DNA of 64,000 bases, taken from contig NZ_KI632511.1 of the NCBI RefSeq assembly GCF_000504285.1, positions 4,275,372-4,339,371 on the forward strand, given 5' to 3'. This stretch comes from Actinospica robiniae DSM 44927. GTDB lineage: Bacteria > Actinomycetota > Actinomycetes > Streptomycetales > Catenulisporaceae. Below the pieces are notes generated by a model that made no database searches, was not told the origin of the DNA, and worked only from the letters and a program-made list of their open reading frames with translations. A program made the position numbers and the translations under genes. Positions within the stretch are counted from its first letter, which is position 1; every line of letters begins with the position of its first letter. This document shows, piece by piece, positions 1 through 64,000 of this stretch.

Positions 1-661
1 CCACGGCGATGACGCGGCGGGCGGAGGCCACCAGCGCGCGGTTGGTCTCGGCCTCGGCCAGGTTCGGCGTGGACAGGCCGGCCTCGGGCGAGATGCCGTG
101 GCTGCCGAGGAAGACCGCGTCGAAGTGCAGGCTGCGGATCGCCGCGTCCGCCACCGGGCCGACCAGCGCGTCGGACGGGGTGCGCACGCCGCCGGTGAGC
201 ACCACCGTGGGGCCGCCGCCGGCCGGGTGCGCGGCGGCGTAGAAGCGCTCGGCGATGCGGATCGAGTTGGTCACCACCGTCAGCCCGGGCACCGTGGTCA
301 GCCGCCCGGCCAGCGCGTAGGTGGTGGTGCCGGCGGACAGCGCGATCGCGCTGCCGGGCACGACCAGGTTCGCCGCGGCCTGGGCGATGGCCTCCTTGAG
401 CGCCGTGTCCCGGTCGGCCTTGGCCTCGAAGCCGGGCTCGTACGCGCTGGACTCGCCCACCGCGACGGCCCCGCCGTGCACCTTCTCCAGCGCTCCGGCC
501 CGGGCCAGGGCGTCGAGGTCGCGCCGGATCGTCATGTCCGAGACCCGGAACCGGTCGACCAGTTCGGTCACTCGGACCCCGCCGCGCTCGCGCACCTCTC
601 GCACGATGGCGGCGCGGCGCTGTCCGGCCAGCAGTCCGCGTTCGCTGTCTGTCTGCGTCAC
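1..661 (-). CDS. DeoR-family transcriptional repressor (partial)
   Basis: About 220 residues are visible from a GTG start at 661; the C-terminal end runs off the left edge. The N-terminal winged helix contains SDMTIRRDLDAL, the DeoR recognition-helix signature. The following part has the sugar-phosphate sensing fold motifs (LSAGTTTYAL, TNSIRIAE, GLSTPNLAEAETNRAL). DeoR proteins repress sugar-catabolic operons and are released by a phosphorylated sugar. The gene is divergent from galT-galK across a 68-base gap that holds repeated AAACG motifs, so I infer it controls galactose use. Confidence 0.85.
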   Translation of the reverse strand, partial: MTQTDSERGLLAGQRRAAIVREVRERGGVRVTELVDRFRVSDMTIRRDLDALARAGALEKVHGGAVAVGESSAYEPGFEAKADRDTALKEAIAQAAANLVVPGSAIALSAGTTTYALAGRLTTVPGLTVVTNSIRIAERFYAAAHPAGGGPTVVLTGGVRTPSDALVGPVADAAIRSLHFDAVFLGSHGISPEAGLSTPNLAEAETNRALVASARRVIAV

Positions 662-670
662 GGCCCTATG

Positions 671-727
671 CTACCTCTTGTGCGTTTACGTTTGACTCCG
701 TTTAAATACGAGGTATGGAGGGAGCGG
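671..727. promoter_or_regulatory. Divergent deoR/galT control region with three AAACG repeats
   Basis: On the plus strand CGTTT occurs at 683-687, 689-693 and 699-703, which is three direct AAACG repeats on the minus strand. DeoR-type repressors commonly bind short direct repeats of this kind. The galT ribosome site GGAGGGAG lies at 717-724. The operator role is inference from position and repeat structure. Confidence 0.5.
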
Positions 728-729
728 TA

Positions 730-1785
730 GTGAAGAAGACCGTGACAACCCTGGCCGACGGCCGGGAGCTGATCTACTACGACGCCGGCGACGGGGAGGC
801 CCGCGCGGGGTACACCGACCGGCGCCCGCTCGAGCCCGCCCACCGCAACGCCGAGACCCGGTTCGACGAGGTGCAGGGCGAGTGGGTGGCCATCGCCGCG
901 CACCGGCAGGACCGCACCTACAAGCCGCCGGCCGACCAGTGCCCGCTGGACCCGTCCACCGAGGACCGGCTGACCGAGATCCCGGCGCCGACCTACGAGG
1001 TGGCCGTCTTCGAGAACCGCTTCCCCTCGCTCGGCGGCCCGGACGGCGGACGCTGCGAGGTGGTGTGCTTCACTCCCGAGCACGACAAGTCCTTCGCCGA
1101 CCTGACCGAGGCGCAGGCGGCCCTGGTGCTCGAGGCGTGGACCGACCGCACCGCCGAACTGCTCGCCCGCCCGGACATCAAGCAGGTGTACTGCTTCGAG
1201 AACCGGGGCGAGGAGATCGGGGTCACCCTGGCCCACCCGCACGGGCAGATCTACGCGTTCCCCTATGTCGCGCCGAAGATGGACCGGGCCGTGGCCAGCG
1301 CCGAGGCCTACCTGGCCCGCACCGGCCGCAACCTGTTCGACGACCTGGTCGAGCGGGAGTCGGCGGACGAGCGGGTGGTCGAGGAGAACGAGCACTGGAT
1401 CGCCTTCGTGCCGTTCGCCGCGCGCTGGCCGTACGAGGCGCACCTGTACCCGAAGCGCCGGGTGGCCGACTTCACCGAGCTCGACGACGCGCAGCGGGCC
1501 GCCTTCGCCCCGATCTACCTCAGCCTGCTGCGCCGCTTCGACGGGCTGTTCCCGGCCGCCGACGGCACCCCAGGGCGCACCCCCTACATCTCCGCGTGGC
1601 ACCAGGCGCCGAAGCGGCCCGCGGGCACCGCCGCGCAAGTCGCGCTGCACGCCGAGATCTTCACCGTGCGCCGGGCCGCGGGCAAGCTGAAGTACCTGGC
1701 CGGATCCGAATCCGGGATGGGCGCGTTCGCCAGCGACACCACGCCGGAATCAGCGGCGATTGCGCTGCGTGGGGCGGGACGGTGA
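730..1785 (+). CDS. galT: Galactose-1-phosphate uridylyltransferase
   Basis: GalT swaps UMP between UDP-glucose and galactose-1-phosphate in the Leloir pathway. The protein (351 aa from this start) carries the HxHxQ active-site motif in AHPHGQIYAFPYV, with the first His as the uridylylated nucleophile region, and the N-terminal HRQDRTYKPP segment of the family. I chose GTG at 730 rather than ATG at 715 because GGAGGGAG lies between them at the right distance (5 bases) for 730. galK follows within 45 bases, so the two are an operon. No galE is seen between or beside them, unlike the common galT-galE-galK order of streptomycetes. Confidence 0.95.
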   Translation: MKKTVTTLADGRELIYYDAGDGEARAGYTDRRPLEPAHRNAETRFDEVQGEWVAIAAHRQDRTYKPPADQCPLDPSTEDRLTEIPAPTYEVAVFENRFPSLGGPDGGRCEVVCFTPEHDKSFADLTEAQAALVLEAWTDRTAELLARPDIKQVYCFENRGEEIGVTLAHPHGQIYAFPYVAPKMDRAVASAEAYLARTGRNLFDDLVERESADERVVEENEHWIAFVPFAARWPYEAHLYPKRRVADFTELDDAQRAAFAPIYLSLLRRFDGLFPAADGTPGRTPYISAWHQAPKRPAGTAAQVALHAEIFTVRRAAGKLKYLAGSESGMGAFASDTTPESAAIALRGAGR

Positions 1786-1829
1786 ATACTGTGGCCGAAC
1801 CCGGTGCAAGTGAAGGAGTGAACGAGACG

Positions 1830-3005
1830 ATGTCCATTGCCGCGCAGACGTCCGCAGATGCGGCCAGGAAGATATTCGAGTCCGTGTACGGCGGTGCGCC
1901 CACCGGGATCTGGGCCGCGCCCGGCCGGGTGAACGTGATCGGCGAGCACACGGACTACAACGAGGGCTTCGTGCTGCCCATGGGCATCGACCGCTACACC
2001 GCGGTGGCCGCCGCCCCGCGGCTGGACGGGGTGCTACGCCTGATCTCCAGCGGCGGGTCCACCGGCGTGGTGGAGATCCCGCTGGCCGCGATCGAGCCGG
2101 GCGCGCAGCAGGACTGGACCGCCTACCCGGCCGGAGTCGCCTGGGCGCTGAGCGGCGCGGGCGCGCTGGCGCCCGGGTTCACCGGCGCCGACCTGGCCTA
2201 CTCCTCGAGCGTGCCGGTGGGCTCCGGGCTCTCCTCCTCGGCCGCGCTCGAGTGCGCCACCGGGCTGGCGCTGACCGGCCTGGCCGGCCAGCCGATCTCG
2301 CCGGCCGAGCTGGCCCGGCTGACCCAGCTGGCCGAGAACCGGTACGCGGGCGTGCCCTGCGGGCCGCTGGACCAGCTCTCCTCCGCGTTCGCCGCGGCCG
2401 ACGCGGTGCTGCACATCGACACCCGCAGCTTCGACATCGCCATCCACCCGTTCGCGCTGGCCGAGTCCGGCCTGGCGCTGCTGGTGATGAACACCAAGGT
2501 GCAGCACTCCCACGGCGAGAGCGGCTACGCCGAGCGCCGAGCGACCTGCGAGGCCGCCGCGCGGACGATGGAAGTCAGCGCCCTGCGCGACCTGACCTCC
2601 GCCGATCTCGAGCGGGCCGCGGCCAAGCTCGACGAAGTGAGCCTGCGCCGGGTGCGGCACGTGGTCACCGAGAACGAGCGGGTGAGCCGGTTCGTCAGCC
2701 TGCTGCAGCTCGGCCCGCTGGAGGGCCCGCGGCTCAACTCGGCGGGCGAGCTGCTGACCTCCTCGCACACCTCGCTGCGGGACGACTACGAGGTCTCCTG
2801 CGAGGAGCTCGACGTGGTCGTGGACGCGGCTCTGCGCGGCGGTGCGCACGGCGCGCGGATGACCGGCGGCGGCTTCGGCGGCTGCGCGATCGCGCTGGTG
2901 TCCGCGGACCGGCTGGACCGGGTGGCCGAGACCGTCTCCGACGCGCTGCCGGGCGCAGAGCTGTTCACGGTTGCCGCCGATCGCGGGGCGTTCCAGGTTT
3001 ACTAG
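1830..3005 (+). CDS. galK: Galactokinase
   Basis: A 391-residue GHMP kinase that phosphorylates galactose with ATP. Visible signatures are the galactokinase N-terminal motif APGRVNVIGEHTDYNEGFVL, the GHMP ATP-binding loop VPVGSGLSSSAALE, and the C-terminal MTGGGFGGCAIAL. The ATG at 1830 has GAAGGAG 11 bases upstream; in-frame GTG codons at 1782 (overlapping the galT stop) and 1818 are alternatives. Second gene of the gal operon. Confidence 0.95.
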   Translation: MSIAAQTSADAARKIFESVYGGAPTGIWAAPGRVNVIGEHTDYNEGFVLPMGIDRYTAVAAAPRLDGVLRLISSGGSTGVVEIPLAAIEPGAQQDWTAYPAGVAWALSGAGALAPGFTGADLAYSSSVPVGSGLSSSAALECATGLALTGLAGQPISPAELARLTQLAENRYAGVPCGPLDQLSSAFAAADAVLHIDTRSFDIAIHPFALAESGLALLVMNTKVQHSHGESGYAERRATCEAAARTMEVSALRDLTSADLERAAAKLDEVSLRRVRHVVTENERVSRFVSLLQLGPLEGPRLNSAGELLTSSHTSLRDDYEVSCEELDVVVDAALRGGAHGARMTGGGFGGCAIALVSADRLDRVAETVSDALPGAELFTVAADRGAFQVY

Positions 3006-3009
3006 TCGC

Positions 3010-3570
3010 ATGGCTGATACACGCAAGGCGCCGTTCCCGTTCAATCCGTACGATCATCTGCCCGAGGTACCGACCTTCTCGCTCACGAGCACGGATGTGA
3101 CGGACGGTCAGACACTCCCGGTGCGCCACGCCTCCAAGGTGCTCGGCATCCCCGGCGGCGAGGACCTCTCGCCGCAGCTGTCCTGGTCCGGGTTCCCGGC
3201 CGGGACCAAGTCCTTCGCGGTCACGTGCTACGACCCGGACGCGCCGACCGCGGCCGGGTACTGGCACTGGGCGGTGGCGGACGTCCCGGTCGAGGTGACG
3301 CAGCTGCCGACCGGCGCCGGCGCCGCCGGCTCGTCGGACCTGCCGAAGTCCGCGGTCATGCTGACGAACAGCGCCGGGTTCACCGGATACGTCGGCGCGG
3401 GCCCGCCGCCCGGACACGGGGCGCACCGCTACTTCTTCGTGGTGCACGCCGTGGACGTCGAGTCGCTCGGATTGGGCGGGGACACCGACCCGATCGTGCT
3501 CGGCTTCAACCTGTTCATGCACAGCATCGGCCGGGCGTATCTGGTGCCCCGGTTCGAAGTCGCCGGGTAG
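3010..3570 (+). CDS. YbhB/YbcL family Raf-kinase-inhibitor-like (PEBP) protein
   Basis: 186 aa. The phosphatidylethanolamine-binding fold is shown by CYDPDAPTAAGYWHW (anion-binding DPDAP and the WHW strand) and by GPPPGHGAHRYFFVVHAVD. The length is typical for bacterial YbhB/YbcL proteins, whose exact role is unknown. It starts four bases after the galK stop with no obvious ribosome site, so it is probably translated by coupling to galK. Whether it works in galactose metabolism cannot be said. Confidence 0.88.
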   Translation: MADTRKAPFPFNPYDHLPEVPTFSLTSTDVTDGQTLPVRHASKVLGIPGGEDLSPQLSWSGFPAGTKSFAVTCYDPDAPTAAGYWHWAVADVPVEVTQLPTGAGAAGSSDLPKSAVMLTNSAGFTGYVGAGPPPGHGAHRYFFVVHAVDVESLGLGGDTDPIVLGFNLFMHSIGRAYLVPRFEVAG

Positions 3571-3661
3571 GGACGCGCGGCCGATAGCCGCAAGGCCACG
3601 GCCAGGTCACGGATCGCGGGGTTCGGCCGCGAGGCCGCGGGCGTCGTGCGAGACTGGAGCC

Positions 3662-4597
3662 ATGGTGCAGTACGCCACGACACTGGTCACGTTCCCCTCC
3701 GGTGCGACCGAGGGGGCGTCCGCGGTGCTCGCGGTCCTGGCCCTGCCCGCGGCCCGGGCCGCGGCGGACGAGCCGGCCGGCGCACCCGGCCCGGCCGGCG
3801 GCATGGGCCTGGTCGTGGACACCACCCCGTTCCACCCGGTCGACCACACCTGGCCGGACCAGCCCGGCGACAGCGGCACGGTGCTGGTCGACGGTGTCGC
3901 CTATCCGGTGCTCGACACCGTCACCGGCGCCCTCGGCCCGGACGGCGCGTTCGCCCTCGGCACCGACATCCCGGTGCGCCGGGGCGAGGAATCCTGGTCC
4001 TGGCTCGTGGTGCACGTGCTCGACGCCGACGCGGAGATCGAGTCGGCGGTGGGCTCGAACGCGCTGCTGCGGGTGGACGCCGCCCGCCGCCGCGCGCTCT
4101 CGGCCGCGCACACCGGCTGCCACCTGACCGCGCTCGCGCTGAACGAGGCGCTGGCCGGGCGCTGGCGCCGGGCGCCGGGCCGGGAGGACGCGTTCGGCCG
4201 CCCGGACTTCGACTCCATCGCCATGGACAGCTCGCGGATGGACGTGCACGCGAGCACGGACCGGTACCGGATCGGCAAGTCCCTGCGGAAGAAGGGCTTC
4301 GACCCGGACGGCCTGGCCGAGGCGCTGCCGGAGCTGGCGGACGCGGTCAACGCGCGACTGGCCGGGTGGATCGCCGCGGACGCGCCGGTGCGGGTCGAGG
4401 TGGTGGGCGGGGAGAAGTCGGCCAAGCTGACCGCGCGCCGGGCCTGGGTGTGCGAGCTGCCGGAGGGCACGGCCTCGATCTTCTGCGGCGGCACCCATCT
4501 GGAGCGGCTCGGCGAGCTCGACGCCCTGCACTGCTCGCTCTCGCTCTCCGAGGACGGCACAGAGCTGGTGGCCGTCACCGTCCCGAAGCTGCGCTGA
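3662..4597 (+). CDS. AlaX-like alanyl-tRNA editing / metal-dependent hydrolase
   Basis: 311 aa. The second-additional-domain fold of AlaRS/ThrRS editing proteins is marked by a Zn-ligand HxxxH (AAHTGCHLTALALN, about residue 160) and a downstream CxxxH (FCGGTHLERLGEL, about residue 280). An N-terminal strand region contains FHPVDHTWPDQPGDSGTV, similar to the AlaRS editing entry loop. Such free-standing proteins hydrolyse mischarged Ser- or Gly-tRNA(Ala). No synthetase core is present. It stands alone between the gal genes and a small conserved ORF. Confidence 0.75.
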   Translation: MVQYATTLVTFPSGATEGASAVLAVLALPAARAAADEPAGAPGPAGGMGLVVDTTPFHPVDHTWPDQPGDSGTVLVDGVAYPVLDTVTGALGPDGAFALGTDIPVRRGEESWSWLVVHVLDADAEIESAVGSNALLRVDAARRRALSAAHTGCHLTALALNEALAGRWRRAPGREDAFGRPDFDSIAMDSSRMDVHASTDRYRIGKSLRKKGFDPDGLAEALPELADAVNARLAGWIAADAPVRVEVVGGEKSAKLTARRAWVCELPEGTASIFCGGTHLERLGELDALHCSLSLSEDGTELVAVTVPKLR

Positions 4598-4626
4598 TCG
4601 CCCGGCGGCGCCGGTAAGATCGCGGC

Positions 4627-4803
4627 ATGTATTTCACCGACCGGGGCATCGAGGAGCTCGCCGCGCGGCGGGGCGAGGAGCAGATCTCGCTGGAGTGGCT
4701 CTCCGAGCAGCTGCGCACCTTCGTCGACCTGAACCCGGAGTTCGAGACGCCGATCGAGCGCCTGGCCACCTGGCTGGCCCGGCTCGACGACGAGGACGAG
4801 TAG
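4627..4803 (+). CDS. Small conserved actinobacterial protein (DUF6104-like)
   Basis: 58 aa, acidic, predicted mostly helical: begins MYFTDRGIEELAARRGEEQ and ends LATWLARLDDEDE. From memory it matches the short DUF6104 family that is nearly universal in streptomycetes. No function is known. It starts 29 bases after the AlaX-like gene. Confidence 0.8.
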   Translation: MYFTDRGIEELAARRGEEQISLEWLSEQLRTFVDLNPEFETPIERLATWLARLDDEDE

Positions 4804-4862
4804 GGCCGCGGCCGGGCGGCCAGGCACTGGTTGGTCGGATACCGCGAATCAGTTCCCGCGGA

Positions 4863-6617
4863 TCAGTTCCGGCAGCCCGGGTGTACGTCGGCGGTGACCT
4901 GACCGTGGTCGGCCTCGATCACGTGGTGGTAGCAGGGTTGCGACGGCGTCGAGCTCTGATAGTCCTCCGAGTCCCGCCCGTCTGCCTGCAGGTTCGACCC
5001 GTCGTCGGCCCGCTGCAGCACGCCGTTCGCGGCCATCTTGTCGGCGATGCGCGATGTGGTCGTCCACCGGCCACGTGCGTCGGCTTCGGTGGAAGTGAAC
5101 CGGGCCTGGCTGACCTTCGCGGTGAGCAGGAAGCCCGATCCGGTCCCGTCGGGGATGTACGAGGCGTACATGCTGATCGGGTAGCTCCAGGTCTGGCGCT
5201 GGGCCACGCCGTCGGTGTCCACCTGGGTGTAGCCCTGGTCCTGCTGGTCGACCGTCTGGTATTCGCCGCTGCCCCAGATGGTGTCGAGGTTGCGGTAGGT
5301 CAGGTGCTGGCTGACGGTCGTCACGACCCGGCCGTGGCTCGTGTCGACGTAGCCGGATACGGACCAGTCGCGCGAGCCGTTCGCCGTGATCACGTCGGTG
5401 CCGGCGGTCGGGCTGGCGATGGTGGTGGTCAGCTTCGGCGACGCGGCGATCGTGTCTTTGGTGACGGCGCCGCCGGTGTGGGCCTTGTGCGCGTCGGTGG
5501 TGAGGAACATCGTCGCGTCGAGCATCCACACGTCGCTGATGTCGGCAGGTGCCACCAGCGTGATCGTGTGCTGCTTCCCGTCGGAGAGCACGCCCGCGAA
5601 CGGCGTCAGGTCGAGCGTGTAGGGCTCCGTGCGCAACGAGTCCACGCTCATGATCGGGCGCCACATCATGGGGTTGATGCCGCCGCTGTAGATCACCGGA
5701 TAGACCTGCGCGATGCCGGCCAGCCGACCGTCGACTTCCACGCCCACTTCGCGGTATGTCCCGCCGGAGCAGTAGCCGTCCGCGGTGTCGGTCGCGTCGT
5801 CGTCGGGGACGTTGCTGTACCAGAACTCCTCACAGCCGTTGCCACGCGCGTAGATCTCGATGTCCGCGCCGGTCAGGTTGGTCGGGAAAGTCTCGGTGAG
5901 GCTCGCGCTCTGGCCCTTGGTCAGGTCCCACCAGTCGGCCGCGCCGTCGGAGTCGGTGTTGCTCAGCGGCAGCACCTCGTCCGCCGTGCGCACGGGCGGG
6001 TTCGCGCGATTCGCGGTGTAATAGGTGATCTTCAAGGTGATGTGATAGACGCCGGTGTCGGTGTCGTTGATGAGGTTGCCCAGGCTCACATCCAGCGGCT
6101 GCGTCTTGGTCAGCAACGGGATGTACGACGAGATGTCCTGGTCGACGTGCCATGAGATGCCGGCCGCGTCGGGCTCGGGTGTGGAGGTGCGCAAGACCTC
6201 GGCGCCCCCGATCCACACCCCGGCCAGCCGGTCGTACTGGACGCCTTGCACGCTGCCGTACCAGTCGAGCACGACCTTGCTCCACGGCCCGGCGCACGCG
6301 GTCGGCGGGGTGAGCGTGCCGGTGTAGTCGCCGGTGAGGTAGGAGTCGGAGAAGTCGTACTGCATCGCCGTGACGGTGCAGCTGCGGGTGTCCGGGCGCG
6401 ACACCGGCTGGTACGCGGAGACCGGGTTCTGGTAGCCGTTCTCGATGTAGGCGGGCGCGGCGTCGTCGCGCGCCTGGGCGAGGGTGCGGGCGGTCGGGGC
6501 CTTCGAGGCGGTCGGCGTGGCGTGGGCGGACGCGGCCGAAGCCGCTGGTCCCGAGGCCAGCGCCAGGCCGAGTGCGGCGGTGAGCACGCCGAGGCGCGCG
6601 GACTTGATCAGTCGCAC
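4863..6617 (-). CDS. Secreted PNGase A-like amidase
   Basis: 584 aa from GTG at 6617, which has TGGAGC upstream; a longer ATG start at 6686 would precede the signal peptide with a polar stretch and is unlikely. Residues 1-35 form a signal peptide (basic start, LGVLTAALGLALA core, then ASA). The mature protein has the beta-rich pattern of peptide-N4-(N-acetyl-glucosaminyl)asparagine amidase A-like proteins, with WYGSVQGVQYDRLAGVWIGGAEVLRTSTPEP as the clearest family stretch. The family removes N-glycans from glycopeptides; here an extracellular role in degrading plant or fungal glycoproteins is inferred. Confidence 0.7.
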   Translation of the reverse strand: MRLIKSARLGVLTAALGLALASGPAASAASAHATPTASKAPTARTLAQARDDAAPAYIENGYQNPVSAYQPVSRPDTRSCTVTAMQYDFSDSYLTGDYTGTLTPPTACAGPWSKVVLDWYGSVQGVQYDRLAGVWIGGAEVLRTSTPEPDAAGISWHVDQDISSYIPLLTKTQPLDVSLGNLINDTDTGVYHITLKITYYTANRANPPVRTADEVLPLSNTDSDGAADWWDLTKGQSASLTETFPTNLTGADIEIYARGNGCEEFWYSNVPDDDATDTADGYCSGGTYREVGVEVDGRLAGIAQVYPVIYSGGINPMMWRPIMSVDSLRTEPYTLDLTPFAGVLSDGKQHTITLVAPADISDVWMLDATMFLTTDAHKAHTGGAVTKDTIAASPKLTTTIASPTAGTDVITANGSRDWSVSGYVDTSHGRVVTTVSQHLTYRNLDTIWGSGEYQTVDQQDQGYTQVDTDGVAQRQTWSYPISMYASYIPDGTGSGFLLTAKVSQARFTSTEADARGRWTTTSRIADKMAANGVLQRADDGSNLQADGRDSEDYQSSTPSQPCYHHVIEADHGQVTADVHPGCRN

Positions 6618-6769
6618 GATGTGGGCTCCATCAGGGTCGGATGGGTCGTGGCGTGTCCTGTGCTTTTCAGCAGAACACGAATTCACCTTGGCGCAGGCTC
6701 GCTCGGCCGTAAAGCCGCCGGAGGCAAAATCGGATGCCGGCCGGCGGGCGGGCCCGTACCATGCGCTGC

Positions 6770-7750
6770 ATGACCGATCCGACCCTGCTGTGGCGTGTGT
6801 TGACCGTCGAGGACGCCGGGGCGGCCGCCGAACTGCGGAAGGCCGGCGAGGCCGTCGACGACATGGGCGAGTCGTATTCCGCCCAGGATTTCATCGACGA
6901 CCTGTCCTCCTCCGGCATCGACGCGGAGCGCGGCATCGTCGGCGCGTTCGCCGACGGACGGCTCGTCGCCTCATGCCTGGTACACGCGCGGACCGCCGCC
7001 GACCCGGTGCACGAGATGTTCCTGTGGGGCGTGGTGCACCCGGAGTTCCGCGGCCGCGGAATCGGCGCCGAACTCCTGGCCTGGGCCGACAAGGCCGCCC
7101 CCGAGATCAGTGAACTGCGGTTCCCGGGCGCGCCGGTGAAGCTGCAGGCACCGGCGTTCGACAAGATGGCGGACCATCGCGCGCTGCTGGAGGCGCACGG
7201 TTACCGGGCCGAGCACTACGACTTCGGCATGCTGCGCCGGATCTCCGCCGACGAGGCGGAGCAGGCCCCGGCACGGCCGGCCGGCTTCACGGTCGTGCCC
7301 TTCGGCTCCGATGTCGCCGAGGAGTTCCGGATCACCCACAACGAGGCGTTCGTGCCGGACCACCCGGGCTCCACGTTCGTGCCGCCGGAGGTCTTCGCCG
7401 AACGCACCGGCACCGAGTCCTTCCGCCCGGAACTCACCTTCGGCCTGCGGGACACGGAATCCGGCACGCTCGCCGGCTACATCCTGTGCTACTACTACGA
7501 CGCGGACACCGAGGCCACCGGCCTGCACGACGTGTACATCAACTACATCGGCACCCGGCGCGAGTTCCGCGGCCGAGGCGTGGCCGGCGCACTGATCGGC
7601 ACGGTCGTGCACGCGGCGGCCGGGCTCGGCTACGACACCGCGTCGCTGGGCGTGCTGGCCGAGAATCCGACCGGGGCGCTGGGCATCTACCAGCGGCTCG
7701 GATTCGAAGTACAGCGCACATTCATCACGTACGCGAAGGCTCTGGGCTGA
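6770..7750 (+). CDS. Tandem-GNAT acetyltransferase, copy 1
   Basis: 326 aa with two GNAT domains. The N-terminal one has the acetyl-CoA loop VHPEFRGRGIGAELLAWA, the C-terminal one TRREFRGRGVAGALIGTVVH followed by ENPTGALGIYQRLGFEV. This resembles mycothiol-synthase-like and streptomycete double-GNAT proteins; the substrate is unknown. ATG at 6761 is an alternative start. The next gene is a paralogue of the same design. Confidence 0.85.
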   Translation: MTDPTLLWRVLTVEDAGAAAELRKAGEAVDDMGESYSAQDFIDDLSSSGIDAERGIVGAFADGRLVASCLVHARTAADPVHEMFLWGVVHPEFRGRGIGAELLAWADKAAPEISELRFPGAPVKLQAPAFDKMADHRALLEAHGYRAEHYDFGMLRRISADEAEQAPARPAGFTVVPFGSDVAEEFRITHNEAFVPDHPGSTFVPPEVFAERTGTESFRPELTFGLRDTESGTLAGYILCYYYDADTEATGLHDVYINYIGTRREFRGRGVAGALIGTVVHAAAGLGYDTASLGVLAENPTGALGIYQRLGFEVQRTFITYAKALG

Positions 7751-7796
7751 ACGCGGTCGGATCCCCGTACACGCAAGGGTTATAGCCTTGCGCACC

Positions 7797-8777
7797 ATGG
7801 ATCTTTCCTGGCGCACCCTGACCCGCCTCGACGCTCCGGCCATGTCCGACGTCCACCGCGCCGCCGCGATCGCCGACGGCACCAGCGACCTGCGTTCGAG
7901 CGCCGACATGGCCGAGATCTTCCGTCGCGAATCCATCGGCGAGGTCAAGCGGCGCTACTTCGGGGCCTTCGACGGCGACGACGCGCTGGCCGCGTTCTCG
8001 ATCCTGTTCGCCCGGACCGGCCTGATGCCCCAGCACCAGCTGCAGCTGTGGGGCGCCGTCGATCCGCGGCATCGGCGCGCGGGGATCGGCGGCGAGCTCG
8101 TGCGCCGGGCGGTGCAGGCGGCGCCGGGCCTGCACGCCGAGGTCTTTCCGGGCGCGCCGCTGGAGATCGCGTTCCTCACCGCCGACGGCGTGGACGGTCA
8201 GGCGAAGCTCGCCGCGGAAGCCGGATTCACGCCCTCGCGACGGCACCTCAGGATGGCCAAGGACCTGCCGCGCGACACCCTGCCGGCCCGGCCGTCCGTC
8301 TCCCCCGGCCTGGAGCTGCGGCGTTTCCACCCCGCGGACGAGCACGACCTGCTCGCCACGCACCTCGAGGCCTTCATCGCCGACCATCCGGGCTTCACCC
8401 CGCCGACGCCGCTGATGTGGTCGCGGCGGCTGACCGCACTCAGCTTCCTGCCCGACCTCAGCTTCCTGATTCGCGATCCGGCACAAGGCCGCATCGCCGG
8501 ATACGTGCTGTCGAACTCCGTGCCGAGCCGACCCGACCGGCCGGACCGGCGCGAGGTCCAGCTGACCACCATCGCCACCCGCCGCGAGTACCGCCGCCGC
8601 GGCGTGGCCTCGGCGTTGATCGCCGCCGTCCTGCGGACGGCCGCCGAACTGGAGTACGACGGCGCCGCCCTCAACGTGGACGCCCGCAATCCGACCGGCG
8701 CGCTGAGCGTGTACGAACACGCCGGTTTCAGCGTCGGCAATGGTACGACACTGTATGTCAAGCAAATACCGATCTGA
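7797..8777 (+). CDS. Tandem-GNAT acetyltransferase, copy 2
   Basis: 326 aa, the same length and domain plan as the preceding gene. It has VDPRHRRAGIGGELVRRAVQ in the first domain and TRREYRRRGVASALIAAVLRTA plus RNPTGALSVYEHAGFSVGN in the second. ATG at 7797 is preferred over TTG at 7788. The pair probably arose by tandem duplication and then diverged; substrates are unknown. The HAD gene starts 13 bases after its stop, so these are likely co-transcribed. Confidence 0.85.
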   Translation: MDLSWRTLTRLDAPAMSDVHRAAAIADGTSDLRSSADMAEIFRRESIGEVKRRYFGAFDGDDALAAFSILFARTGLMPQHQLQLWGAVDPRHRRAGIGGELVRRAVQAAPGLHAEVFPGAPLEIAFLTADGVDGQAKLAAEAGFTPSRRHLRMAKDLPRDTLPARPSVSPGLELRRFHPADEHDLLATHLEAFIADHPGFTPPTPLMWSRRLTALSFLPDLSFLIRDPAQGRIAGYVLSNSVPSRPDRPDRREVQLTTIATRREYRRRGVASALIAAVLRTAAELEYDGAALNVDARNPTGALSVYEHAGFSVGNGTTLYVKQIPI

Positions 8778-8790
8778 AGGGCCCGCAGTC

Positions 8791-9468
8791 GTGACCGTGA
8801 AATACGCTCTCTTCGACCTCGATGACACCCTGGTGTCGACCGGCGAGCCGTTCCACGAGTTCGTCCGCGAGTTCGCGATCCGATACGGGCTGATCGACCC
8901 CGCCGCCGTGGACGAGGCCGCCGTGGCGGCGCTGCGCGACCGGATCGAGCCGATCTCGTGGCGCGCGTTCGCCGACAAGGCCGAGAAATGGTACGGAATC
9001 GCCACCCCGCCCGAAGAACTGCTCGCCTGGATCCTCGCCACCTACCCGGTGAAGTTCGTCCTCGACGCGCGGGTGGCGAAGGGCCTGGTCGTGCTGCGCG
9101 AGAAGGGGTGGCGGCTCGGCATCGTCACCAACGGCACCACGGCCGTGCAGCAGGCCAAGATCGAGACCGTCGGGCTGCGCCGCTACGTCGACTTCGTCAT
9201 CGACTCCGAGGCCGCGGGCGTGCGCAAGCCGGAACGCCGCATCTTCGAGATCGCGGCCGAGGGCCTGGGCGTGGAGCTGGGCGCGCACGGCTGGATGGTC
9301 GGCGACAACCACGCCAACGACGTCGTCGGCGGCCACGGCGCCGGCCTACGCACGATCTGGCTGCCGTACGGCCGTGAGCAGCCCGCAAGCGCGGTGCGCG
9401 CGGACCACGACTGCGCCACCGTCCTCGAGGCGATGGAGATCATCGCCGCCGGAGAGCCGACGGAATAA
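8791..9468 (+). CDS. HAD-superfamily phosphatase
   Basis: 225 aa. All four HAD motifs are visible: FDLDDTLVS (nucleophile Asp and acid Asp), GIVTNGT (motif II Thr), GVRKPERRIFE (motif III Lys) and MVGDNHANDVVGG (motif IV acidic pair). The cap is helical, as in YjjG/gph-type enzymes. GTG at 8791 with GAAGG 10 bases upstream is chosen; a longer ORF from 8740 overlaps the GNAT gene. Substrate unknown. Confidence 0.88.
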   Translation: MTVKYALFDLDDTLVSTGEPFHEFVREFAIRYGLIDPAAVDEAAVAALRDRIEPISWRAFADKAEKWYGIATPPEELLAWILATYPVKFVLDARVAKGLVVLREKGWRLGIVTNGTTAVQQAKIETVGLRRYVDFVIDSEAAGVRKPERRIFEIAAEGLGVELGAHGWMVGDNHANDVVGGHGAGLRTIWLPYGREQPASAVRADHDCATVLEAMEIIAAGEPTE

Positions 9469-9552
9469 ACCGGCGGGCCGCGTCGGCTGCGATAGAGAGC
9501 GGCGCGAACGGCGTCCGCGACCGAGCGTACGCCGAGAAGCAGGAGCAAGCCG

Positions 9553-10287
9553 ATGCGCGTGGAGATCTGGAGTGATGTGGCCTGTCCCTGGTGCTACATC
9601 GGCAAGGCCCGGTTCGAGCAGGGGCTGGCCGAGTTCGCGCACAAGGACGAGGTCGAGGTGGTCTTCCGCTCCTTCGAGCTGGACCCGAACCGCCCCGAGG
9701 GCGAGACCACGCCGGTGCTCGGCATGCTCGCGAAGAAGTACGGCATGAGCGAGGCGCAGGCCCGCCAGGCCGAACAGCGCGTCGCGGACAACGCCGCCGC
9801 CGAGGGCCTCGGCTACCGCAGCGAAGGCCGCGACAGCGGCAACACCTTCGCCATCCACCGGCTGCTGCACTTCGCGCAGACCCAGGGCCGGCAGAACGAG
9901 CTGGTCAACCTGACCTTCCGGGCGAACTTCGCCGAGGAGCGCTCGGTGTTCGACCGCGCGCGGCTGCTCGAGCTGGCCGAGGAGGCCGGCCTCGACCCCG
10001 CGGAGAGCCGCAAGGTGCTCGAGGACCCGACCGCGTTCGCCGACGAGGTGCGCGCCGACGAGCGCGAGGCCGCGGAGCTGGGTGCGAACGGCGTGCCGTT
10101 CTTCGTGCTGGACCGCCGCTACGGCGTCTCCGGCGGCCAGCCCGCCGCGGTGTTCAAGCAGGCGCTGGAGGAGGCGTGGGCCACCCGGCCGCAGGCCCCG
10201 AAGCTGGCCACCGTGCCCGGTCTGCCGGACCCGGGCCAGGCCGACGAGGTCTGCGGACCGGAAGGCTGCGCCGTACCGCAGCGCTGA
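9553..10287 (+). CDS. FrnE/DsbA-family thiol oxidoreductase
   Basis: 244 aa, cytoplasmic (no signal peptide). It begins MRVEIWSDVACPWCYIGKARFE, with the CPWC redox motif of the FrnE branch of DsbA proteins, then the helical insertion and the cis-Pro segment GANGVPFFVLDRRYGVSGGQP. The tail carries an extra CGPEGC pair, also common in actinobacterial FrnE proteins. AGGAG sits 8 bases before ATG. It is convergent with the ABC permease gene. Confidence 0.88.
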   Translation: MRVEIWSDVACPWCYIGKARFEQGLAEFAHKDEVEVVFRSFELDPNRPEGETTPVLGMLAKKYGMSEAQARQAEQRVADNAAAEGLGYRSEGRDSGNTFAIHRLLHFAQTQGRQNELVNLTFRANFAEERSVFDRARLLELAEEAGLDPAESRKVLEDPTAFADEVRADEREAAELGANGVPFFVLDRRYGVSGGQPAAVFKQALEEAWATRPQAPKLATVPGLPDPGQADEVCGPEGCAVPQR

Positions 10288-10293
10288 GAAGCG

Positions 10294-10398
10294 CAGCGCC
10301 GCCGCTCCCCTCCTCTTTCGCGGCGGCGCTGCCCGTATGTGTCGCGGCGGCGCTGTGCTCCTCAACCGCGAGTTCGCGGCGGCGCTGCCCGTATGTGT
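10294..10398. terminator. Hairpin and direct-repeat array between convergent genes
   Basis: CAGCGCCGCCG (10294-10304) pairs perfectly with CGGCGGCGCTG (10321-10331), a likely bidirectional terminator for the converging frnE-like and ABC permease genes. The right arm is part of a 25-base unit at 10318-10342 that recurs exactly at 10374-10398, with a shortened copy (14 bases) at 10342-10355. So the left arm can pair with any of three right arms. Confidence 0.6.
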
Positions 10399-10412
10399 AG
10401 TGCTGCGGCCCG

Positions 10413-13181
10413 CTAGTCCAGCCGCAGCTTCCGGTCGGGACTGTTCGAGCGGCTCAGCAGCATCGCGCCGACGGCCGTCGCGACCGGTACGGCCGCGGCC
10501 ATCGCGACGAGGTTGAGCCACGGCACCGTGAACGGCATGGCCTGCAGGTAGACGTTCATCCCGACGAGGTTGAAGTCGCTCACCCGCACCAGCCCCGCCG
10601 CGACGACGAATCCGATCGGCACCCCGATCAGCACGCCCATCCCGGTGATCACCAGCGCCGTGGACCCGGCCAGCCAGCGACGGGTCCAGGGTGAGCCGCC
10701 GACCGCGGTGAGCGTCTGCTGGTCGGCCCGGCCGTCGGCCAGCGCCAGGCCGGTCGCGATCGCCGCGGCGGCGAGGGCGAGCAGGACGGTGAAGCCGAGG
10801 ACGATCAGGTTGACCGTGCTGCGTGCCTCGATGACGCCCTGATCCTGCTCGAAATCGCCGTTCAGATGCAGGCCGTCCATCGCTTCGTCCGCCCGCACGA
10901 TCTGCTGCGGGGTGGCCGTCTGCCTCAGATCGACCACAAGCGCCGTCTGCCCCGCGGTGGGCGCGTCGAGGCCCGTCTTGCGCGCCGCGGCCGGCGAGAT
11001 GACGAATGAGGGATCCGGCTTGCCCTGCATGTTCAGGTAGACCGCGGGCAGCGTATACACCTCAGTGGTCTGCGTCGCGTAGGTGGCGTGCGCGGCCGCG
11101 ACATCGTGCTGCACGACCAGCCCGACGGTGCCGTCCTTCACGATGCCCGGCGTCGTCACCACGATTCCGCCCTCGGCCAGCACCTGATCCGCCGCGGCGT
11201 CCTCGAACCCGGTCACCTGCCGCAGCAGCTGCCCGTCGCCGATCAACTCGCCCTCGTACGCCGTCGGATCGAGGTAGTCGCCGCATATGCCCATGCCGTC
11301 CGAGTCGACCAGGACCTTCTGCACGCCGTTCACCGCGCACCCGGGCGTGCTCCCCGGGGTGAACAGGCCGGCGCTCCACTGGATCGGCTCGTCGCTCGAC
11401 TGGCCGTACCCGGCCACCGGTTCGAGCGTCACGCTCCCGGTGATGTCCGGCAGCTGCTGACGCAGAGCACTGAGGATCCGCGGGGCGTCCGCCGCGTCCG
11501 TGTGCACCGCGATCTGATTCGGCAGCAACCGCGGCGTGTACTGCGCCCGCTGCTGCGCCGCCGAGCTCTCCAGCCACGCGCCGGCCGCCACCGCGCCGGC
11601 CACCGCGGCGAACATCGCCGCGACCGCCGGGGTGGTGCGCCCCGAATGCCGGGCGCTGTCGCGCAGAGCGAGCCGCGGCCCGAGCGGCAGCCACCGGCCG
11701 AACGAGGCGATGCCGGCCACGATCGCGGGCGTGCACAGGATCGCGCCGATCTCGATCAGCGCGACACCACTGGTGATCAGCAGTTGCGCCTGCCCGGGCG
11801 AGATCGTCTCGCCGAAGTACACGCCGATCAGCCCGGCCGCGGCCAGGATCAGCCCGCCGCACACTCCGGCCGAGCGCCGCCGGCGCCGCCCGACCACGGT
11901 CCGCCGACCGCTGAGCGTCGCCATGATCTCGCGCCGGGATGCTCCGCGCGCAGGTATCAGCGCCGAACACAGTCCGAGGAGCACTGCCAGTACGGCGACG
12001 CCGACGGCATGCGGCACGTCGATGCGCAGCGCCCCGGGTATCCGCCCCGAGAAGTGGGCCCCGAACGGCAGCGCGGCTGCCGCGGCGCCGATGCCGAGGC
12101 CGACCCCGACGACCCCGGCTATCGCGCCGAGTACGATCCCGTCGGCCAGCACGACCCGCCGGACCTGGCCCCCGTCCGCCCCGGCCGCGCCGAGCATGGC
12201 GTACTCGCGCTCGCGGCGCCGCGCCGACACGGCGAAGCCGGGCCCGGCCAGCAGCACCACCTCCAGCAGGCCGATGCCGATCGCGATGCCGGAGATCGCG
12301 GCCGGCACCGCGAACTGCGGCAGCTCCAGCGGCACGCCGGAACGCAAGAAGACGAACTGGTGAGCCTCGTAAGGGATCTGCGAGGTGGGTGGCGGGGAGA
12401 GTGCGACCGAGCGGGAGATCACCACGTGCCCGAGCGAGTTGAGGGCCTGCACCTGAGTCCAGGAGACCCCGCCCGGGTTCGAGACGAACCATCCCGCCGT
12501 CACCTCGTGCTTGGCGGCGGGTGCCGCCGGCAGGGCGAAGGCGCTCTCGGCCATCGTCGAGTCCGGCAGCTCGAGCAGCCCCACGACGGTGAACGTCGCG
12601 GCCGTCCCGTCCGACGCGGACGACCCGACGAGCGTGATCCGTCCGCCGACCGCGGCGCCGAGGTCGGCGGCCATCGCGGGAGTGAGGCCGATCTCCTGCC
12701 CGGTACGCGGCAACCGGCCGGACACGACGTCGAAGGCACCCGCGGTGTCCGGATTCCCGAGATCCACCTGCAGATAGGTTCCCTGGGCGTACCCGCCGGC
12801 GCCGTCGAGATACACCGGTCCGGCGATCTGCTCCGGCGTCAGCGCCGCGGAGGGAAGCACGCTGAGCACTCCGGTGGAATCCACGCCGGCGGTGCCCTTC
12901 AACGTGCCGGGCTGCGACTCCCACTGCTGGCCGTCGGCCGACTGATCGACGGGCGTGTCCACCGACGCCCGGATGTACGCGTCGAATCCGCCGACGCTCC
13001 GAGTGACCTGCTCCGGGGTGGTCAGATCCACGGCGCTGTGGATCAGCGTCTCCACCCCGACCGTGCCGAAGACCGGCAGCGCAAGCATCGCGACGATCAG
13101 TGCATTGCGGGCCTTGCTGCGCGGCACCTGCCGTCGCGCCATCCGCAGCGCGAAACGCCACGAGCCGATCCAGGCCTTCAC
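10413..13181 (-). CDS. FtsX-like ABC transporter permease
   Basis: 922 aa. A TM segment near residue 30 (ALIVAMLALPVFGTVGVETLI) is followed by a large extracellular domain. Two FtsX/MacB permease blocks follow: around residues 300-420, with the RRREREYAMLGAAGADGGQVRRVV coupling region, and at the C-terminus, LTAVGGSPWTRRWLAGSTALVITGMGVLIGVP. The GTG start overlaps the ATPase stop by four bases. With the ATPase it forms a MacB-like exporter, typically for peptides, lipids or antibiotics. The partner PadR regulator is upstream. Confidence 0.88.
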   Translation of the reverse strand: MKAWIGSWRFALRMARRQVPRSKARNALIVAMLALPVFGTVGVETLIHSAVDLTTPEQVTRSVGGFDAYIRASVDTPVDQSADGQQWESQPGTLKGTAGVDSTGVLSVLPSAALTPEQIAGPVYLDGAGGYAQGTYLQVDLGNPDTAGAFDVVSGRLPRTGQEIGLTPAMAADLGAAVGGRITLVGSSASDGTAATFTVVGLLELPDSTMAESAFALPAAPAAKHEVTAGWFVSNPGGVSWTQVQALNSLGHVVISRSVALSPPPTSQIPYEAHQFVFLRSGVPLELPQFAVPAAISGIAIGIGLLEVVLLAGPGFAVSARRREREYAMLGAAGADGGQVRRVVLADGIVLGAIAGVVGVGLGIGAAAAALPFGAHFSGRIPGALRIDVPHAVGVAVLAVLLGLCSALIPARGASRREIMATLSGRRTVVGRRRRRSAGVCGGLILAAAGLIGVYFGETISPGQAQLLITSGVALIEIGAILCTPAIVAGIASFGRWLPLGPRLALRDSARHSGRTTPAVAAMFAAVAGAVAAGAWLESSAAQQRAQYTPRLLPNQIAVHTDAADAPRILSALRQQLPDITGSVTLEPVAGYGQSSDEPIQWSAGLFTPGSTPGCAVNGVQKVLVDSDGMGICGDYLDPTAYEGELIGDGQLLRQVTGFEDAAADQVLAEGGIVVTTPGIVKDGTVGLVVQHDVAAAHATYATQTTEVYTLPAVYLNMQGKPDPSFVISPAAARKTGLDAPTAGQTALVVDLRQTATPQQIVRADEAMDGLHLNGDFEQDQGVIEARSTVNLIVLGFTVLLALAAAAIATGLALADGRADQQTLTAVGGSPWTRRWLAGSTALVITGMGVLIGVPIGFVVAAGLVRVSDFNLVGMNVYLQAMPFTVPWLNLVAMAAAVPVATAVGAMLLSRSNSPDRKLRLD

Positions 13182-13951
13182 TCTTCCCCCTGCCCCGCCG
13201 CGCCGCCCACGGCCGTGCTCAGCGCGTCGCGCTCAAGCCCGGTGGCCGCGCCGGTCGACCCCACGCTGCCCACTACGCGCCCGTCGCGCAGGTAGACGGT
13301 CCGGTCGGCGTACGCGGCGAAGCGCGGCTCGTGCGTCACCAGGATCCCGGCCGCGCCCGCGTCGCAACGGGCCCGCAGCAGCCGCATCACCGCCTCGGAA
13401 GTCTGCGAGTCCAGCGCCCCGGTCGGCTCGTCCGCCAGCATCAGCCGACGCTCGCCGATCAGGGCCCTGGCTATCGCCGTGCGCTGGCGCTGGCCGCCCG
13501 ACATCTCCTCGGGGAACCGGCCGGCCAGCCCGTCCAGCCCCACCTCCGCCAGCGCCTGCTCGGCCAGCTTGCCGGCCCGCCGCGCCCCCATCCCGTCCAG
13601 CTCGAGCGGCAGCGCGACGTTCTCGGCCGCGGTGAGCGCCGGGATCAGGTTGTAGTCCTGGAAGACGTAGCCGATGCTGGTGCGCCGCAGCCGGGCCAGC
13701 GCGCGGCGGGAGAGGTCGGCGAGCCGAACGCCCTCCACCACGACCTCGCCCGCGGTCGGCGCGTCGAGCCCGCCGGCCAGCGAGAGCAGCGTGGTCTTGC
13801 CCGACCCGCTCGGCCCCATCACCGCCACCAGCTCGCCCGCGGCCACCTCTAGGTCGACCCCCGCCAGGGCCTTGACCTGCGCCTCCCCGCTTCCGAAGGC
13901 CCGGGTCAGCCCGTGCACACTGACCACCGGACCTACCCATTCGTTCGGCAT
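13178..13951 (-). CDS. ABC transporter ATP-binding protein (MacB/LolD type)
   Basis: 257 aa. Walker A GPSGSGKTT, Q-loop FQDYNL, signature MSGGQRQRTAIARAL, Walker B LMLADEPTGALDS and H-loop ILVTHEP are all intact. ATG at 13951 has GGAGGAG at good spacing and overlaps the end of the PadR gene by 19 bases. It powers the FtsX-like permease encoded next. Confidence 0.93.
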   Translation of the reverse strand: MPNEWVGPVVSVHGLTRAFGSGEAQVKALAGVDLEVAAGELVAVMGPSGSGKTTLLSLAGGLDAPTAGEVVVEGVRLADLSRRALARLRRTSIGYVFQDYNLIPALTAAENVALPLELDGMGARRAGKLAEQALAEVGLDGLAGRFPEEMSGGQRQRTAIARALIGERRLMLADEPTGALDSQTSEAVMRLLRARCDAGAAGILVTHEPRFAAYADRTVYLRDGRVVGSVGSTGAATGLERDALSTAVGGAAGQGEE

Positions 13952-14448
13952 ACCCGCTCCTCCACATGGTCCAGCCAGCGGATCTCCGCCTCGGCTTGGA
14001 AGATCTGCGCTTCGAGCACCAGCGACCAGGCCAGGTGCGGCGCGGCGGCGCGCACCTTGAGCCGGGTCAGCTCCTGCAGGGTGGACTGGGCGTGCGCGCG
14101 CTGGCCCTGCACCAGCCCGGCCACGTCGATGCCCGGGACCGTCACGGCCAGCGCGAGCTTCATCGCGAGCTCGTCCCGCGGCCGCTCGGCCTGGCTGATC
14201 GGGCGCATGAACCACTCGGCCAGCTCCTGCCCCCCGGCCTCGGTGATCTCGTAGACCACGTGCCCGTCGGCGTCCTCGCCGGTCTTGGCCACGAATCCGT
14301 CCCGCTCGAGCCGGCCCAGCGTGGTGTAGATCTGCCCGATGTTCACCGGCCACGTCGACCCGGTGCTCTCCTCGAAAGCCGCGCGCAGCTGATAGCCGTA
14401 ACCCGGCCGGTCCCGCAGCAGCGCGAGGATCCCGTGCTTGACGGACAA
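13933..14448 (-). CDS. PadR-family transcriptional regulator
   Basis: 171 aa with a PadR winged helix (HGILALLRDRPGYGYQLRAAFEE, NIGQIYTTLGRLERDGFV) and a C-terminal helical dimerisation arm rich in Ala and Glu. The start is TTG at 14448 preceded by GGGGAGGG; no better start is in frame. It is the first gene of a regulator-ATPase-permease operon, an arrangement usually autoregulated and induced by the exported drug. Confidence 0.88.
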   Translation of the reverse strand: MSVKHGILALLRDRPGYGYQLRAAFEESTGSTWPVNIGQIYTTLGRLERDGFVAKTGEDADGHVVYEITEAGGQELAEWFMRPISQAERPRDELAMKLALAVTVPGIDVAGLVQGQRAHAQSTLQELTRLKVRAAAPHLAWSLVLEAQIFQAEAEIRWLDHVEERVCRTNG

Positions 14449-14473
14449 CGTTCCCTCCCCTCATCTACACACG

Positions 14474-14493
14474 GAGTATGAATACCGAGTATG
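14474..14493. promoter_or_regulatory. Candidate PadR operator
   Basis: Just upstream of the TTG start lie GAGTATG at 14474-14480 and 14487-14493 and the small palindrome GTATGAATAC at 14476-14485. The position and symmetry suit an autoregulatory PadR site. This is inference. Confidence 0.45.
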
Positions 14494-14522
14494 CAGGAGC
14501 GGGCGCAAGTGCCGGGACGTCA

Positions 14523-14554
14523 GAGGACCGCGCCGGTCACCCGGCGCGGTCCTC
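14523..14554 (-). terminator. Hairpin downstream of the MFS gene
   Basis: GAGGACCGCGCCGG (14523-14536) pairs with CCGGCGCGGTCCTC (14541-14554), a perfect 14-bp stem with a four-base loop placed 15 bases past the MFS stop. There is no T-run, as is usual in actinomycetes. Confidence 0.7.
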
Positions 14555-14568
14555 GACTGCGTGTGCCG

Positions 14569-15846
14569 CTACTCCCCGAGGCTCGCCGCGATCAGGTCGC
14601 CGGTCTCCTCGTCCCGCTCCAGCTCGGCCGGCTCCGCGTCGCCGCCGTGGCCGCCCTGCATCTGCCGGTCCGCCGCCCCGATCAGCTTGTGGCCGCTGGC
14701 CAGCACCGCGATCGCCGCCAGCAGGGCCACCGCGCCGACGTAGAACGGCGCGTGGTCGTCGAAGTGCGCCGCGAGCTTGCCGGCCGCGAACGGGGCCAGG
14801 CCGCCGCCGATGAACCGGACGAACCCGTAGGCGGCCGAGGCCACCGAGCGGTCCACCGGCGAGACCTGCATGACCGCCTGGGTCATCAGGGTATTGCTGA
14901 GCCCGATGAAGGCGCCGGCCACGATCACCGCGACGATCAGCACCGGCTTGTGGTCCGTCCACACGGCGATCACCAGCAGGTCAAGGGCCATCAACAGGAA
15001 GTTCGCGTACTGGGTGCGCGCCGTGCCGAACCGCGCCTGCAGCCGCGGCGCGACCAGCACCGCGAACACGGCCACGAGCAGGCCCCAGGCGGCGAACACG
15101 AATCCGAGCTCGTGGATGCCCAGGTTCATCGGGAACGGGCTGTAGGCCAGCACCGTGAAGAACGCCCAGTTGTAGAAGAACGCGACCGCGCTGACGGTGG
15201 CCAGCCCGCGGTGGCGCAGCGCGCGCAGCGGCTCGGTCAGCCCGATCCTGCGCGGGGACGCCGGGGTCTTGTCCAGGAAGACGATCGTCGCGGTGAGCGA
15301 GATGGCCATCAGCGCCGTGACGCCGAAGAACGGCCCGCGCCAGCTGATCCCGCCGAGCAGCCCGCCCACCAGCGGGCCGAGCGCGATGCCGACGCCGAGC
15401 GCGGTCTCGTAGAGGATGATCGCGCCGGCGAAGCCGCCGGAGGCCGCGCCGACGATGACCGCCAGCGAGGTGGCGATGAACAGCGCGTTGCCCAGCCCCC
15501 AGCCCGCGCGGAAGCCGATGATCTGCGCGATGGTGTCCGAGGAGCCGGCCATCGCGCTGAAGAGCACGATCAGGATCAGGCCGGCGATCAGCGTCTTCTT
15601 GCCGCCGATCCGGCTCGAGACCCAGCCGGTGACCAGCATCGCCACCGCCGTAACCACGAGGTAGCTGGTGAACAGCAGCTCGACGTTGCTGGGCGAGGCG
15701 TGCAGCTGGTCGGAGAGGGCGGGCAGGATCGGGTCGACGAGGCCGATGCCCATGAAGGACACGACACAGGCGAAGGCGACCGCCCAGACGGCCTTGGGCT
15801 GGCGGAACACGCCGCCCCCGGAGCCGGTGGAATGAGGGGAATTCAT
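14569..15846 (-). CDS. MFS drug-efflux-type transporter
   Basis: 425 aa with about 12 hydrophobic segments starting at VWAVAFACVVSFMGIGLVDPILPALS. Motif A of the major facilitator family reads GWVSSRIGGKKTLIAG. The tail after the last helix is hydrophilic and acidic (GGHGGDAEPAELERDEETG). Its ATG overlaps the MarR stop by four bases, so the pair is an operon in which MarR probably represses the pump. Confidence 0.88.
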   Translation of the reverse strand: MNSPHSTGSGGGVFRQPKAVWAVAFACVVSFMGIGLVDPILPALSDQLHASPSNVELLFTSYLVVTAVAMLVTGWVSSRIGGKKTLIAGLILIVLFSAMAGSSDTIAQIIGFRAGWGLGNALFIATSLAVIVGAASGGFAGAIILYETALGVGIALGPLVGGLLGGISWRGPFFGVTALMAISLTATIVFLDKTPASPRRIGLTEPLRALRHRGLATVSAVAFFYNWAFFTVLAYSPFPMNLGIHELGFVFAAWGLLVAVFAVLVAPRLQARFGTARTQYANFLLMALDLLVIAVWTDHKPVLIVAVIVAGAFIGLSNTLMTQAVMQVSPVDRSVASAAYGFVRFIGGGLAPFAAGKLAAHFDDHAPFYVGAVALLAAIAVLASGHKLIGAADRQMQGGHGGDAEPAELERDEETGDLIAASLGE

Positions 15847-16394
15847 GCTTGGATCCGCTTCCCTGTCTTGGGTTCCGCCTTGTGGGCGGGATTCGGTGCG
15901 TTGAGCTCCATCGCCTCCTCCTGCAGCTCGCGCAGCCGCAGGAGCGCGGGCACGGCGGCGGCCAGCGCGGCGGCGTCGCCGTCCGGGAGCCGCGCGATCA
16001 GGGTGGTGAGCCGTTCGGCCCCGTCCCGTCGCCGCGTGCTGAGGTAGGAGCGCCCGGACGGCGTCAGCGAGACCAGCACGGCCCGGCGATCGGTCGGGTC
16101 GGGGGCCCGCTGCACCAGCCCGGCCTGCTCGAGCGAGCCGACCAGCGCGGTCATCGACGGCTGCGCGACCCCCTGCAGCGCGGCCAGCTCGGTGATCCGG
16201 CACTCGCCCCTGCGGTCGAGCGCCGCGAGGGTCGAGACCGAGGTCAGGCTCAGCTGCCGGGGATGCTCGACGAAGCGGATCACCGCCGCCGAGAGCGCGT
16301 GCAGCGCGGCTCCGGCGTTCATCTCCGGCTCCGCGTACTCGCCCGCCGCCAGCGCGGCGTCGGCCGCCGCGCCGAGGTCTGGTCCAGTGCTCAT
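15843..16394 (-). CDS. MarR-family transcriptional regulator
   Basis: 183 aa. The winged helix is seen in RRGECRITELAALQGVAQPSMTALVGSLEQAGLVQRAPDPTDRRAVLVSLTPSG, with the conserved DxRxxxVxLT wing. Terminal helices for dimerisation flank it. First gene of a MarR-MFS operon; the ligand is unknown. Confidence 0.9.
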   Translation of the reverse strand: MSTGPDLGAAADAALAAGEYAEPEMNAGAALHALSAAVIRFVEHPRQLSLTSVSTLAALDRRGECRITELAALQGVAQPSMTALVGSLEQAGLVQRAPDPTDRRAVLVSLTPSGRSYLSTRRRDGAERLTTLIARLPDGDAAALAAAVPALLRLRELQEEAMELNAPNPAHKAEPKTGKRIQA

Positions 16395-16407
16395 GGAAAA
16401 AGCATAG

Positions 16408-16427
16408 GACAGTCTATGTAGCTTGTC
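16408..16427. promoter_or_regulatory. Candidate MarR operator
   Basis: Upstream of the marR ATG an imperfect inverted repeat GACA ... TGTC (16408-16411 and 16424-16427) surrounds an AT-rich centre. It would overlap the marR promoter. Weak evidence. Confidence 0.35.
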
Positions 16428-16591
16428 TAACTATTCCACTCCGCCCACCCGTTGCATTCGCGGGCGAGCTGCGGCTTCAAGACGAAAAGCGCCGCTGGCA
16501 GGCCCTTCCCTCGGAGAGATTGCCGGGGCCTGTGGGGTGCTGGCGTTGGCGGAGCGGGCCGTGGTTCGCGATGGTGAGGTTGCGGGGGCGA

Positions 16592-16742
16592 GCTCTCTCC
16601 TCGGCCGGTCCCCGGAGGCAATCAGGAACCTGCCGGGAGCTCAAGCGGCGGCGGCCCTCGTTGATGCTCGATCTTGCATCGCGCCGCTTGACCTCCCGAC
16701 AGAACCCTGATCGGGCTTCGCCTGCCCGACCGAGGAGAGAGC
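16592..16742. repeat. 151-bp cruciform module in element 1
   Basis: An about 60-base arm starting GCTCTCTCCTCGGCCGG and ending near CAAGCGGCG is mirrored by an arm ending CCGAGGAGAGAGC. The outer 17 and inner about 20 bases pair, and the middle of each arm differs. One arm holds its own hairpin (CGGGC-TTCGCCT-GCCCG). The same 151-bp module is found at 47370-47520 and, split by an IS, from 43342. Confidence 0.8.
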
Positions 16743-17124
16743 ACACCCCCTGAGGGGGCAGTGCGAGCTGCGCTCGGGCCGAGTCCCCGTGGCCAGGCCG
16801 CGCTCGATCCGGAAGAATCCTGCATCACCGTTCTGGGCCGCTGTCTTCTCCTCTACTCCTTCAACGCCGGGGAACACCCCCGAGTGCCCGGAAATATCCT
16901 ATATTTTCTTTAATAACTAAAGGCCGGATACGCGCCTTTTGTCGGTGGTCGCGTCTAGCATAGAAGAGTACGAGGGTTGTCGGAGCTTGTGACAGGAGGG
17001 AGGTGGACGGGGTGGCTGGGCAGATAGCGTCAGGGGTACGGCCGAAAGCGGTGCAGGATTTCCCCTCGGGGGTACGACCGGGCCGGGCGATGCTGTGCAG
17101 TACGTGAGCTCCGGGTGGATCGGA

Positions 17125-17335
17125 TCAGGGCGATGCAGAATCCTTCCGCATCGAACATGGCCGGCCTGCCGGATTCTGCCGCGAGATCTGGGATCGCGAT
17201 GGATCGCACCAAGGCGATGCAAGATCCAGCATCAAGGGCTACCGGACCATCGACCCTTCGCGCGGATCGGGAACCGGGATGCTCAGATCACGGCGATGCA
17301 GAATCCTTCCGCATCGAGCGCGGCCAGGCCACGGG
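17125..17335. repeat. About 80-bp tandem repeat array in element 1
   Basis: CGATGC followed by A-rich GAATCC/GATCC and a mirrored GCATC recurs at 17131, 17215 and 17294 (84 and 79 bases apart). The matching array in element 2 has exactly 80-bp spacing. Each unit contains a short dyad (GATGCAGAATCC/TTCCGCATC). Function unknown. Confidence 0.65.
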
Positions 17336-17697
17336 ACAGGACTCGGCCCGAGCGCAGCTCGCACCGGACCCTCAGGGGGTGTGCTCTCTCCTCGGTCGGG
17401 CAGGCGAAGCCCGATCAGGGTTCTGCCGGGAGGTCAAGCGGCGCCCCGCACAATCCACCCCGAACCCCAGCCCGCCCCGCCACGCCGGCACCCACGCGAA
17501 CCCGGCACTCTCTCCGAGAGAAGGGCCCGCCAGCGGCGCCTTTCGATCTTGAAACCGCAGGCCGCCCCACCAACGCAACGGGTGGGCGGGTGGACAGACG
17601 AACCAGGCGACGCAAAGCGGCCGCCCACACCCTGACGACCACCCCAACCCGACAAGCCACCACACCCACCAGCACTCGACACGATCATCAAATCGCG

Positions 17698-17967
17698 TTA
17701 GGCATATGGGACGGCATCCTCAGGTTCAGGCCGCACCGGACGCTTGAGCAGCAGGACGGTAGCGAACTTCTCGTCGTTGCCGTGCAGCGACGAAACCGTC
17801 ACCGGGCCCACGGCCTCCCAGCCGTCGGCGCCCAGCTCGTCCAGCTCGCCCTCGATCGTCGTGAGCGCGTCGCCGAGCCGCTGATCGAGCGGCGACGAGC
17901 GCTGCGCGACGACGGCCAGGCTCGCCAGGCTGTACTCCCACTGGGTTATGGCCGGCATCGGTGTCAT
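17698..17967 (-). CDS. DUF4177-like small protein
   Basis: 89 aa. ITQWEYSLASLAVVAQRS, then LDELGADGWEAVGPVTV and a C-terminal LLLKRP strand match the WEY...LNELGAEGWE pattern of DUF4177 proteins, whose role is unknown. The stop codon TAA is immediately followed by the terminal sequence of repeat element 1. It lies 86 bases downstream of kgd on the same strand, behind a strong terminator. Confidence 0.65.
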   Translation of the reverse strand: MTPMPAITQWEYSLASLAVVAQRSSPLDQRLGDALTTIEGELDELGADGWEAVGPVTVSSLHGNDEKFATVLLLKRPVRPEPEDAVPYA

Positions 17968-17992
17968 GGCCGGAGTCTAACGACCCGTCAAC

Positions 17993-18035
17993 GACGAAGC
18001 CCCCGCCGGACCGGGGTCCGGGCGGGGACTTCGTC
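17993..18035 (-). terminator. kgd terminator
   Basis: GACGAAG at 17993-17999 pairs with CTTCGTC at 18029-18035. Inside, CCCCGCC/GGCGGGG and GGACC/GGTCC stack further, giving about 19 paired bases. It sits 18 bases after the kgd stop. Confidence 0.8.
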
Positions 18036-18053
18036 AGTTCTCTGCTATCTCCG

Positions 18054-21000
18054 TCAGCCGGCGAAAGCCTCTTCGACCACGCGCTGCTGCTCGAACTCGT
18101 GCCGCTTGTGCGAGCCGACGGCCGGGGACGAGGACGCCGAGCGGGACACGTGGGTGAGCACGCGGCCGCCGAGCTCGCCGGTCAGGTGCAGGGCCATGAA
18201 CGGCCACGCGCCCTGGTTGGCCGGCTCCTCCTGCACCCAGCGCACGCGCGCGTCGGCCGGGTAGCTCTCCAGCTCCGCCCGCAGCTCGGCCTCGGGGACC
18301 GGGTAGAGCCGCTCGGCGCGCACGATCGCGGTGTCGGTGACCTTGTGCTTGTCCCGGTAGGCGACCAGGTCCCAGTAGATCTTGCCGGAGCACACCAGGA
18401 TCTTGCGCACCCCCGCCTTGTCCACCGACTCGTCGCCGATGATCGGCCGGAACTCGTTGCGCGTGAACTCCTCGATCGAGGAGGTCGCCGCCTTCGCCCG
18501 CAGCATCCACTTCGGCGTGAAGACCACCAGCGGCTTGTGCGCCGGGTTCAGCGCCTGCCAGCGCAGCAGGTGGAAGTAGGACGAGGGCAGCGAGGGCATC
18601 GCCACGGTCATGTTGTTCTGCGCGCACAGCTGCAGGTAGCGCTCGATCCGGGCCGAGGAGTGGTCCGGGCCCTGGCCCTCGTGGCCGTGCGGCAGCAGCA
18701 GCGTCACGCCGGAGCGCTGGCCCCATTTCTGCTCGCCGGAGGAGATGAACTCGTCCACGATCGTCTGCGCACCGTTGCCGAAGTCGCCGAACTGCGCCTC
18801 CCACAGCACCAGCGCGTTCGGGCGGGCCACCGAGTAGCCGTACTCGAAGCCCATGGCCGCGAACTCGGAGAGCATCGAGTCGTAGACCGTGTACGTGGCC
18901 TGGTTCTCGGACAGGTACGACAGCGGCGTGTACTCGCGGGCCGTGGTGCGGTCCACCACCACGTGGTGGCGCTGCACGAACGTGCCGCGGCGCGAGTCCT
19001 GGCCGGCCAGGCGCACCGGCACTCCCTCCATCAGCAGCGAGCCGAAGGCGAGGGTCTCGCCCATGGCCCAGTCGATGGTGCCGTCGCCGATCATCTGCGC
19101 CCGCTTCTGCAGCTGCGGCAGCACCCGCGGGTGCGGCTCGAAGCCCTCGGGCAGGTTGACGTGCACCTCGACGATCCGCTTGACCACGTCGTCGGAGATC
19201 GCCGTCGGGACCGCGACCGGGAACGGCTCCTCGGCCTGCTCGACCGCCGGCGAGGGCGCCGCCTTCCCGGTCTCCTTGGTCTCCGAGAAGGCCTGCTCCA
19301 GCTTGGCCTGGTAGTCCTTCAGGGCGGCTTCGGCTTCTTCGATGGTGATGTCGCCGCGGCCGATCAGCGCCTCGGTGTAGAGCTTGCGCACCGAGCGCTT
19401 GGCCTCGATCAGCTTGTACATCAGCGGCTGGGTCATCGACGGGTCGTCGCCCTCGTTGTGGCCGCGGCGCCGGTAGCAGACCATGTCGATGACGACGTCC
19501 TTGTTGAACTCCTGCCGGAATTCGAAGGCGAGCTGCGCCACCCGGACGCAGGCCTCGGGGTCGTCCCCGTTGACGTGGAAGATCGGCGCCTCGACCATCC
19601 GCGCGACGTCGGTGGCGTAGACCGAGGAGCGCGAGGCGGCCGGCGAGGTGGTGAAGCCGACCTGGTTGTTGATCACCAGGTGGATGGTGCCGCCGGTGCG
19701 GAAGCCGCGCAGCTGGCTCATGTTCAGCGTCTCGGCCACCACGCCCTGCCCGGCGAACGCGGCGTCGCCGTGCATCAGGATCGGCAGCACGGTGAAGGCG
19801 GAGCCGGCCTTGTTGATGATGTCCTGCTTGGCCCGCACGAAGCCCTCGAGCACCGGGTCGACCGCCTCGAGGTGCGAGGGGTTCGCGGTGAGCGAGACCT
19901 TGATCTGCTTGCCGCTCAGCGAAGTGAAGGTGCCCTCGGTGCCGAGGTGGTACTTCACGTCGCCGGAGCCGTGCATGGTCTTCGGGTCGAGGTTGCCCTC
20001 GAACTCGCTGAACACCTTGGCGTACGGCTTGCCCACGATGTTCGTCAGCACGTTGAGGCGGCCGCGGTGCGGCATGCCGATGCAGGCCTCGTCCAGGCCC
20101 TCCGCGGCGCCGGACGAGATGATCTGGTCGAGCACGGCGATCGCCGACTCGCCGCCCTCGAGCGAGAACCGCTTCTGGCCGACGTACTTGACCTGCAGGA
20201 AGGTCTCGAACGCCTCGGCCGCGTTGAGCCGGTTGAGGATCCGCAGCTGCTCTTCGCGGGACGGCTTGGTGTTGCCGTTCTCCACCTTCGACTGGATCCA
20301 GCGGCGCTGCGCCGGGTCTTGGATGTGCATGTACTCGATGCCGACGGTGCGGCAGTAGGACTCGCGCAGCACGCCGAGCACGTCGCGCAGCTTCATCAGC
20401 GGCTTGCCGCCGAAGCCGCCGGTGGCGAACTCGCGCTCGAGGTCCCACAGGGTCAGGCCGTGCGAGACCACGTCGAGGTCCGGGTGCCGGCGCTGCTTGT
20501 ACTCGAGCGGGTCGGTGTCGGCCATCAGGTGGCCGCGGGTGCGGTAGGAGTCGATCAGCTCCTGCACGCGCGCGGTCTTGTTGACGTCGTTCTCGTGCGT
20601 GGCCGCGATGTCCTGGACCCAGCGCACCGGCTCGTAGGGGATCCGCAGCGACTCGAAGACCTTGTCGAAGAAGTCGTCCGCGCCCAGCAGCAGCTGGTGG
20701 ATGACCTTCAGGTACTCGCCGGAGACCGCGCCCTGGATGATCCGGTGGTCGTAGGTGGAGGTCAGCGTCATGATCTTGCTGACGGCCAGCCGGTTGAGGG
20801 TCTCCTCGCTGGCGCCCTGGTACTCGGCCGGGTACTCCATCGCGCCGACGCCGATGATGGTGCCCTGGCCCCGCATCAGCCGCGGCACCGAGTGCACCGT
20901 GCCGATGCCGCCCGGGTTGGTCAGCGAGATGGTGGTGCCGGCGAAGTCGTCCGCGGTGAGCTTGTTGTTGCGGGCCTTGCGCACCAGGTCCTCGTACGCC

Positions 21001-21854
21001 TGCCAGAACTCGCGGAAGTCCATCAGCTCGGCGGCCTTGATGGAGGGCACCACGAGCGTGCGCGAGCCGTCCGGCCGGGCGAGGTCGATGGCCAGGCCGA
21101 AGTTGATGTGCTCCGGGGTGACCAGTGCCGGCTTGCCCTCGACCTCGGTGAACGAGGCGTTCATGCCCGGGATCGCCTTGGTCGCCTGGACCATGGCGTA
21201 GCCGATGAGGTGGGTGAAGGAGACCTTGCCGCCGCGGGCCCGCTTGAGGTGGTTGTTGATGACGATGCGGTTGTCGATCAGCAGCTTCGCCGGCACGGCG
21301 CGCACCGAGGTGGCCGTGGGCACCTCGAGCGAGGCGTTCATGTTGGCGATCAGCCGCGCGGCCGGGCCCTTGAGCGTGGTCGTCTGGGCGCCGCCGCCGG
21401 ACGGGGTGGAGGGGGCCGGGGGCGCGGTGATCGCGGCGTCCCGGGGCACGCCGCCGACCGGGGCCTCGGCCTGCGGGGTGGGCTTGGGCGCGAGGGCCGC
21501 GGACTTGAGCAGCGCGGATGGGGCGGGGGCGGCGGCCTCGGCGACGGGCGCCTGCGCGCCCGGGACCTGCACCTTGGCGAGGGTCTCGGGGGCGGGGGCC
21601 GCGGTGGCCGGCTGCGCGGGGAGGGCGGAGGGGGCGGGCGGCGGAGCGGCGGCCGAGGCGGTGGCCGGCTGGTAGTCGTTGAAGAAGTCCCACCAGGCCT
21701 TGTCGACCGACTCCGGGTCCTGCAGGTACTGCTGGTAGATCTCGTCGACGAGCCATTCGTTGGGACCGAACTGCGCCAGCTCGCCAGGAGGCGTCTCGCC
21801 GCCGCCCGGAGCTGGAGTGGACTCAGACGTGGTCGGTGTGGACTGTGGCGACAC
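18054..21854 (-). CDS. kgd: Multifunctional 2-oxoglutarate decarboxylase / dehydrogenase E1-E2 fusion
   Basis: 1266 aa, the actinobacterial Kgd architecture. A short N-terminal segment ([27 protein letters not shown]) is followed by a Pro/Ala linker and an E2-type succinyltransferase domain (about 160-400, with [14 protein letters not shown] and the active-site [10 protein letters not shown]). A thiamine-diphosphate E1 domain then carries [14 protein letters not shown] and [14 protein letters not shown]. The C-terminal transketolase-like part has [20 protein letters not shown]. It decarboxylates 2-oxoglutarate in the TCA cycle and with lipoamide dehydrogenase yields succinyl-CoA. The start is GTG at 21854. 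In this group the activity is usually controlled by the FHA protein GarA/OdhI, not seen here. Confidence 0.95.
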
Positions 21855-22111
21855 GGCGGGTTCCGCCCTCTTCCGCTTCGTAGATCCGCGTTCTCGGACT
21901 GCCTCGCACCCGGCAGGCGGGAGCCGATGGATCCGCGGCGAATGACTAACGCCGGCGCGGGCCCCTGCGGTTCCTCCTCAGCGGGCAGCGGTAGCCCAGG
22001 TTACGCGCTTTCCCGCGCGAATCGCAGTTCGCACCGGCCAACGCGACGAGAGTCACACTAACTCGGGACCTGAACCACCCTTACTGAGCATAATGCCGTA
22101 GTCCGAGATGA

Positions 22112-23188
22112 CTATTCCGATAGTCGCTGCGCGGAAGGCTGCTCGGCGGGCAGTTCGAGCCGGATGAGCGCCCCGCGCGCCGAGGGCATGACCTCGATGG
22201 TTCCGCCGTGCAGCTGAACCGCCCAGCGCGCGATGGCCAGACCCAGGCCGGTGCCGCCGCCGGACGCGCTCTTGCCGGTGGAGCCGCGGGTGAACCGCTC
22301 GAACACCCGGGCCCGCTCCGGCTCGGGAATGCCCGGCCCCTCGTCCGCGACCTCGACCCGCAGCGCGCCGAGCGCGGTGCGCACCGCGGAGACCTGCACC
22401 AGTCCGTCCGCCGGCGAGTGCTTGGCCGCGTTGTCCACCAGGTTGGCCATCACCTGGTGCAGCCGGCCCTCGTCGGCCCGCGCGGACAGCCCGGGCGGGC
22501 GCACGTCGAGCCGGTAGCGCACCGCCCGGCCCGCGGTCTGGGCCTGGCGCACCACCTCGGCCAGGAACGGCTCCACCTCGAACTCGGAGACGTCCAGCGG
22601 GACGGCGCCGGCCTCGAGCCGGGAGAGGTCCAGCAGCTCCTCGACCAGCAGCCCGAGCCGCTCGGTCTGGGCCAGGGCGGCCTTGACCGCCGCGCCGTCC
22701 GGCTCGGTGACGCCGTCCACCACGTTCTCGAGCACCGCCCGCAGCGCCGAGATGGGCGTGCGCAGCTCGTGCGAGACGTTCGCGATCAGCTCGCGCCGGG
22801 CCCGGTCGGCGGCCTCGAGATCGGCCGCCATCCGGTTGAACACCACGGCCAGCCGGCCGACCTCGTCCCGGGAGGTGGCGCGCACCCGGCGGGAGTAGTC
22901 GCCGTGGGCGAGCGACGAGGCGGCCGCGGCCATCGCGCGCAGCGGGGCGATCATGCCGTGCGCCAGCACCTGGGTGACCGCGAGCGAGAGCAGCACCGCG
23001 ACCGTGACCACGTACCTGGCCTGGATGCCGAGGGTCACCCCGATCGCGACGAACCCGGCCGAGACCGTGACCGAGGCCGCCACCAGCACGCCGAGCTTGA
23101 TCCGGAGCGAGGAGAGCCGGTCGAGGGGCTGGAGTTCGCGCAGCCGGGTCACCCGGTCGCGCCGCCGCACCCGGTCGCGCGGCCTCAC
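22112..23188 (-). CDS. Sensor histidine kinase
   Basis: 358 aa. Two close TM helices (about residues 30-75, LGVLVAASVTVSAGFVAIGVTL and VVTVAVLLSLAVTQVL) with almost no extracellular loop are followed by a HAMP linker. The H-box is ELIANVSHELRTPISALRAVLENV, and N-box NLVDNAAKH, G1 EVADEGPGI, F-box and G2 GGGTGLGLAIA are intact. The GTG start overlaps the response-regulator stop by four bases. The short sensor loop suggests it senses the membrane itself or a partner protein. Confidence 0.92.
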   Translation of the reverse strand: MRPRDRVRRRDRVTRLRELQPLDRLSSLRIKLGVLVAASVTVSAGFVAIGVTLGIQARYVVTVAVLLSLAVTQVLAHGMIAPLRAMAAAASSLAHGDYSRRVRATSRDEVGRLAVVFNRMAADLEAADRARRELIANVSHELRTPISALRAVLENVVDGVTEPDGAAVKAALAQTERLGLLVEELLDLSRLEAGAVPLDVSEFEVEPFLAEVVRQAQTAGRAVRYRLDVRPPGLSARADEGRLHQVMANLVDNAAKHSPADGLVQVSAVRTALGALRVEVADEGPGIPEPERARVFERFTRGSTGKSASGGGTGLGLAIARWAVQLHGGTIEVMPSARGALIRLELPAEQPSAQRLSE

Positions 23189-23958
23189 GGCGCCTCAGCC
23201 TCGCCGCCGGTCTCGAGCGCGTAGCCCACGCCGTGCACGGTGCGGATCCGGCCGGCGCCGATCTTCTTCCGCAGGGCCTTGACATGGGAGTCGACGGTGC
23301 GGGTGCCCGAGGCGTCCGCCCAGTCCCACACCTCGGCCAGCAGCCGCTGCCGGGAGACCACCTGGCCCGGGCGCCGGGCCAGGCTGAGCAGCAGGTCGAA
23401 CTCGATCGGGGTCAGGTGCACCTCGGCGCCGTCGGCGCGCACCCGGCGCCGGGACCGGTCGACGCTGAGCGGGTGCTCCGGCGTGCCGAGCTCGAGCGCG
23501 GGGGCCGGGTCGTCCTCGCCGCTGGGCGCCTCGCTCTTGAGGGCCTGCGCCCGCACCAGGTCCACCCGGCGCAGCAGCGCGGTGATCCGGGCGATCAGCT
23601 CGCGCATGGAGAAGGGCTTGGTCAGATAGTCGTCCGCGCCGGCGCCGAGCCCGGCGAGCAGGTCCGACTCGGCGTCCCGGGCGGTGAGCATGAGCACCGG
23701 CACCGGCCGCTCGGCCTGCAGCCGGCGGCACACCTCGAGCCCGTCGAAGCCGGGCAGCATCACGTCGAGCACCAGCGCGTCCGGCTGCTCCTCGCGGGCC
23801 GCGGCGACGGCGGCCGGACCGGTGGCGGCGTACGCGGTGGCGAACCCGGCCGCGTTGAGCCGGGCCAGCACCGCGTCGGCCAGGGTCGGCTCGTCCTCGA
23901 CCACGAGGATCTTGCGCCGCGCGGTCTCATTGGAATTTGAGGAATAGGCCGAACTCAT
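23185..23958 (-). CDS. OmpR-family response regulator
   Basis: 257 aa. The receiver domain has the acidic pair VVEDEP, phospho-acceptor Asp in LVLDVMLPGFDG, switch Thr in LMLTARDA and Lys in LTKPFSMREL. A C-terminal winged helix (LTPIEFDLLLSLARRPGQVVSRQRLLAEVW, RTVDSHVKALRKKIG, RTVHGVGYAL) binds DNA. Its partner kinase is encoded next. Confidence 0.93.
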   Translation of the reverse strand: MSSAYSSNSNETARRKILVVEDEPTLADAVLARLNAAGFATAYAATGPAAVAAAREEQPDALVLDVMLPGFDGLEVCRRLQAERPVPVLMLTARDAESDLLAGLGAGADDYLTKPFSMRELIARITALLRRVDLVRAQALKSEAPSGEDDPAPALELGTPEHPLSVDRSRRRVRADGAEVHLTPIEFDLLLSLARRPGQVVSRQRLLAEVWDWADASGTRTVDSHVKALRKKIGAGRIRTVHGVGYALETGGEAEAP

Positions 23959-24100
23959 GCCAGCACATTAGTCCGCGATCTCGGCGGAGGGGCGCGCGCA
24001 CGGCCACCGGCAGTACCGCCGACCTGCCGTGCGGGCGCGGTGTTAGGTTGATCCCGACCACAGATCTGACGCAGAGTATTGCAGCCGAGGAGCCGTCGAG

Positions 24101-25747
<1,647 letters not shown>

Positions 25748-25767
25748 CCGTAGCGCAATTCGAATGG

Positions 25768-25796
25768 CGTAGCACGGCAGGGAACGCCGTGCTACG
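25768..25796. promoter_or_regulatory. Perfect palindrome at the toxin-antitoxin promoter
   Basis: CGTAGCACGGC (25768-25778) and GCCGTGCTACG (25786-25796) are perfect inverted repeats around seven bases. The antitoxin ATG is nine bases further on. Phd/YefM antitoxins usually bind such a palindrome to repress their own operon. It could also act as the pgi terminator. Confidence 0.6.
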
Positions 25797-25804
25797 TTAC
25801 GGAT

Positions 25805-26071
25805 ATGACTCGGACGATCACACAACGCGAGCTGCGCAATGAGAGCGCCGCGGTGATGGACGCCGTCGAGGGTGGCGAGACGATCGTCGTCACCCGCAAT
25901 GGCCGTCCGGTAGCGGAACTTCGGCCGATAAGAGCGCGCCGCTCGGTTCCTCTGGACGAGATCCGGGAGCAGTTCGCGCTGCTTCCTCGCATGAGTTACA
26001 CCGAGATGAGAGCGGACATCGAAGAGTTCTTCGGGGACGACGACCGGATTCGCGACGAGGACTATGAGTAG
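25805..26071 (+). CDS. Phd/YefM-family antitoxin
   Basis: 88 aa. The N-terminal Phd/YefM DNA-binding fold is clear: TITQRELRNESAAVMDAVEGGETIVVTRNGRPVAEL. The acidic C-terminal tail (ADIEEFFGDDDRIRDEDYE) is the likely toxin-neutralising segment. The stop codon lies beyond the toxin start (8-base overlap), so translation is coupled. Confidence 0.9.
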   Translation: MTRTITQRELRNESAAVMDAVEGGETIVVTRNGRPVAELRPIRARRSVPLDEIREQFALLPRMSYTEMRADIEEFFGDDDRIRDEDYE

Positions 26072-26480
26072 CCGGAGACCGGCGGGCTTGCTGGATACCT
26101 GCGTCATCATCGACCTCGAGGTCCTGGCTGCGGCGGATCTACCCCTGGACGGGAAGATCTCGACGGTTTCGGTATCCGAACTCATGATCGGCGTGCACAT
26201 CGCGAAGACCCCGGTCGAACACTCGATCCGGGTGACTCGGTTGATGTCCGTCGGAGCCAACTTCGTCGACCCACTGCCGTTCGACGAGCGGGCGATGAAC
26301 GTCTTCAACACCCTTGCCGCGCTGACCGTCGCGATCGGCCGCAATCCGAAGCCGCGCAAGAACGGCCTCATGATCGCCGCGACCGCCGTCGCCAACGGCC
26401 TGCCGCTGTACACGGCCAACGTGGAGGATTTCAAGGGGCTGGAGAGCATGCTCGAGGTCATCGGCGTCCAGGCCGCCTGA
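26064..26480 (+). CDS. PIN-domain (VapC-like) toxin
   Basis: 138 aa. PIN-domain acidic residues are seen in LLDTCVIIDLE (first Asp), SVSELMIGVHIA (Glu) and the C-terminal NGLMIAATAVANGLPLYTANVEDFKGL (Asp near the end). The expected NGLxDxxIAATA acid is replaced by KNGLMIAATA, so the third metal ligand needs checking. VapC toxins cleave tRNA or rRNA. Paired with the upstream Phd/YefM antitoxin. Confidence 0.87.
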   Translation: MSSRRPAGLLDTCVIIDLEVLAAADLPLDGKISTVSVSELMIGVHIAKTPVEHSIRVTRLMSVGANFVDPLPFDERAMNVFNTLAALTVAIGRNPKPRKNGLMIAATAVANGLPLYTANVEDFKGLESMLEVIGVQAA

Positions 26481-26500
26481 GCCTCTGCGACAATGGTGCA

Positions 26501-27679
26501 ATGACCGAGCAGCGCCGCACCTCCTCTTCCTCCTCGTCGCAACCCCGGAAGTCGGCGGCGGCCCGCAACGCGGCGCGTAACGCGCAGCCGCGCAAGGCCG
26601 CCGAGACCGAGGCGGCGGAGCGGCGCAAGCGGCAGTCCATCGCCAAGGCGGAGAAGCGCACGACCTCGGCCCAGGTCCGCATGACGGAGCCGGCGCCGAC
26701 GGCGGCCGGGCGGGCGCCCGAGGGCGCCGGGTCGGCCACGCCGGCCTCCTACCTGGACGTCCCGGAGGACTACCGGGCCGGCTTCGCCTGCTTCGTCGGG
26801 CGGCCCAACGCGGGCAAGTCGACCCTGACGAACGCGCTGGTCGGCGCGAAGATCGCGATCACCTCCGGGCGGCCGCAGACCACCCGGCACACCGTGCGCG
26901 GCATCGTGCACCGGGCCGACGCCCAGCTGGTGCTGGTGGACACCCCCGGCCTGCACCGGCCGCGCACGCTGCTCGGCGAGCGGCTCAACGAGCAGGTCCG
27001 GGCCACCTGGGCCGAGGTCGACGTGATCGGCTTCTGCATCCCGGCCGACCAGGAGATCGGGCCGGGCGACCGCTACATCGCGCAGCAGCTCGCGGAGGTC
27101 CGGCGTACGCCCAAGGTCGCCGTGGTCACCAAGACCGACGCGATGGGCAAGCAGGCCGTGGGCGAGCAGCTGCTCGCCGTGCTCGAGCTCGGCAAGGAGG
27201 TCGGCATCGACTGGGCCGAGATCGTCCCGGTCTCCGCGGTCACCAACGCGCAGGTCGGGCTGCTCGCGGACCTGCTGGTCCGGCAGCTGCCGCAGTCCCC
27301 GCCGCTCTACCCCGGCGGTGAGCTGACCGACGAGCCGGAGCAGGTCATGGTGGCCGAGCTCATCCGCGAGGCCGCGCTCGAGGGCGTGCGTGACGAGCTG
27401 CCGCACTCGCTCGCGGTCACCGTCGAGGAGATGATCCCGCGCGCCGACCGGCCCAAGGACAAGCCGCTGCTCGACGTGCACGCCACGCTCTACGTGGAGC
27501 GCTCGAGCCAGAAGTCCATCGTCATCGGCACCGGCGGCGCGCGGCTGCGCGACGTCGGCACCCGCGCCCGCAAGCAGATCGAGGGGCTGCTCGGCACGCC
27601 GGTCTTCCTGGACCTGCACGTGAAGGTGGCCAAGGACTGGCAGCGGGACCCGAAGCAGCTGCAGCGGCTGGGGTTCTAG
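26501..27679 (+). CDS. era: GTPase Era
   Basis: 392 aa. G1 GRPNAGKSTL, G2 region GRPQTTRH, G3 DTPGLH and G4 TKTD are present. The KH domain follows, with ERSSQKSIVIGTGGARLRDVGTRARKQIEGLLGTPVFLDLHVKV and DWQRDPKQLQRLGF. Era binds 16S rRNA and assists 30S maturation. Residues 1-85 are an extra low-complexity Ser/Lys/Arg/Ala segment not found in standard Era (about 300 aa). ATG at 26681 would remove most of it but has no ribosome site. Confidence 0.93.
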   Translation: MTEQRRTSSSSSSQPRKSAAARNAARNAQPRKAAETEAAERRKRQSIAKAEKRTTSAQVRMTEPAPTAAGRAPEGAGSATPASYLDVPEDYRAGFACFVGRPNAGKSTLTNALVGAKIAITSGRPQTTRHTVRGIVHRADAQLVLVDTPGLHRPRTLLGERLNEQVRATWAEVDVIGFCIPADQEIGPGDRYIAQQLAEVRRTPKVAVVTKTDAMGKQAVGEQLLAVLELGKEVGIDWAEIVPVSAVTNAQVGLLADLLVRQLPQSPPLYPGGELTDEPEQVMVAELIREAALEGVRDELPHSLAVTVEEMIPRADRPKDKPLLDVHATLYVERSSQKSIVIGTGGARLRDVGTRARKQIEGLLGTPVFLDLHVKVAKDWQRDPKQLQRLGF

Positions 27680-27765
27680 CCGGCGGCTCCCGGCGGATGT
27701 AGCTGCGCCGGAGCGACGGCGGAGAGACGCGGAGAAGAAAATCACGGCACGTGACGCGGTGCCTC

Positions 27766-27796
27766 TTGACTGCCAATTAGTAAGCGCGCATACTAA
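27766..27796 (+). promoter_or_regulatory. Promoter with embedded palindromic operator
   Basis: TTGACT (27766-27771) and CATACT (27789-27794) are 17 bases apart, a good sigma-70 type promoter. TTAGTA (27777-27782) and TACTAA (27791-27796) form an inverted repeat around GCGCGC, lying over the -10. The first start codon is at 27801, so the transcript is probably leaderless. The MarR protein encoded at the end of this operon is the likely ligand. Confidence 0.7.
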
Positions 27797-27800
27797 TCAC

Positions 27801-28274
27801 ATGACGACATCGAACCTCGCCGAAGCCCGGATCACCTCCTCCGCCGCCCCGGCGGCCTTCTTCGCGAAGTGGGCCGACATGGCCACCTGGCCGGAGTGGA
27901 ACGCCGACACCTCGTGGGTCCGCCTCGACGGCCCCTTCGCCACCGGCTCCACCGGAGTCCTCAAGCCCAAGGGCGGACCGAAGACCTCCTTCGTGCTGGC
28001 GAAGGTCTCCGACGACGAGTTCACCGACGTCTCCACGCTGCTCGGCGCGCGCCTGACCTTCCGCCACCTCGTCACGGTCACCTCCGCGGGGACGGACGTC
28101 GCCGTCGCGGTGACGCTGGCCGGTCCGCTCGCGCGGGTGTGGAACGTCATCCTCGGCAAGGGGATCAAGGCCACGCTCCAGCGCGACCTCGAGGCACTCA
28201 AGGCCCACGCCGAGTCGATGCAGGGCATTGATACTCCGGCCGATTCGACCGCGGTGGCACAGGTGTCCGCATGA
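27801..28274 (+). CDS. SRPBCC-family protein
   Basis: 157 aa. The polyketide cyclase/START-like helix-grip fold is suggested by ITSSAAPAAFFAKWADMATWPEWNADTSWVRL at the start and GPLARVWNVILGKGIKATLQRDLEALKAHAE as the long C-terminal helix. Ligand unknown. It is the first gene of an operon with an EVE protein and a MarR regulator, each overlapping the next by four bases. Confidence 0.8.
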   Translation: MTTSNLAEARITSSAAPAAFFAKWADMATWPEWNADTSWVRLDGPFATGSTGVLKPKGGPKTSFVLAKVSDDEFTDVSTLLGARLTFRHLVTVTSAGTDVAVAVTLAGPLARVWNVILGKGIKATLQRDLEALKAHAESMQGIDTPADSTAVAQVSA

Positions 28275-28687
28275 GCGGGTACTGGCTCGGCGTGGTGTGC
28301 CGCGACCACGTACGTCGGGGCACGGCCGCCGGCGTCGTCCAGCTCAACCACGGCGCCCGCGCGCCGCTCGCCCGGCTCGAGCCCGGCGACGGGTTCGTCT
28401 ACTACTCGCCGCGCACCTCGATGAAGGCCGGCACCCCGCTGCAGGCGTTCACCGCGATCGGGCGGATCGCCGACGGCGAGATCTGGCAGGCCGACGAGGG
28501 CGACTTCAAGCCGTGGCGCCGCCGCGTGGACTACCTCGGCGACGTCCGCGAGGCGCCGGTGGCCGACTTCCACGGCGGCCTGGACCTGACCGACGGCCCC
28601 AACTGGGGCAACCGGCTGCGGCGCGGCCTCGTGCCGCTCACCGCGAGCGACTTCGCCGCGATCGAGACGGCTATGGTCACGGGGTGA
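28271..28687 (+). CDS. EVE-domain (UPF0310-type) protein
   Basis: 138 aa. MSGYWLGVVCRDHVRRGTAAGVVQLNHG, then PGDGFVYYSPRTSMKAGTPLQAFTAIGRIADGEIWQADEGDFKPWRRRVDYL matches the EVE/PUA-like fold of UPF0310 proteins, thought to bind modified bases. The start overlaps the SRPBCC stop (ATGA). Confidence 0.85.
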   Translation: MSGYWLGVVCRDHVRRGTAAGVVQLNHGARAPLARLEPGDGFVYYSPRTSMKAGTPLQAFTAIGRIADGEIWQADEGDFKPWRRRVDYLGDVREAPVADFHGGLDLTDGPNWGNRLRRGLVPLTASDFAAIETAMVTG

Positions 28688-29136
28688 CCGCACGCGAGTT
28701 GAACACCGAGTTCGCCGACGCCGACGAGAGCCCCGGTCTGTTGCTGTGGCAGGTCACCAACCGGTGGCAGGCCGCGCAACGGGCCGCCCTCAAGCCCTAC
28801 GGGCTCACCCACGTCCAGTTCGTCCTGCTCGCCGGGCTCACCTGGCTCGGCACCGCGGGTCCGGTCACCCAACGCCACCTGGCCGACCACACCGCCACGG
28901 ACGCGATGATGACCTCCCAGGTCCTGCGCACCCTCGAGGCCGCGGAACTGGTCGAACGCCGCCCGCATCCGCACGACGCCCGGGCCCGCGCCCTGACCGT
29001 CACCGCGGCCGGGCGCGAGCTGGCCAACCGCGCCATCGTGGCCGTCGAACAGTGCGATCGGGACTTCTTCGCCGCTCTGGGAAGCGACGCAGCCGCGTTC
29101 ACCAGAGCTCTGCGAACGCTCAAGAAGACGTCGTGA
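28684..29136 (+). CDS. MarR-family transcriptional regulator
   Basis: 150 aa from GTG overlapping the EVE stop. Winged helix: TQRHLADHTATDAMMTSQVLRTLEAAELVERRPHPHDARARALTVTAAGRELA. It is the third gene of the operon and probably represses it through the TTAGTA/TACTAA site. Confidence 0.88.
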   Translation: MTARELNTEFADADESPGLLLWQVTNRWQAAQRAALKPYGLTHVQFVLLAGLTWLGTAGPVTQRHLADHTATDAMMTSQVLRTLEAAELVERRPHPHDARARALTVTAAGRELANRAIVAVEQCDRDFFAALGSDAAAFTRALRTLKKTS

Positions 29137-29161
29137 ACCTCCCCTGCCCACGCGCTTTGCG

Positions 29162-30193
29162 CTACAGCGGCATGGTCCAGGCGGCGTGGGTGTCGACGGG
29201 GACGAAGCCCAGCGCCCGGTTGACCGCGAGTATCCGGGTATTGCCGACGGCGTTGTAGGTCTCGAGGACGCGCAGGCCGGGCTCGGCCCGTAGCAGTTCC
29301 CTGACGAGATACGCCTTGACTCGGATCGCCAGGCCCTGGCCGCGGTAGTCCGGCACCACCACCGTCTCGTTCTGCTCGCCGCGCACGCCGTCGGCGGTGT
29401 GGGCGGTGGAGAGCGCGGCGATCCGGCCGGAGTCGGCGTCCAGGAGGCACGCGGTGTACTCGCGCAGGCCCACCCGGTGCGCGGCGTGCTCGCGGTGGCG
29501 CACCTCGGCCGCGGTGAACGGGGTGACGCCCGGGTCGCCCGGGTCGGCGTGCAGGCAGTCGAGGGTCTGGGTGAGCGATTCGAGCAGGTAGGCCGGGCAG
29601 GCGCCGGCCCAGCGCAGGGCGAGCAGGCCGGGCGAACGCTGCGGCGGGATCGCGGCCGCCAGCCGCTCGGCCAAGCCCGGCTCGTCCAGCTTCAGCCGGG
29701 AGCGCAGATCGCAGCTCGACACCGCCAGGCCGCCGCTGCGGGCGAACGCATCGGTCGCGGCGTTGCGCGGGCCGTCGAGCACCAGCCGACGCCGGCCGTT
29801 CGCCAGGGCCGCGCCGGCCAGTTCGGCCAACAGCGTCGAACCGACGCCGTGCCGGCGGGCGGCCGGATGCACGGTCAGGGTGGCGTGCGCCAGCTCCCGG
29901 TGGAACGCACTGTAGATGCCCAACCGGGCGTAGCCGAGCAGTCGCCCGGAGCGATCGTGGGCCAGGTGCACGAATCGGCTGCCGCGGAACGGCGGGGCCA
30001 GTTGGGCCAGCAGCTCGGCCCGCGCACTGGGCACTTCGCCCGGACGGTCGGCCAGATCGGCGGCGTTCTGACAGGCCACCAGCTCGTCCAGTTCGTCAAG
30101 CGGCAGCACGTGTTCGGCCGTCGCGCGCACCCGGGTGACCCGCCACGGCCGCACGGCGGTGGCGGCGGGGGCGAACAGGGGACGCGGGCGCAT
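29162..30193 (-). CDS. Tandem-GNAT acetyltransferase
   Basis: 343 aa from ATG at 30193; an ORF extends further upstream but reads through the leuA leader region and is not credible. The N-terminal GNAT domain has LTVHPAARRHGVGSTLLAELAGAAL; the C-terminal one has TVVVPDYRGQGLAIRVKAYLVRELL and ends YNAVGNTRILAVNRALGFVPVD. Similar to streptomycete double-GNAT proteins; substrate unknown. Confidence 0.82.
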   Translation of the reverse strand: MRPRPLFAPAATAVRPWRVTRVRATAEHVLPLDELDELVACQNAADLADRPGEVPSARAELLAQLAPPFRGSRFVHLAHDRSGRLLGYARLGIYSAFHRELAHATLTVHPAARRHGVGSTLLAELAGAALANGRRRLVLDGPRNAATDAFARSGGLAVSSCDLRSRLKLDEPGLAERLAAAIPPQRSPGLLALRWAGACPAYLLESLTQTLDCLHADPGDPGVTPFTAAEVRHREHAAHRVGLREYTACLLDADSGRIAALSTAHTADGVRGEQNETVVVPDYRGQGLAIRVKAYLVRELLRAEPGLRVLETYNAVGNTRILAVNRALGFVPVDTHAAWTMPL

Positions 30194-30290
30194 TCCACCA
30201 TCACAGCGCTTCCGGCGGTTGTAGGGGTAGCCGCCACGCTCACGGACGCCCGGGTACCGGCCGAGCGGGTGATGGTAGGGTGGGTGCCCT

Positions 30291-30335
30291 ATGTACGGGT
30301 CGCGGCTTCTTATCTGCCGCGGCGAGGGTCTGTAA
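30291..30335 (+). CDS. leuA leader peptide
   Basis: A 14-codon ORF reading MYGSRLLICRGEGL, with Leu-Leu-Ile and a final Leu. It ends in TAA 115 bases before leuA. A -10-like TAGGGT at 30276-30281 places the transcript start at or just before the ATG, so it is probably leaderless. Its 3' half (30317-30329) is one arm of the attenuator hairpin. This is the arrangement of Leu-responsive attenuation of actinobacterial leuA. Confidence 0.8.
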   Translation: MYGSRLLICRGEGL

Positions 30336-30361
30336 ATCTCGGACCGGCACCCTCGCCGCGG
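30317..30361 (+). promoter_or_regulatory. leuA attenuator hairpin
   Basis: CCGCGGCGAGGGT (30317-30329) pairs perfectly with ACCCTCGCCGCGG (30349-30361). The left arm overlaps the leader-peptide codons CRGEG, so a ribosome stalled at the Leu codons or finishing normally would change whether it forms. Confidence 0.8.
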
Positions 30362-30396
30362 TGACGGTGCTGCGCGTTTATCCTTCCTGGGCCTGA

Positions 30397-32220
<1,824 letters not shown>

Positions 32221-32349
32221 GGCTGCGGCCGGGGTATCAGGGGCAGTAGTCTCCCCCGAGGCAACCGGACGGCGGCGAATCGCGTCTAGGGACGCGTTCG
32301 CCGCCGTTCGCGTTCCACCGCGTGCGCGAATCCAAGCCGAGGGGTATCG

Positions 32350-32970
32350 ATGTTGTTATTAGTCTGGGGCTTCAAGGTCTTCTACAAGGTGCTCGACACC
32401 GGCACCTTCTTCTGCCCGCGCTGCGGCGGCGACCGCGCCTTCGAGCACCGGGTGGGCAAGAAGTGGTTCCGGCTCTACTGGATCCCGCTGTTCCCGTGCA
32501 GCGGCCCGATCAACGAGCACGTGCGCTGCACCACCTGCCAGGGCATGTACACGCTGCAGGCGCTCAACCACCCCACCAGCAACCAGCTCTCCTCGCTGCT
32601 GCTCGACGGCGTGCGCGGGGTGCTGGTGCACGTTCTGCGGGCCGGCTCGATCCAGTCGCCCGGCCCGCGCGAGATCGCGGTCAGCGAGATCCAGGCGCAC
32701 GGGCTGCCCGGGTACGACGACGCCAGCCTGCAGGCCGACCTGGACGTGGTGCCCGGCGACATCAGCGGCCTGCTGACCAACCTGGGCGGGCAACTGGCCG
32801 GCCCGGGCAAGGAGGACCTGCTGCGCGCCGCGGTGCGGGTGGCGCTGGCGGACGGGCCGCTGACCGACCTCGAGCGCAACGTGGTCAACAGCACCGGCGC
32901 GATCCTCGGCATGACCCAGGCGCACGCGCTCGGCGTGATCGCGATGACGGAGCAGTCCGCGCAGCGCTGA
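32350..32970 (+). CDS. Zinc-ribbon and TerB-like protein
   Basis: 206 aa. An N-terminal zinc ribbon has FFCPRCGGDRAF and HVRCTTCQGMYTL. The C-terminal half is helical, with RAAVRVALADGPLTDLERNVVNSTGAILGMT resembling TerB. A short hydrophobic start (MLLLVWGFKVFYKVL) may associate with the membrane. The gene is found at this place, between leuA and recO, in streptomycetes. Function unknown. Confidence 0.75.
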   Translation: MLLLVWGFKVFYKVLDTGTFFCPRCGGDRAFEHRVGKKWFRLYWIPLFPCSGPINEHVRCTTCQGMYTLQALNHPTSNQLSSLLLDGVRGVLVHVLRAGSIQSPGPREIAVSEIQAHGLPGYDDASLQADLDVVPGDISGLLTNLGGQLAGPGKEDLLRAAVRVALADGPLTDLERNVVNSTGAILGMTQAHALGVIAMTEQSAQR

Positions 32971-33071
32971 AGCACGGCGACCGCGCCGCTCGGAGCTCTC
33001 CGCGCGGTGTCGAGCGCGCCCGCCCCCGCATCCCGGGCCCGGCCGTCGGCCCGGGATGCGAGAATGGCGGG

Positions 33072-33818
33072 GTGACCCTGTATCGCGACGACGGCATCGT
33101 CCTGCGCACCCAGCGCCTGGGCGAGGCCGACCGCGTCATCACCGTGCTGACCAGGGAGCGCGGCCGGCTGCGGCTGGTGGCCAAGGGCGTGCGCCGGACC
33201 ACCTCGAAGTTCGGCGCCCGGCTCGAGCCGTTCGCGCACGTGGACTTCCAGACCTTCGACAAGCAGGGCCGCGCCCTCGGCATGATCACCCAGGCCGAGA
33301 CCATCGCCGCGTACGGGCAGCGGATCGTCTCCGACTACGCGCGCTACACGGCCGGCACGGCGATGCTGGAGACGGCCGAGCGGTTGTCCGACGAGGAGGG
33401 CGAGCCCGCGCTGCAGCAGTACCTGCTGCTGCTCGGCGCGCTGCGCGCGCTCACCGGCGGCGAGCACGCGCCCGGCCTGGTGCTCGACGCCTTCATCCTG
33501 CGCTCGCTCTCGGTGGCGGGCTACGCCCCGTCCTTCCGGGACTGCGCCGGCTGCGGCGAGGAGCCGCCGGACGCGCTGCCGTACCGGTTCTTCTCCCTGC
33601 CGGCCGGCGGCGTGGTGTGCCCCGGCTGCAAGCCGGGCGGCTCGGCGATGCCGCAGCAGGCGACGGTGGAGCTGCTCGGCGCGCTGCTGGCGGGCGAGTG
33701 GGGCATAGCCGACTCGAGCGAGGGGCGGCACCGGCGCGAGGCGAGCGGGCTGGTCGCGGCCTACTTGCAGTGGCACCTCGAGCGCGGACTGCGCTCGCTG
33801 CGGCTAGTGGAACGCTGA
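33072..33818 (+). CDS. recO: DNA repair protein RecO
   Basis: 248 aa from GTG at 33072. The OB fold starts LYRDDGIVLRTQRLGEADRVITVLTRERGRLRLVAKGVRR. A four-Cys zinc finger (CAGCGEE and CPGCK) lies near residues 160-185. RecO loads RecA on SSB-coated DNA in RecFOR repair. uppS follows 53 bases later. Confidence 0.94.
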   Translation: MTLYRDDGIVLRTQRLGEADRVITVLTRERGRLRLVAKGVRRTTSKFGARLEPFAHVDFQTFDKQGRALGMITQAETIAAYGQRIVSDYARYTAGTAMLETAERLSDEEGEPALQQYLLLLGALRALTGGEHAPGLVLDAFILRSLSVAGYAPSFRDCAGCGEEPPDALPYRFFSLPAGGVVCPGCKPGGSAMPQQATVELLGALLAGEWGIADSSEGRHRREASGLVAAYLQWHLERGLRSLRLVER

Positions 33819-33871
33819 CCGGCGGCGAAGCGTTGACGGACCAGAACGAGAACGAAAACGGCGGTTGACAC

Positions 33872-34747
33872 GTGGCACTGCTCAGGAAGTCGAATCCGGC
33901 CCAGATCCCCGGTCCGGCGCGCCCGGCCGGGCCGCGCGCGTACCGCGCCCCGAAGCCGCACAAGGACGGCGCCGAGCCGCCGAAGATCCCGGGCGAGCTG
34001 GTGCCCAAGCACGTCGCGATCGTGATGGACGGCAACGGCCGCTGGGCCAAGTCGCGGGGCCTCTCGCGCACCGAGGGCCACGAGGTGGGCGAGAAGTCGC
34101 TCTTCGACGTGGTCGAGGGGGCCGTGCAGATCGGGGTGACGCACATCTCGGCGTACGCGTTCTCCACCGAGAACTGGAAGCGCTCGCCGGAGGAGGTGCG
34201 CTGGCTGATGGGCTTCAACCGGCTCACCATCCGCCGCCGGATCGACGAGATGGACGAGCTCGGAGTGCGCATCCGCTGGTCCGGGCGGCGGCCGCGGCTG
34301 TGGAAGTCGGTCATCGACGAGCTGGAGATGGCCGAGGAGCGCACCCGGGACAACGACCGGTTCACCTTGAACATGTGCGTGAACTACGGCGGCCGGGCCG
34401 AGGTCGTGGACGCGGCGGCGGCGCTGGCCCGGGACGTGGCGGCGGGCCGGGTCAACCCGAACCGGATCGACGAGCGGGTCTTCGCCCGGTACCTGGACGA
34501 GCCGGACATGCCGGACGTGGACCTGTTCCTGCGCTCCTCCGGCGAGCAGCGCACCTCGAACTTCATGCTCTGGCAGGCCGCCTACGCGGAGATGGTGTTC
34601 CTGGACACGCTCTGGCCGGATTTCGACCGCACCCACCTGTGGCACGCCATCCAGATCTACGCGGACCGGGACCGCCGCTTCGGCGGGGCCATGCCCAACC
34701 CGGTCGCCGACGACGCCGCGCGCACGCCGAGCCCGCTGGCGGGCTGA
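33872..34747 (+). CDS. uppS: Isoprenyl (undecaprenyl/decaprenyl) diphosphate synthase
   Basis: 291 aa. cis-Prenyltransferase signatures: [24 protein letters not shown] (catalytic Asp), [19 protein letters not shown], and [24 protein letters not shown]. Residues 1-45 are a Pro/Lys-rich extension. It makes the lipid carrier for wall polymers. Confidence 0.95.
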
Positions 34748-34807
34748 GCCGGGCCGCGCCGGCTCGGCCGGGCACGGGCCCCGCGGCACGCGGCCGCGCC
34801 CGGCGCC

Positions 34808-35932
34808 TCAGCCGAGCAGGCGCGGCGCGAGCCGGGTGAGCAGCGCGGCCGCGTCGATCATGCAGCGCTCCGGGTCGGGCTCGATCTCGGTCAGCGCGAA
34901 GGCCCGGAGGATACCGGCCCGGCGCAGCTGATCCTCCGTCAGCGCCAGCCGGCCGCACACCGCCGCCACCGGCACGCCGTGCAGCGCGGCCAGCCGGGCC
35001 ACGCCGACCGGCGCCTTGCCGCGCAGGCTCTGCTCGTCCAGCGAGCCCTCGCCGGTGACCACCAGCCGCGCGCCGCGCATGGCCTGCTCCACCCCGAGCA
35101 GCTCGAGCATCAGCTCGATGCCGGGGCGCACGCTCGCGCCGAGGGCGACGATCGCGCCGTAGCCCACGCCGCCGGCCGAACCGGCGCCGGGCTGGGCCGC
35201 GGCGGCCACCGCGTGCTCGCCGAACTGCTTGATCAGCACGTCGACCAGGCGGCCGAGGCCGGTCTCGAGGGCGAGCACGTCCTCGGGCGCGGCGCCCTTC
35301 TGCGGCCCGTAGACCGCGGCCGCGCCGAAGGTGCCGAGCAGCGGGTTGTCCACGTCGGTGGCCAGGATGACCTCGGTCTGCGCGATCCGCTCGTCGAGGC
35401 CGGACAGGTCGACCGAGGCGAGCTCGGCCAGCGAGGCACCGCAGGGTTCGAGCTCGGCTCCGGCGCCGTCGAGGAAGCGGGCGCCGAGCGCGGCCAGCAT
35501 GCCCGCGCCGCCGTCGGTGCTGGCGCTGCCGCCGACGCCCAGCACCAGGGTGCGCGCGCCCGCGTCGAGCGCGGCCCGGATCAGCTCGCCGGTGCCGTAG
35601 GTCGAGGCGTGCAAGGGGTCGAACACGCCCGCCGGGAGCCGGCGCAGTCCGCTGGCCTCGGCCAGCTCGACCACCGCGGTGTGATTGGCCACCGCGTACT
35701 CGGCGTCCACCGGCTCGCCGAGCGGCCCGCGCACCCGCGCCCGGCGGCGCTCGAAGCCGGCCGAGACGGCCGCGTCCACGGTGCCGTCGCCGCCGTCGGC
35801 CACCGGCACCAGCCGCAGCTCGACGTCGGGCTCCGCCGCGCGCAGCCCCTCGGCCACGGCCTCGGCCACCTCGACGGCCGTCAGCGAACCCTTGAACTTG
35901 TCCGGCGCGATCACTATCCAAGCCTCGGTCAC
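34808..35932 (-). CDS. glxK: Glycerate kinase
   Basis: 374 aa. It begins WIVIAPDKFKGSLTAVEVAEAVAEGLR and continues VPVADGGDGTVDAA, both signatures of the GlxK/GarK family, then GVGGSASTDGGAGMLAALGARF and VVTGEGSLDEQSLRGKAPVGVARLA. It phosphorylates glycerate to a phosphoglycerate. It stands alone between uppS (convergent) and the PadR-DUF4097 operon. Confidence 0.93.
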   Translation of the reverse strand: MTEAWIVIAPDKFKGSLTAVEVAEAVAEGLRAAEPDVELRLVPVADGGDGTVDAAVSAGFERRRARVRGPLGEPVDAEYAVANHTAVVELAEASGLRRLPAGVFDPLHASTYGTGELIRAALDAGARTLVLGVGGSASTDGGAGMLAALGARFLDGAGAELEPCGASLAELASVDLSGLDERIAQTEVILATDVDNPLLGTFGAAAVYGPQKGAAPEDVLALETGLGRLVDVLIKQFGEHAVAAAAQPGAGSAGGVGYGAIVALGASVRPGIELMLELLGVEQAMRGARLVVTGEGSLDEQSLRGKAPVGVARLAALHGVPVAAVCGRLALTEDQLRRAGILRAFALTEIEPDPERCMIDAAALLTRLAPRLLG

Positions 35933-36075
35933 AGGGGGAGTCTAAGGGCGGGCGACCCCTGCACGTCCGCGACATCCGGGACGGTACGGCCGATGCCCGG
36001 ATGAAGCGCTGGATGGATTCCGGCGAAAGGGTGGCGAAGAACTGGCGACGTGTCGGGAATGAGCTGACGGCACGC

Positions 36076-36112
36076 CAGGGCGGCCGGACCCTCCCGCGGT
36101 CCGGCCGCCCTG
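36076..36112 (-). terminator. Terminator hairpin of the DUF4097-PadR operon
   Basis: A perfect 15-bp stem: CAGGGCGGCCGGACC (36076-36090) and GGTCCGGCCGCCCTG (36098-36112), with a seven-base loop. It is about 150 bases beyond the padR stop, with the G-rich run between. The rest of the gap 35933-36260 shows no gene. Confidence 0.75.
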
Positions 36113-36115
36113 ACG

Positions 36116-36214
36116 CCCCGATTCCCCCGTTGTCCCCCGATCCCCCGCGGCTCCCCGTAGTCTCCCCCGCGGATCCCCCGATCCCCGTGGTTCCCCCGCG
36201 ATCCCCCGTCCCCC
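36116..36214 (-). repeat. G-rich run with quadruplex potential
   Basis: On the minus strand eleven runs of four or five G lie in 99 bases, many as GGGGGATC or GGGGGA units. They fall in the 3' untranslated part of the padR transcript between the stop codon and the terminator stem. Such density would allow G-quadruplex formation in the RNA. Confidence 0.75.
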
Positions 36215-36260
36215 GAGCCGCGGCCGGGCCTCCCCGCACCGGCCGCGGCACGTCGCGCGG

Positions 36261-37259
36261 CTACGGCTCCGGCGGCGCGTCCTTCGGGCCGTCGAGCAGG
36301 TCGAGCAGGTCGGCCAGCGCGCGGTCCACGATCTCGCGGGCCCGGGCCTGCTCGGCCTCGGTCAGCGGACTGTTCTGGCGGGTCCGGCGTCGCAGCGCGT
36401 CGGCCACCGGGCCGCCCTGGCGCCGCAGGTAGCCGAAGAGCTCACCGAGCTGCGACAGGTCCACGCCGAACCCGCCGGCGCCCCAGATGCGGGGCTCGTC
36501 GTCCTGCTCCGCCTCCTGCTGCTGCCACTGCTCCTTCCACTGGCGCGCCCACTGCTCCTTCCAGTCACGCTGCCAGTCGCGCTGACGCTGCTTCCACTCC
36601 TGCTGGTGCTCGCGCTGAGCCTGGCGCCACTCCTGCTGCTGTTCGCGCGCCTGCTGCTTCCAGTCGCGCGCCGCGTCGCGCTGCTGGCGCTTCCAGTCCT
36701 TCCACTGATCCCAGCCCCACTCCTCGGATCCCGGCGGGAATCCAGGGGGAAAACCCGGCAGCCCCGGGAAGGGCGGCGCGTCCTGCGGCGGAGGCGGGGT
36801 CGGCGGCTGCGGCGGGGCCCACGGCGGCGCGCCGAACCAGCCGGGGGCGCCCTTGCCGCCCTCAGAGCTCTGCTGGGCGCGACGGGCCTGGTCGGCCAGC
36901 TCCTGCTGCACCGCCTTCGCCGTCTCGCGCACCTCCTGCCGGATGCCCTCGGCCAGGTCCCGCGCGGAGGCGCGGATCTCGGTCTCGAGCTCGGCCAGTT
37001 CGTCGGCCCGGGCGGCGAGCTCGGCCCGGCCGGCGTCGGTGATCCGGTAGACCTTGCGCCCGCCGTCGGACTCGTGCCGGATCAGGCCCTCGGTCTCGAG
37101 CCGGGCCAGGCGCGGGTAGACGGTGCCGGCGCTGGGCGAGTAGAGCCCGGCGAAGCGCTCGCGCAGCTGCTGGATGATCTCGTAGCCGTGCCGCGGACTC
37201 TCCTCGAGCAGTTTGAGCAGGTAGAGCCGAAGCCGGCCGTGGCCGAAGACCGGAGTCAT
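36261..37259 (-). CDS. PadR regulator with Trp/Gln/Arg-rich tail
   Basis: 332 aa. Residues 1-100 are a PadR winged helix (FGHGRLRLYLLKLLEESPRHGYEII, AGTVYPRLARLETEGLIRHESDGGRKVYRITDAG). A helical stretch with Glu/Ala heptads follows, then a Pro-rich segment (about 140-170). Residues 175-250 form a highly charged repeat with 12 Trp, about every 4-9 residues (for example QQQEWRQAQREHQQEWKQR). The last 60 residues are helical. Its ATG overlaps the DUF4097 stop by four bases. Likely an autoregulator of the DUF4097 operon; the tail is unusual for PadR. Confidence 0.85.
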   Translation of the reverse strand: MTPVFGHGRLRLYLLKLLEESPRHGYEIIQQLRERFAGLYSPSAGTVYPRLARLETEGLIRHESDGGRKVYRITDAGRAELAARADELAELETEIRASARDLAEGIRQEVRETAKAVQQELADQARRAQQSSEGGKGAPGWFGAPPWAPPQPPTPPPPQDAPPFPGLPGFPPGFPPGSEEWGWDQWKDWKRQQRDAARDWKQQAREQQQEWRQAQREHQQEWKQRQRDWQRDWKEQWARQWKEQWQQQEAEQDDEPRIWGAGGFGVDLSQLGELFGYLRRQGGPVADALRRRTRQNSPLTEAEQARAREIVDRALADLLDLLDGPKDAPPEP

Positions 37260-38128
37260 CGCGCGTCCTCGATTCCGTCGTCGTGCCCGGTGCCCGGGCG
37301 CTCGTCCTCGATGGGTCCCTCGTCGTCCGGCTCGCGGCGCAGCACGGTGATCGCGCCGGAGACGGTGTGCCCGGTCAGCCGGGCCCGGCCGTCGCCGACC
37401 CGGCCGGCCAGGCGCGAGCTGCCCGGCTTGCGGCTGGCCGCGATCTCGGCGAACTGGCTGGTGGCGTGGCCGGAGGTGGAGGTGAGGTCGACCTCGACGT
37501 CCGGGTCGTGCGGCAGCCGCATGGTCAGGCCGCCGGAGACGCAGGTGGCCTTGACCCGCGGCGGCAGCGGCTCCTCGAGGTCGAGGGTGATGGCGCCGGC
37601 CACCGTGTTCAGGTCGATCTTGCCGCCGGAGCCGGCCAGCACGGTGATCGCGCCGGAGACGGCGCGCACGCTCAGGTCGTCGGTGGCCTGCTCCACCGTC
37701 ACCGCGCCGGAGACGGTGGTCACCGAGGTCGGGCCGTACATGCCGGCCAGGGTCAGCTCGCCGGAGACCCCCTTGAGGGTGACCCGCTCGTGCAGGTTGG
37801 ACAGGACCACCGGCCCGGAGACCACGGTCACCTCGACCAGCGCGTCCGGCGGGACCGAGAGCGAGAGCTCCACCTCCTGCCGGGCGCCGCGGGTGAGCCA
37901 GCCGAGCAGGCCGGAGCGCAGCGACTCCTCCCCGTGCCGCACCACCAGCTCGCCGTCGGTCAGCTCGACCGTCAGCGGCGGCCCGCTGATCCGGCTCACC
38001 TCGAGCGCGGCCGGGCCGTCGACGCCCAGCACGTTGATCCGGCCGCCGACGGCGTGCAGCCGCAGTCGGCGCACGCCCTCCCCGATGGCGAGTTGCTCCG
38101 GCTGTTCGATCTTCCACGACTCGGTCAT
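37256..38128 (-). CDS. DUF4097-family beta-repeat protein
   Basis: 290 aa without signal peptide. The repeating beta pattern (VSGPVVLSNL, VSGELTLAGM, VSGAVTVEQA, VSGAITVLAG, VAGAITLDLE, VSGGLTMRL, VSGAITVLRR) is the parallel beta-helix of DUF4097 (adhesin-like/LiaF-related) proteins. In other bacteria DUF4097 genes often travel with PadR regulators in envelope-stress operons. GGGGAGGA stands before the ATG. Confidence 0.87.
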   Translation of the reverse strand: MTESWKIEQPEQLAIGEGVRRLRLHAVGGRINVLGVDGPAALEVSRISGPPLTVELTDGELVVRHGEESLRSGLLGWLTRGARQEVELSLSVPPDALVEVTVVSGPVVLSNLHERVTLKGVSGELTLAGMYGPTSVTTVSGAVTVEQATDDLSVRAVSGAITVLAGSGGKIDLNTVAGAITLDLEEPLPPRVKATCVSGGLTMRLPHDPDVEVDLTSTSGHATSQFAEIAASRKPGSSRLAGRVGDGRARLTGHTVSGAITVLRREPDDEGPIEDERPGTGHDDGIEDAR

Positions 38129-38164
38129 GGGTCCTCCCCTGGTTGGGCTCCGCTCCGGCGGCGA

Positions 38165-38208
38165 GACGCGATGTATCGCGTCCGTCGAGAACCACGATAT
38201 ATCGCGTC
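38165..38208 (-). promoter_or_regulatory. Two operators and promoter of the DUF4097-padR operon
   Basis: GACGCGATGTATCGCGTC (38165-38182) has perfect 8-bp arms GACGCGAT/ATCGCGTC. A second copy at 38191-38208 keeps ATCGCGTC and the core ATATAT. Their centres are 26 bp apart. On the minus strand TTGACT precedes the second site by a distance compatible with a -35, so binding would block transcription. PadR is the expected binder. Confidence 0.75.
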
Positions 38209-38447
38209 CTGGGAAAGTCAAGCGGCGCTCGCGGCGGGCCGTCACGGGGATGTCGCGGCCGGTCCGGCCGGATCGCCACGATCGCGCCACGGCGCACGTC
38301 CGGTCGCGTATCGGAGACCCGATGGCCCCCAGCGTCACCGCACGTGCCCTGGTCTGCACACAGGGCCACTGCCTAGGGTGACCGCATCGTGTGCCCCACG
38401 CCGGCCGTGGGCCACCCGCTTTGCGCACCCCGACGAAGGAGGCCTCC

Positions 38448-40136
38448 TTGCGGATCCTGCTGATCGCGACCGCTTTCAACAGTCTGTCACAGCGCGTCCA
38501 CGCCGAACTCGCGGAGGAGGGCCACGAACTCGCCGTGGTGCTCGCTGCCTGCGGTGAACAGGAGATGCGCGAAGCGGTGTTCGGGCCCGGACACCGGGCC
38601 GGCGAATCCAAACCGGTATACGACCTCTGCATAGCCCCGATGCTCACCAGCGCGATACCCCGGGACGTGTGGGAGGCAGTGCCCTGTTTCATCGTGCACC
38701 CCGGCCCGCCCGGGGACCGCGGGCCCTCCTCGCTGGACTGGGCCCTGCACCGCGGCGTGGACACCTGGGGCGTGACGGTGCTCCAGGCGGTGGCGGAGAT
38801 GGACGCCGGGCCGGTCTGGGCGCACGCGTCCTTCCGGGTGACGCCGGGGGTCTCCAAGAGCGACCTGTACCGCGGCGAGCTGTCCGACGCGGCGAGCACC
38901 GCCGTGCGCGAGGCCGTGCGCCGGTTCGCGTTCGGCGAGCGGCCCGCCACCGCGCGGCACGTGGCCACCCGCCCGTTCTTCCCGCAGCAGCTGCGCGAGA
39001 TCGACTGGGCCCGAGGCTCCGCCGAGCACGTCAGCGCCCTGTTACGGGCCGCGGACTCCAGCCCGGGCGTGCTCGACGAGATCGACGGGGAGCCGTTCTA
39101 CCTCTACGGCGCCGCGCCCGAGTACGCGCTGCGCGGCCGTCCGGGGACGCTGCTGGCCACCCGCGCGGGCGCGGTCTGCCGGGCCACCGCGGACGGCGCG
39201 GTCTGGTTCACCCACGCCAAGGCCAAGCGCAAGCCCGGCGGCCCGCCCGGGATCAAGCTGCCCGCCGCGCTCGCCCTGGCCGGGCGGGTGGCGCACCTGC
39301 CGGAGTGCCCCGGCTCACCCGAGATCTCCTACCGGGAGCGGGGCGAGGTGGGCATGCTCGGCTTCCGCTTCCCCGGCGGCGCCACCAGCGCGGAACAGTG
39401 CCGGCGGCTGCTGCGGGCGTACCGGCACGCGCTGACCCGCCCGACCCGGGTGCTCGTCTTCGGCGGACAGCGCGACTTCTTCGGCAACGGCATCCACCTC
39501 GGCGTGATCGACGCGGCGGCGAACCCGGGCGCCGAGTCCTGGGCCAACATCGTCGCGATCGACGACGTGGTCGAGGCGGTCGCGCGCACCACGGACCGGC
39601 TGGTGGTGGCCGCGCTGGGCGGGAACGCCGCGGCCGGCGGCGTGGTGCTGGCCCAGGCCGCCGACGAGGTGTGGGTGCGCGACGGAGTGGTGCTCAACCC
39701 GCACTACCGGCTGATGGGGCTCTACGGCTCGGAGTACTGGACCTACCTGCTCCCGCGCCGGATCGGCCAGGCGGAGACCGAACGGGTGATGGAGGCGGCG
39801 CTGCCGGTCGGCTCGGCCCGGGCGCTGCGGCTGGGACTGGCCGATCGGCTGGTCAGCGCGCCGCCGGAGGCGTTCACCGAGGCGGTGTGGACGGTGGCCT
39901 TCGAGCTGGCCGCCGCGCCCGGGCTCGAGGCCAGGATCGCGGCGAAGGCCCGGCGGCTGGAGCAGGACGAGGCGCGACGCGGCCTCGACGACTACCGGCG
40001 CGAGGAGCTGGCCAGGATGCGCGCGATCTTCGACGATCCGCACGCGCCGTACCACGCGCTGCGCTCGGCCTTCGTGCGCAAGGCGCTGCCGGACCGCACG
40101 CCCGAGCACCTGCGGCGGGTCGCGGCGGCGGTCTGA
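38448..40136 (+). CDS. hypX: HypX-like hydrogenase maturation protein
   Basis: 562 aa from TTG at 38448, which has GAAGGAGG five bases upstream. The N-terminal formyl-tetrahydrofolate hydrolase/transferase-like domain has VHPGPPGDRGPSSLDWALHRGVDTWGVTVL, the HypX version of the catalytic region. The C-terminal domain is enoyl-CoA-hydratase-like (LVFGGQRDFFGNGIHLGVID, AALGGNAAAGGVVLAQAADEVWVRDGVVLNPHYRLMGLYGSEYWTYLLPRRIG). HypX makes CO for the [NiFe]-hydrogenase cofactor under air. No hydrogenase or other hyp gene is in the window. Confidence 0.87.
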   Translation: MRILLIATAFNSLSQRVHAELAEEGHELAVVLAACGEQEMREAVFGPGHRAGESKPVYDLCIAPMLTSAIPRDVWEAVPCFIVHPGPPGDRGPSSLDWALHRGVDTWGVTVLQAVAEMDAGPVWAHASFRVTPGVSKSDLYRGELSDAASTAVREAVRRFAFGERPATARHVATRPFFPQQLREIDWARGSAEHVSALLRAADSSPGVLDEIDGEPFYLYGAAPEYALRGRPGTLLATRAGAVCRATADGAVWFTHAKAKRKPGGPPGIKLPAALALAGRVAHLPECPGSPEISYRERGEVGMLGFRFPGGATSAEQCRRLLRAYRHALTRPTRVLVFGGQRDFFGNGIHLGVIDAAANPGAESWANIVAIDDVVEAVARTTDRLVVAALGGNAAAGGVVLAQAADEVWVRDGVVLNPHYRLMGLYGSEYWTYLLPRRIGQAETERVMEAALPVGSARALRLGLADRLVSAPPEAFTEAVWTVAFELAAAPGLEARIAAKARRLEQDEARRGLDDYRREELARMRAIFDDPHAPYHALRSAFVRKALPDRTPEHLRRVAAAV

Positions 40137-40179
40137 CGGCGTCCGCCGCGCCGCGGCCCGGGCCGCGGCGCCGGCGGGC

Positions 40180-40617
40180 CTAGTTCTCGCTCTTGGCGGC
40201 GCAGGCCGCGCAGGTGCCGAAGATCTCCAGCGTGTGCTCGACCTCGATGAAGCCGTGCTCCGCGGCGATCTTGCCGGCCCAGGCCTCTACGGCCGGGCCC
40301 TCGACCTCGACCGCGGTGCCGCAGCCGCGGCAGACCAGGTGGTGGTGGTGCGTGCCGCTGGAGCAGCGGCGGTAGACGGCTTCGCCCTCGTCGGTGCGCA
40401 CCACGTCCACCATCCCGGTCTCGGCCAGAGACTGGAGGGTGCGGTAGACGGTGGTCAGGCCCACCGAGTCGCCCCGGTGCCGCAGCCGGTCGTGCAGCTG
40501 CTGCGCGGAGACGAAGTCCTCGGTCTCCTCCAGCAGGGCGGCCACCGCCGCGCGCTGCCTGGTAGAACGACCAGGGGCGGGGATCGAGGAGCGGGCCCCG
40601 GTTTCTTCTCGCTGCAT
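40180..40617 (-). CDS. zur: Fur-family regulator, probably Zur
   Basis: 145 aa from ATG at 40617, with AGGAG eight bases upstream (an upstream ATG would add 12 residues). Fur winged helix: TRQRAAVAALLEETEDFVSAQQLHDRLRHRGDSVGLTTVYRTLQSL. Metal sites: SSGTHHHHLVCRGCG and a C-terminal CAACAA pair for structural zinc. The position beside glyS near uppS fits Zur of streptomycetes; the znu transporter genes often beside it are not here. Confidence 0.82.
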   Translation of the reverse strand: MQREETGARSSIPAPGRSTRQRAAVAALLEETEDFVSAQQLHDRLRHRGDSVGLTTVYRTLQSLAETGMVDVVRTDEGEAVYRRCSSGTHHHHLVCRGCGTAVEVEGPAVEAWAGKIAAEHGFIEVEHTLEIFGTCAACAAKSEN

Positions 40618-40707
40618 CGCCGGCACTCCTTGCTTCACATCCGTACGGCGCAAGACCTCATTGTGCCACTGAGCCGCTCACTCCGCTCCGGCGTCCGACC
40701 GGCGGCG

Positions 40708-40830
40708 GTGTACCGTACACGGTCGCGGGGTGGGCCGTTCGGTGGCGCCGGGCATCCGCGCAGCCCGCCGCGCCGCGGCTGGTGGAGGGGGGCAAAGCGT
40801 TGGAAACCGCTCCGGCGCACCCGCTACGAT
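40708..40830. promoter_or_regulatory. zur/glyS divergent control region
   Basis: For glyS, TTGGAA (40800-40805) and TACGAT (40825-40830) form a plausible promoter, with long 19-base spacing. The palindrome GTGTACCGTACAC lies at 40708-40720, nearer zur. It does not look like a typical AT-rich Zur box, so its binder is unknown. Confidence 0.45.
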
Positions 40831-40888
40831 GCGCGCAGACCGCACGCCAGCCGGGCGTGAAGGCGCAAGACATACGGAAAGAATCATC

Positions 40889-42271
<1,383 letters not shown>

Positions 42272-42294
42272 CCGGCTGCTGAGACGTGATCGAC

Positions 42295-42329
42295 GACGGG
42301 GCCGGGCGCGGGTGCGCACCGGCCCCGTC
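42295..42329 (+). terminator. glyS terminator
   Basis: GACGGGGCCGG (42295-42305) pairs with CCGGCCCCGTC (42319-42329) and is followed by TTCTCT. It is 23 bases past the glyS stop. Confidence 0.8.
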
Positions 42330-42349
42330 TTCTCTGCCATCATCAGCGG

Positions 42350-43081
42350 ATGCGCGAACTCAATGAGCTGACGGACGTGGACGATCCGGCCTGGCCGCCC
42401 TTGCAAGAGCTTTTCGCCTCCAGCGAGGTTCCGTTGCGGGTGCTGCCGGTCGGCGATGCCGAAGGTCGCAGGGGCCTGCTGCAGCTGCAGGTGACGGCGC
42501 GGTCCGTGCTCGGATCGCTGACCCTCAACTGCGGCGGCCTGGTCGTGGACGACGGCTGGGTGCGGGTGTTCGGCGGAGGATCGAGCGCGGACGCGGGAAG
42601 CATGCCGAGCCTGGCCCAGGTCAACGCCTTCCCGGCGGCCTTCGACCCGGCCTGGCAGCCGGACGGCGCGTTGATCGTCGGCCAGGACGCGGCAGGCGGA
42701 GTGTTCGCGTTGAACGGCGCCGATCCGGCTGCCCACGGCCGTCCCGGCGAGCCGGGACAGATGACGTACTTCGCCCCGGACACGCTGGCTTGGGAGGCCA
42801 TGCAGTTCGGCCACTCCCAGTGGATCACCTGGCTGCTGTCGGACGGCCGGCTGGAGAAGTTCTACGAGGGGACGCGCTGGCCGGGTTGGCGCGAGGAAGC
42901 CGCGGCGCTGACGTACACCCAGGGCATCACGGTCTATCCGTTCCTGTGGAGCGAAGAAGCCCATGCGGACCTCGCGAAGACCACTCGGCGCGCGGTGCCG
43001 ATGCGCGAGGTTCTCGGCGTGGCAGCGGATTTCGCCCGGCAGATGGGCCCGGCCGACCCCGGCTTCCTCGGCGAGGTCTGA
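42350..43081 (+). CDS. DUF2625-family protein
   Basis: 243 aa, soluble. Matches the DUF2625 pattern: DDPAWPPLQELF, LQLQVTARSVLGSLTLNCGGLVVDDGWVRVFGGGS, GGVFALNGADPAAHGRPGEPGQMTYFAPDTLAWE and FYEGTRWPGWREEAAAL. The function of the family is unknown. Its stop codon TGA is directly followed by the end sequence of repeat element 2. Confidence 0.87.
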   Translation: MRELNELTDVDDPAWPPLQELFASSEVPLRVLPVGDAEGRRGLLQLQVTARSVLGSLTLNCGGLVVDDGWVRVFGGGSSADAGSMPSLAQVNAFPAAFDPAWQPDGALIVGQDAAGGVFALNGADPAAHGRPGEPGQMTYFAPDTLAWEAMQFGHSQWITWLLSDGRLEKFYEGTRWPGWREEAAALTYTQGITVYPFLWSEEAHADLAKTTRRAVPMREVLGVAADFARQMGPADPGFLGEV

Positions 43082-43712
43082 CGCGATTTGATGATCGGCT
43101 GAATGCTCGTGGAGCGGGGTGGCTTGTCGGTTCGGGGTGGTCGTTCGGGTGTGGGCGGCCGCTTCGCTCCGCCCACGGTTTCGTCTGCCCACCCTGCCCA
43201 CCCGTTGCGTTGGCAGGGCAGGCTGGGGTTTCAAGATCTCGCCTCCGGCGGGGGCCTTCCCTCGGAGAGAATGCCGGGGTCGTGTGGGTGCTGGCGTGGT
43301 GGGGCGGGCTGGGGTTCGGGGTGGTGGGGTTGCGGGTGTGTGCTCTCTCCTCGGTCGGTCCCCGGAGGCAATCAGGGACCTGCCGGGAGGTCAAGCGGCG
43401 GTGGTTTCCGCTGATGCTCGATTCTGCATGGCGCCGCTTGACCTCCCGGCAGAACCCCAATGCCGCGTAGTTAAGGGTTTCCCGGCCCTGTCAAGTGGTG
43501 CTTTTCGGGGCATGTTGGTCTTGGTCGGGGTGGTGGACGCGCGAACGGGACGAGACCTCTGATACACCGGTGCGGTCTGCCAGGACTGCCCGGGAAATCA
43601 GAGGTCTCGTTGCCTGCCAAGTCTGCCATGCCCGCTCTTACCCGCGCCATCACGCGCGCCTGTGGTTCCTTCGCCGCGGGCCATCTCGGTCCTTTGACAC
43701 AGGTGATCCCGT

Positions 43713-45229
43713 GGGCTTGTCAATTGGAGTGTGTAAGTTTGGGGACGGTTCTTCCTTCTTCGGGTCTCCGTCGGCGGTTGCCGTCGGTGACGGTTTTGCT
43801 GGTCAGACCGGGAGTTTGCCGGGGAAGCGGATCGCGAAGTCGTTCAGGGCCCGCTTCCAGCCGTAGGTCCCGGTGCCGCGCAGCTGTCCGGCCGGCACGT
43901 GGCGTCCCACGCCGTCGATGTGGCGGCCCTCGATGCGGCGGATGCCGAGGTAGAGCAGTTTGATCGCGGCGTCGTCGTCGGGAAAGTGCCCGCGGGTCTT
44001 GCTGATCTTGCGGAGCTGGAAGTTCATCGACTCGATGGCGTTGGTCGTGTAGATGACCCGTCGCAGCTCGAGGGGGAAGTCGAGAAACGGTATGAACGTC
44101 TCCCAGGACCGCTCCCATGCGGAGATCACCCCGGGTGCGCTGCGGGCGAACGTGCCGCGCAGCGCTTCGAGCGCGGCCTCGGCGGCCGAGGCGTTCGCGG
44201 CGGTGTAGATCGGGCGCAGCGCGGCGGCGATCTTCTTGCGGTCGGCGTAGGCGACATACCGCATCGAGGTGCGGATCAAGTGGACCACGCAGGTCTGCAC
44301 GATCGCCTCGGGCCATACGTGCCCGATCGCCTCGGGCAGCCCGCTCAGCCCGTCGCAGCACACGACGAGGGCGTCTTTCAGGCCTCTGTTGCGCAGGGAG
44401 GTCAGGACGTTGAGCCAGAACCGGGAGCCCTCCTTCTGTTCGATCCAGATGCCGAGCACCTGCTTGTACCCGTCGGTGTCCACGCCGATCACCAGGTGCG
44501 CGGCCTTGTTCACGACGCTGCCGGACTCGCGGACCTTCACCACGATCGCGTCGATGTAAAGGATCGGATACACCGCGTCGAGCGCGCGGTTCTGCCATTC
44601 GGTGATCTCCTCGCGCACCACCTCGGTCACGTTCGAGACCAGCGCGGGGGAGATCTCGGCGCCGTAGACCTCGGCGAGGTGGTCGCGGATGTCGCGGGTG
44701 GACATCCCCCGGGCGTAGAGCGAGAGGATCATCTCGTCGACCTGCCCGAGCCTCTTGGTGCGCTTGGGCACGATCCGCGGCTCGAACGAGCCGGCCCGAT
44801 CACGCGGGGCCTGCAGGCGCACCGGCCCGGACGCGGTGACCACGGTCTTGGGGTAGGAGCCGTTGCGCGAGTTGGGCGAGCCGACCCCGGCCGGATCCCC
44901 CTTCTCGTAGCCGAGGTGATCCGCCATCTCCACCTGCAGCGCCCGCTCGAGCACCGCCTTGGTGATCGCAGCCAGCAGCTCCTGCGCGTCGCCCCCGGCC
45001 TTCTCGGCCTCGGCCAGCAGAGAGTCGATCGCCTCCGGAGCCAGGATCGCAGCGACCCGACGGGCACCCTCGACCTGCTCGTGCTCCTCGACCAGGGGCT
45101 CCTCGGCCTCCACCGACAGCACCTGGTCCATCTTCTTGCCACTCACAGCGTGTCACCATTTCTAGCAGCCAGGCACTACCACCTGCTGCTCAACAGGTCA
45201 CCCGCTTACACACTCCATTAGACACGCTC
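43713..45229 (-). mobile_element. IS256/Mutator-family insertion sequence, intact
   Basis: 1517 bp, flanked by the 8-bp duplication GATCCCGT (43705-43712 and 45230-45237), the duplication size of this family. Ends are imperfect 25-bp inverted repeats sharing TGGAGTGTGTAAG and an outer TGTC. It encodes one intact transposase on the minus strand. It is the youngest insertion of the nest. Confidence 0.93.
43803..45146 (-). CDS. IS256/Mutator-family transposase
   Basis: 447 aa, intact. The Mutator signature is seen in ALVVCCDGLSGLPEAIGHVWPEAIVQTCVVHLIRTSMRYV (second catalytic Asp and the C-H pair). The first Asp is in ILYIDAIVVKVR and the catalytic Glu in YTTNAIESMNFQLRKISKTRG. The start is GTG at 45146. 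It lies wholly inside the insertion sequence. Confidence 0.95.
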   Translation of the reverse strand: MSGKKMDQVLSVEAEEPLVEEHEQVEGARRVAAILAPEAIDSLLAEAEKAGGDAQELLAAITKAVLERALQVEMADHLGYEKGDPAGVGSPNSRNGSYPKTVVTASGPVRLQAPRDRAGSFEPRIVPKRTKRLGQVDEMILSLYARGMSTRDIRDHLAEVYGAEISPALVSNVTEVVREEITEWQNRALDAVYPILYIDAIVVKVRESGSVVNKAAHLVIGVDTDGYKQVLGIWIEQKEGSRFWLNVLTSLRNRGLKDALVVCCDGLSGLPEAIGHVWPEAIVQTCVVHLIRTSMRYVAYADRKKIAAALRPIYTAANASAAEAALEALRGTFARSAPGVISAWERSWETFIPFLDFPLELRRVIYTTNAIESMNFQLRKISKTRGHFPDDDAAIKLLYLGIRRIEGRHIDGVGRHVPAGQLRGTGTYGWKRALNDFAIRFPGKLPV

Positions 45230-46879
45230 GATCCCGTTCGAGCTGGTCGACGCGGTACTCGCCGAGACCGGCCGCACCGAGCGGCGAGTGCGCCGGCTGC
45301 CCTCACGCGTCGCGCTCTACCTCGTGCTGGCGATGGCGCTGTTCGAGAAGGCCCCGATATCCGGGGTGTTCTCCGTGCTGAGCGCGGGACTGAGGGCACC
45401 GGCGGTCTCGGAGAAGGCGTTGCGCGACGCACGCCGGCGGATCGGGCCGGAACCGGTCAAAGCGCTCTTCGACGTGCTCGCCGGCCCGATCGCGCAACCA
45501 CACACCCCCGGAACGCGCTACCGCAGGTGGCGCACGGTCGCGTTCGACGGCTGCTCCTCCACCAAGATCCCCGACACCCCGGACAACCGGGCCGTCTACG
45601 GCCGCGCACCGGTACGCCACGGACACGCCGGCTACCCGATGCTGATGCTCATGACCCTGGCCGAGACCGGCACCCGCGCACTGGCCGCAGCGGTGTTCGG
45701 ACCGAGTGGCACCGGGGAGATCGCCTACGCCGAGAAACTCCTTGCCCACCTCGACGCGAGCATGCTGCTACTGGCCGACCGCGGCTTCGACGCCGCCGGT
45801 TTCCTGGCCAAAGCCGCCGGCACCGGGGCACACCTGCTCGTGCGCGCCACCGCCAACCGCCGCCCGCCCGTGCTCGCACACCTACCCGACGGCTCCTACC
45901 TCACCCTGATCGGCACACTCAGGATGCGGGTGATCGAAGCCGAGATCACCGTCACCGCCACCGACGGCTCCACCCACACCGGCACCTACCGGCTGATCAC
46001 CACCCTGCTCGAACACCGGTCCGACCCCGCACCCACACTCCTCGCCCTCTACCACGAACGCTGGGAGACCGAGACCGCGTTCCTCGCCATCCGCCACACC
46101 CTGCTCGACGGACGCGTCCTACGCTCACGCGACCCCGCGGGCCTGGCCCAGGAGATGTGGGGCATCCTCACCGTCTACCAGGCCCTACGCACCCTCATGT
46201 GCGAAGCAGCCGAAACAATCCCCGGCACCGACCCCGACCGGATGTCCTTCACCCTCGCCCTGCACACCGCCCGCACCCACACCATCCTCGCCGACCTCGG
46301 CAACCCCACCGACCGGCCCGGGCCCATCGGCCACGCCGTCCTGGCCCACCCCAACCCCGCCCGCCGCCCCCGCCACAGCACCCGCAAACTCAAATCCCCC
46401 GGCCAGCGCTACACCTACAAAGACCCCACCAGACCCACCCACAGCACCACGATCACCGGCATCACCCTCACGATCCACCCGCCCACCATCACCCCGCCAC
46501 CCGCCCCACCCCCCGGCCAACCCGGCCAACCCGGCCGAGCACCCGAGAAAAACCACGTCCTGAACCTCCTCCGACAGACCCCCTACCAGCCCCGACGCAT
46601 CCCCGAGATCGCCGCCGCCCTCGGTATCAGCGGCCGAAAACACACCAACAACCTGGGCGTCAGAATCAACCGCTGGGCCCACCAAGGACTCCTGACCAAA
46701 ACAGCCCCCGGCACCTACACGATCAAGAAACAGCCCTTGACAGACCACCAGAACCCTTAACTACGCGGCATTGGGCAGAACCCTGATCGGGCTTCGCCTG
46801 CCCGACCGAGGAGAGAACCCACCCCCTGGGCGACCGGTGCGAGCTGCGCTCGGGCCAGGTCCCGTCCCGTGGCCCGGCC

Positions 46880-47065
46880 GCGCTCAACGCGGAAAAATCC
46901 TGCATCACCCTGGTGCGTTCGGCCCCGATCCCAGGCCTCATGAGCGGGCCCGTGGGCCGGCCGCACTCGATGCTGAATCCTGCTTCGCCCTGGTGTGATC
47001 CACCGGGTGTTCATGCAGTGCGCTGGATCGCGTGGCCCGGTCGCACTCCGAGGGGAATCCTGCAT
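46880..47065. repeat. 80-bp tandem repeat array in element 2
   Basis: AATCCTGC occurs at 46896, 46976 and 47056, exactly 80 bases apart, each preceded by a CGC(A/T)C...GG context and followed by ATCACC or similar. It matches, in the other orientation, the array at 17125-17335. Confidence 0.7.
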
Positions 47066-47369
47066 AGTCTTCGGCCACACCTCTGACGCCGCCTGCCCAG
47101 CCACCCCGTCCACAACCCCTCCGTCGCAAGCCCCAACCATCCCCGTACACTTCCAGGCTAGACGCCGCTACCGACAAAAGACGCGCATCCGGCATTTACC
47201 GGATAAGCAAAAATCCGGGAGATTTCCGGGAACTCGGGCGTGCACCCCGGCGTTGAAGGAGTAGAGAAGAACAGAGCGGCCCAGAACGGCGATGCAAGAT
47301 CGTGCACCGAGTACGGCGGGGCGACGGGATTCGACCCGAGCGCAGCTCAGACCCTCTCCCAGGGGGCGG

Positions 47370-47520
47370 GCTCTCTCCTCGGTCGGGCAGGCGAAGCCCG
47401 ATCAGGGTTCTGCCGGGAGGTCAAGCGGCGCGATGCAAGATCCAGCATCAGCGGAAGCTACCGCCGCTTGACCTCCCGGCAGGTTCCTGATTGCCTCCGG
47501 GGACCGGCCGAGGAGAGAGC
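47370..47520. repeat. 151-bp cruciform module in element 2
   Basis: It starts GCTCTCTCCTCGGTCGG and ends CCGAGGAGAGAGC, the same length and arm plan as 16592-16742. A third, IS-split copy spans 43342-43457 plus 46784-46818, which also sums to 151 bp once the insertion is removed. Confidence 0.85.
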
Positions 47521-47826
47521 ACACACCCGCAACCCCACCACCCCGAACACCAGCCCGCCCCGCCAACGCCAGCACCAACGCAACCCCGGCACTCTCTCCG
47601 AGAGAAGGGCCCCCGCCGGAGGCGAAATCTTGAAACCCCAGCCCGCCCCACCAACGCAACGGGTGGGCGGGTGGACAGAAGAACCAGGCGACGCGAAGCG
47701 CCCGCCCCCACCCGAACGACCACCCCAGCCCGGCAGACCGCCGCTTCCCACCAACACTCGACACGATCATCGATTCGCGTTAAGACCGCAGCGGAACGAG
47801 CCGTGCGGCCGGCGCGTCCGAGTGCC

Positions 47827-48327
47827 ATGAGGAGACAATCGCAGAGGACGAAGAGCGTCGGCCGCGCCGCGCTCTTCGTTCCGCTCGCGGCCCTGCTGGC
47901 TGCCGGATGCTCGTCGAACGGCTCGCCCAAGACCGCCGACGTACCGGACACCGCCTACCTGGCCGTCGTGCAGAACTACGACGTGCCCATCGGCAAGGGC
48001 GGTCCGAGGCAACTGCGGTACACCGTGACGGACCGCAAGACGATCGCGCAGTTGACCGCGCTGATCAACGCCCTGCCGGCAGCCCCGAAACAGAGCAACC
48101 CGCCTTCGTGCCCGGAGGAGGTCGCGCCGGCCTTCGATCTCCAGTTCCAGGACACGAAGGGCGGAAAAGTGCTCGCCCAGGTCGACTTCGAGTGCTTCGG
48201 CGTGTGGGTCACCCTGGACGGGAAGGACGAGCCGCTCTTGAGCAGTTCGACCTCCCCCGGCGCGCCGTCGCTGATCAACCGGGTCGAGGCGATCCTCGCC
48301 CCGTACGCGAAGAGTGCCGAGAGCTGA
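47827..48327 (+). CDS. Putative lipoprotein of unknown function
   Basis: 166 aa. An N-terminal basic region, hydrophobic core and lipobox (ALFVPLAALLAAGCSS) mark a lipoprotein. The mature part has two Cys (SCPEEVAP and FECFG) that may bond. No family recognised. The start lies 44 bases after the end of repeat element 2; no ribosome site is evident. It converges with the SDR gene. Confidence 0.75.
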   Translation: MRRQSQRTKSVGRAALFVPLAALLAAGCSSNGSPKTADVPDTAYLAVVQNYDVPIGKGGPRQLRYTVTDRKTIAQLTALINALPAAPKQSNPPSCPEEVAPAFDLQFQDTKGGKVLAQVDFECFGVWVTLDGKDEPLLSSSTSPGAPSLINRVEAILAPYAKSAES

Positions 48328-48345
48328 CCGGCTGCTGACGTCGGC

Positions 48346-49731
48346 TCAGGGCCGCAGCGTCTGCAGGAAACGGTGGTGCGGGTGCTGCTCGGGCAAGGCG
48401 GCCACCGAGCGCTCGGCCAGCCGCACCACGCGGGCCCGGGCCGGCTCGGGGATCTCGGCGACGGTGGCCTCGAGCAGCGCCCAGGAGACCTCGTCCAGGC
48501 GCGCCCGCACCTCCTGCTCGCACACCTCCGGATCGCCGCCCGGGCCGGTGCTGGCCGCGCAGGCCGCCTCCAGCGCGGCGAGCGCGCGCAGCGCCTCGTG
48601 GTCGTCGGCGAGCACGGCCGGGATGAAGGTGTCCGCCTGCTCGGCCGAGGCCGCCTTGGTGCCGGGCGCCTCGAACACGTTCACGAGAGGGCTCACGTCC
48701 CCGGCCGTCATCGGGTCGTACAGGCCGGGGAACGGCTGCTCCTCGTACCCGTCGTCGTAGCCGGCGATGTAGATCGGGGCGTCCGAGCCGGTCTGCGCGA
48801 TCGCGCCGAGGGCTACCTCGAGCAGGCTGGCCGGCCAGTCCAGGTCGCGCAGGGCATTGATACGCAGCTGGCCCGGCTGGGAGTCCACCAGGCCGCACAG
48901 CAGCAGCTGCGCCGACTCCAGGGCGGACTGGATGTAGAAGCCGATCTCCGCGCTGTGCAGGCGGATCGGCTCGTCCGCGGCGCACCAGGCGCGCAGCCGG
49001 TGCGCCACGATCGAATTGTCCACCACGTGCGTGAACCGGGAGGCCGAAAGGCGCAGGTCGCAGGCCGCCGCGGTGCGGGCCAGCATCCACTCGCCCACCC
49101 GCTTCGAGGCCGCGTACACGTCCGGCGAGTAGGGCCGCAGCGCCTTGCCGGTGGAGGCGCACACGACGCTCTCCGTGCCCACCCGCGCCGCCGCGCGCAC
49201 CACGTTGAGGGTGCCGAAGATGTTGGTCGCCACCGTCCGGCGCACCTGCGTCTCGGCCAGCCCCGGGTCGCGCTGCGCCGCCACGTGGAAGACGACGTCC
49301 GGGCGCACCTCCTCGAACAGCTCGTCCAGACCGGCCCGGCAGCGCACGTCTCCGTGCACGAACTCGACCCCGGCCAGGTCGGGCGAGGCCTCGAGATCCG
49401 GCAGCGCCGTGCGGCCGCGGGTGATCGAGACGATCCGGGCCGGGCGGTAGGCGCGCAGCTCTCGCAGCAGCACCCGGCCTATGCAGCCGGTGCCGCCGGT
49501 GACCAGAACTACCCGGCCCTCGAGCCGCGCCGTGAGCTCCTGGACCGGCAGGTCGATGCCGCGCCGGCGCACACCGTCGAAGCGCCGATACTCGGCGGGA
49601 GCCTGCGGCTTGAGCTCGAGCAGCTCGCGGGTGAGCTCGCGCAGGCGCTCGATCTGATGCTCGGTCAGCCGCTCGGCACGGGCGGGGGCGGCGGCCTTCA
49701 GCTCGCCCAATAGATCATTGATACTTCTCAC
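48346..49731 (-). CDS. NAD-dependent sugar epimerase/dehydratase (CapD-like SDR)
   Basis: 461 aa from GTG at 49731 with GGGGAGGG upstream. Residues 1-65 are helical. The Rossmann start is VVLVTGGTGCIGRVLLREL; further motifs are FVHGDVRC, VVFHVAAQRD and the catalytic YAASKRVGEWML. It resembles polysaccharide biosynthesis SDRs that act on UDP-sugars, with a C-terminal extra domain of about 100 residues. Divergent from a polysaccharide glycosyltransferase operon, so a shared role in surface glycan synthesis is inferred. Confidence 0.82.
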   Translation of the reverse strand: MRSINDLLGELKAAAPARAERLTEHQIERLRELTRELLELKPQAPAEYRRFDGVRRRGIDLPVQELTARLEGRVVLVTGGTGCIGRVLLRELRAYRPARIVSITRGRTALPDLEASPDLAGVEFVHGDVRCRAGLDELFEEVRPDVVFHVAAQRDPGLAETQVRRTVATNIFGTLNVVRAAARVGTESVVCASTGKALRPYSPDVYAASKRVGEWMLARTAAACDLRLSASRFTHVVDNSIVAHRLRAWCAADEPIRLHSAEIGFYIQSALESAQLLLCGLVDSQPGQLRINALRDLDWPASLLEVALGAIAQTGSDAPIYIAGYDDGYEEQPFPGLYDPMTAGDVSPLVNVFEAPGTKAASAEQADTFIPAVLADDHEALRALAALEAACAASTGPGGDPEVCEQEVRARLDEVSWALLEATVAEIPEPARARVVRLAERSVAALPEQHPHHRFLQTLRP

Positions 49732-49864
49732 GGTGTCCCTCCCCAACCCGCTCCTGCGTGCGAGCGCCACACCCGGCCCGTTACTCGACGGCACCGAAGA
49801 ATTACGAAGCTAGCACGGAACAAGGCGTTCAGTACCGGTGAAGTAGGCAAATTTCCTCGAGGGC

Positions 49865-49892
49865 TTGGCACCCTCGACGCACACGGTAGCAT
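49865..49892 (+). promoter_or_regulatory. Promoter of the glycosyltransferase operon
   Basis: TTGGCA (49865-49870) and TAGCAT (49887-49892), 16 bases apart, in the 290-base gap between the divergent SDR and glycosyltransferase genes. It predicts a start near 49899 and a leader of about 120 bases. The rest of the gap shows no gene. Confidence 0.5.
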
Positions 49893-50020
49893 CGGGGACC
49901 GGCGGCGAAGTATGCACACACGAAGGCGAGCGGATTCCCTTGTCCGAGGTTCTCGGCAGACGGCGTGCCCGACCCAGAGAGTCCGGTATCTCCTCTGAGG
50001 CAACACCCGGATTCTCTTCG

Positions 50021-51586
50021 ATGACACGGCGCGCGGCCGATCCGGCGACGACCAGACAAGACGAAGGCGGACTGCTCCCAGTCCCCCCGGACGACACAGA
50101 GAAGTACTCCTACGTCAAGCGCGGAACCCGCGCTATGGCCGTCTTCTCGATCTGCAGCTTCTTCCTGGTTGCATATACCCAGGTTCTGCTCACGCGACTG
50201 TCCCCGTGGTTGTGGTCGTATGTCCCTTTTCTCGCGTTCACCATCCTCTACATTCTGGTGTCGCAGGTATCCACGATCCTGACCAAGGACTTCGACCTCG
50301 CCGCGCACCAGCGGCTGGTGGACTCCTGGCACCCGGAGACCTATCCCGCCGTCGACGTCATGCTCCCGGTGTGCGGGGAGCCCGACGCGGTGCTGCGCAA
50401 CACCTGGGAGTACGTCGCCGCGCTGCGTGCGAACTACCCGGGGACGCTGACCGTCTACGTGCTCGACGATTCCTCGAGCCCGCGACTGCAGCGGATGGCG
50501 GGCAAGTTCGGCTTCGTCTACGCCGGCCGGGCCAACCGCGGCTGGTACAAGAAGGCCGGCAACCTCCTCTACGGCTACCGAATATCGCACGCGCCGTACA
50601 TGATGGTCCTGGACGCCGACTTCTGCCCCCGGCCGGACTTCCTGCACGAGGTCCTGCCGCATCTGGAGGCGGACCCCACACTCGGCATCGTGCAGACACC
50701 GCAGTTCTTCCGCGTGCTCGACCAGCAGAGCTGGCTCGAGCGCGGCGCCGGAGCCTCGCAGGAACTCTTCTACCGCAGCGTGCAGACCTCGCAGTCCACC
50801 TGGGACGGGGCGGTGTGTGTGGGCAGCTGCGCGGTCTACCGCCGCGCGGCGGTCGAGGACAACGAGGGCATGACCCTCATCGAGCACTCCGAGGACCTGC
50901 ACACCGGGTTCGACCTCTACCTCCGCGGCTGGCACCTGCGCTACCTGCCGCTGGTGCTGTCCGCGGGCGTCTGCCCGGACAACATCCCAGCGTACGTCAA
51001 CCAGCAGTACCGCTGGTGCTCGGGCACCATGAGCATGCTCGGCAGCAGCAAGTTCTGGCGTTCGAAGCTGCCGCTGCGCACGCGGGTCTGCTACCTCTCG
51101 GGCTTTTTCTACTACCTGCACACGGCGCTGTCCGTCTTCTTCTTCCCGCTGGTGCCGATCGCGATGCAGCTGTTCTGGCCGCAGGACATCTCCTTCAAGA
51201 CGACGCTGGTGTGGGTGGTTCCCGGGCTGCTCTACACGGGCGTGCTCTTCCCGTTCTGGCATCGCGCCCCCTACCGGCTCGAGGCCAACGCCTGCCGCAT
51301 GATCTTCAACTGGGCGCACGTGTTCACCATCTACGACGTTCTGCGCAAGAAGCAGCAGGGCTGGCAGCCCAGCGGCTCGTCCGCCAAGAAGCAGGGACGC
51401 AACCGGCGGTTCTGGATCGGCATGATCGGCTGGACCAGCGTGAGCGCGGCTTTCTGGGTGGGTCTGAGCCTGTGGCGGATGCGGGACGGCTACCCGATGA
51501 ACTTCGCGCTGTTCCTGGGCGCGGGCCTTTTCTACGCCGCCACCGCCGCGCGCGTCTTCGTCCAACCGCGGAAGGCGGGTTCCTGA
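50021..51586 (+). CDS. Processive family 2 glycosyltransferase (cellulose-synthase-like)
   Basis: 521 aa from ATG 50021; in-frame TTG 49940 is possible, but upstream codons have weaker GC3 bias. Two N-terminal TM helices (AVFSICSFFLVAYTQVLL, YVPFLAFTILYILV) precede the catalytic domain: PAVDVMLPVCGEP, VYVLDDSSS, MVLDADFCPRP, SEDLHTGFDLYLRGW and the processive QQYRWCSG. About four more TM helices follow. It is the BcsA/CslA plan without a PilZ domain. Confidence 0.9.
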   Translation: MTRRAADPATTRQDEGGLLPVPPDDTEKYSYVKRGTRAMAVFSICSFFLVAYTQVLLTRLSPWLWSYVPFLAFTILYILVSQVSTILTKDFDLAAHQRLVDSWHPETYPAVDVMLPVCGEPDAVLRNTWEYVAALRANYPGTLTVYVLDDSSSPRLQRMAGKFGFVYAGRANRGWYKKAGNLLYGYRISHAPYMMVLDADFCPRPDFLHEVLPHLEADPTLGIVQTPQFFRVLDQQSWLERGAGASQELFYRSVQTSQSTWDGAVCVGSCAVYRRAAVEDNEGMTLIEHSEDLHTGFDLYLRGWHLRYLPLVLSAGVCPDNIPAYVNQQYRWCSGTMSMLGSSKFWRSKLPLRTRVCYLSGFFYYLHTALSVFFFPLVPIAMQLFWPQDISFKTTLVWVVPGLLYTGVLFPFWHRAPYRLEANACRMIFNWAHVFTIYDVLRKKQQGWQPSGSSAKKQGRNRRFWIGMIGWTSVSAAFWVGLSLWRMRDGYPMNFALFLGAGLFYAATAARVFVQPRKAGS

Positions 51587-52671
51587 TGAGGGGCGCAGGC
51601 AGGCTCGGCCGCCGCGCGCGCACCCGGGCTTTGCTCGGCGCACTGCTGCTCACCGCAGCTGCGGCGCTGGCGACGGGCTGTTCCGTGGTGCACGACGCGG
51701 GGACCTGGAACGACCCGCACGACGGCCCCTTGAGCGCGGGCAGCAAGGTGACCGCCGGTTCGACCGCGACGGCTCCCGCCGGATCCAACGCGAGCACAGC
51801 GCCGCAGGTGGAGGCGTACGACGTCACGCCGCTGCTGCAGCCCTCGCGCAAGATCCTCGGTGTCGAGATCAGCGGCGCGCCGGAATCGCTCGCCCCGGCC
51901 GAGCAGTTCGCCGGCTGGGCGGGCACGAAGCCGAACCTGCTCGGCGAGTATCTGGCCTGGGGCACGTCCTTCGACTCCGCCGCGGCCAAGAACGCCTATT
52001 CCTACGGCGCCATGGACTTCGTGGTGTGGGAGCCGTGGAGCCCGACCCTGACGCAGATCGCGGCCGGGGCCAGCGACGCGTACATCACCGCCTTCGCCAC
52101 CGCGGTACGCGCCGCCAACGTGCCGATCGCGCTGAGCTTCGGGCACGAATTCAACGGCAACTGGTACCCGTGGGGTACCTCCAAGACCACCCCCGCGGCG
52201 TTCGTCGCCGCGTGGCAGCACATCCACAACCTGTTCGAGGCCGCCGGCGCGACGAACGTGATCTGGGTGTGGGACCCGAACGACATCTTCCCGGTGCCCG
52301 ACGTCCAGCTCAAGGCGTACTACCCCGGCGACGCCTACGTGGACTGGGCCGCCGTGACCGGTTACTGGAGCGAGGACGGACCGAACACCTACGCCAGCCT
52401 CTACCTTCCGACGCTCGAGGAGATCCGCACGTTCACGCAGAAGCCGTTCCTCATCGCGGAGACGGCGGTCGCGCCGGGGGGCAACCAGTCCGCGTCGCTC
52501 ACAGCACTGTTCAAGGCGGTCGAGCAGCATTCCGACATCGTCGGCTTCGTCTGGTACGACTACGACAAGGGCGGGGATTGGCGGATCGAGAATCGCCCCA
52601 CGCTGATGGCCCAGTTCAAGACCGAGGCCGCCGCAGGCGGGTTCGGCTTCGACGTGAGCAAGCTCGGATGA
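51586..52671 (+). CDS. GH26-family glycoside hydrolase lipoprotein
   Basis: 361 aa. Signal peptide with lipobox ALATGCSV. The GH26 (beta-mannanase-like) barrel has the acid/base motif IALSFGHEFNGNWYPWG and the nucleophile strand FLIAETAVAPGG. The start shares one base with the glycosyltransferase stop. As with CslZ/BcsZ hydrolases beside synthases, it may trim or release the nascent polysaccharide; the substrate is not known. Confidence 0.88.
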   Translation: MRGAGRLGRRARTRALLGALLLTAAAALATGCSVVHDAGTWNDPHDGPLSAGSKVTAGSTATAPAGSNASTAPQVEAYDVTPLLQPSRKILGVEISGAPESLAPAEQFAGWAGTKPNLLGEYLAWGTSFDSAAAKNAYSYGAMDFVVWEPWSPTLTQIAAGASDAYITAFATAVRAANVPIALSFGHEFNGNWYPWGTSKTTPAAFVAAWQHIHNLFEAAGATNVIWVWDPNDIFPVPDVQLKAYYPGDAYVDWAAVTGYWSEDGPNTYASLYLPTLEEIRTFTQKPFLIAETAVAPGGNQSASLTALFKAVEQHSDIVGFVWYDYDKGGDWRIENRPTLMAQFKTEAAAGGFGFDVSKLG

Positions 52672-55181
52672 GCCCCGACCCGCAGCGCGGCGCCGCCGGC
52701 TCCCGGCACAAGCTCGCCGACATCCTGGCCGCCGAGGCGATGGCCTTCGAAGGGCCGGAGCCCCCCGCCGCCCAGATCCCGGCCGGCCGTGGCACCCGCC
52801 GGGCGCCGGAGAAGCCCGATGAGCCGGCCGAGGCGAGCGCGAAGACCGAGCCGAACGAGCCCGCCGCACCCGCTGTGCCTCCGGTGTCCGCGCCGGTATC
52901 GGCACCCGAGTCCGCTTCGGCGCCCGAGCCGCCGTCCTCGTTCGACGCGTTCGCCGCCCCGCTGCCGTCGATCGCCGCGATCCTCGAGTCCTCGTTCCGG
53001 GTGCCGGAGCAGCGGCCTGCGCCCGCGGCCGAGCCCGAGGCGGAACCCGAGCCGGTGTTCACGCCGCCGCCGTTCGCGCCGCAGCCGCTGCCGCCGCGGG
53101 AGCCGACGGCGCAGCTGGAAAGCGCGCCGGAACGGGCTCGAGCCGCAGCGGAGATCGAGGCCCCGGCCGCGGCGGAGAGCGAACCCGAGATCGAGCCGGC
53201 GCCGGAGAGCGCACTCGACTCCACGATGGTGATCTTCCCGCCGATGCCCAAGGCGCGTCCGCGCGGCGCCGACCTCGATGCCACCGCGGTCACGCCTGTC
53301 GTGCCGCCCGCACCGGTCGCGCCGATCACGCCGATCACGCCGCCCGCACCGCCCGCACCGCCCGCACCGATCGTGCCCCCCGCGTCGCCCGACGCCGCCG
53401 TGGCGAAGGGGACCGGCGCGGCGCTCGAAGCCGCGGCTCCGGCCGAGATCGCCGCGAGCCCGGCGAAGACCCCTGCCAAGCCCGCGCCGCCCAAGGCTCC
53501 CGCCCCGGCCGCCGACGACGGCGGCCACTCCGGGTCGCCGCGCTGGCAGGAGAACGTCCCGTTCGACGAGACCGGCGTGCTGCTGCGCCCGGAAGCGTTG
53601 CGGGCGCGGGCGATGGCCGACGAGACCGAGCTCATCTCCGCCATCAAGCTCAAGGACGACGGCTCGGAGGCCGCGCAGGCGCAGCGCCCGGGCTTCTGGA
53701 CCGGCGCCTGGGCGCGGCGCGGCATGGTGGCGTTCATCTGCCTCGTGCAGGCGGTCCTCTCGCTGCGCAACAACAACACAGCGTTCGAGGACGAAGCGCT
53801 CTATCTCTACTCGGGTCATCTGGAGCTCGGGCACCTGCTCTACGGCACGTCGACGGGTATGGACTTCTGGTCGTACTTCTCCGGCGCGCCGGTGCTCTAC
53901 CCGGTGGCCGGCGCGGTAGCCGACCAGGTGGGCGGACTGTTCGGAGCCCGACTGCTGAGCCTGGCCTTCATGCTCGGTGCCACCTGCCTGCTGTACCTGA
54001 TCACCCGCCGGATGTTCGGCACCCGCGCCGCGGTATGCGCAGCCGCCTTGTTCTGCTGCACCGAACCGGTGGTGTTCGTCGGCAACCTCGCCACCTACGA
54101 CGCGCCCGCGCTGTTCCTGATCGCGCTCTCGGCCTGGATCGTGGTGCGGTTCGCGCGGTCGACCTGGCCGCTGTACCTGCTCGCGATCTTCCCGGCCGTG
54201 CTCGCCGTCGGCACCAAGTACGCGGCGTTGATGTTCGTCCCGGTCGTCATCTGCCTCGCCTTGCTCGCCGCGGTCCCGCACTTCGGCCGCTGGGCGCTGA
54301 TCCGCCCGGTCGCACTCTCCGTCGGCTTCGGCGGCGTCGTCTTCGCGATCCTCAAGATGACCGGCGACCTGGCGTTGCAGGGCGTCCAGTCGACCACGAC
54401 CAACCGTGCCCAGGGCACCAACTCCGTGATGCAGGTCGCGCAGCTGTCCGCCGAGTGGGGCGGTGCGCTCTTCGCCGTGTCGCTGGCCGGCGCGGCGTTC
54501 CTGATAGCCCTGCCGCGCGAGCACGGGCTGCCTTATCTGCCGGCACAGCGCTGGCTGCGCGTCTGCCTGGCCGCGCTGATGTGCGGCACGGCACTGCTGC
54601 CGCCGCTGTACCAGGCACACCTGCACACGACCGTCTCGCTGCAGAAGCACGTCGGCTTCGGCCTGTTCTTCGCCGCCCCGCTGGCCGGCTACGGCCTGGT
54701 CCGGATGGTCGGGCCGCACCTGCACCGGGCCCAGCTCGGCATCGGGGTGGTGGTCACGACGTTCGCGCTCGGCATGGGCCAGTCCCTCGGGCTCTTCCAC
54801 GTCTGGCCCAACTCGACCACGCTGATGCAGGAGATCATCAAGTACCAGAAGCCGAATGCGAACTACCTGGTCGGCGCGGACGAGGTGGCCATCTACTCGC
54901 TGCGCGGGGACGCCGACGCCCAGCCGCTGCAGTTCTCCAACACGTTCGTGTTCAACTACACGGACTCGAAGGGCCAGTTCCTCACCGGACCCCCGGCGTA
55001 CACCGCGGCCATCCAGGCCGGCTACTTCCAGGTGATCGCGTACACCGGAAACGACGATGCGCAGAACGAGGGGGCAATCGCCGCCGACCTCTACCGTGCC
55101 ACGAATTACAAACTCGTCGCCACCATTCCGGAGACGACGAGCTACGGAACGTCACGCTATTACGTGTGGGTGAAGAGGTAG
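52668..55181 (+). CDS. GT39-like membrane glycosyltransferase with long disordered N-terminus
   Basis: 837 aa. Residues 1-330 are Pro/Ala/Glu-rich and disordered (SAPVSAPESASAPEPPSS, PITPITPPAPPAPPAPIV). From about 345 on there are about nine or ten TM helices. The first extracytoplasmic loop has NNNTAFEDEALYLYSGHLELGHLL, where the acidic pair is typical of PMT/ArnT-type GT-C enzymes. Such enzymes use polyprenyl-linked sugars. Four-base overlap with the GH26 gene; last gene of the operon. Confidence 0.85.
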   Translation: MSPDPQRGAAGSRHKLADILAAEAMAFEGPEPPAAQIPAGRGTRRAPEKPDEPAEASAKTEPNEPAAPAVPPVSAPVSAPESASAPEPPSSFDAFAAPLPSIAAILESSFRVPEQRPAPAAEPEAEPEPVFTPPPFAPQPLPPREPTAQLESAPERARAAAEIEAPAAAESEPEIEPAPESALDSTMVIFPPMPKARPRGADLDATAVTPVVPPAPVAPITPITPPAPPAPPAPIVPPASPDAAVAKGTGAALEAAAPAEIAASPAKTPAKPAPPKAPAPAADDGGHSGSPRWQENVPFDETGVLLRPEALRARAMADETELISAIKLKDDGSEAAQAQRPGFWTGAWARRGMVAFICLVQAVLSLRNNNTAFEDEALYLYSGHLELGHLLYGTSTGMDFWSYFSGAPVLYPVAGAVADQVGGLFGARLLSLAFMLGATCLLYLITRRMFGTRAAVCAAALFCCTEPVVFVGNLATYDAPALFLIALSAWIVVRFARSTWPLYLLAIFPAVLAVGTKYAALMFVPVVICLALLAAVPHFGRWALIRPVALSVGFGGVVFAILKMTGDLALQGVQSTTTNRAQGTNSVMQVAQLSAEWGGALFAVSLAGAAFLIALPREHGLPYLPAQRWLRVCLAALMCGTALLPPLYQAHLHTTVSLQKHVGFGLFFAAPLAGYGLVRMVGPHLHRAQLGIGVVVTTFALGMGQSLGLFHVWPNSTTLMQEIIKYQKPNANYLVGADEVAIYSLRGDADAQPLQFSNTFVFNYTDSKGQFLTGPPAYTAAIQAGYFQVIAYTGNDDAQNEGAIAADLYRATNYKLVATIPETTSYGTSRYYVWVKR

Positions 55182-55203
55182 CGATTCGCCAGGTGCGCCG
55201 AGA

Positions 55204-55249
55204 CGAATGGCTCGGATAAACGGACTTGTCCGTTTATCCGAGCCATTCG
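55204..55249 (+). terminator. Strong terminator of the polysaccharide operon
   Basis: A perfect 21-bp stem (55204-55224 with 55229-55249), loop CTTG, followed by GCTTTTCC. It reads almost the same from the other side and may also stop the small gene at 55280. Confidence 0.92.
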
Positions 55250-55279
55250 GCTTTTCCAGCCTTCGTCGAACCGATAAAT

Positions 55280-55474
55280 CTAATGCCACCATACAATCAC
55301 GAAGATAGCAAAAACCGCGAAAGCCAGCATGAGAGAGTGCTTGAGAGCATCAGATTTGCCGCGCTGTTTCATCGATGAAAAGCCGGTGAAGTACAACCGG
55401 GCGTCCTGGCTCAACCAGAAAACGTTTGCGGCCAAGCAGATAAAGCACGGGATCAAGGCGATAAGAGTCCGCAT
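55280..55474 (-). CDS. Small membrane protein
   Basis: 64 aa from ATG 55474, with GGGGGAG nine bases upstream. Two hydrophobic segments (TLIALIPCFICLAANVFWL, LMLAFAVFAIFVIVWW) flank a short polar loop with GKSDALKH. Base composition is much less G+C-rich than its neighbours, which may signal transfer. No family recognised. Confidence 0.6.
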   Translation of the reverse strand: MRTLIALIPCFICLAANVFWLSQDARLYFTGFSSMKQRGKSDALKHSLMLAFAVFAIFVIVWWH

Positions 55475-55888
55475 GGCGCCGCGCTCCCCCCTCCTTCGAT
55501 AGACCACATCGAACAGATATTCGAGATTCTCCGCCGCCGAGGGCTGCAGCCGGACTACCGTCAGTCAACCGCCCCCATGCGTGCGACGCCACCAGGGTCG
55601 CCGGCGACCGTCGCTCCGGTCGCCGAGCCACCCGTTCGAGCGACGCGCGTACCTCGCTGAGAGTCTTATGAAATCCCCCCGCTCTTCCCCCCGGCCGAGC
55701 ACGCGTATACCGGAAAGGTAATGCTTTTACCAGCTGGGCGCAAGGGCTGCGTAAAGCCGGGTTTCAGGGCCCTACAATGCCGCTCAGCTCCCCCGATCCG
55801 TTCTCCCACGCGCGCTCCGGGCGTGTTTCCGGCTCGTTCGACGAGGCTTTCCCCAGCCGATGTCCGGCTTCGAGGTAGCCTTGCCGCC
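55475..55888. other. Gene-free stretch with one hairpin
   Basis: No credible ORF. A hairpin CGGCGACCG (55602-55610) / CGGTCGCCG (55617-55625) is the only structure. Parts near 55700 are less G+C-rich (TACCGGAAAGGTAATGC). Confidence 0.6.
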
Positions 55889-56551
55889 ATGACGAGGGTG
55901 GGCGGGCGCAGGCAGCACAAGTTGTTCGCAAGCTGGTATCCGGGACGGGCGGAGGCGATGGACCGTGCTGGATTCGCGGACTACCGGCGCCGGCTGCTGG
56001 CCGGGCTCTCCGGCCGGGTGCTGGAACTGGGCGCCGGAAGCGGCCTTAATTTCGCGCATTACCCGGCCGAAGTGGAGCGGGTGGTGGCTGTCGAGCCGGA
56101 GCCGGCCTTGCGCGAGCGCGCGGTGCGGGCGGCCGAGGCGGCGGACGCTCCGATCGAAGTGGTCGACGGCGTCGCCGAGGATCTGTCGGTACATGCCGGG
56201 CAATTCGACGCGGCCGTCTGTTCGCTCGTGCTGTGCTCGGTGCCGGACCAGCGGACCGCGCTGGAGCAGCTGGCGACCGTGCTGCGGCCGGGTGGCGAGA
56301 TCCGGCTGCTCGAGCACGTCGGCGCGTCGGGCGGAATGCTCGCGGGCGTGCAACGCGTGCTCGACGCGACGGTCTGGCCGTGGATCGGCGCGGGCTGCCA
56401 CTGCTCGCGTGACGTCACGTCGGCCGTGGCGCTGGCCGGGCTGAAACTGACCGCGATCGAGACGTTCCGCTTCCCGGCCGGCGGACCCACCCTGCCGACG
56501 GCGCCGCACGTCCTGCTCACCGCCGCCCCCGCGCCGCATCTCGCGAGGTAG
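55889..56551 (+). CDS. Class I SAM-dependent methyltransferase
   Basis: 220 aa. Motif I VLELGAGSGLNF, motif II acidic VVAVEPEP, and motif IV DAAVCSLVLCSVPD with VLRPGGEIRLLEHV. The closest group is the UbiE/METTL7-like small methyltransferases. ATG 55889 is chosen since the longer frame upstream lacks family sequence. It converges with the tRNA array on the other strand. Confidence 0.87.
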   Translation: MTRVGGRRQHKLFASWYPGRAEAMDRAGFADYRRRLLAGLSGRVLELGAGSGLNFAHYPAEVERVVAVEPEPALRERAVRAAEAADAPIEVVDGVAEDLSVHAGQFDAAVCSLVLCSVPDQRTALEQLATVLRPGGEIRLLEHVGASGGMLAGVQRVLDATVWPWIGAGCHCSRDVTSAVALAGLKLTAIETFRFPAGGPTLPTAPHVLLTAAPAPHLAR

Positions 56552-56569
56552 CGCGGGCGGTCACGCGAG

Positions 56570-56646
56570 AGGCCCGAAGCGGAGTCGAACCGCATGCCAG
56601 ACGTTTTGCAGACGTCCTCCCGACCGTCGGGATGAGGCTCCGGGCC
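56570..56646 (-). tRNA. Atypical tRNA-Cys (GCA) with 8/4 acceptor branch
   Basis: 77 nt without encoded CCA. The anticodon arm GACGU-CUGCAAA-ACGUC gives GCA with U33 and A37. The discriminator is U73, the Cys identity base. The T loop UUCGACU is normal, but the T stem is only GCGG/CCGC. Base 8 is A instead of U and pairs to extend the acceptor to 8 bp (GGCCCGGA/UUCGGGCC), leaving U49 bulged. The D arm is long and unusual, with CCCGA/UCGGG able to pair. Minor Cys and Sec tRNAs with bulged 8/4 branches have been reported in bacteria. Confidence 0.8.
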
Positions 56647-56684
56647 ATCGCGCCGGCGGATCGTGCCCGTCGGCGGGTCCTGCG

Positions 56685-56758
56685 TGCGCTCGGAGGGATT
56701 CGAACCCTCAGCCACCGGCTCCTCAAGCCGGCCCGTCTACCCGTTGCGGCACGAGCGC
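56685..56758 (-). tRNA. tRNA with Leu anticodon GAG but short variable loop
   Basis: 74 nt. Acceptor GCGCUCG/CGAGCGC, U8, A14, anticodon arm CCGGC-UUGAGGA-GCCGG (GAG, reads CUC/CUU), five-base variable loop UGGCU, T arm GAGGG-UUCGAAU-CCCUC, discriminator A73. Bacterial tRNA-Leu is class II with a long variable arm; this one is class I, so its amino acid is uncertain. The three-bp D stem resembles Gln/Gly-type tRNAs. No CCA encoded. Confidence 0.82.
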
Positions 56759-56791
56759 GTGTCCGTGTGCTGCCGTACTGCCTTCTCGGCG

Positions 56792-56864
56792 TGCCCTCGG
56801 TGAGATTCGAACTCACACCGGCGGCGTCCTGAACGCCGTGCCTCTGCCGTTGGGCTACGAGGGC
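56792..56864 (-). tRNA. tRNA with Leu anticodon CAG but short variable loop
   Basis: 73 nt. Acceptor GCCCUCG/CGAGGGC, UA at 8-9, anticodon arm CGGCG-UUCAGGA-CGCCG (CAG, reads CUG), variable loop CCGGU, T arm GUGAG-UUCGAAU-CUCAC, discriminator A73. It is class I like its neighbour, unlike normal bacterial tRNA-Leu. First tRNA of the array; its 5' end is only 11 bases after the T-run of a terminator. Confidence 0.85.
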
Positions 56865-56875
56865 CGGGAAAAGCG

Positions 56876-56911
56876 AAAAACCGCCCGATCCGGGATCTTC
56901 CCGGCGGGCGG
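56876..56911 (-). terminator. Intrinsic terminator between the small ORF and the tRNA array
   Basis: On the minus strand CCGCCCG pairs with CGGGCGG and, inside, CCGGGA with TCCCGG, then TTTTT follows (56880-56876). A classical U-tract terminator is rare in this G+C-rich genome. It starts 25 bases after the stop of the Cys/Leu-rich ORF and leaves no room for a separate tRNA promoter behind it. Confidence 0.88.
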
Positions 56912-56936
56912 CTCCATGGCCGTCGGTGATAGACGG

Positions 56937-57014
56937 TCAGGGCGTGGCAGCCTCCGGGCATCCGAGCAGGCACAGACACCGAAGGCAGCACAGTCGCGTG
57001 AAGTCGCGGTACAT
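56937..57014 (-). CDS. Cys/Leu-rich 25-codon small ORF (leader-peptide-like)
   Basis: It begins MYRDFTR and has the core LCCLRCLCLLGC, ending PEAATP. It contains five Cys (UGC x4, UGU) and five Leu codons (CUG x3, CUU, CUC) within 12 residues; all are read by anticodons GCA, CAG and GAG, those of the three tRNAs downstream. The ribosome site GAGGAG is seven bases before the ATG. A hairpin CCGTC/GACGG begins immediately after the stop codon, then the terminator. No family recognised; it could be a regulatory leader or a product in its own right. Confidence 0.75.
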   Translation of the reverse strand: MYRDFTRLCCLRCLCLLGCPEAATP

Positions 57015-57055
57015 CTTCGGTCTCCTCTCGGGTGCGGGTCTGGCCGTCGGAAACC

Positions 57056-57085
57056 AGTGTGCTGCCGCGCGGGGTCGCCGGGCAA
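57056..57085 (-). promoter_or_regulatory. Promoter of the small ORF / tRNA unit
   Basis: On the minus strand TTGCCC (57085-57080) and CACACT (57061-57056) are 18 bases apart, between the upstream lipoprotein stop and the small ORF. It predicts a start near 57050 and a leader of about 36 bases. Confidence 0.5.
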
Positions 57086-57097
57086 CCGGTTTTCGGC

Positions 57098-57745
57098 TCA
57101 GGAGCAGTGCGGCGAGTCCGGCGTCACCGCGAGCGAGACCACATGCCAGCGGCGGTCGCCGCCGCGGCGCAGGCCGAGTTCCTCGTACGTCGGGTGGACG
57201 GTCTTCGGCTGGACCGCGGCGCCCACGACGTGGGTGCGCGAGTCGCCGCGGACCACGTCGGACCAGTCGGCGCAGAAGCTGACCTTGGCCCGGCCGGTGC
57301 CCGCGGGCGCGGTGTACTGCGTGTCGCTGAGCACGATCACGCCGACCGGCTGCTCCCGGCGCGCCACCCACGGCTTTATCTGCGCCGTCGCCTCGGCCAG
57401 GCCCACACCCTGCCAGTACTGGGTCAGCTCGGGGTCGTGGCCGTCGGAGGTGTATTCGGCCTGCACCATCGCCCGCATCGCCTGCTGCACGGTGAACAGG
57501 ACCTCGTGCTCGGCTCGGCTGGCGAGCATCGGGTGGTGGAAGGCCAGCCCGACGGTCACCGGGAGGGTGATCCGGGCGTCCTGGTGCACGGCGGCGGCGG
57601 TGGCCCCGACCGTCGCCGGCGGCGGGATCGGGGGCGGAGTGGCGGGCGAGCTGGCGCAGCCCGCGGCCGCGACCAGGGCGGACGCCGTGACGACGGCCGC
57701 GAGCAGCGGCCAGCTCGGGCGTCTCGTCGTCCTCGTCACTCGCAC
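57098..57745 (-). CDS. Putative lipoprotein of unknown function
   Basis: 215 aa from GTG 57745 (GTG 57739 also possible). Signal sequence with lipobox (WPLLAAVVTASALVAAAGCASS), then a Pro-rich spacer and a domain with two Cys (SFCADWS and the terminal SPHCS). TACCTT lies seven bases before the start, so the mRNA may be leaderless. No family recognised. Its 3' end is 83 bases from the small ORF. Confidence 0.72.
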   Translation of the reverse strand: MRVTRTTRRPSWPLLAAVVTASALVAAAGCASSPATPPPIPPPATVGATAAAVHQDARITLPVTVGLAFHHPMLASRAEHEVLFTVQQAMRAMVQAEYTSDGHDPELTQYWQGVGLAEATAQIKPWVARREQPVGVIVLSDTQYTAPAGTGRAKVSFCADWSDVVRGDSRTHVVGAAVQPKTVHPTYEELGLRRGGDRRWHVVSLAVTPDSPHCS

Positions 57746-57898
57746 GAGATTCAAGGTAACGCCACCCACCCGGCCGTGCACCGTAGGTGACCAAAGGGGT
57801 GATGAGCGCACGCTGACTTGGGCCGATCGGACTACTCGGGCTCAGCCTTTCGGCCTCAACCCACCGCCTCCGCTCGGCTCAGCCGCGCTCCGCCGGGC

Positions 57899-59041
57899 TC
57901 AGCCGCCCGAGTCGTCGAGTTCGGCGCCCTCGGGCACGGTGTCGTCGTCGCGGTTCTCCAGCCACCCGTACGGCAGCACGACCCGCGCCGGCGAGTTGGT
58001 CCGGCCGCGCGGCTTGCCCAGCACCTCGCTCGGGAACGGCACGTTCTGCTCCAGCTTGCCGAGCAGGTCGTCGAGCTCCATCAGCGACGAGGCCATCGCC
58101 ATACCGCGGCGCAGCTCGGTGCCCACCGGGAAACCCTTGAGGTACCAGGCGACGTGCTTGCGGAAGCCGGTGACCCCTTCGCGCTCGTCCTGCAGCCACT
58201 GGCAGAGCAGCTCGGCGTGCCGGCGCATCACCAGCGCCACCTCGCCGAGATTCGGCATGGTGCGCTCGTCGCTGCCCGCGAAGGCGTTGGCCAGGTCGCG
58301 GAAGAGCCAGGGCCGGCCGAGGCAGCCGCGGCCGATGACGACGCCGTCGCAGCCGGTCTCGCGCATCATCCGGAGCGCGTCGTCGGCCTCCCAGATGTCG
58401 CCGTTGCCCAGCACCGGGATGTCGAGCTCCTGCTTGAGCCGCGCGATCGACTCCCAGTCCGCCTCGCCGGAGTAGCGCTGCTCGCCGGTCCGGGCGTGCA
58501 GCGAGACCGCGGCCACGCCCTCCTCCTGCGCTATCCGGCCGGCCTCGAGATAGGTCAGGTGGTCGTCGTCGATGCCCTTGCGCATCTTGATCGTGACCGG
58601 GATGCCCGCCTCCCGGGCCGGCTCCACCATGGCCCGCACGATCTGGCGGAACAGGCTGCGCTTCCACGGCAGGGCCGAACCGCCGCCGCGGCGGGTGACC
58701 TTCTTGACCGAGCAGCCGAAGTTGGCGTCGACGTGGTCGGCGAGGTTCTCCCGCACCACCATCTCCACGGCCTTGCGCACCGTGGCCGGGTCCACGCCGT
58801 AGAGCTGCAGCGAGCGCGGCTTCTCCTGCTCGCTGAACTCGATCATCTTGTACGTCTTGGGGTTGCGCGCGACCAGGGCCTGCGTGGTGATCATCTCGCA
58901 GACGTAGATGCCCGCGCCCTGCTCCCGGCACAGCTGGCGGAAGGCCACGTTCGTGATCCCGGCCATCGGCGCCAGCACGACCGGAGGGTCGACGGCGTAC
59001 GGCCCGAAGCTGAGCGGCGCGGTCACGGTTGCGAGGGTCAC
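57899..59041 (-). CDS. dus: tRNA-dihydrouridine synthase
   Basis: 380 aa. The DusB-type TIM barrel: VVLAPMAGITNVAFRQLCRE, VDANFGCSVKKVTRRGGGSAL (catalytic Cys), VTIKMRKGIDD, HARTGEQRYSG and GNGDIWEADDAL, GVVIGRGCLGRPWLF. It reduces uridines in tRNA D loops using FMN. The C-terminal tail is acidic. GTG start at 59041. It lies next to the atypical tRNA array, but in streptomycetes dus is also near glyS and ppdK, so the adjacency may be ancestral. Confidence 0.94.
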   Translation of the reverse strand: MTLATVTAPLSFGPYAVDPPVVLAPMAGITNVAFRQLCREQGAGIYVCEMITTQALVARNPKTYKMIEFSEQEKPRSLQLYGVDPATVRKAVEMVVRENLADHVDANFGCSVKKVTRRGGGSALPWKRSLFRQIVRAMVEPAREAGIPVTIKMRKGIDDDHLTYLEAGRIAQEEGVAAVSLHARTGEQRYSGEADWESIARLKQELDIPVLGNGDIWEADDALRMMRETGCDGVVIGRGCLGRPWLFRDLANAFAGSDERTMPNLGEVALVMRRHAELLCQWLQDEREGVTGFRKHVAWYLKGFPVGTELRRGMAMASSLMELDDLLGKLEQNVPFPSEVLGKPRGRTNSPARVVLPYGWLENRDDDTVPEGAELDDSGG

Positions 59042-59103
59042 CCCTCCAGGATCTCACGCCCGCGCGTGGGCCCGGTCACGTCGACAGTGCGGCTACCCGC
59101 TAG

Positions 59104-59155
59104 TAGTGTTTCTGGGGACGTCAAGAGGGTTGCTGGTCGTGCGGATCAGCAACCC
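59104..59155 (+). promoter_or_regulatory. ppdK leader with hairpin
   Basis: After a -10-like TAGTGT (59104-59109) the leader has GGGTTGCTG (59127-59135) pairing perfectly with CAGCAACCC (59147-59155), followed by GTTTGC. It may be an attenuator or protective hairpin in the long leader of ppdK. Confidence 0.45.
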
Positions 59156-59262
59156 GTTTGCATAGCCGCCCGGTCCGCCGGGTGTGCGACGACGCCGACT
59201 GGATACCCGTACCACCTCTTGAAAACCACATACCTGTACGCGCGGACTTCAGGGAGCCCCAC

Positions 59263-62001
<2,739 letters not shown>

Positions 62002-62014
62002 ACGGACCGGCAGC

Positions 62015-62050
62015 GGTCGGTGTCGCCGGGTGGTCTCGGCGACACCGACC
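62015..62050 (+). terminator. ppdK terminator
   Basis: GGTCGGTGTCGCCG (62015-62028) pairs perfectly with CGGCGACACCGACC (62037-62050), loop of eight bases, 13 bases past the ppdK stop. Confidence 0.85.
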
Positions 62051-62086
62051 GTGGAGAACGGCAATCCGTTAGGGCACAATGAGCGA

Positions 62087-63046
62087 GTGGGAGGAAGTCG
62101 TAGAGTAATCAGGCCGTTGATCACCGTCCTGGTGATGGCCGCCCTGGCGGCGGGGGTCTGGACGTACGCCGCACGATCCGAGCCGGCCGGGCCGAAGTTC
62201 GCACCGGCCGACGGCAGCGTGTACATAGGGGTATCGACGGACATAGGCAGGCTCGGCGTCTTCGACGAGACCGCCGGCATCGGTACGCACCCCGCCATCT
62301 ACGATCAGTGGACGACGCCCGACGGCAGCGTCCAATCGATCCTGACCAACGCACGCACCAAGCCCGGCATGACTCCGATGATCTCGTGGAATCTGCCGCT
62401 GACGAACGCGGCGGTCACCAGCGGGTCGAAGGATTCCTATATCAAAGCCCAGGCGGAAGCGATCCGCGCCTACGCCAAGCCGGTGTTCGTGCGGCTCGAC
62501 TGGGAGATGAACGCCAACGCCGACTGGTACCCCGACTGGAACGAGCCGGCCGTCACCCCGGTCCAGTTCATCGCCTCCTGGCAGCACGTCTACCAGCTCT
62601 TCCAGCAAGAAGGCGTGACGAACGCGGCGTTCGTCTGGTGCCCCACGCTGTGGGACGGCCCGGCCGACCAGAGTCCCAGCGCCTGGTACCCCGGCGACCA
62701 GTACGTGGACTGGATCGGCGTCGACGCGTACCCGCAGAGCGCCAACGAGTCGTTCATCCTCACCGGCCCCGGCGGTCTGAACGACCAGGAGTCCTTCGCT
62801 GCCCGGCACGCCAAGCCGATGATGGTCGCCGAATGGGCCCCCGCGCTCCCCCAGCCCGACACCGCCGCCGCCGTCGACCTGCTGTTCGACTTCGCCGCCG
62901 AGTACCCGAAGACCGTCAAGGCCCTGGTCTACTTCGACTTCGACACGAACGGCAAGGACTACACCCTGGTCGATCACCCGATCGGCGCAGCCGAGTTCCG
63001 CAAGCGGGTGGACGGCAAAGCGCAGTTCCTGATGACGGTGCGGTGA
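62087..63046 (+). CDS. Membrane-anchored GH26-like glycoside hydrolase
   Basis: 319 aa from GTG 62087; CACAAT seven bases upstream suggests a leaderless mRNA. A signal anchor (PLITVLVMAALAAGVWTYAA) precedes a (beta/alpha)8 domain resembling the GH26 protein at 51586. VFVRLDWEMNANADWYPDW holds the predicted acid/base Glu, and MMVAEWAPALP the nucleophile. The usual His before the acid/base Glu (HEMN) is Trp here (DWEMN). Function not assigned. Confidence 0.75.
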   Translation: MGGSRRVIRPLITVLVMAALAAGVWTYAARSEPAGPKFAPADGSVYIGVSTDIGRLGVFDETAGIGTHPAIYDQWTTPDGSVQSILTNARTKPGMTPMISWNLPLTNAAVTSGSKDSYIKAQAEAIRAYAKPVFVRLDWEMNANADWYPDWNEPAVTPVQFIASWQHVYQLFQQEGVTNAAFVWCPTLWDGPADQSPSAWYPGDQYVDWIGVDAYPQSANESFILTGPGGLNDQESFAARHAKPMMVAEWAPALPQPDTAAAVDLLFDFAAEYPKTVKALVYFDFDTNGKDYTLVDHPIGAAEFRKRVDGKAQFLMTVR

Positions 63047-63050
63047 GCGG

Positions 63051-63542
63051 CTACCTTCTGCCGACGCAACGGGCCAGGCCGCGAGCCAGACACCGCGCCA
63101 CGAGGCATTGCCTGCCGGTCACGACGAATGTGACGTTGAACCCGCTGACTGCGAGACCGAGGCCGAACGCCGCCGCGATGAGCCAGCCGCTGCTCACCGG
63201 CCCGTCCGGCCCGGCCGCGGTCCACCCGTAGCCGGCCACGACGAGCGAGGCGAGCAGGACGCCGCCGACGATGCCTCCGTAGACCTGGGCGATGCGCTGG
63301 TGCCGGGAGAGGAAGTGCCTCCCCGCGGCGAGGATGAGACCGGCCGGGATCGCGCACCCGACGCCGATCACCGCGCCGATGACGCCACCGATGCCAATCA
63401 ACATAAGTACATCGGAAACCGGAGAATAGCTCGGCGGGGCGACGGCGAGGACAGCGGCGAGCAGCGTGCCGCCCAGCGCCCCCATGACGGCTCCCGTGCC
63501 CAGCGCACGCAGTATGACGTCTTCCCAGGAAGCTTTCCCCAT
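63051..63542 (-). CDS. Integral membrane protein of unknown function
   Basis: 163 aa from ATG 63542. Four hydrophobic segments rich in Gly/Ala (GTGAVMGALGGTLLAAVLAV, VLMLIGIGGVIGAVIGVGCAIPAGLIL, VYGGIVGGVLLASLVVAG, LIAAAFGLGLAVSGFNVTFVV). No family recognised. It lies downstream of the encapsulin gene on the same strand, with about 90 bases between. Confidence 0.7.
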   Translation of the reverse strand: MGKASWEDVILRALGTGAVMGALGGTLLAAVLAVAPPSYSPVSDVLMLIGIGGVIGAVIGVGCAIPAGLILAAGRHFLSRHQRIAQVYGGIVGGVLLASLVVAGYGWTAAGPDGPVSSGWLIAAAFGLGLAVSGFNVTFVVTGRQCLVARCLARGLARCVGRR

Positions 63543-63633
63543 CAGTCCCCGTCCCCTCCCCAGAACCGGAAGTACTGGGTTCCAGCATGGCAGGTGGCTG
63601 ATGCGCCGATGCGGGCGGCCCTCGGGATCCAAG

Positions 63634-64000
63634 TCAGCGCGGCGTCTTCCCGTTCCGATCCCGCAGCTCGACCGCCGCCTCGGCGGTGTACGGCGTGAAG
63701 GTGAACGTCTCCTGGATGTAGAGCCGCACCTCGTTGTCGTCGTGCGAGTCGTAGCCGATCGACAGGTCCTGGCCGAGGTGCAGCTGGAAGTCGCCGCCGC
63801 GGGTGGAGAGCAGCAGACCGCCGGCGAGCGCGGGGGCCCAGATGATCTCGCCGTCGATGAGGCGGGTGACGTGGGTGGCCACGGGATAGCCGTGGTCGAC
63901 CGTCTCGGTCAGGGCGGTGTACCCGTCGGCGCCGAGCAGCAGGTGGTAGGGGCCTTCGACGCCGGCGAGGCGCAGCTTCGTCTCGGCTTGGGCGACGGCC
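63634..64000 (-). CDS. Encapsulin shell protein, family 1 (partial)
   Basis: The 3' 122 codons of an ORF that enters from the right edge; the N-terminus is missing. Readable family blocks: GVEGPYHLLLGADGYTALTE, HVTRLIDGEIIWAPALAGG, LLLSTRGGDFQLHLGQDLSIGY and VRLYIQETFTFTPYTAEAAVEL, which match the A-domain and C-terminal strand of HK97-fold encapsulins. These form protein nanocompartments; the cargo gene (DyP peroxidase or ferritin-like) is usually just upstream, which is outside the window. Confidence 0.9.
   Translation of the reverse strand, partial: AVAQAETKLRLAGVEGPYHLLLGADGYTALTETVDHGYPVATHVTRLIDGEIIWAPALAGGLLLSTRGGDFQLHLGQDLSIGYDSHDDNEVRLYIQETFTFTPYTAEAAVELRDRNGKTPR

Follow-up and report, generated by a model that had tools for sequence, protein, structure and literature searches.

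Why should a short open reading frame (ORF) rich in leucine and cysteine codons be followed by an intrinsic terminator and then by tRNA genes whose anticodons read those codons, and could such an arrangement control the supply of the tRNAs? The locus that raises this question lies on the minus strand of the window, by which we mean the whole stretch of 64,000 nucleotides of Actinospica robiniae DSM 44927 that was analyzed. The initial annotation had placed there, in this order, promoter-like boxes, a ribosome site, a small ORF, a U-tract terminator and three tRNAs. Re-reading of the strand, together with ARAGORN and Rfam, bore this order out, with a hairpin between the stop codon and the terminator:

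57056-57085, minus strand: promoter-like site, TTGCCC (57085-57080), 18 nt, CACACT (57061-57056), found by pattern
57022-57027, minus strand: ribosome-binding site GAGGAG of the leader ORF, read from the sequence
57014-56937, minus strand: leader ORF, 25 codons, MYRDFTRLCCLRCLCLLGCPEAATP, a length shared by all 12 aligned copies and a 13th
56951-56959, minus strand: proposed antiterminator, 5' strand, codons 19-22, GCCCGGAGG, from its pairing potential with the terminator 5' arm
56920-56936, minus strand: hairpin immediately 3' of the stop codon, CCGTC...GACGG, pairing kept over 12 copies
about 56869-56913, minus strand: intrinsic terminator, GC-rich hairpin and U tract, from pairing over 12 copies and the fold z
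56792-56864, minus strand: tRNA-Leu(CAG), short variable arm, A73, ARAGORN and Rfam RF00005 (54.6 bits)
56685-56758, minus strand: tRNA-Leu(GAG), ARAGORN and Rfam RF00005 (61 bits)
56570-56646, minus strand: tRNA-Cys(GCA), 56646-56571 and U73 at 56570, from a five-copy comparison; missed by ARAGORN

Upstream on the same strand is a lipoprotein-like ORF ending at 57098, and on the opposite strand a methyltransferase-like ORF ends at 56551; both were named by eye. A TTG-type hexamer is present in all 12 copies by construction, since it was chosen by pattern, and a NANACT hexamer follows it after 17-18 nt in nine of the 12. The 12 aligned copies all have a purine-rich stretch ahead of the leader start codon.

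Conservation and genomic setting of the cassette

A search of relatives, which had been proposed as a check on the locus, recovered the leader together with its tRNAs as a conserved unit. When the 481-nt cassette was compared by BLAST with 60 related genomes, 16 showed matches, of which 10 (A. robiniae included) hold real cassettes and six have short matches only, with no cassette. A covariance model of the leader, built from 12 copies, found 13 leaders in 11 of the 14 family genomes (Actinospica and Catenulispora) and none in G004 (another genus, 98% complete), G010 (77% complete) and G013 (81% complete). Alignments and folds comprise 12 copies; the 13th leader (L091/L133), which breaks off in the terminator at a contig end, was left out. 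In 394 genomes drawn from the larger class and searched with stricter filters, the model returned the A. robiniae copy and three weak matches (L080-L082) with no tRNA nearby.

An exact-pattern scan of 84,980 species yielded 60 stretches, and the model gives 131-175 bits to six of them, all from named Catenulisporaceae records (Actinospica durhamensis, A. acidithermotolerans, Catenulispora pinisilvae, C. pinistramenti, Catenulispora sp. Bin6.9 and C. rubra); the next-best scores are 22.3 bits (L099) and 17.7 bits (L123). Among the 54 other stretches, tRNAs accompany one only (L126: Glu, Thr, Met, Asp), and none of these is for Leu or Cys. The pattern is narrow, as two of the 12 copies (L047 and L048) do not fit it, and the scan recovered six of the 10 other leader-bearing genomes even though the missed leaders do fit; absence from the scan is therefore weak evidence. 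Outside the family, these non-exhaustive searches found no such leader beside tRNAs. On the strength of its conservation within the family, the leader-tRNA cassette is a real, conserved feature.

The cassette occupies several different chromosomal places among the family genomes. When flanks, some of them short, were compared by blastn, only five Catenulispora copies were alike upstream and two of these downstream, the exception being one 472-nt match between two Actinospica flanks. The dusB-lipoprotein locus of A. robiniae is present in A. durhamensis and A. acidithermotolerans with no tRNAs within 1.5 kb beside it, and the cassettes of both species sit on other contigs. Because the flanks differ in most copies and this locus is cassette-free in two congeners, the cassette is a unit. 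In A. durhamensis, the CAG and GAG tRNAs belong to one copy, and a second copy has the GCA tRNA as its sole tRNA, behind a leader with three Leu and two Cys codons.

A phage or plasmid origin was considered and rejected, no leader having been found in the phage and plasmid collections searched: 13 viral stretches reached at best 17.5 bits with no adjoining Leu or Cys tRNA, and two phage and three plasmid records gave single tRNA-length matches only. The cassette also differs from a mobile tRNA array, in which many clustered tRNAs lie on a phage, plasmid or integrative element. The arrays of mycobacteria, phages and plasmids, as excerpts of four papers describe them, have about 11-36 tRNAs and are partly located on phages or plasmids (PMC5966550, PMC6582537, PMC12803027, PMC10264068). 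Like these arrays, the cassette holds structurally divergent extra isoacceptors; unlike them, it is chromosomal and comprises one to three tRNAs behind a leader.

Leader codons and RNA structure

The window leader has five Leu codons (CTG three times, CTT and CTC) and five Cys codons (TGC four times and TGT). Given the codon frequencies in 38 presumed window genes (17,076 codons), the probability of at least five Cys in 24 codons is 4e-6, and the leader is the only one of the 88 short ATG ORFs of the window with at least five codons for each amino acid. All of these codons can be read by the cassette anticodons, as the initial annotation had stated, but the match is not exclusive, as housekeeping tRNAs read the same codons. 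Across the family, the leader has 25 codons in all 13 copies, and Leu is kept at position 11 (12 of 12 aligned copies), position 14 (11 of 12) and positions 8, 16 and 19 (10 of 12 each). The start and stop codons, R12 and P20 (12 of 12) and E21 (11 of 12) are kept as well, and the rest drifts. The variable sites are spread over the three codon positions (16, 20 and 16) with no third-position (synonymous) bias, which suggests that selection on the peptide itself is not strong; the peptide has no Pfam or NCBIfam match.

Pooled over the 12 copies, the 60 Leu codons of the leader, which are not independent draws as the copies are related, comprise CTG 25, CTC 17 and CTT 18 and no other codon. CTT thus makes up 30% of the leader Leu codons versus 2.1% in the 38 window genes, a 14-fold enrichment. 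It stands at codon 11 in four of the five Actinospica copies and at both codons 16 and 19 in five of the seven Catenulispora copies. The kept Leu positions, the CTT enrichment and a ribosome site in all copies read are, at the level of sequence, what a short attenuator leader with control codons would be expected to have.

The Cys codons offer a further comparison. A model of the GCA tRNA scores above 96 bits in four of the 14 genomes (A. robiniae, G001, G002 twice and G012), and all its other matches fall below 50 bits. All six leader copies from these four genomes have Cys at codon 13; in all seven copies from the seven other leader-bearing genomes, the codon is for Ser or Tyr. In a leuS and cysS tree, G012 is placed in a clade beside the other leader-bearing Catenulispora, and therefore one joint loss of the tRNA-Cys and of the Cys at codon 13 is the simplest account. 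The match between codon 13 and the tRNA-Cys thus probably reflects one evolutionary event and is suggestive rather than statistical proof. Cys codons elsewhere in the leader do not strictly track the tRNA: codon 9 is still Cys where the tRNA-Cys is missing.

Between the leader and the tRNAs lies an intrinsic terminator, the second element that an attenuator would have by its sequence. Its base stem of 7 bp, rich in GC and accompanied by a U-rich tract, is paired in 98.8% of cells over the 12 copies (fold z of -2.11 for 56869-56909), and the 4-pair helix of the stop-codon hairpin is paired in 97.9%. The gap that separates the terminator hairpin from the first tRNA base measures 15-54 nt in the 12 copies and lacks TAnnnT in all of them; it is at most 37 nt in 10 copies and 15-19 nt in four. 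Because the gap is short and lacks TAnnnT, read-through seems to be needed for the tRNAs, and the cassette tRNAs are, as far as sequence can indicate, probably reachable only by read-through of the terminator. A T-box riboswitch was rejected as the sensing element, with no Rfam match at the gathering score in the window, nor at E<=5 in 56450-57200.

The last codons of the ORF can pair with the 5' arm of the terminator, strongly in Catenulispora and weakly in the window copy. Covariation of this antiterminator, suggested earlier as a check, gave a mixed picture: the helix is conserved and the covariation score beats the shuffles, but the number of doubly changed pairs is less clear. The main helix is paired in 94.1% of cells and four core pairs are present in 12 of 12 copies, one column pair being UA in seven, CG in four and UG in one; the 5' arm of the terminator is common to both structures, so that its own conservation inflates the number of invariant pairs. 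In the covariation score, the whole structure surpassed all 500 shuffles and every slid version. The number of pairs with a double change was equaled by 24 of 500 shuffles, and the rows are related. The fold-energy z obtained by shuffling the upstream part is -3.8 to -5.2 in all seven Catenulispora copies, but weak or absent in Actinospica, with -1.0 in the window copy, +0.4 in L032, -1.7 in L047, -2.5 in L033 and +1.5 in L048.

Folds were also predicted for the nascent RNA that begins at codon 16 and ends immediately ahead of the 3' arm of the terminator. In all 12 copies, between 11 and 15 of the 16 leading nt of the 5' arm then pair with the last part of the ORF and so enclose the stop hairpin; with the 3' arm missing, some upstream pairing is forced. 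Once the transcript, again taken from codon 16, is complete, prediction gives the terminator in 11 of the 12 copies (all but L048), and in 10 of the 12 the antiterminator of the nascent RNA is less stable than the stop hairpin and terminator together. As finished transcripts favor the terminator, which argues against a thermodynamic switch, any switch would have to be kinetic. Kinetic switching is usual for classical attenuators.

Structure and identity of the cassette tRNAs

The tRNAs had all been described as structurally unusual. This holds for the tRNA-Cys, with its Sec-like 8/4 fold, and less so for the leucine tRNAs, as short-armed tRNA-Leu is widespread and the GAG tRNA of Catenulispora is long-armed. 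The tRNA-Leu(CAG) has a short variable loop, A73 and seven of seven acceptor pairs (G-U counted) in 11 of 11 copies, and its D arm matches that of the tRNA-Leu(UAG) of the same genome, the one seen, which is also short-armed. A BLAST search with this tRNA-Leu(UAG) matched 50 of 118 class genomes. The 30 loci listed are without exception short-armed tRNA-Leu, mostly with the anticodon UAG, UAA or CAA; by this sequence comparison, actinobacteria commonly possess tRNA-Leu of this kind. A mycobacterial array also includes a short-armed tRNA-Leu(TAG), as noted in an excerpt of PMC6582537. Among the nine copies of tRNA-Leu(GAG), the five from Catenulispora have a long variable arm and the four from Actinospica have none.

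The leucine identity set of E. coli, as given in an excerpt of PMC9976931, consists of A73, A14, A15-U48, G18G19 and A20a. The discriminator A73 is found in 11 of 11 CAG copies by script and in the GAG copies by eye, and A14, A15-U48, G18G19 and A20a look consistent in the Actinospica cassette tRNA-Leu when both bases and numbering are read by eye.

The GCA tRNA has four homologues and folds consistently across the five sequences, with an 8-bp acceptor stem, a 4-bp T stem, a 6-bp D stem, a 6-bp anticodon stem and a short variable loop. Its 24 pairs are paired in 100% of cells in the five copies, and six of them show double changes, including an A-U to G-C change at the eighth acceptor pair. 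U73 and the GCA anticodon are present in five of five copies. Judged by its sequence and compared fold, the third tRNA is a tRNA-Cys with a Sec-like 8/4 fold. A selenocysteine identity was rejected on the GCA anticodon (not UCA), the short variable loop and a score of 30.8 bits as tRNA-Sec (RF01852), below the gathering score of 47. A link to selenocysteine was likewise dismissed, as the genome has no tRNA-Sec over the cut-off: its best score, 46.7, falls on a locus that ARAGORN calls tRNA-Ser(UGA). G003 has a clear tRNA-Sec at 72 bits, and nine more genomes have matches just over the cut-off (47.1-49.0 bits).

The closest known counterpart is the selC* tRNA-Cys, which in the excerpt of PMC7609411 has U73, GCA, the 8/4 acceptor and T stem and Sec-like features in common with the cassette tRNA-Cys. 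The long variable arm and the T-stem A51a bulge of selC* are both absent from the cassette tRNA-Cys (PMC7609411), and membership in that group was rejected even though U73, GCA and the 8/4 fold occur in five of five copies. The actinobacterial, aerobic host, with no tRNA-Sec over the cut-off in the A. robiniae genome, also differs from selC*.

Probable attenuation, its alternatives and the supply of tRNAs

We consider it likely, from sequence and predicted structure, that in these soil actinobacteria the cassette works as a classical ribosome-mediated transcription attenuator, with supplementary tRNA-Leu and tRNA-Cys genes under its control. When Leu-tRNA (or Cys-tRNA) is sufficient, the ribosome would reach the stop codon and cover codons 19-25, the terminator would form and few cassette tRNAs would be made. 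Slow decoding at codons 8-15 would leave codons 19-25 free of the stalled ribosome, and these codons could then pair with the emerging 5' arm of the terminator, so that polymerase would pass before the terminator forms. Read-through would yield extra tRNA-Leu(CAG), tRNA-Leu(GAG) and tRNA-Cys(GCA) and thereby relieve the shortage sensed by the leader. The likely purpose, which is the weakest part of the proposal, would be a reserve supply to draw on if housekeeping isoacceptors were left uncharged or had been damaged or cut. We favor attenuation because it accounts at once for the order and spacing of the parts, the choice of codons and the structure. The model, put forward with the first reading of the locus, gains from the leader length, the hairpins, the tRNA gap, the codon bias and the joint absence of Cys codon and tRNA-Cys, and is weakened by the fold-energy z of the window copy and by the preference of finished transcripts for the terminator.

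That preference (11 of 12 copies) would also suit another arrangement, in which the tRNAs have their own promoter or are reached by constitutive read-through, and the ORF and terminator belong to a separate small-peptide or sRNA unit that lies upstream by chance. Terminators leak, and tRNA genes usually have strong promoters of their own; moreover, the gap leaves 54 nt in L039 and 49 nt in L049. The 15-19 nt of four copies, the at most 37 nt of 10 and the lack of TAnnnT in any of them argue against a promoter of this kind, and gaps so short also lower the probability of an independent sRNA or peptide unit. Chance neighborhood is difficult to reconcile with an ORF, terminator and tRNA that stay together in different places, including the A. 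durhamensis copy with the tRNA-Cys only, and we therefore regard this arrangement as unlikely. Less probable still is the private tRNA set of the initial annotation, which would have the small ORF as its target for translation or recoding; the odd tRNAs would then be charged with a special or non-standard amino acid, or take part in a tRNA-dependent pathway. The presence of three structurally odd tRNAs in one unit might point to it, but the discriminators are kept (A73 in all 11 CAG copies, and U73 with GCA in all five Cys copies), and the peptide is poorly conserved apart from Leu, R12, P20 and E21. Housekeeping isoacceptors exist for the same codons: a class II tRNA-Leu(CAG) in 14 of 14 family genomes, tRNA-Leu(GAG) in at least 11 and a canonical tRNA-Cys in A. 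robiniae itself. Each genome has one LeuRS over the cut-off, among the matches listed, and one CysRS plus a weaker paralogue, presumably MshC. The search for a dedicated synthetase yielded two extra class Ia genes (G000:C1:8734982 and 8574047), which were set aside as ValRS-like. Together, these findings speak against the private set.

A special case of attenuation, whose probability is not to be added to that of the general model, is that resistance to anticodon nucleases preserves the variants, the leader acting as a sensor of damage. U38 is absent from all 20 cassette tRNA-Leu (11 CAG and nine GAG) and present in all 25 housekeeping CAG and GAG tRNAs among those listed, and G37 is lost in five of 11 CAG and five of nine GAG cassette tRNAs. 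According to an excerpt of PMC6459853, VapC-mt11 cuts tRNA-Leu(CAG) after GG at 36-37, and phage tRNAs with such anticodon-loop changes are reported in an excerpt of PMC10264068. For VapC-mt11, the base after the cut (position 38) is described as immaterial in the same excerpt (PMC6459853), so that loss of U38 alone would explain nothing there. GG at 36-37 is kept in all four Actinospica copies of each Leu tRNA, and the loop of the Actinospica cassette tRNA-Cys, CTGCAAA, is that of the housekeeping tRNA. Nuclease escape is thus a possible purpose, uneven across the copies by their sequences, and as an explanation of the cassette we hold it to be rather doubtful.

Leader-peptide attenuation is known for genes of amino-acid biosynthesis, transport and aminoacyl-tRNA synthetases. 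In a search of open-licence papers by title and abstract start, which is weak evidence, we found no leader-peptide attenuator of tRNA genes. In Streptomyces, leader-peptide attenuators are described for leuS, trpS, alaS, thrS and trpE in excerpts of PMC1262725 and PMC8079986. These have in common with the cassette a short leader, control codons, Leu codons and an actinobacterial host, and several also have a U-tract terminator and a proposed antiterminator. Unlike them, the cassette has tRNA genes as its output instead of a synthetase or biosynthesis gene, and its 25-codon leader mixes Leu and Cys codons. Its 5' untranslated part would be about 32-45 nt, as reckoned from the promoter-like site, whereas the S. 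lividans leaders are described in the excerpts as leaderless. A short leuS leader like the S. lividans LeuL2 (PMC8079986, in excerpt) is present in A. robiniae (MQAVRLLLGRPR), G003 and G009, which makes Leu attenuation plausible in this lineage. For cysteine, the mycobacterial cys operons have leader peptides with Cys codons (excerpt of PMC1262725), and a VapC4/tRNA-Cys response is mentioned in an excerpt of PMC13273310; as in these, the small Cys-rich ORF of the cassette would be able to report on Cys-tRNA. In the excerpted account, however, the mycobacterial leaders precede sulfur genes and have no conserved terminator hairpins, whereas the output of the cassette is tRNA.

More tentatively, the cassette may be a thermostat of decoding capacity, a proposal drawn from sequence that we put forward as conceivable rather than probable. 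The leader, composed of codons that its product tRNAs read, would measure the progress of ribosomes at CUG, CUC, CUU, UGC and UGU and, when housekeeping isoacceptors fail (uncharged, cut or unmodified), would release divergent replacement tRNAs that escape the insult as an emergency supply. If attenuation does act on these tRNA genes, it would close the regulatory loop directly, as the ribosome would sense a shortage in decoding and the decoder itself would be the answer. Bacteria would then possess a codon-specific, on-demand control of tRNA supply, and the compact switch behind it could serve to report a shortage of tRNAs or damage to them. The cassette would also provide a natural test case for why extra, odd tRNAs persist in phages, plasmids and chromosomes.

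Irregular copies of the cassette

Two cassette copies (L039 and L049) carry a stretch resembling a tRNA 3' end (CCCGGAAGCA...) between the terminator and tRNA-Leu(CAG), immediately before the tRNA. This stretch could pair with the 5' strand of tRNA-Leu(CAG); it is perhaps the leftover of a lost tRNA, or else a precursor hairpin. In the thirteenth leader copy (L091/L133), located at a contig start of C. rubra, the leader ends within the terminator arm, which reflects either the end of the assembly or a disrupted copy. The tRNA-Leu(GAG) of Actinospica durhamensis (L033) has the anticodon loop CCGAGGA, in which C33 replaces U33; this copy may be decaying.

Related tRNA genes outside the cassette

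A short variable arm is also present in tRNA-Leu(UAG) of the A. robiniae genome (C1:5446519-5446592; L074:1020-1093), and short-armed tRNA-Leu genes with UAG, UAA and CAA anticodons were found repeatedly in actinobacteria. In another actinobacterium, a dense array of 20 tRNAs (L172; G164:C1 around 4298486) includes tRNA-Leu(CAG) and tRNA-Leu(GAG), both of them short-armed.

Distant from the cassette, A. robiniae possesses a divergent second tRNA-Cys(GCA) (C1:775331-775402; L075:932-1003), which scored 43.3 bits with the tRNA-Sec model. Among the family genomes, a clear tRNA-Sec (72 bits) was observed solely in G003 (G003:C1:6567244-6567335; L313), and nine further family genomes have hits barely above the cut-off of this model.

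The leuS leader and additional synthetase-like genes

A separate leader precedes leuS in the A. robiniae genome:

L310:363-401, minus strand, leuS leader MQAVRLLLGRPR, upstream of leuS

This leader resembles the LeuL2 leader of Streptomyces lividans, and similar leaders occur in two Catenulisporaceae genomes (G003 and G009). The A. robiniae genome additionally encodes two valyl-tRNA synthetase-like genes (L225:947-3484 and L226:530-3001), one of which exceeded the cut-off of the alt_ValS model; these extra genes possibly play a role in self-resistance.
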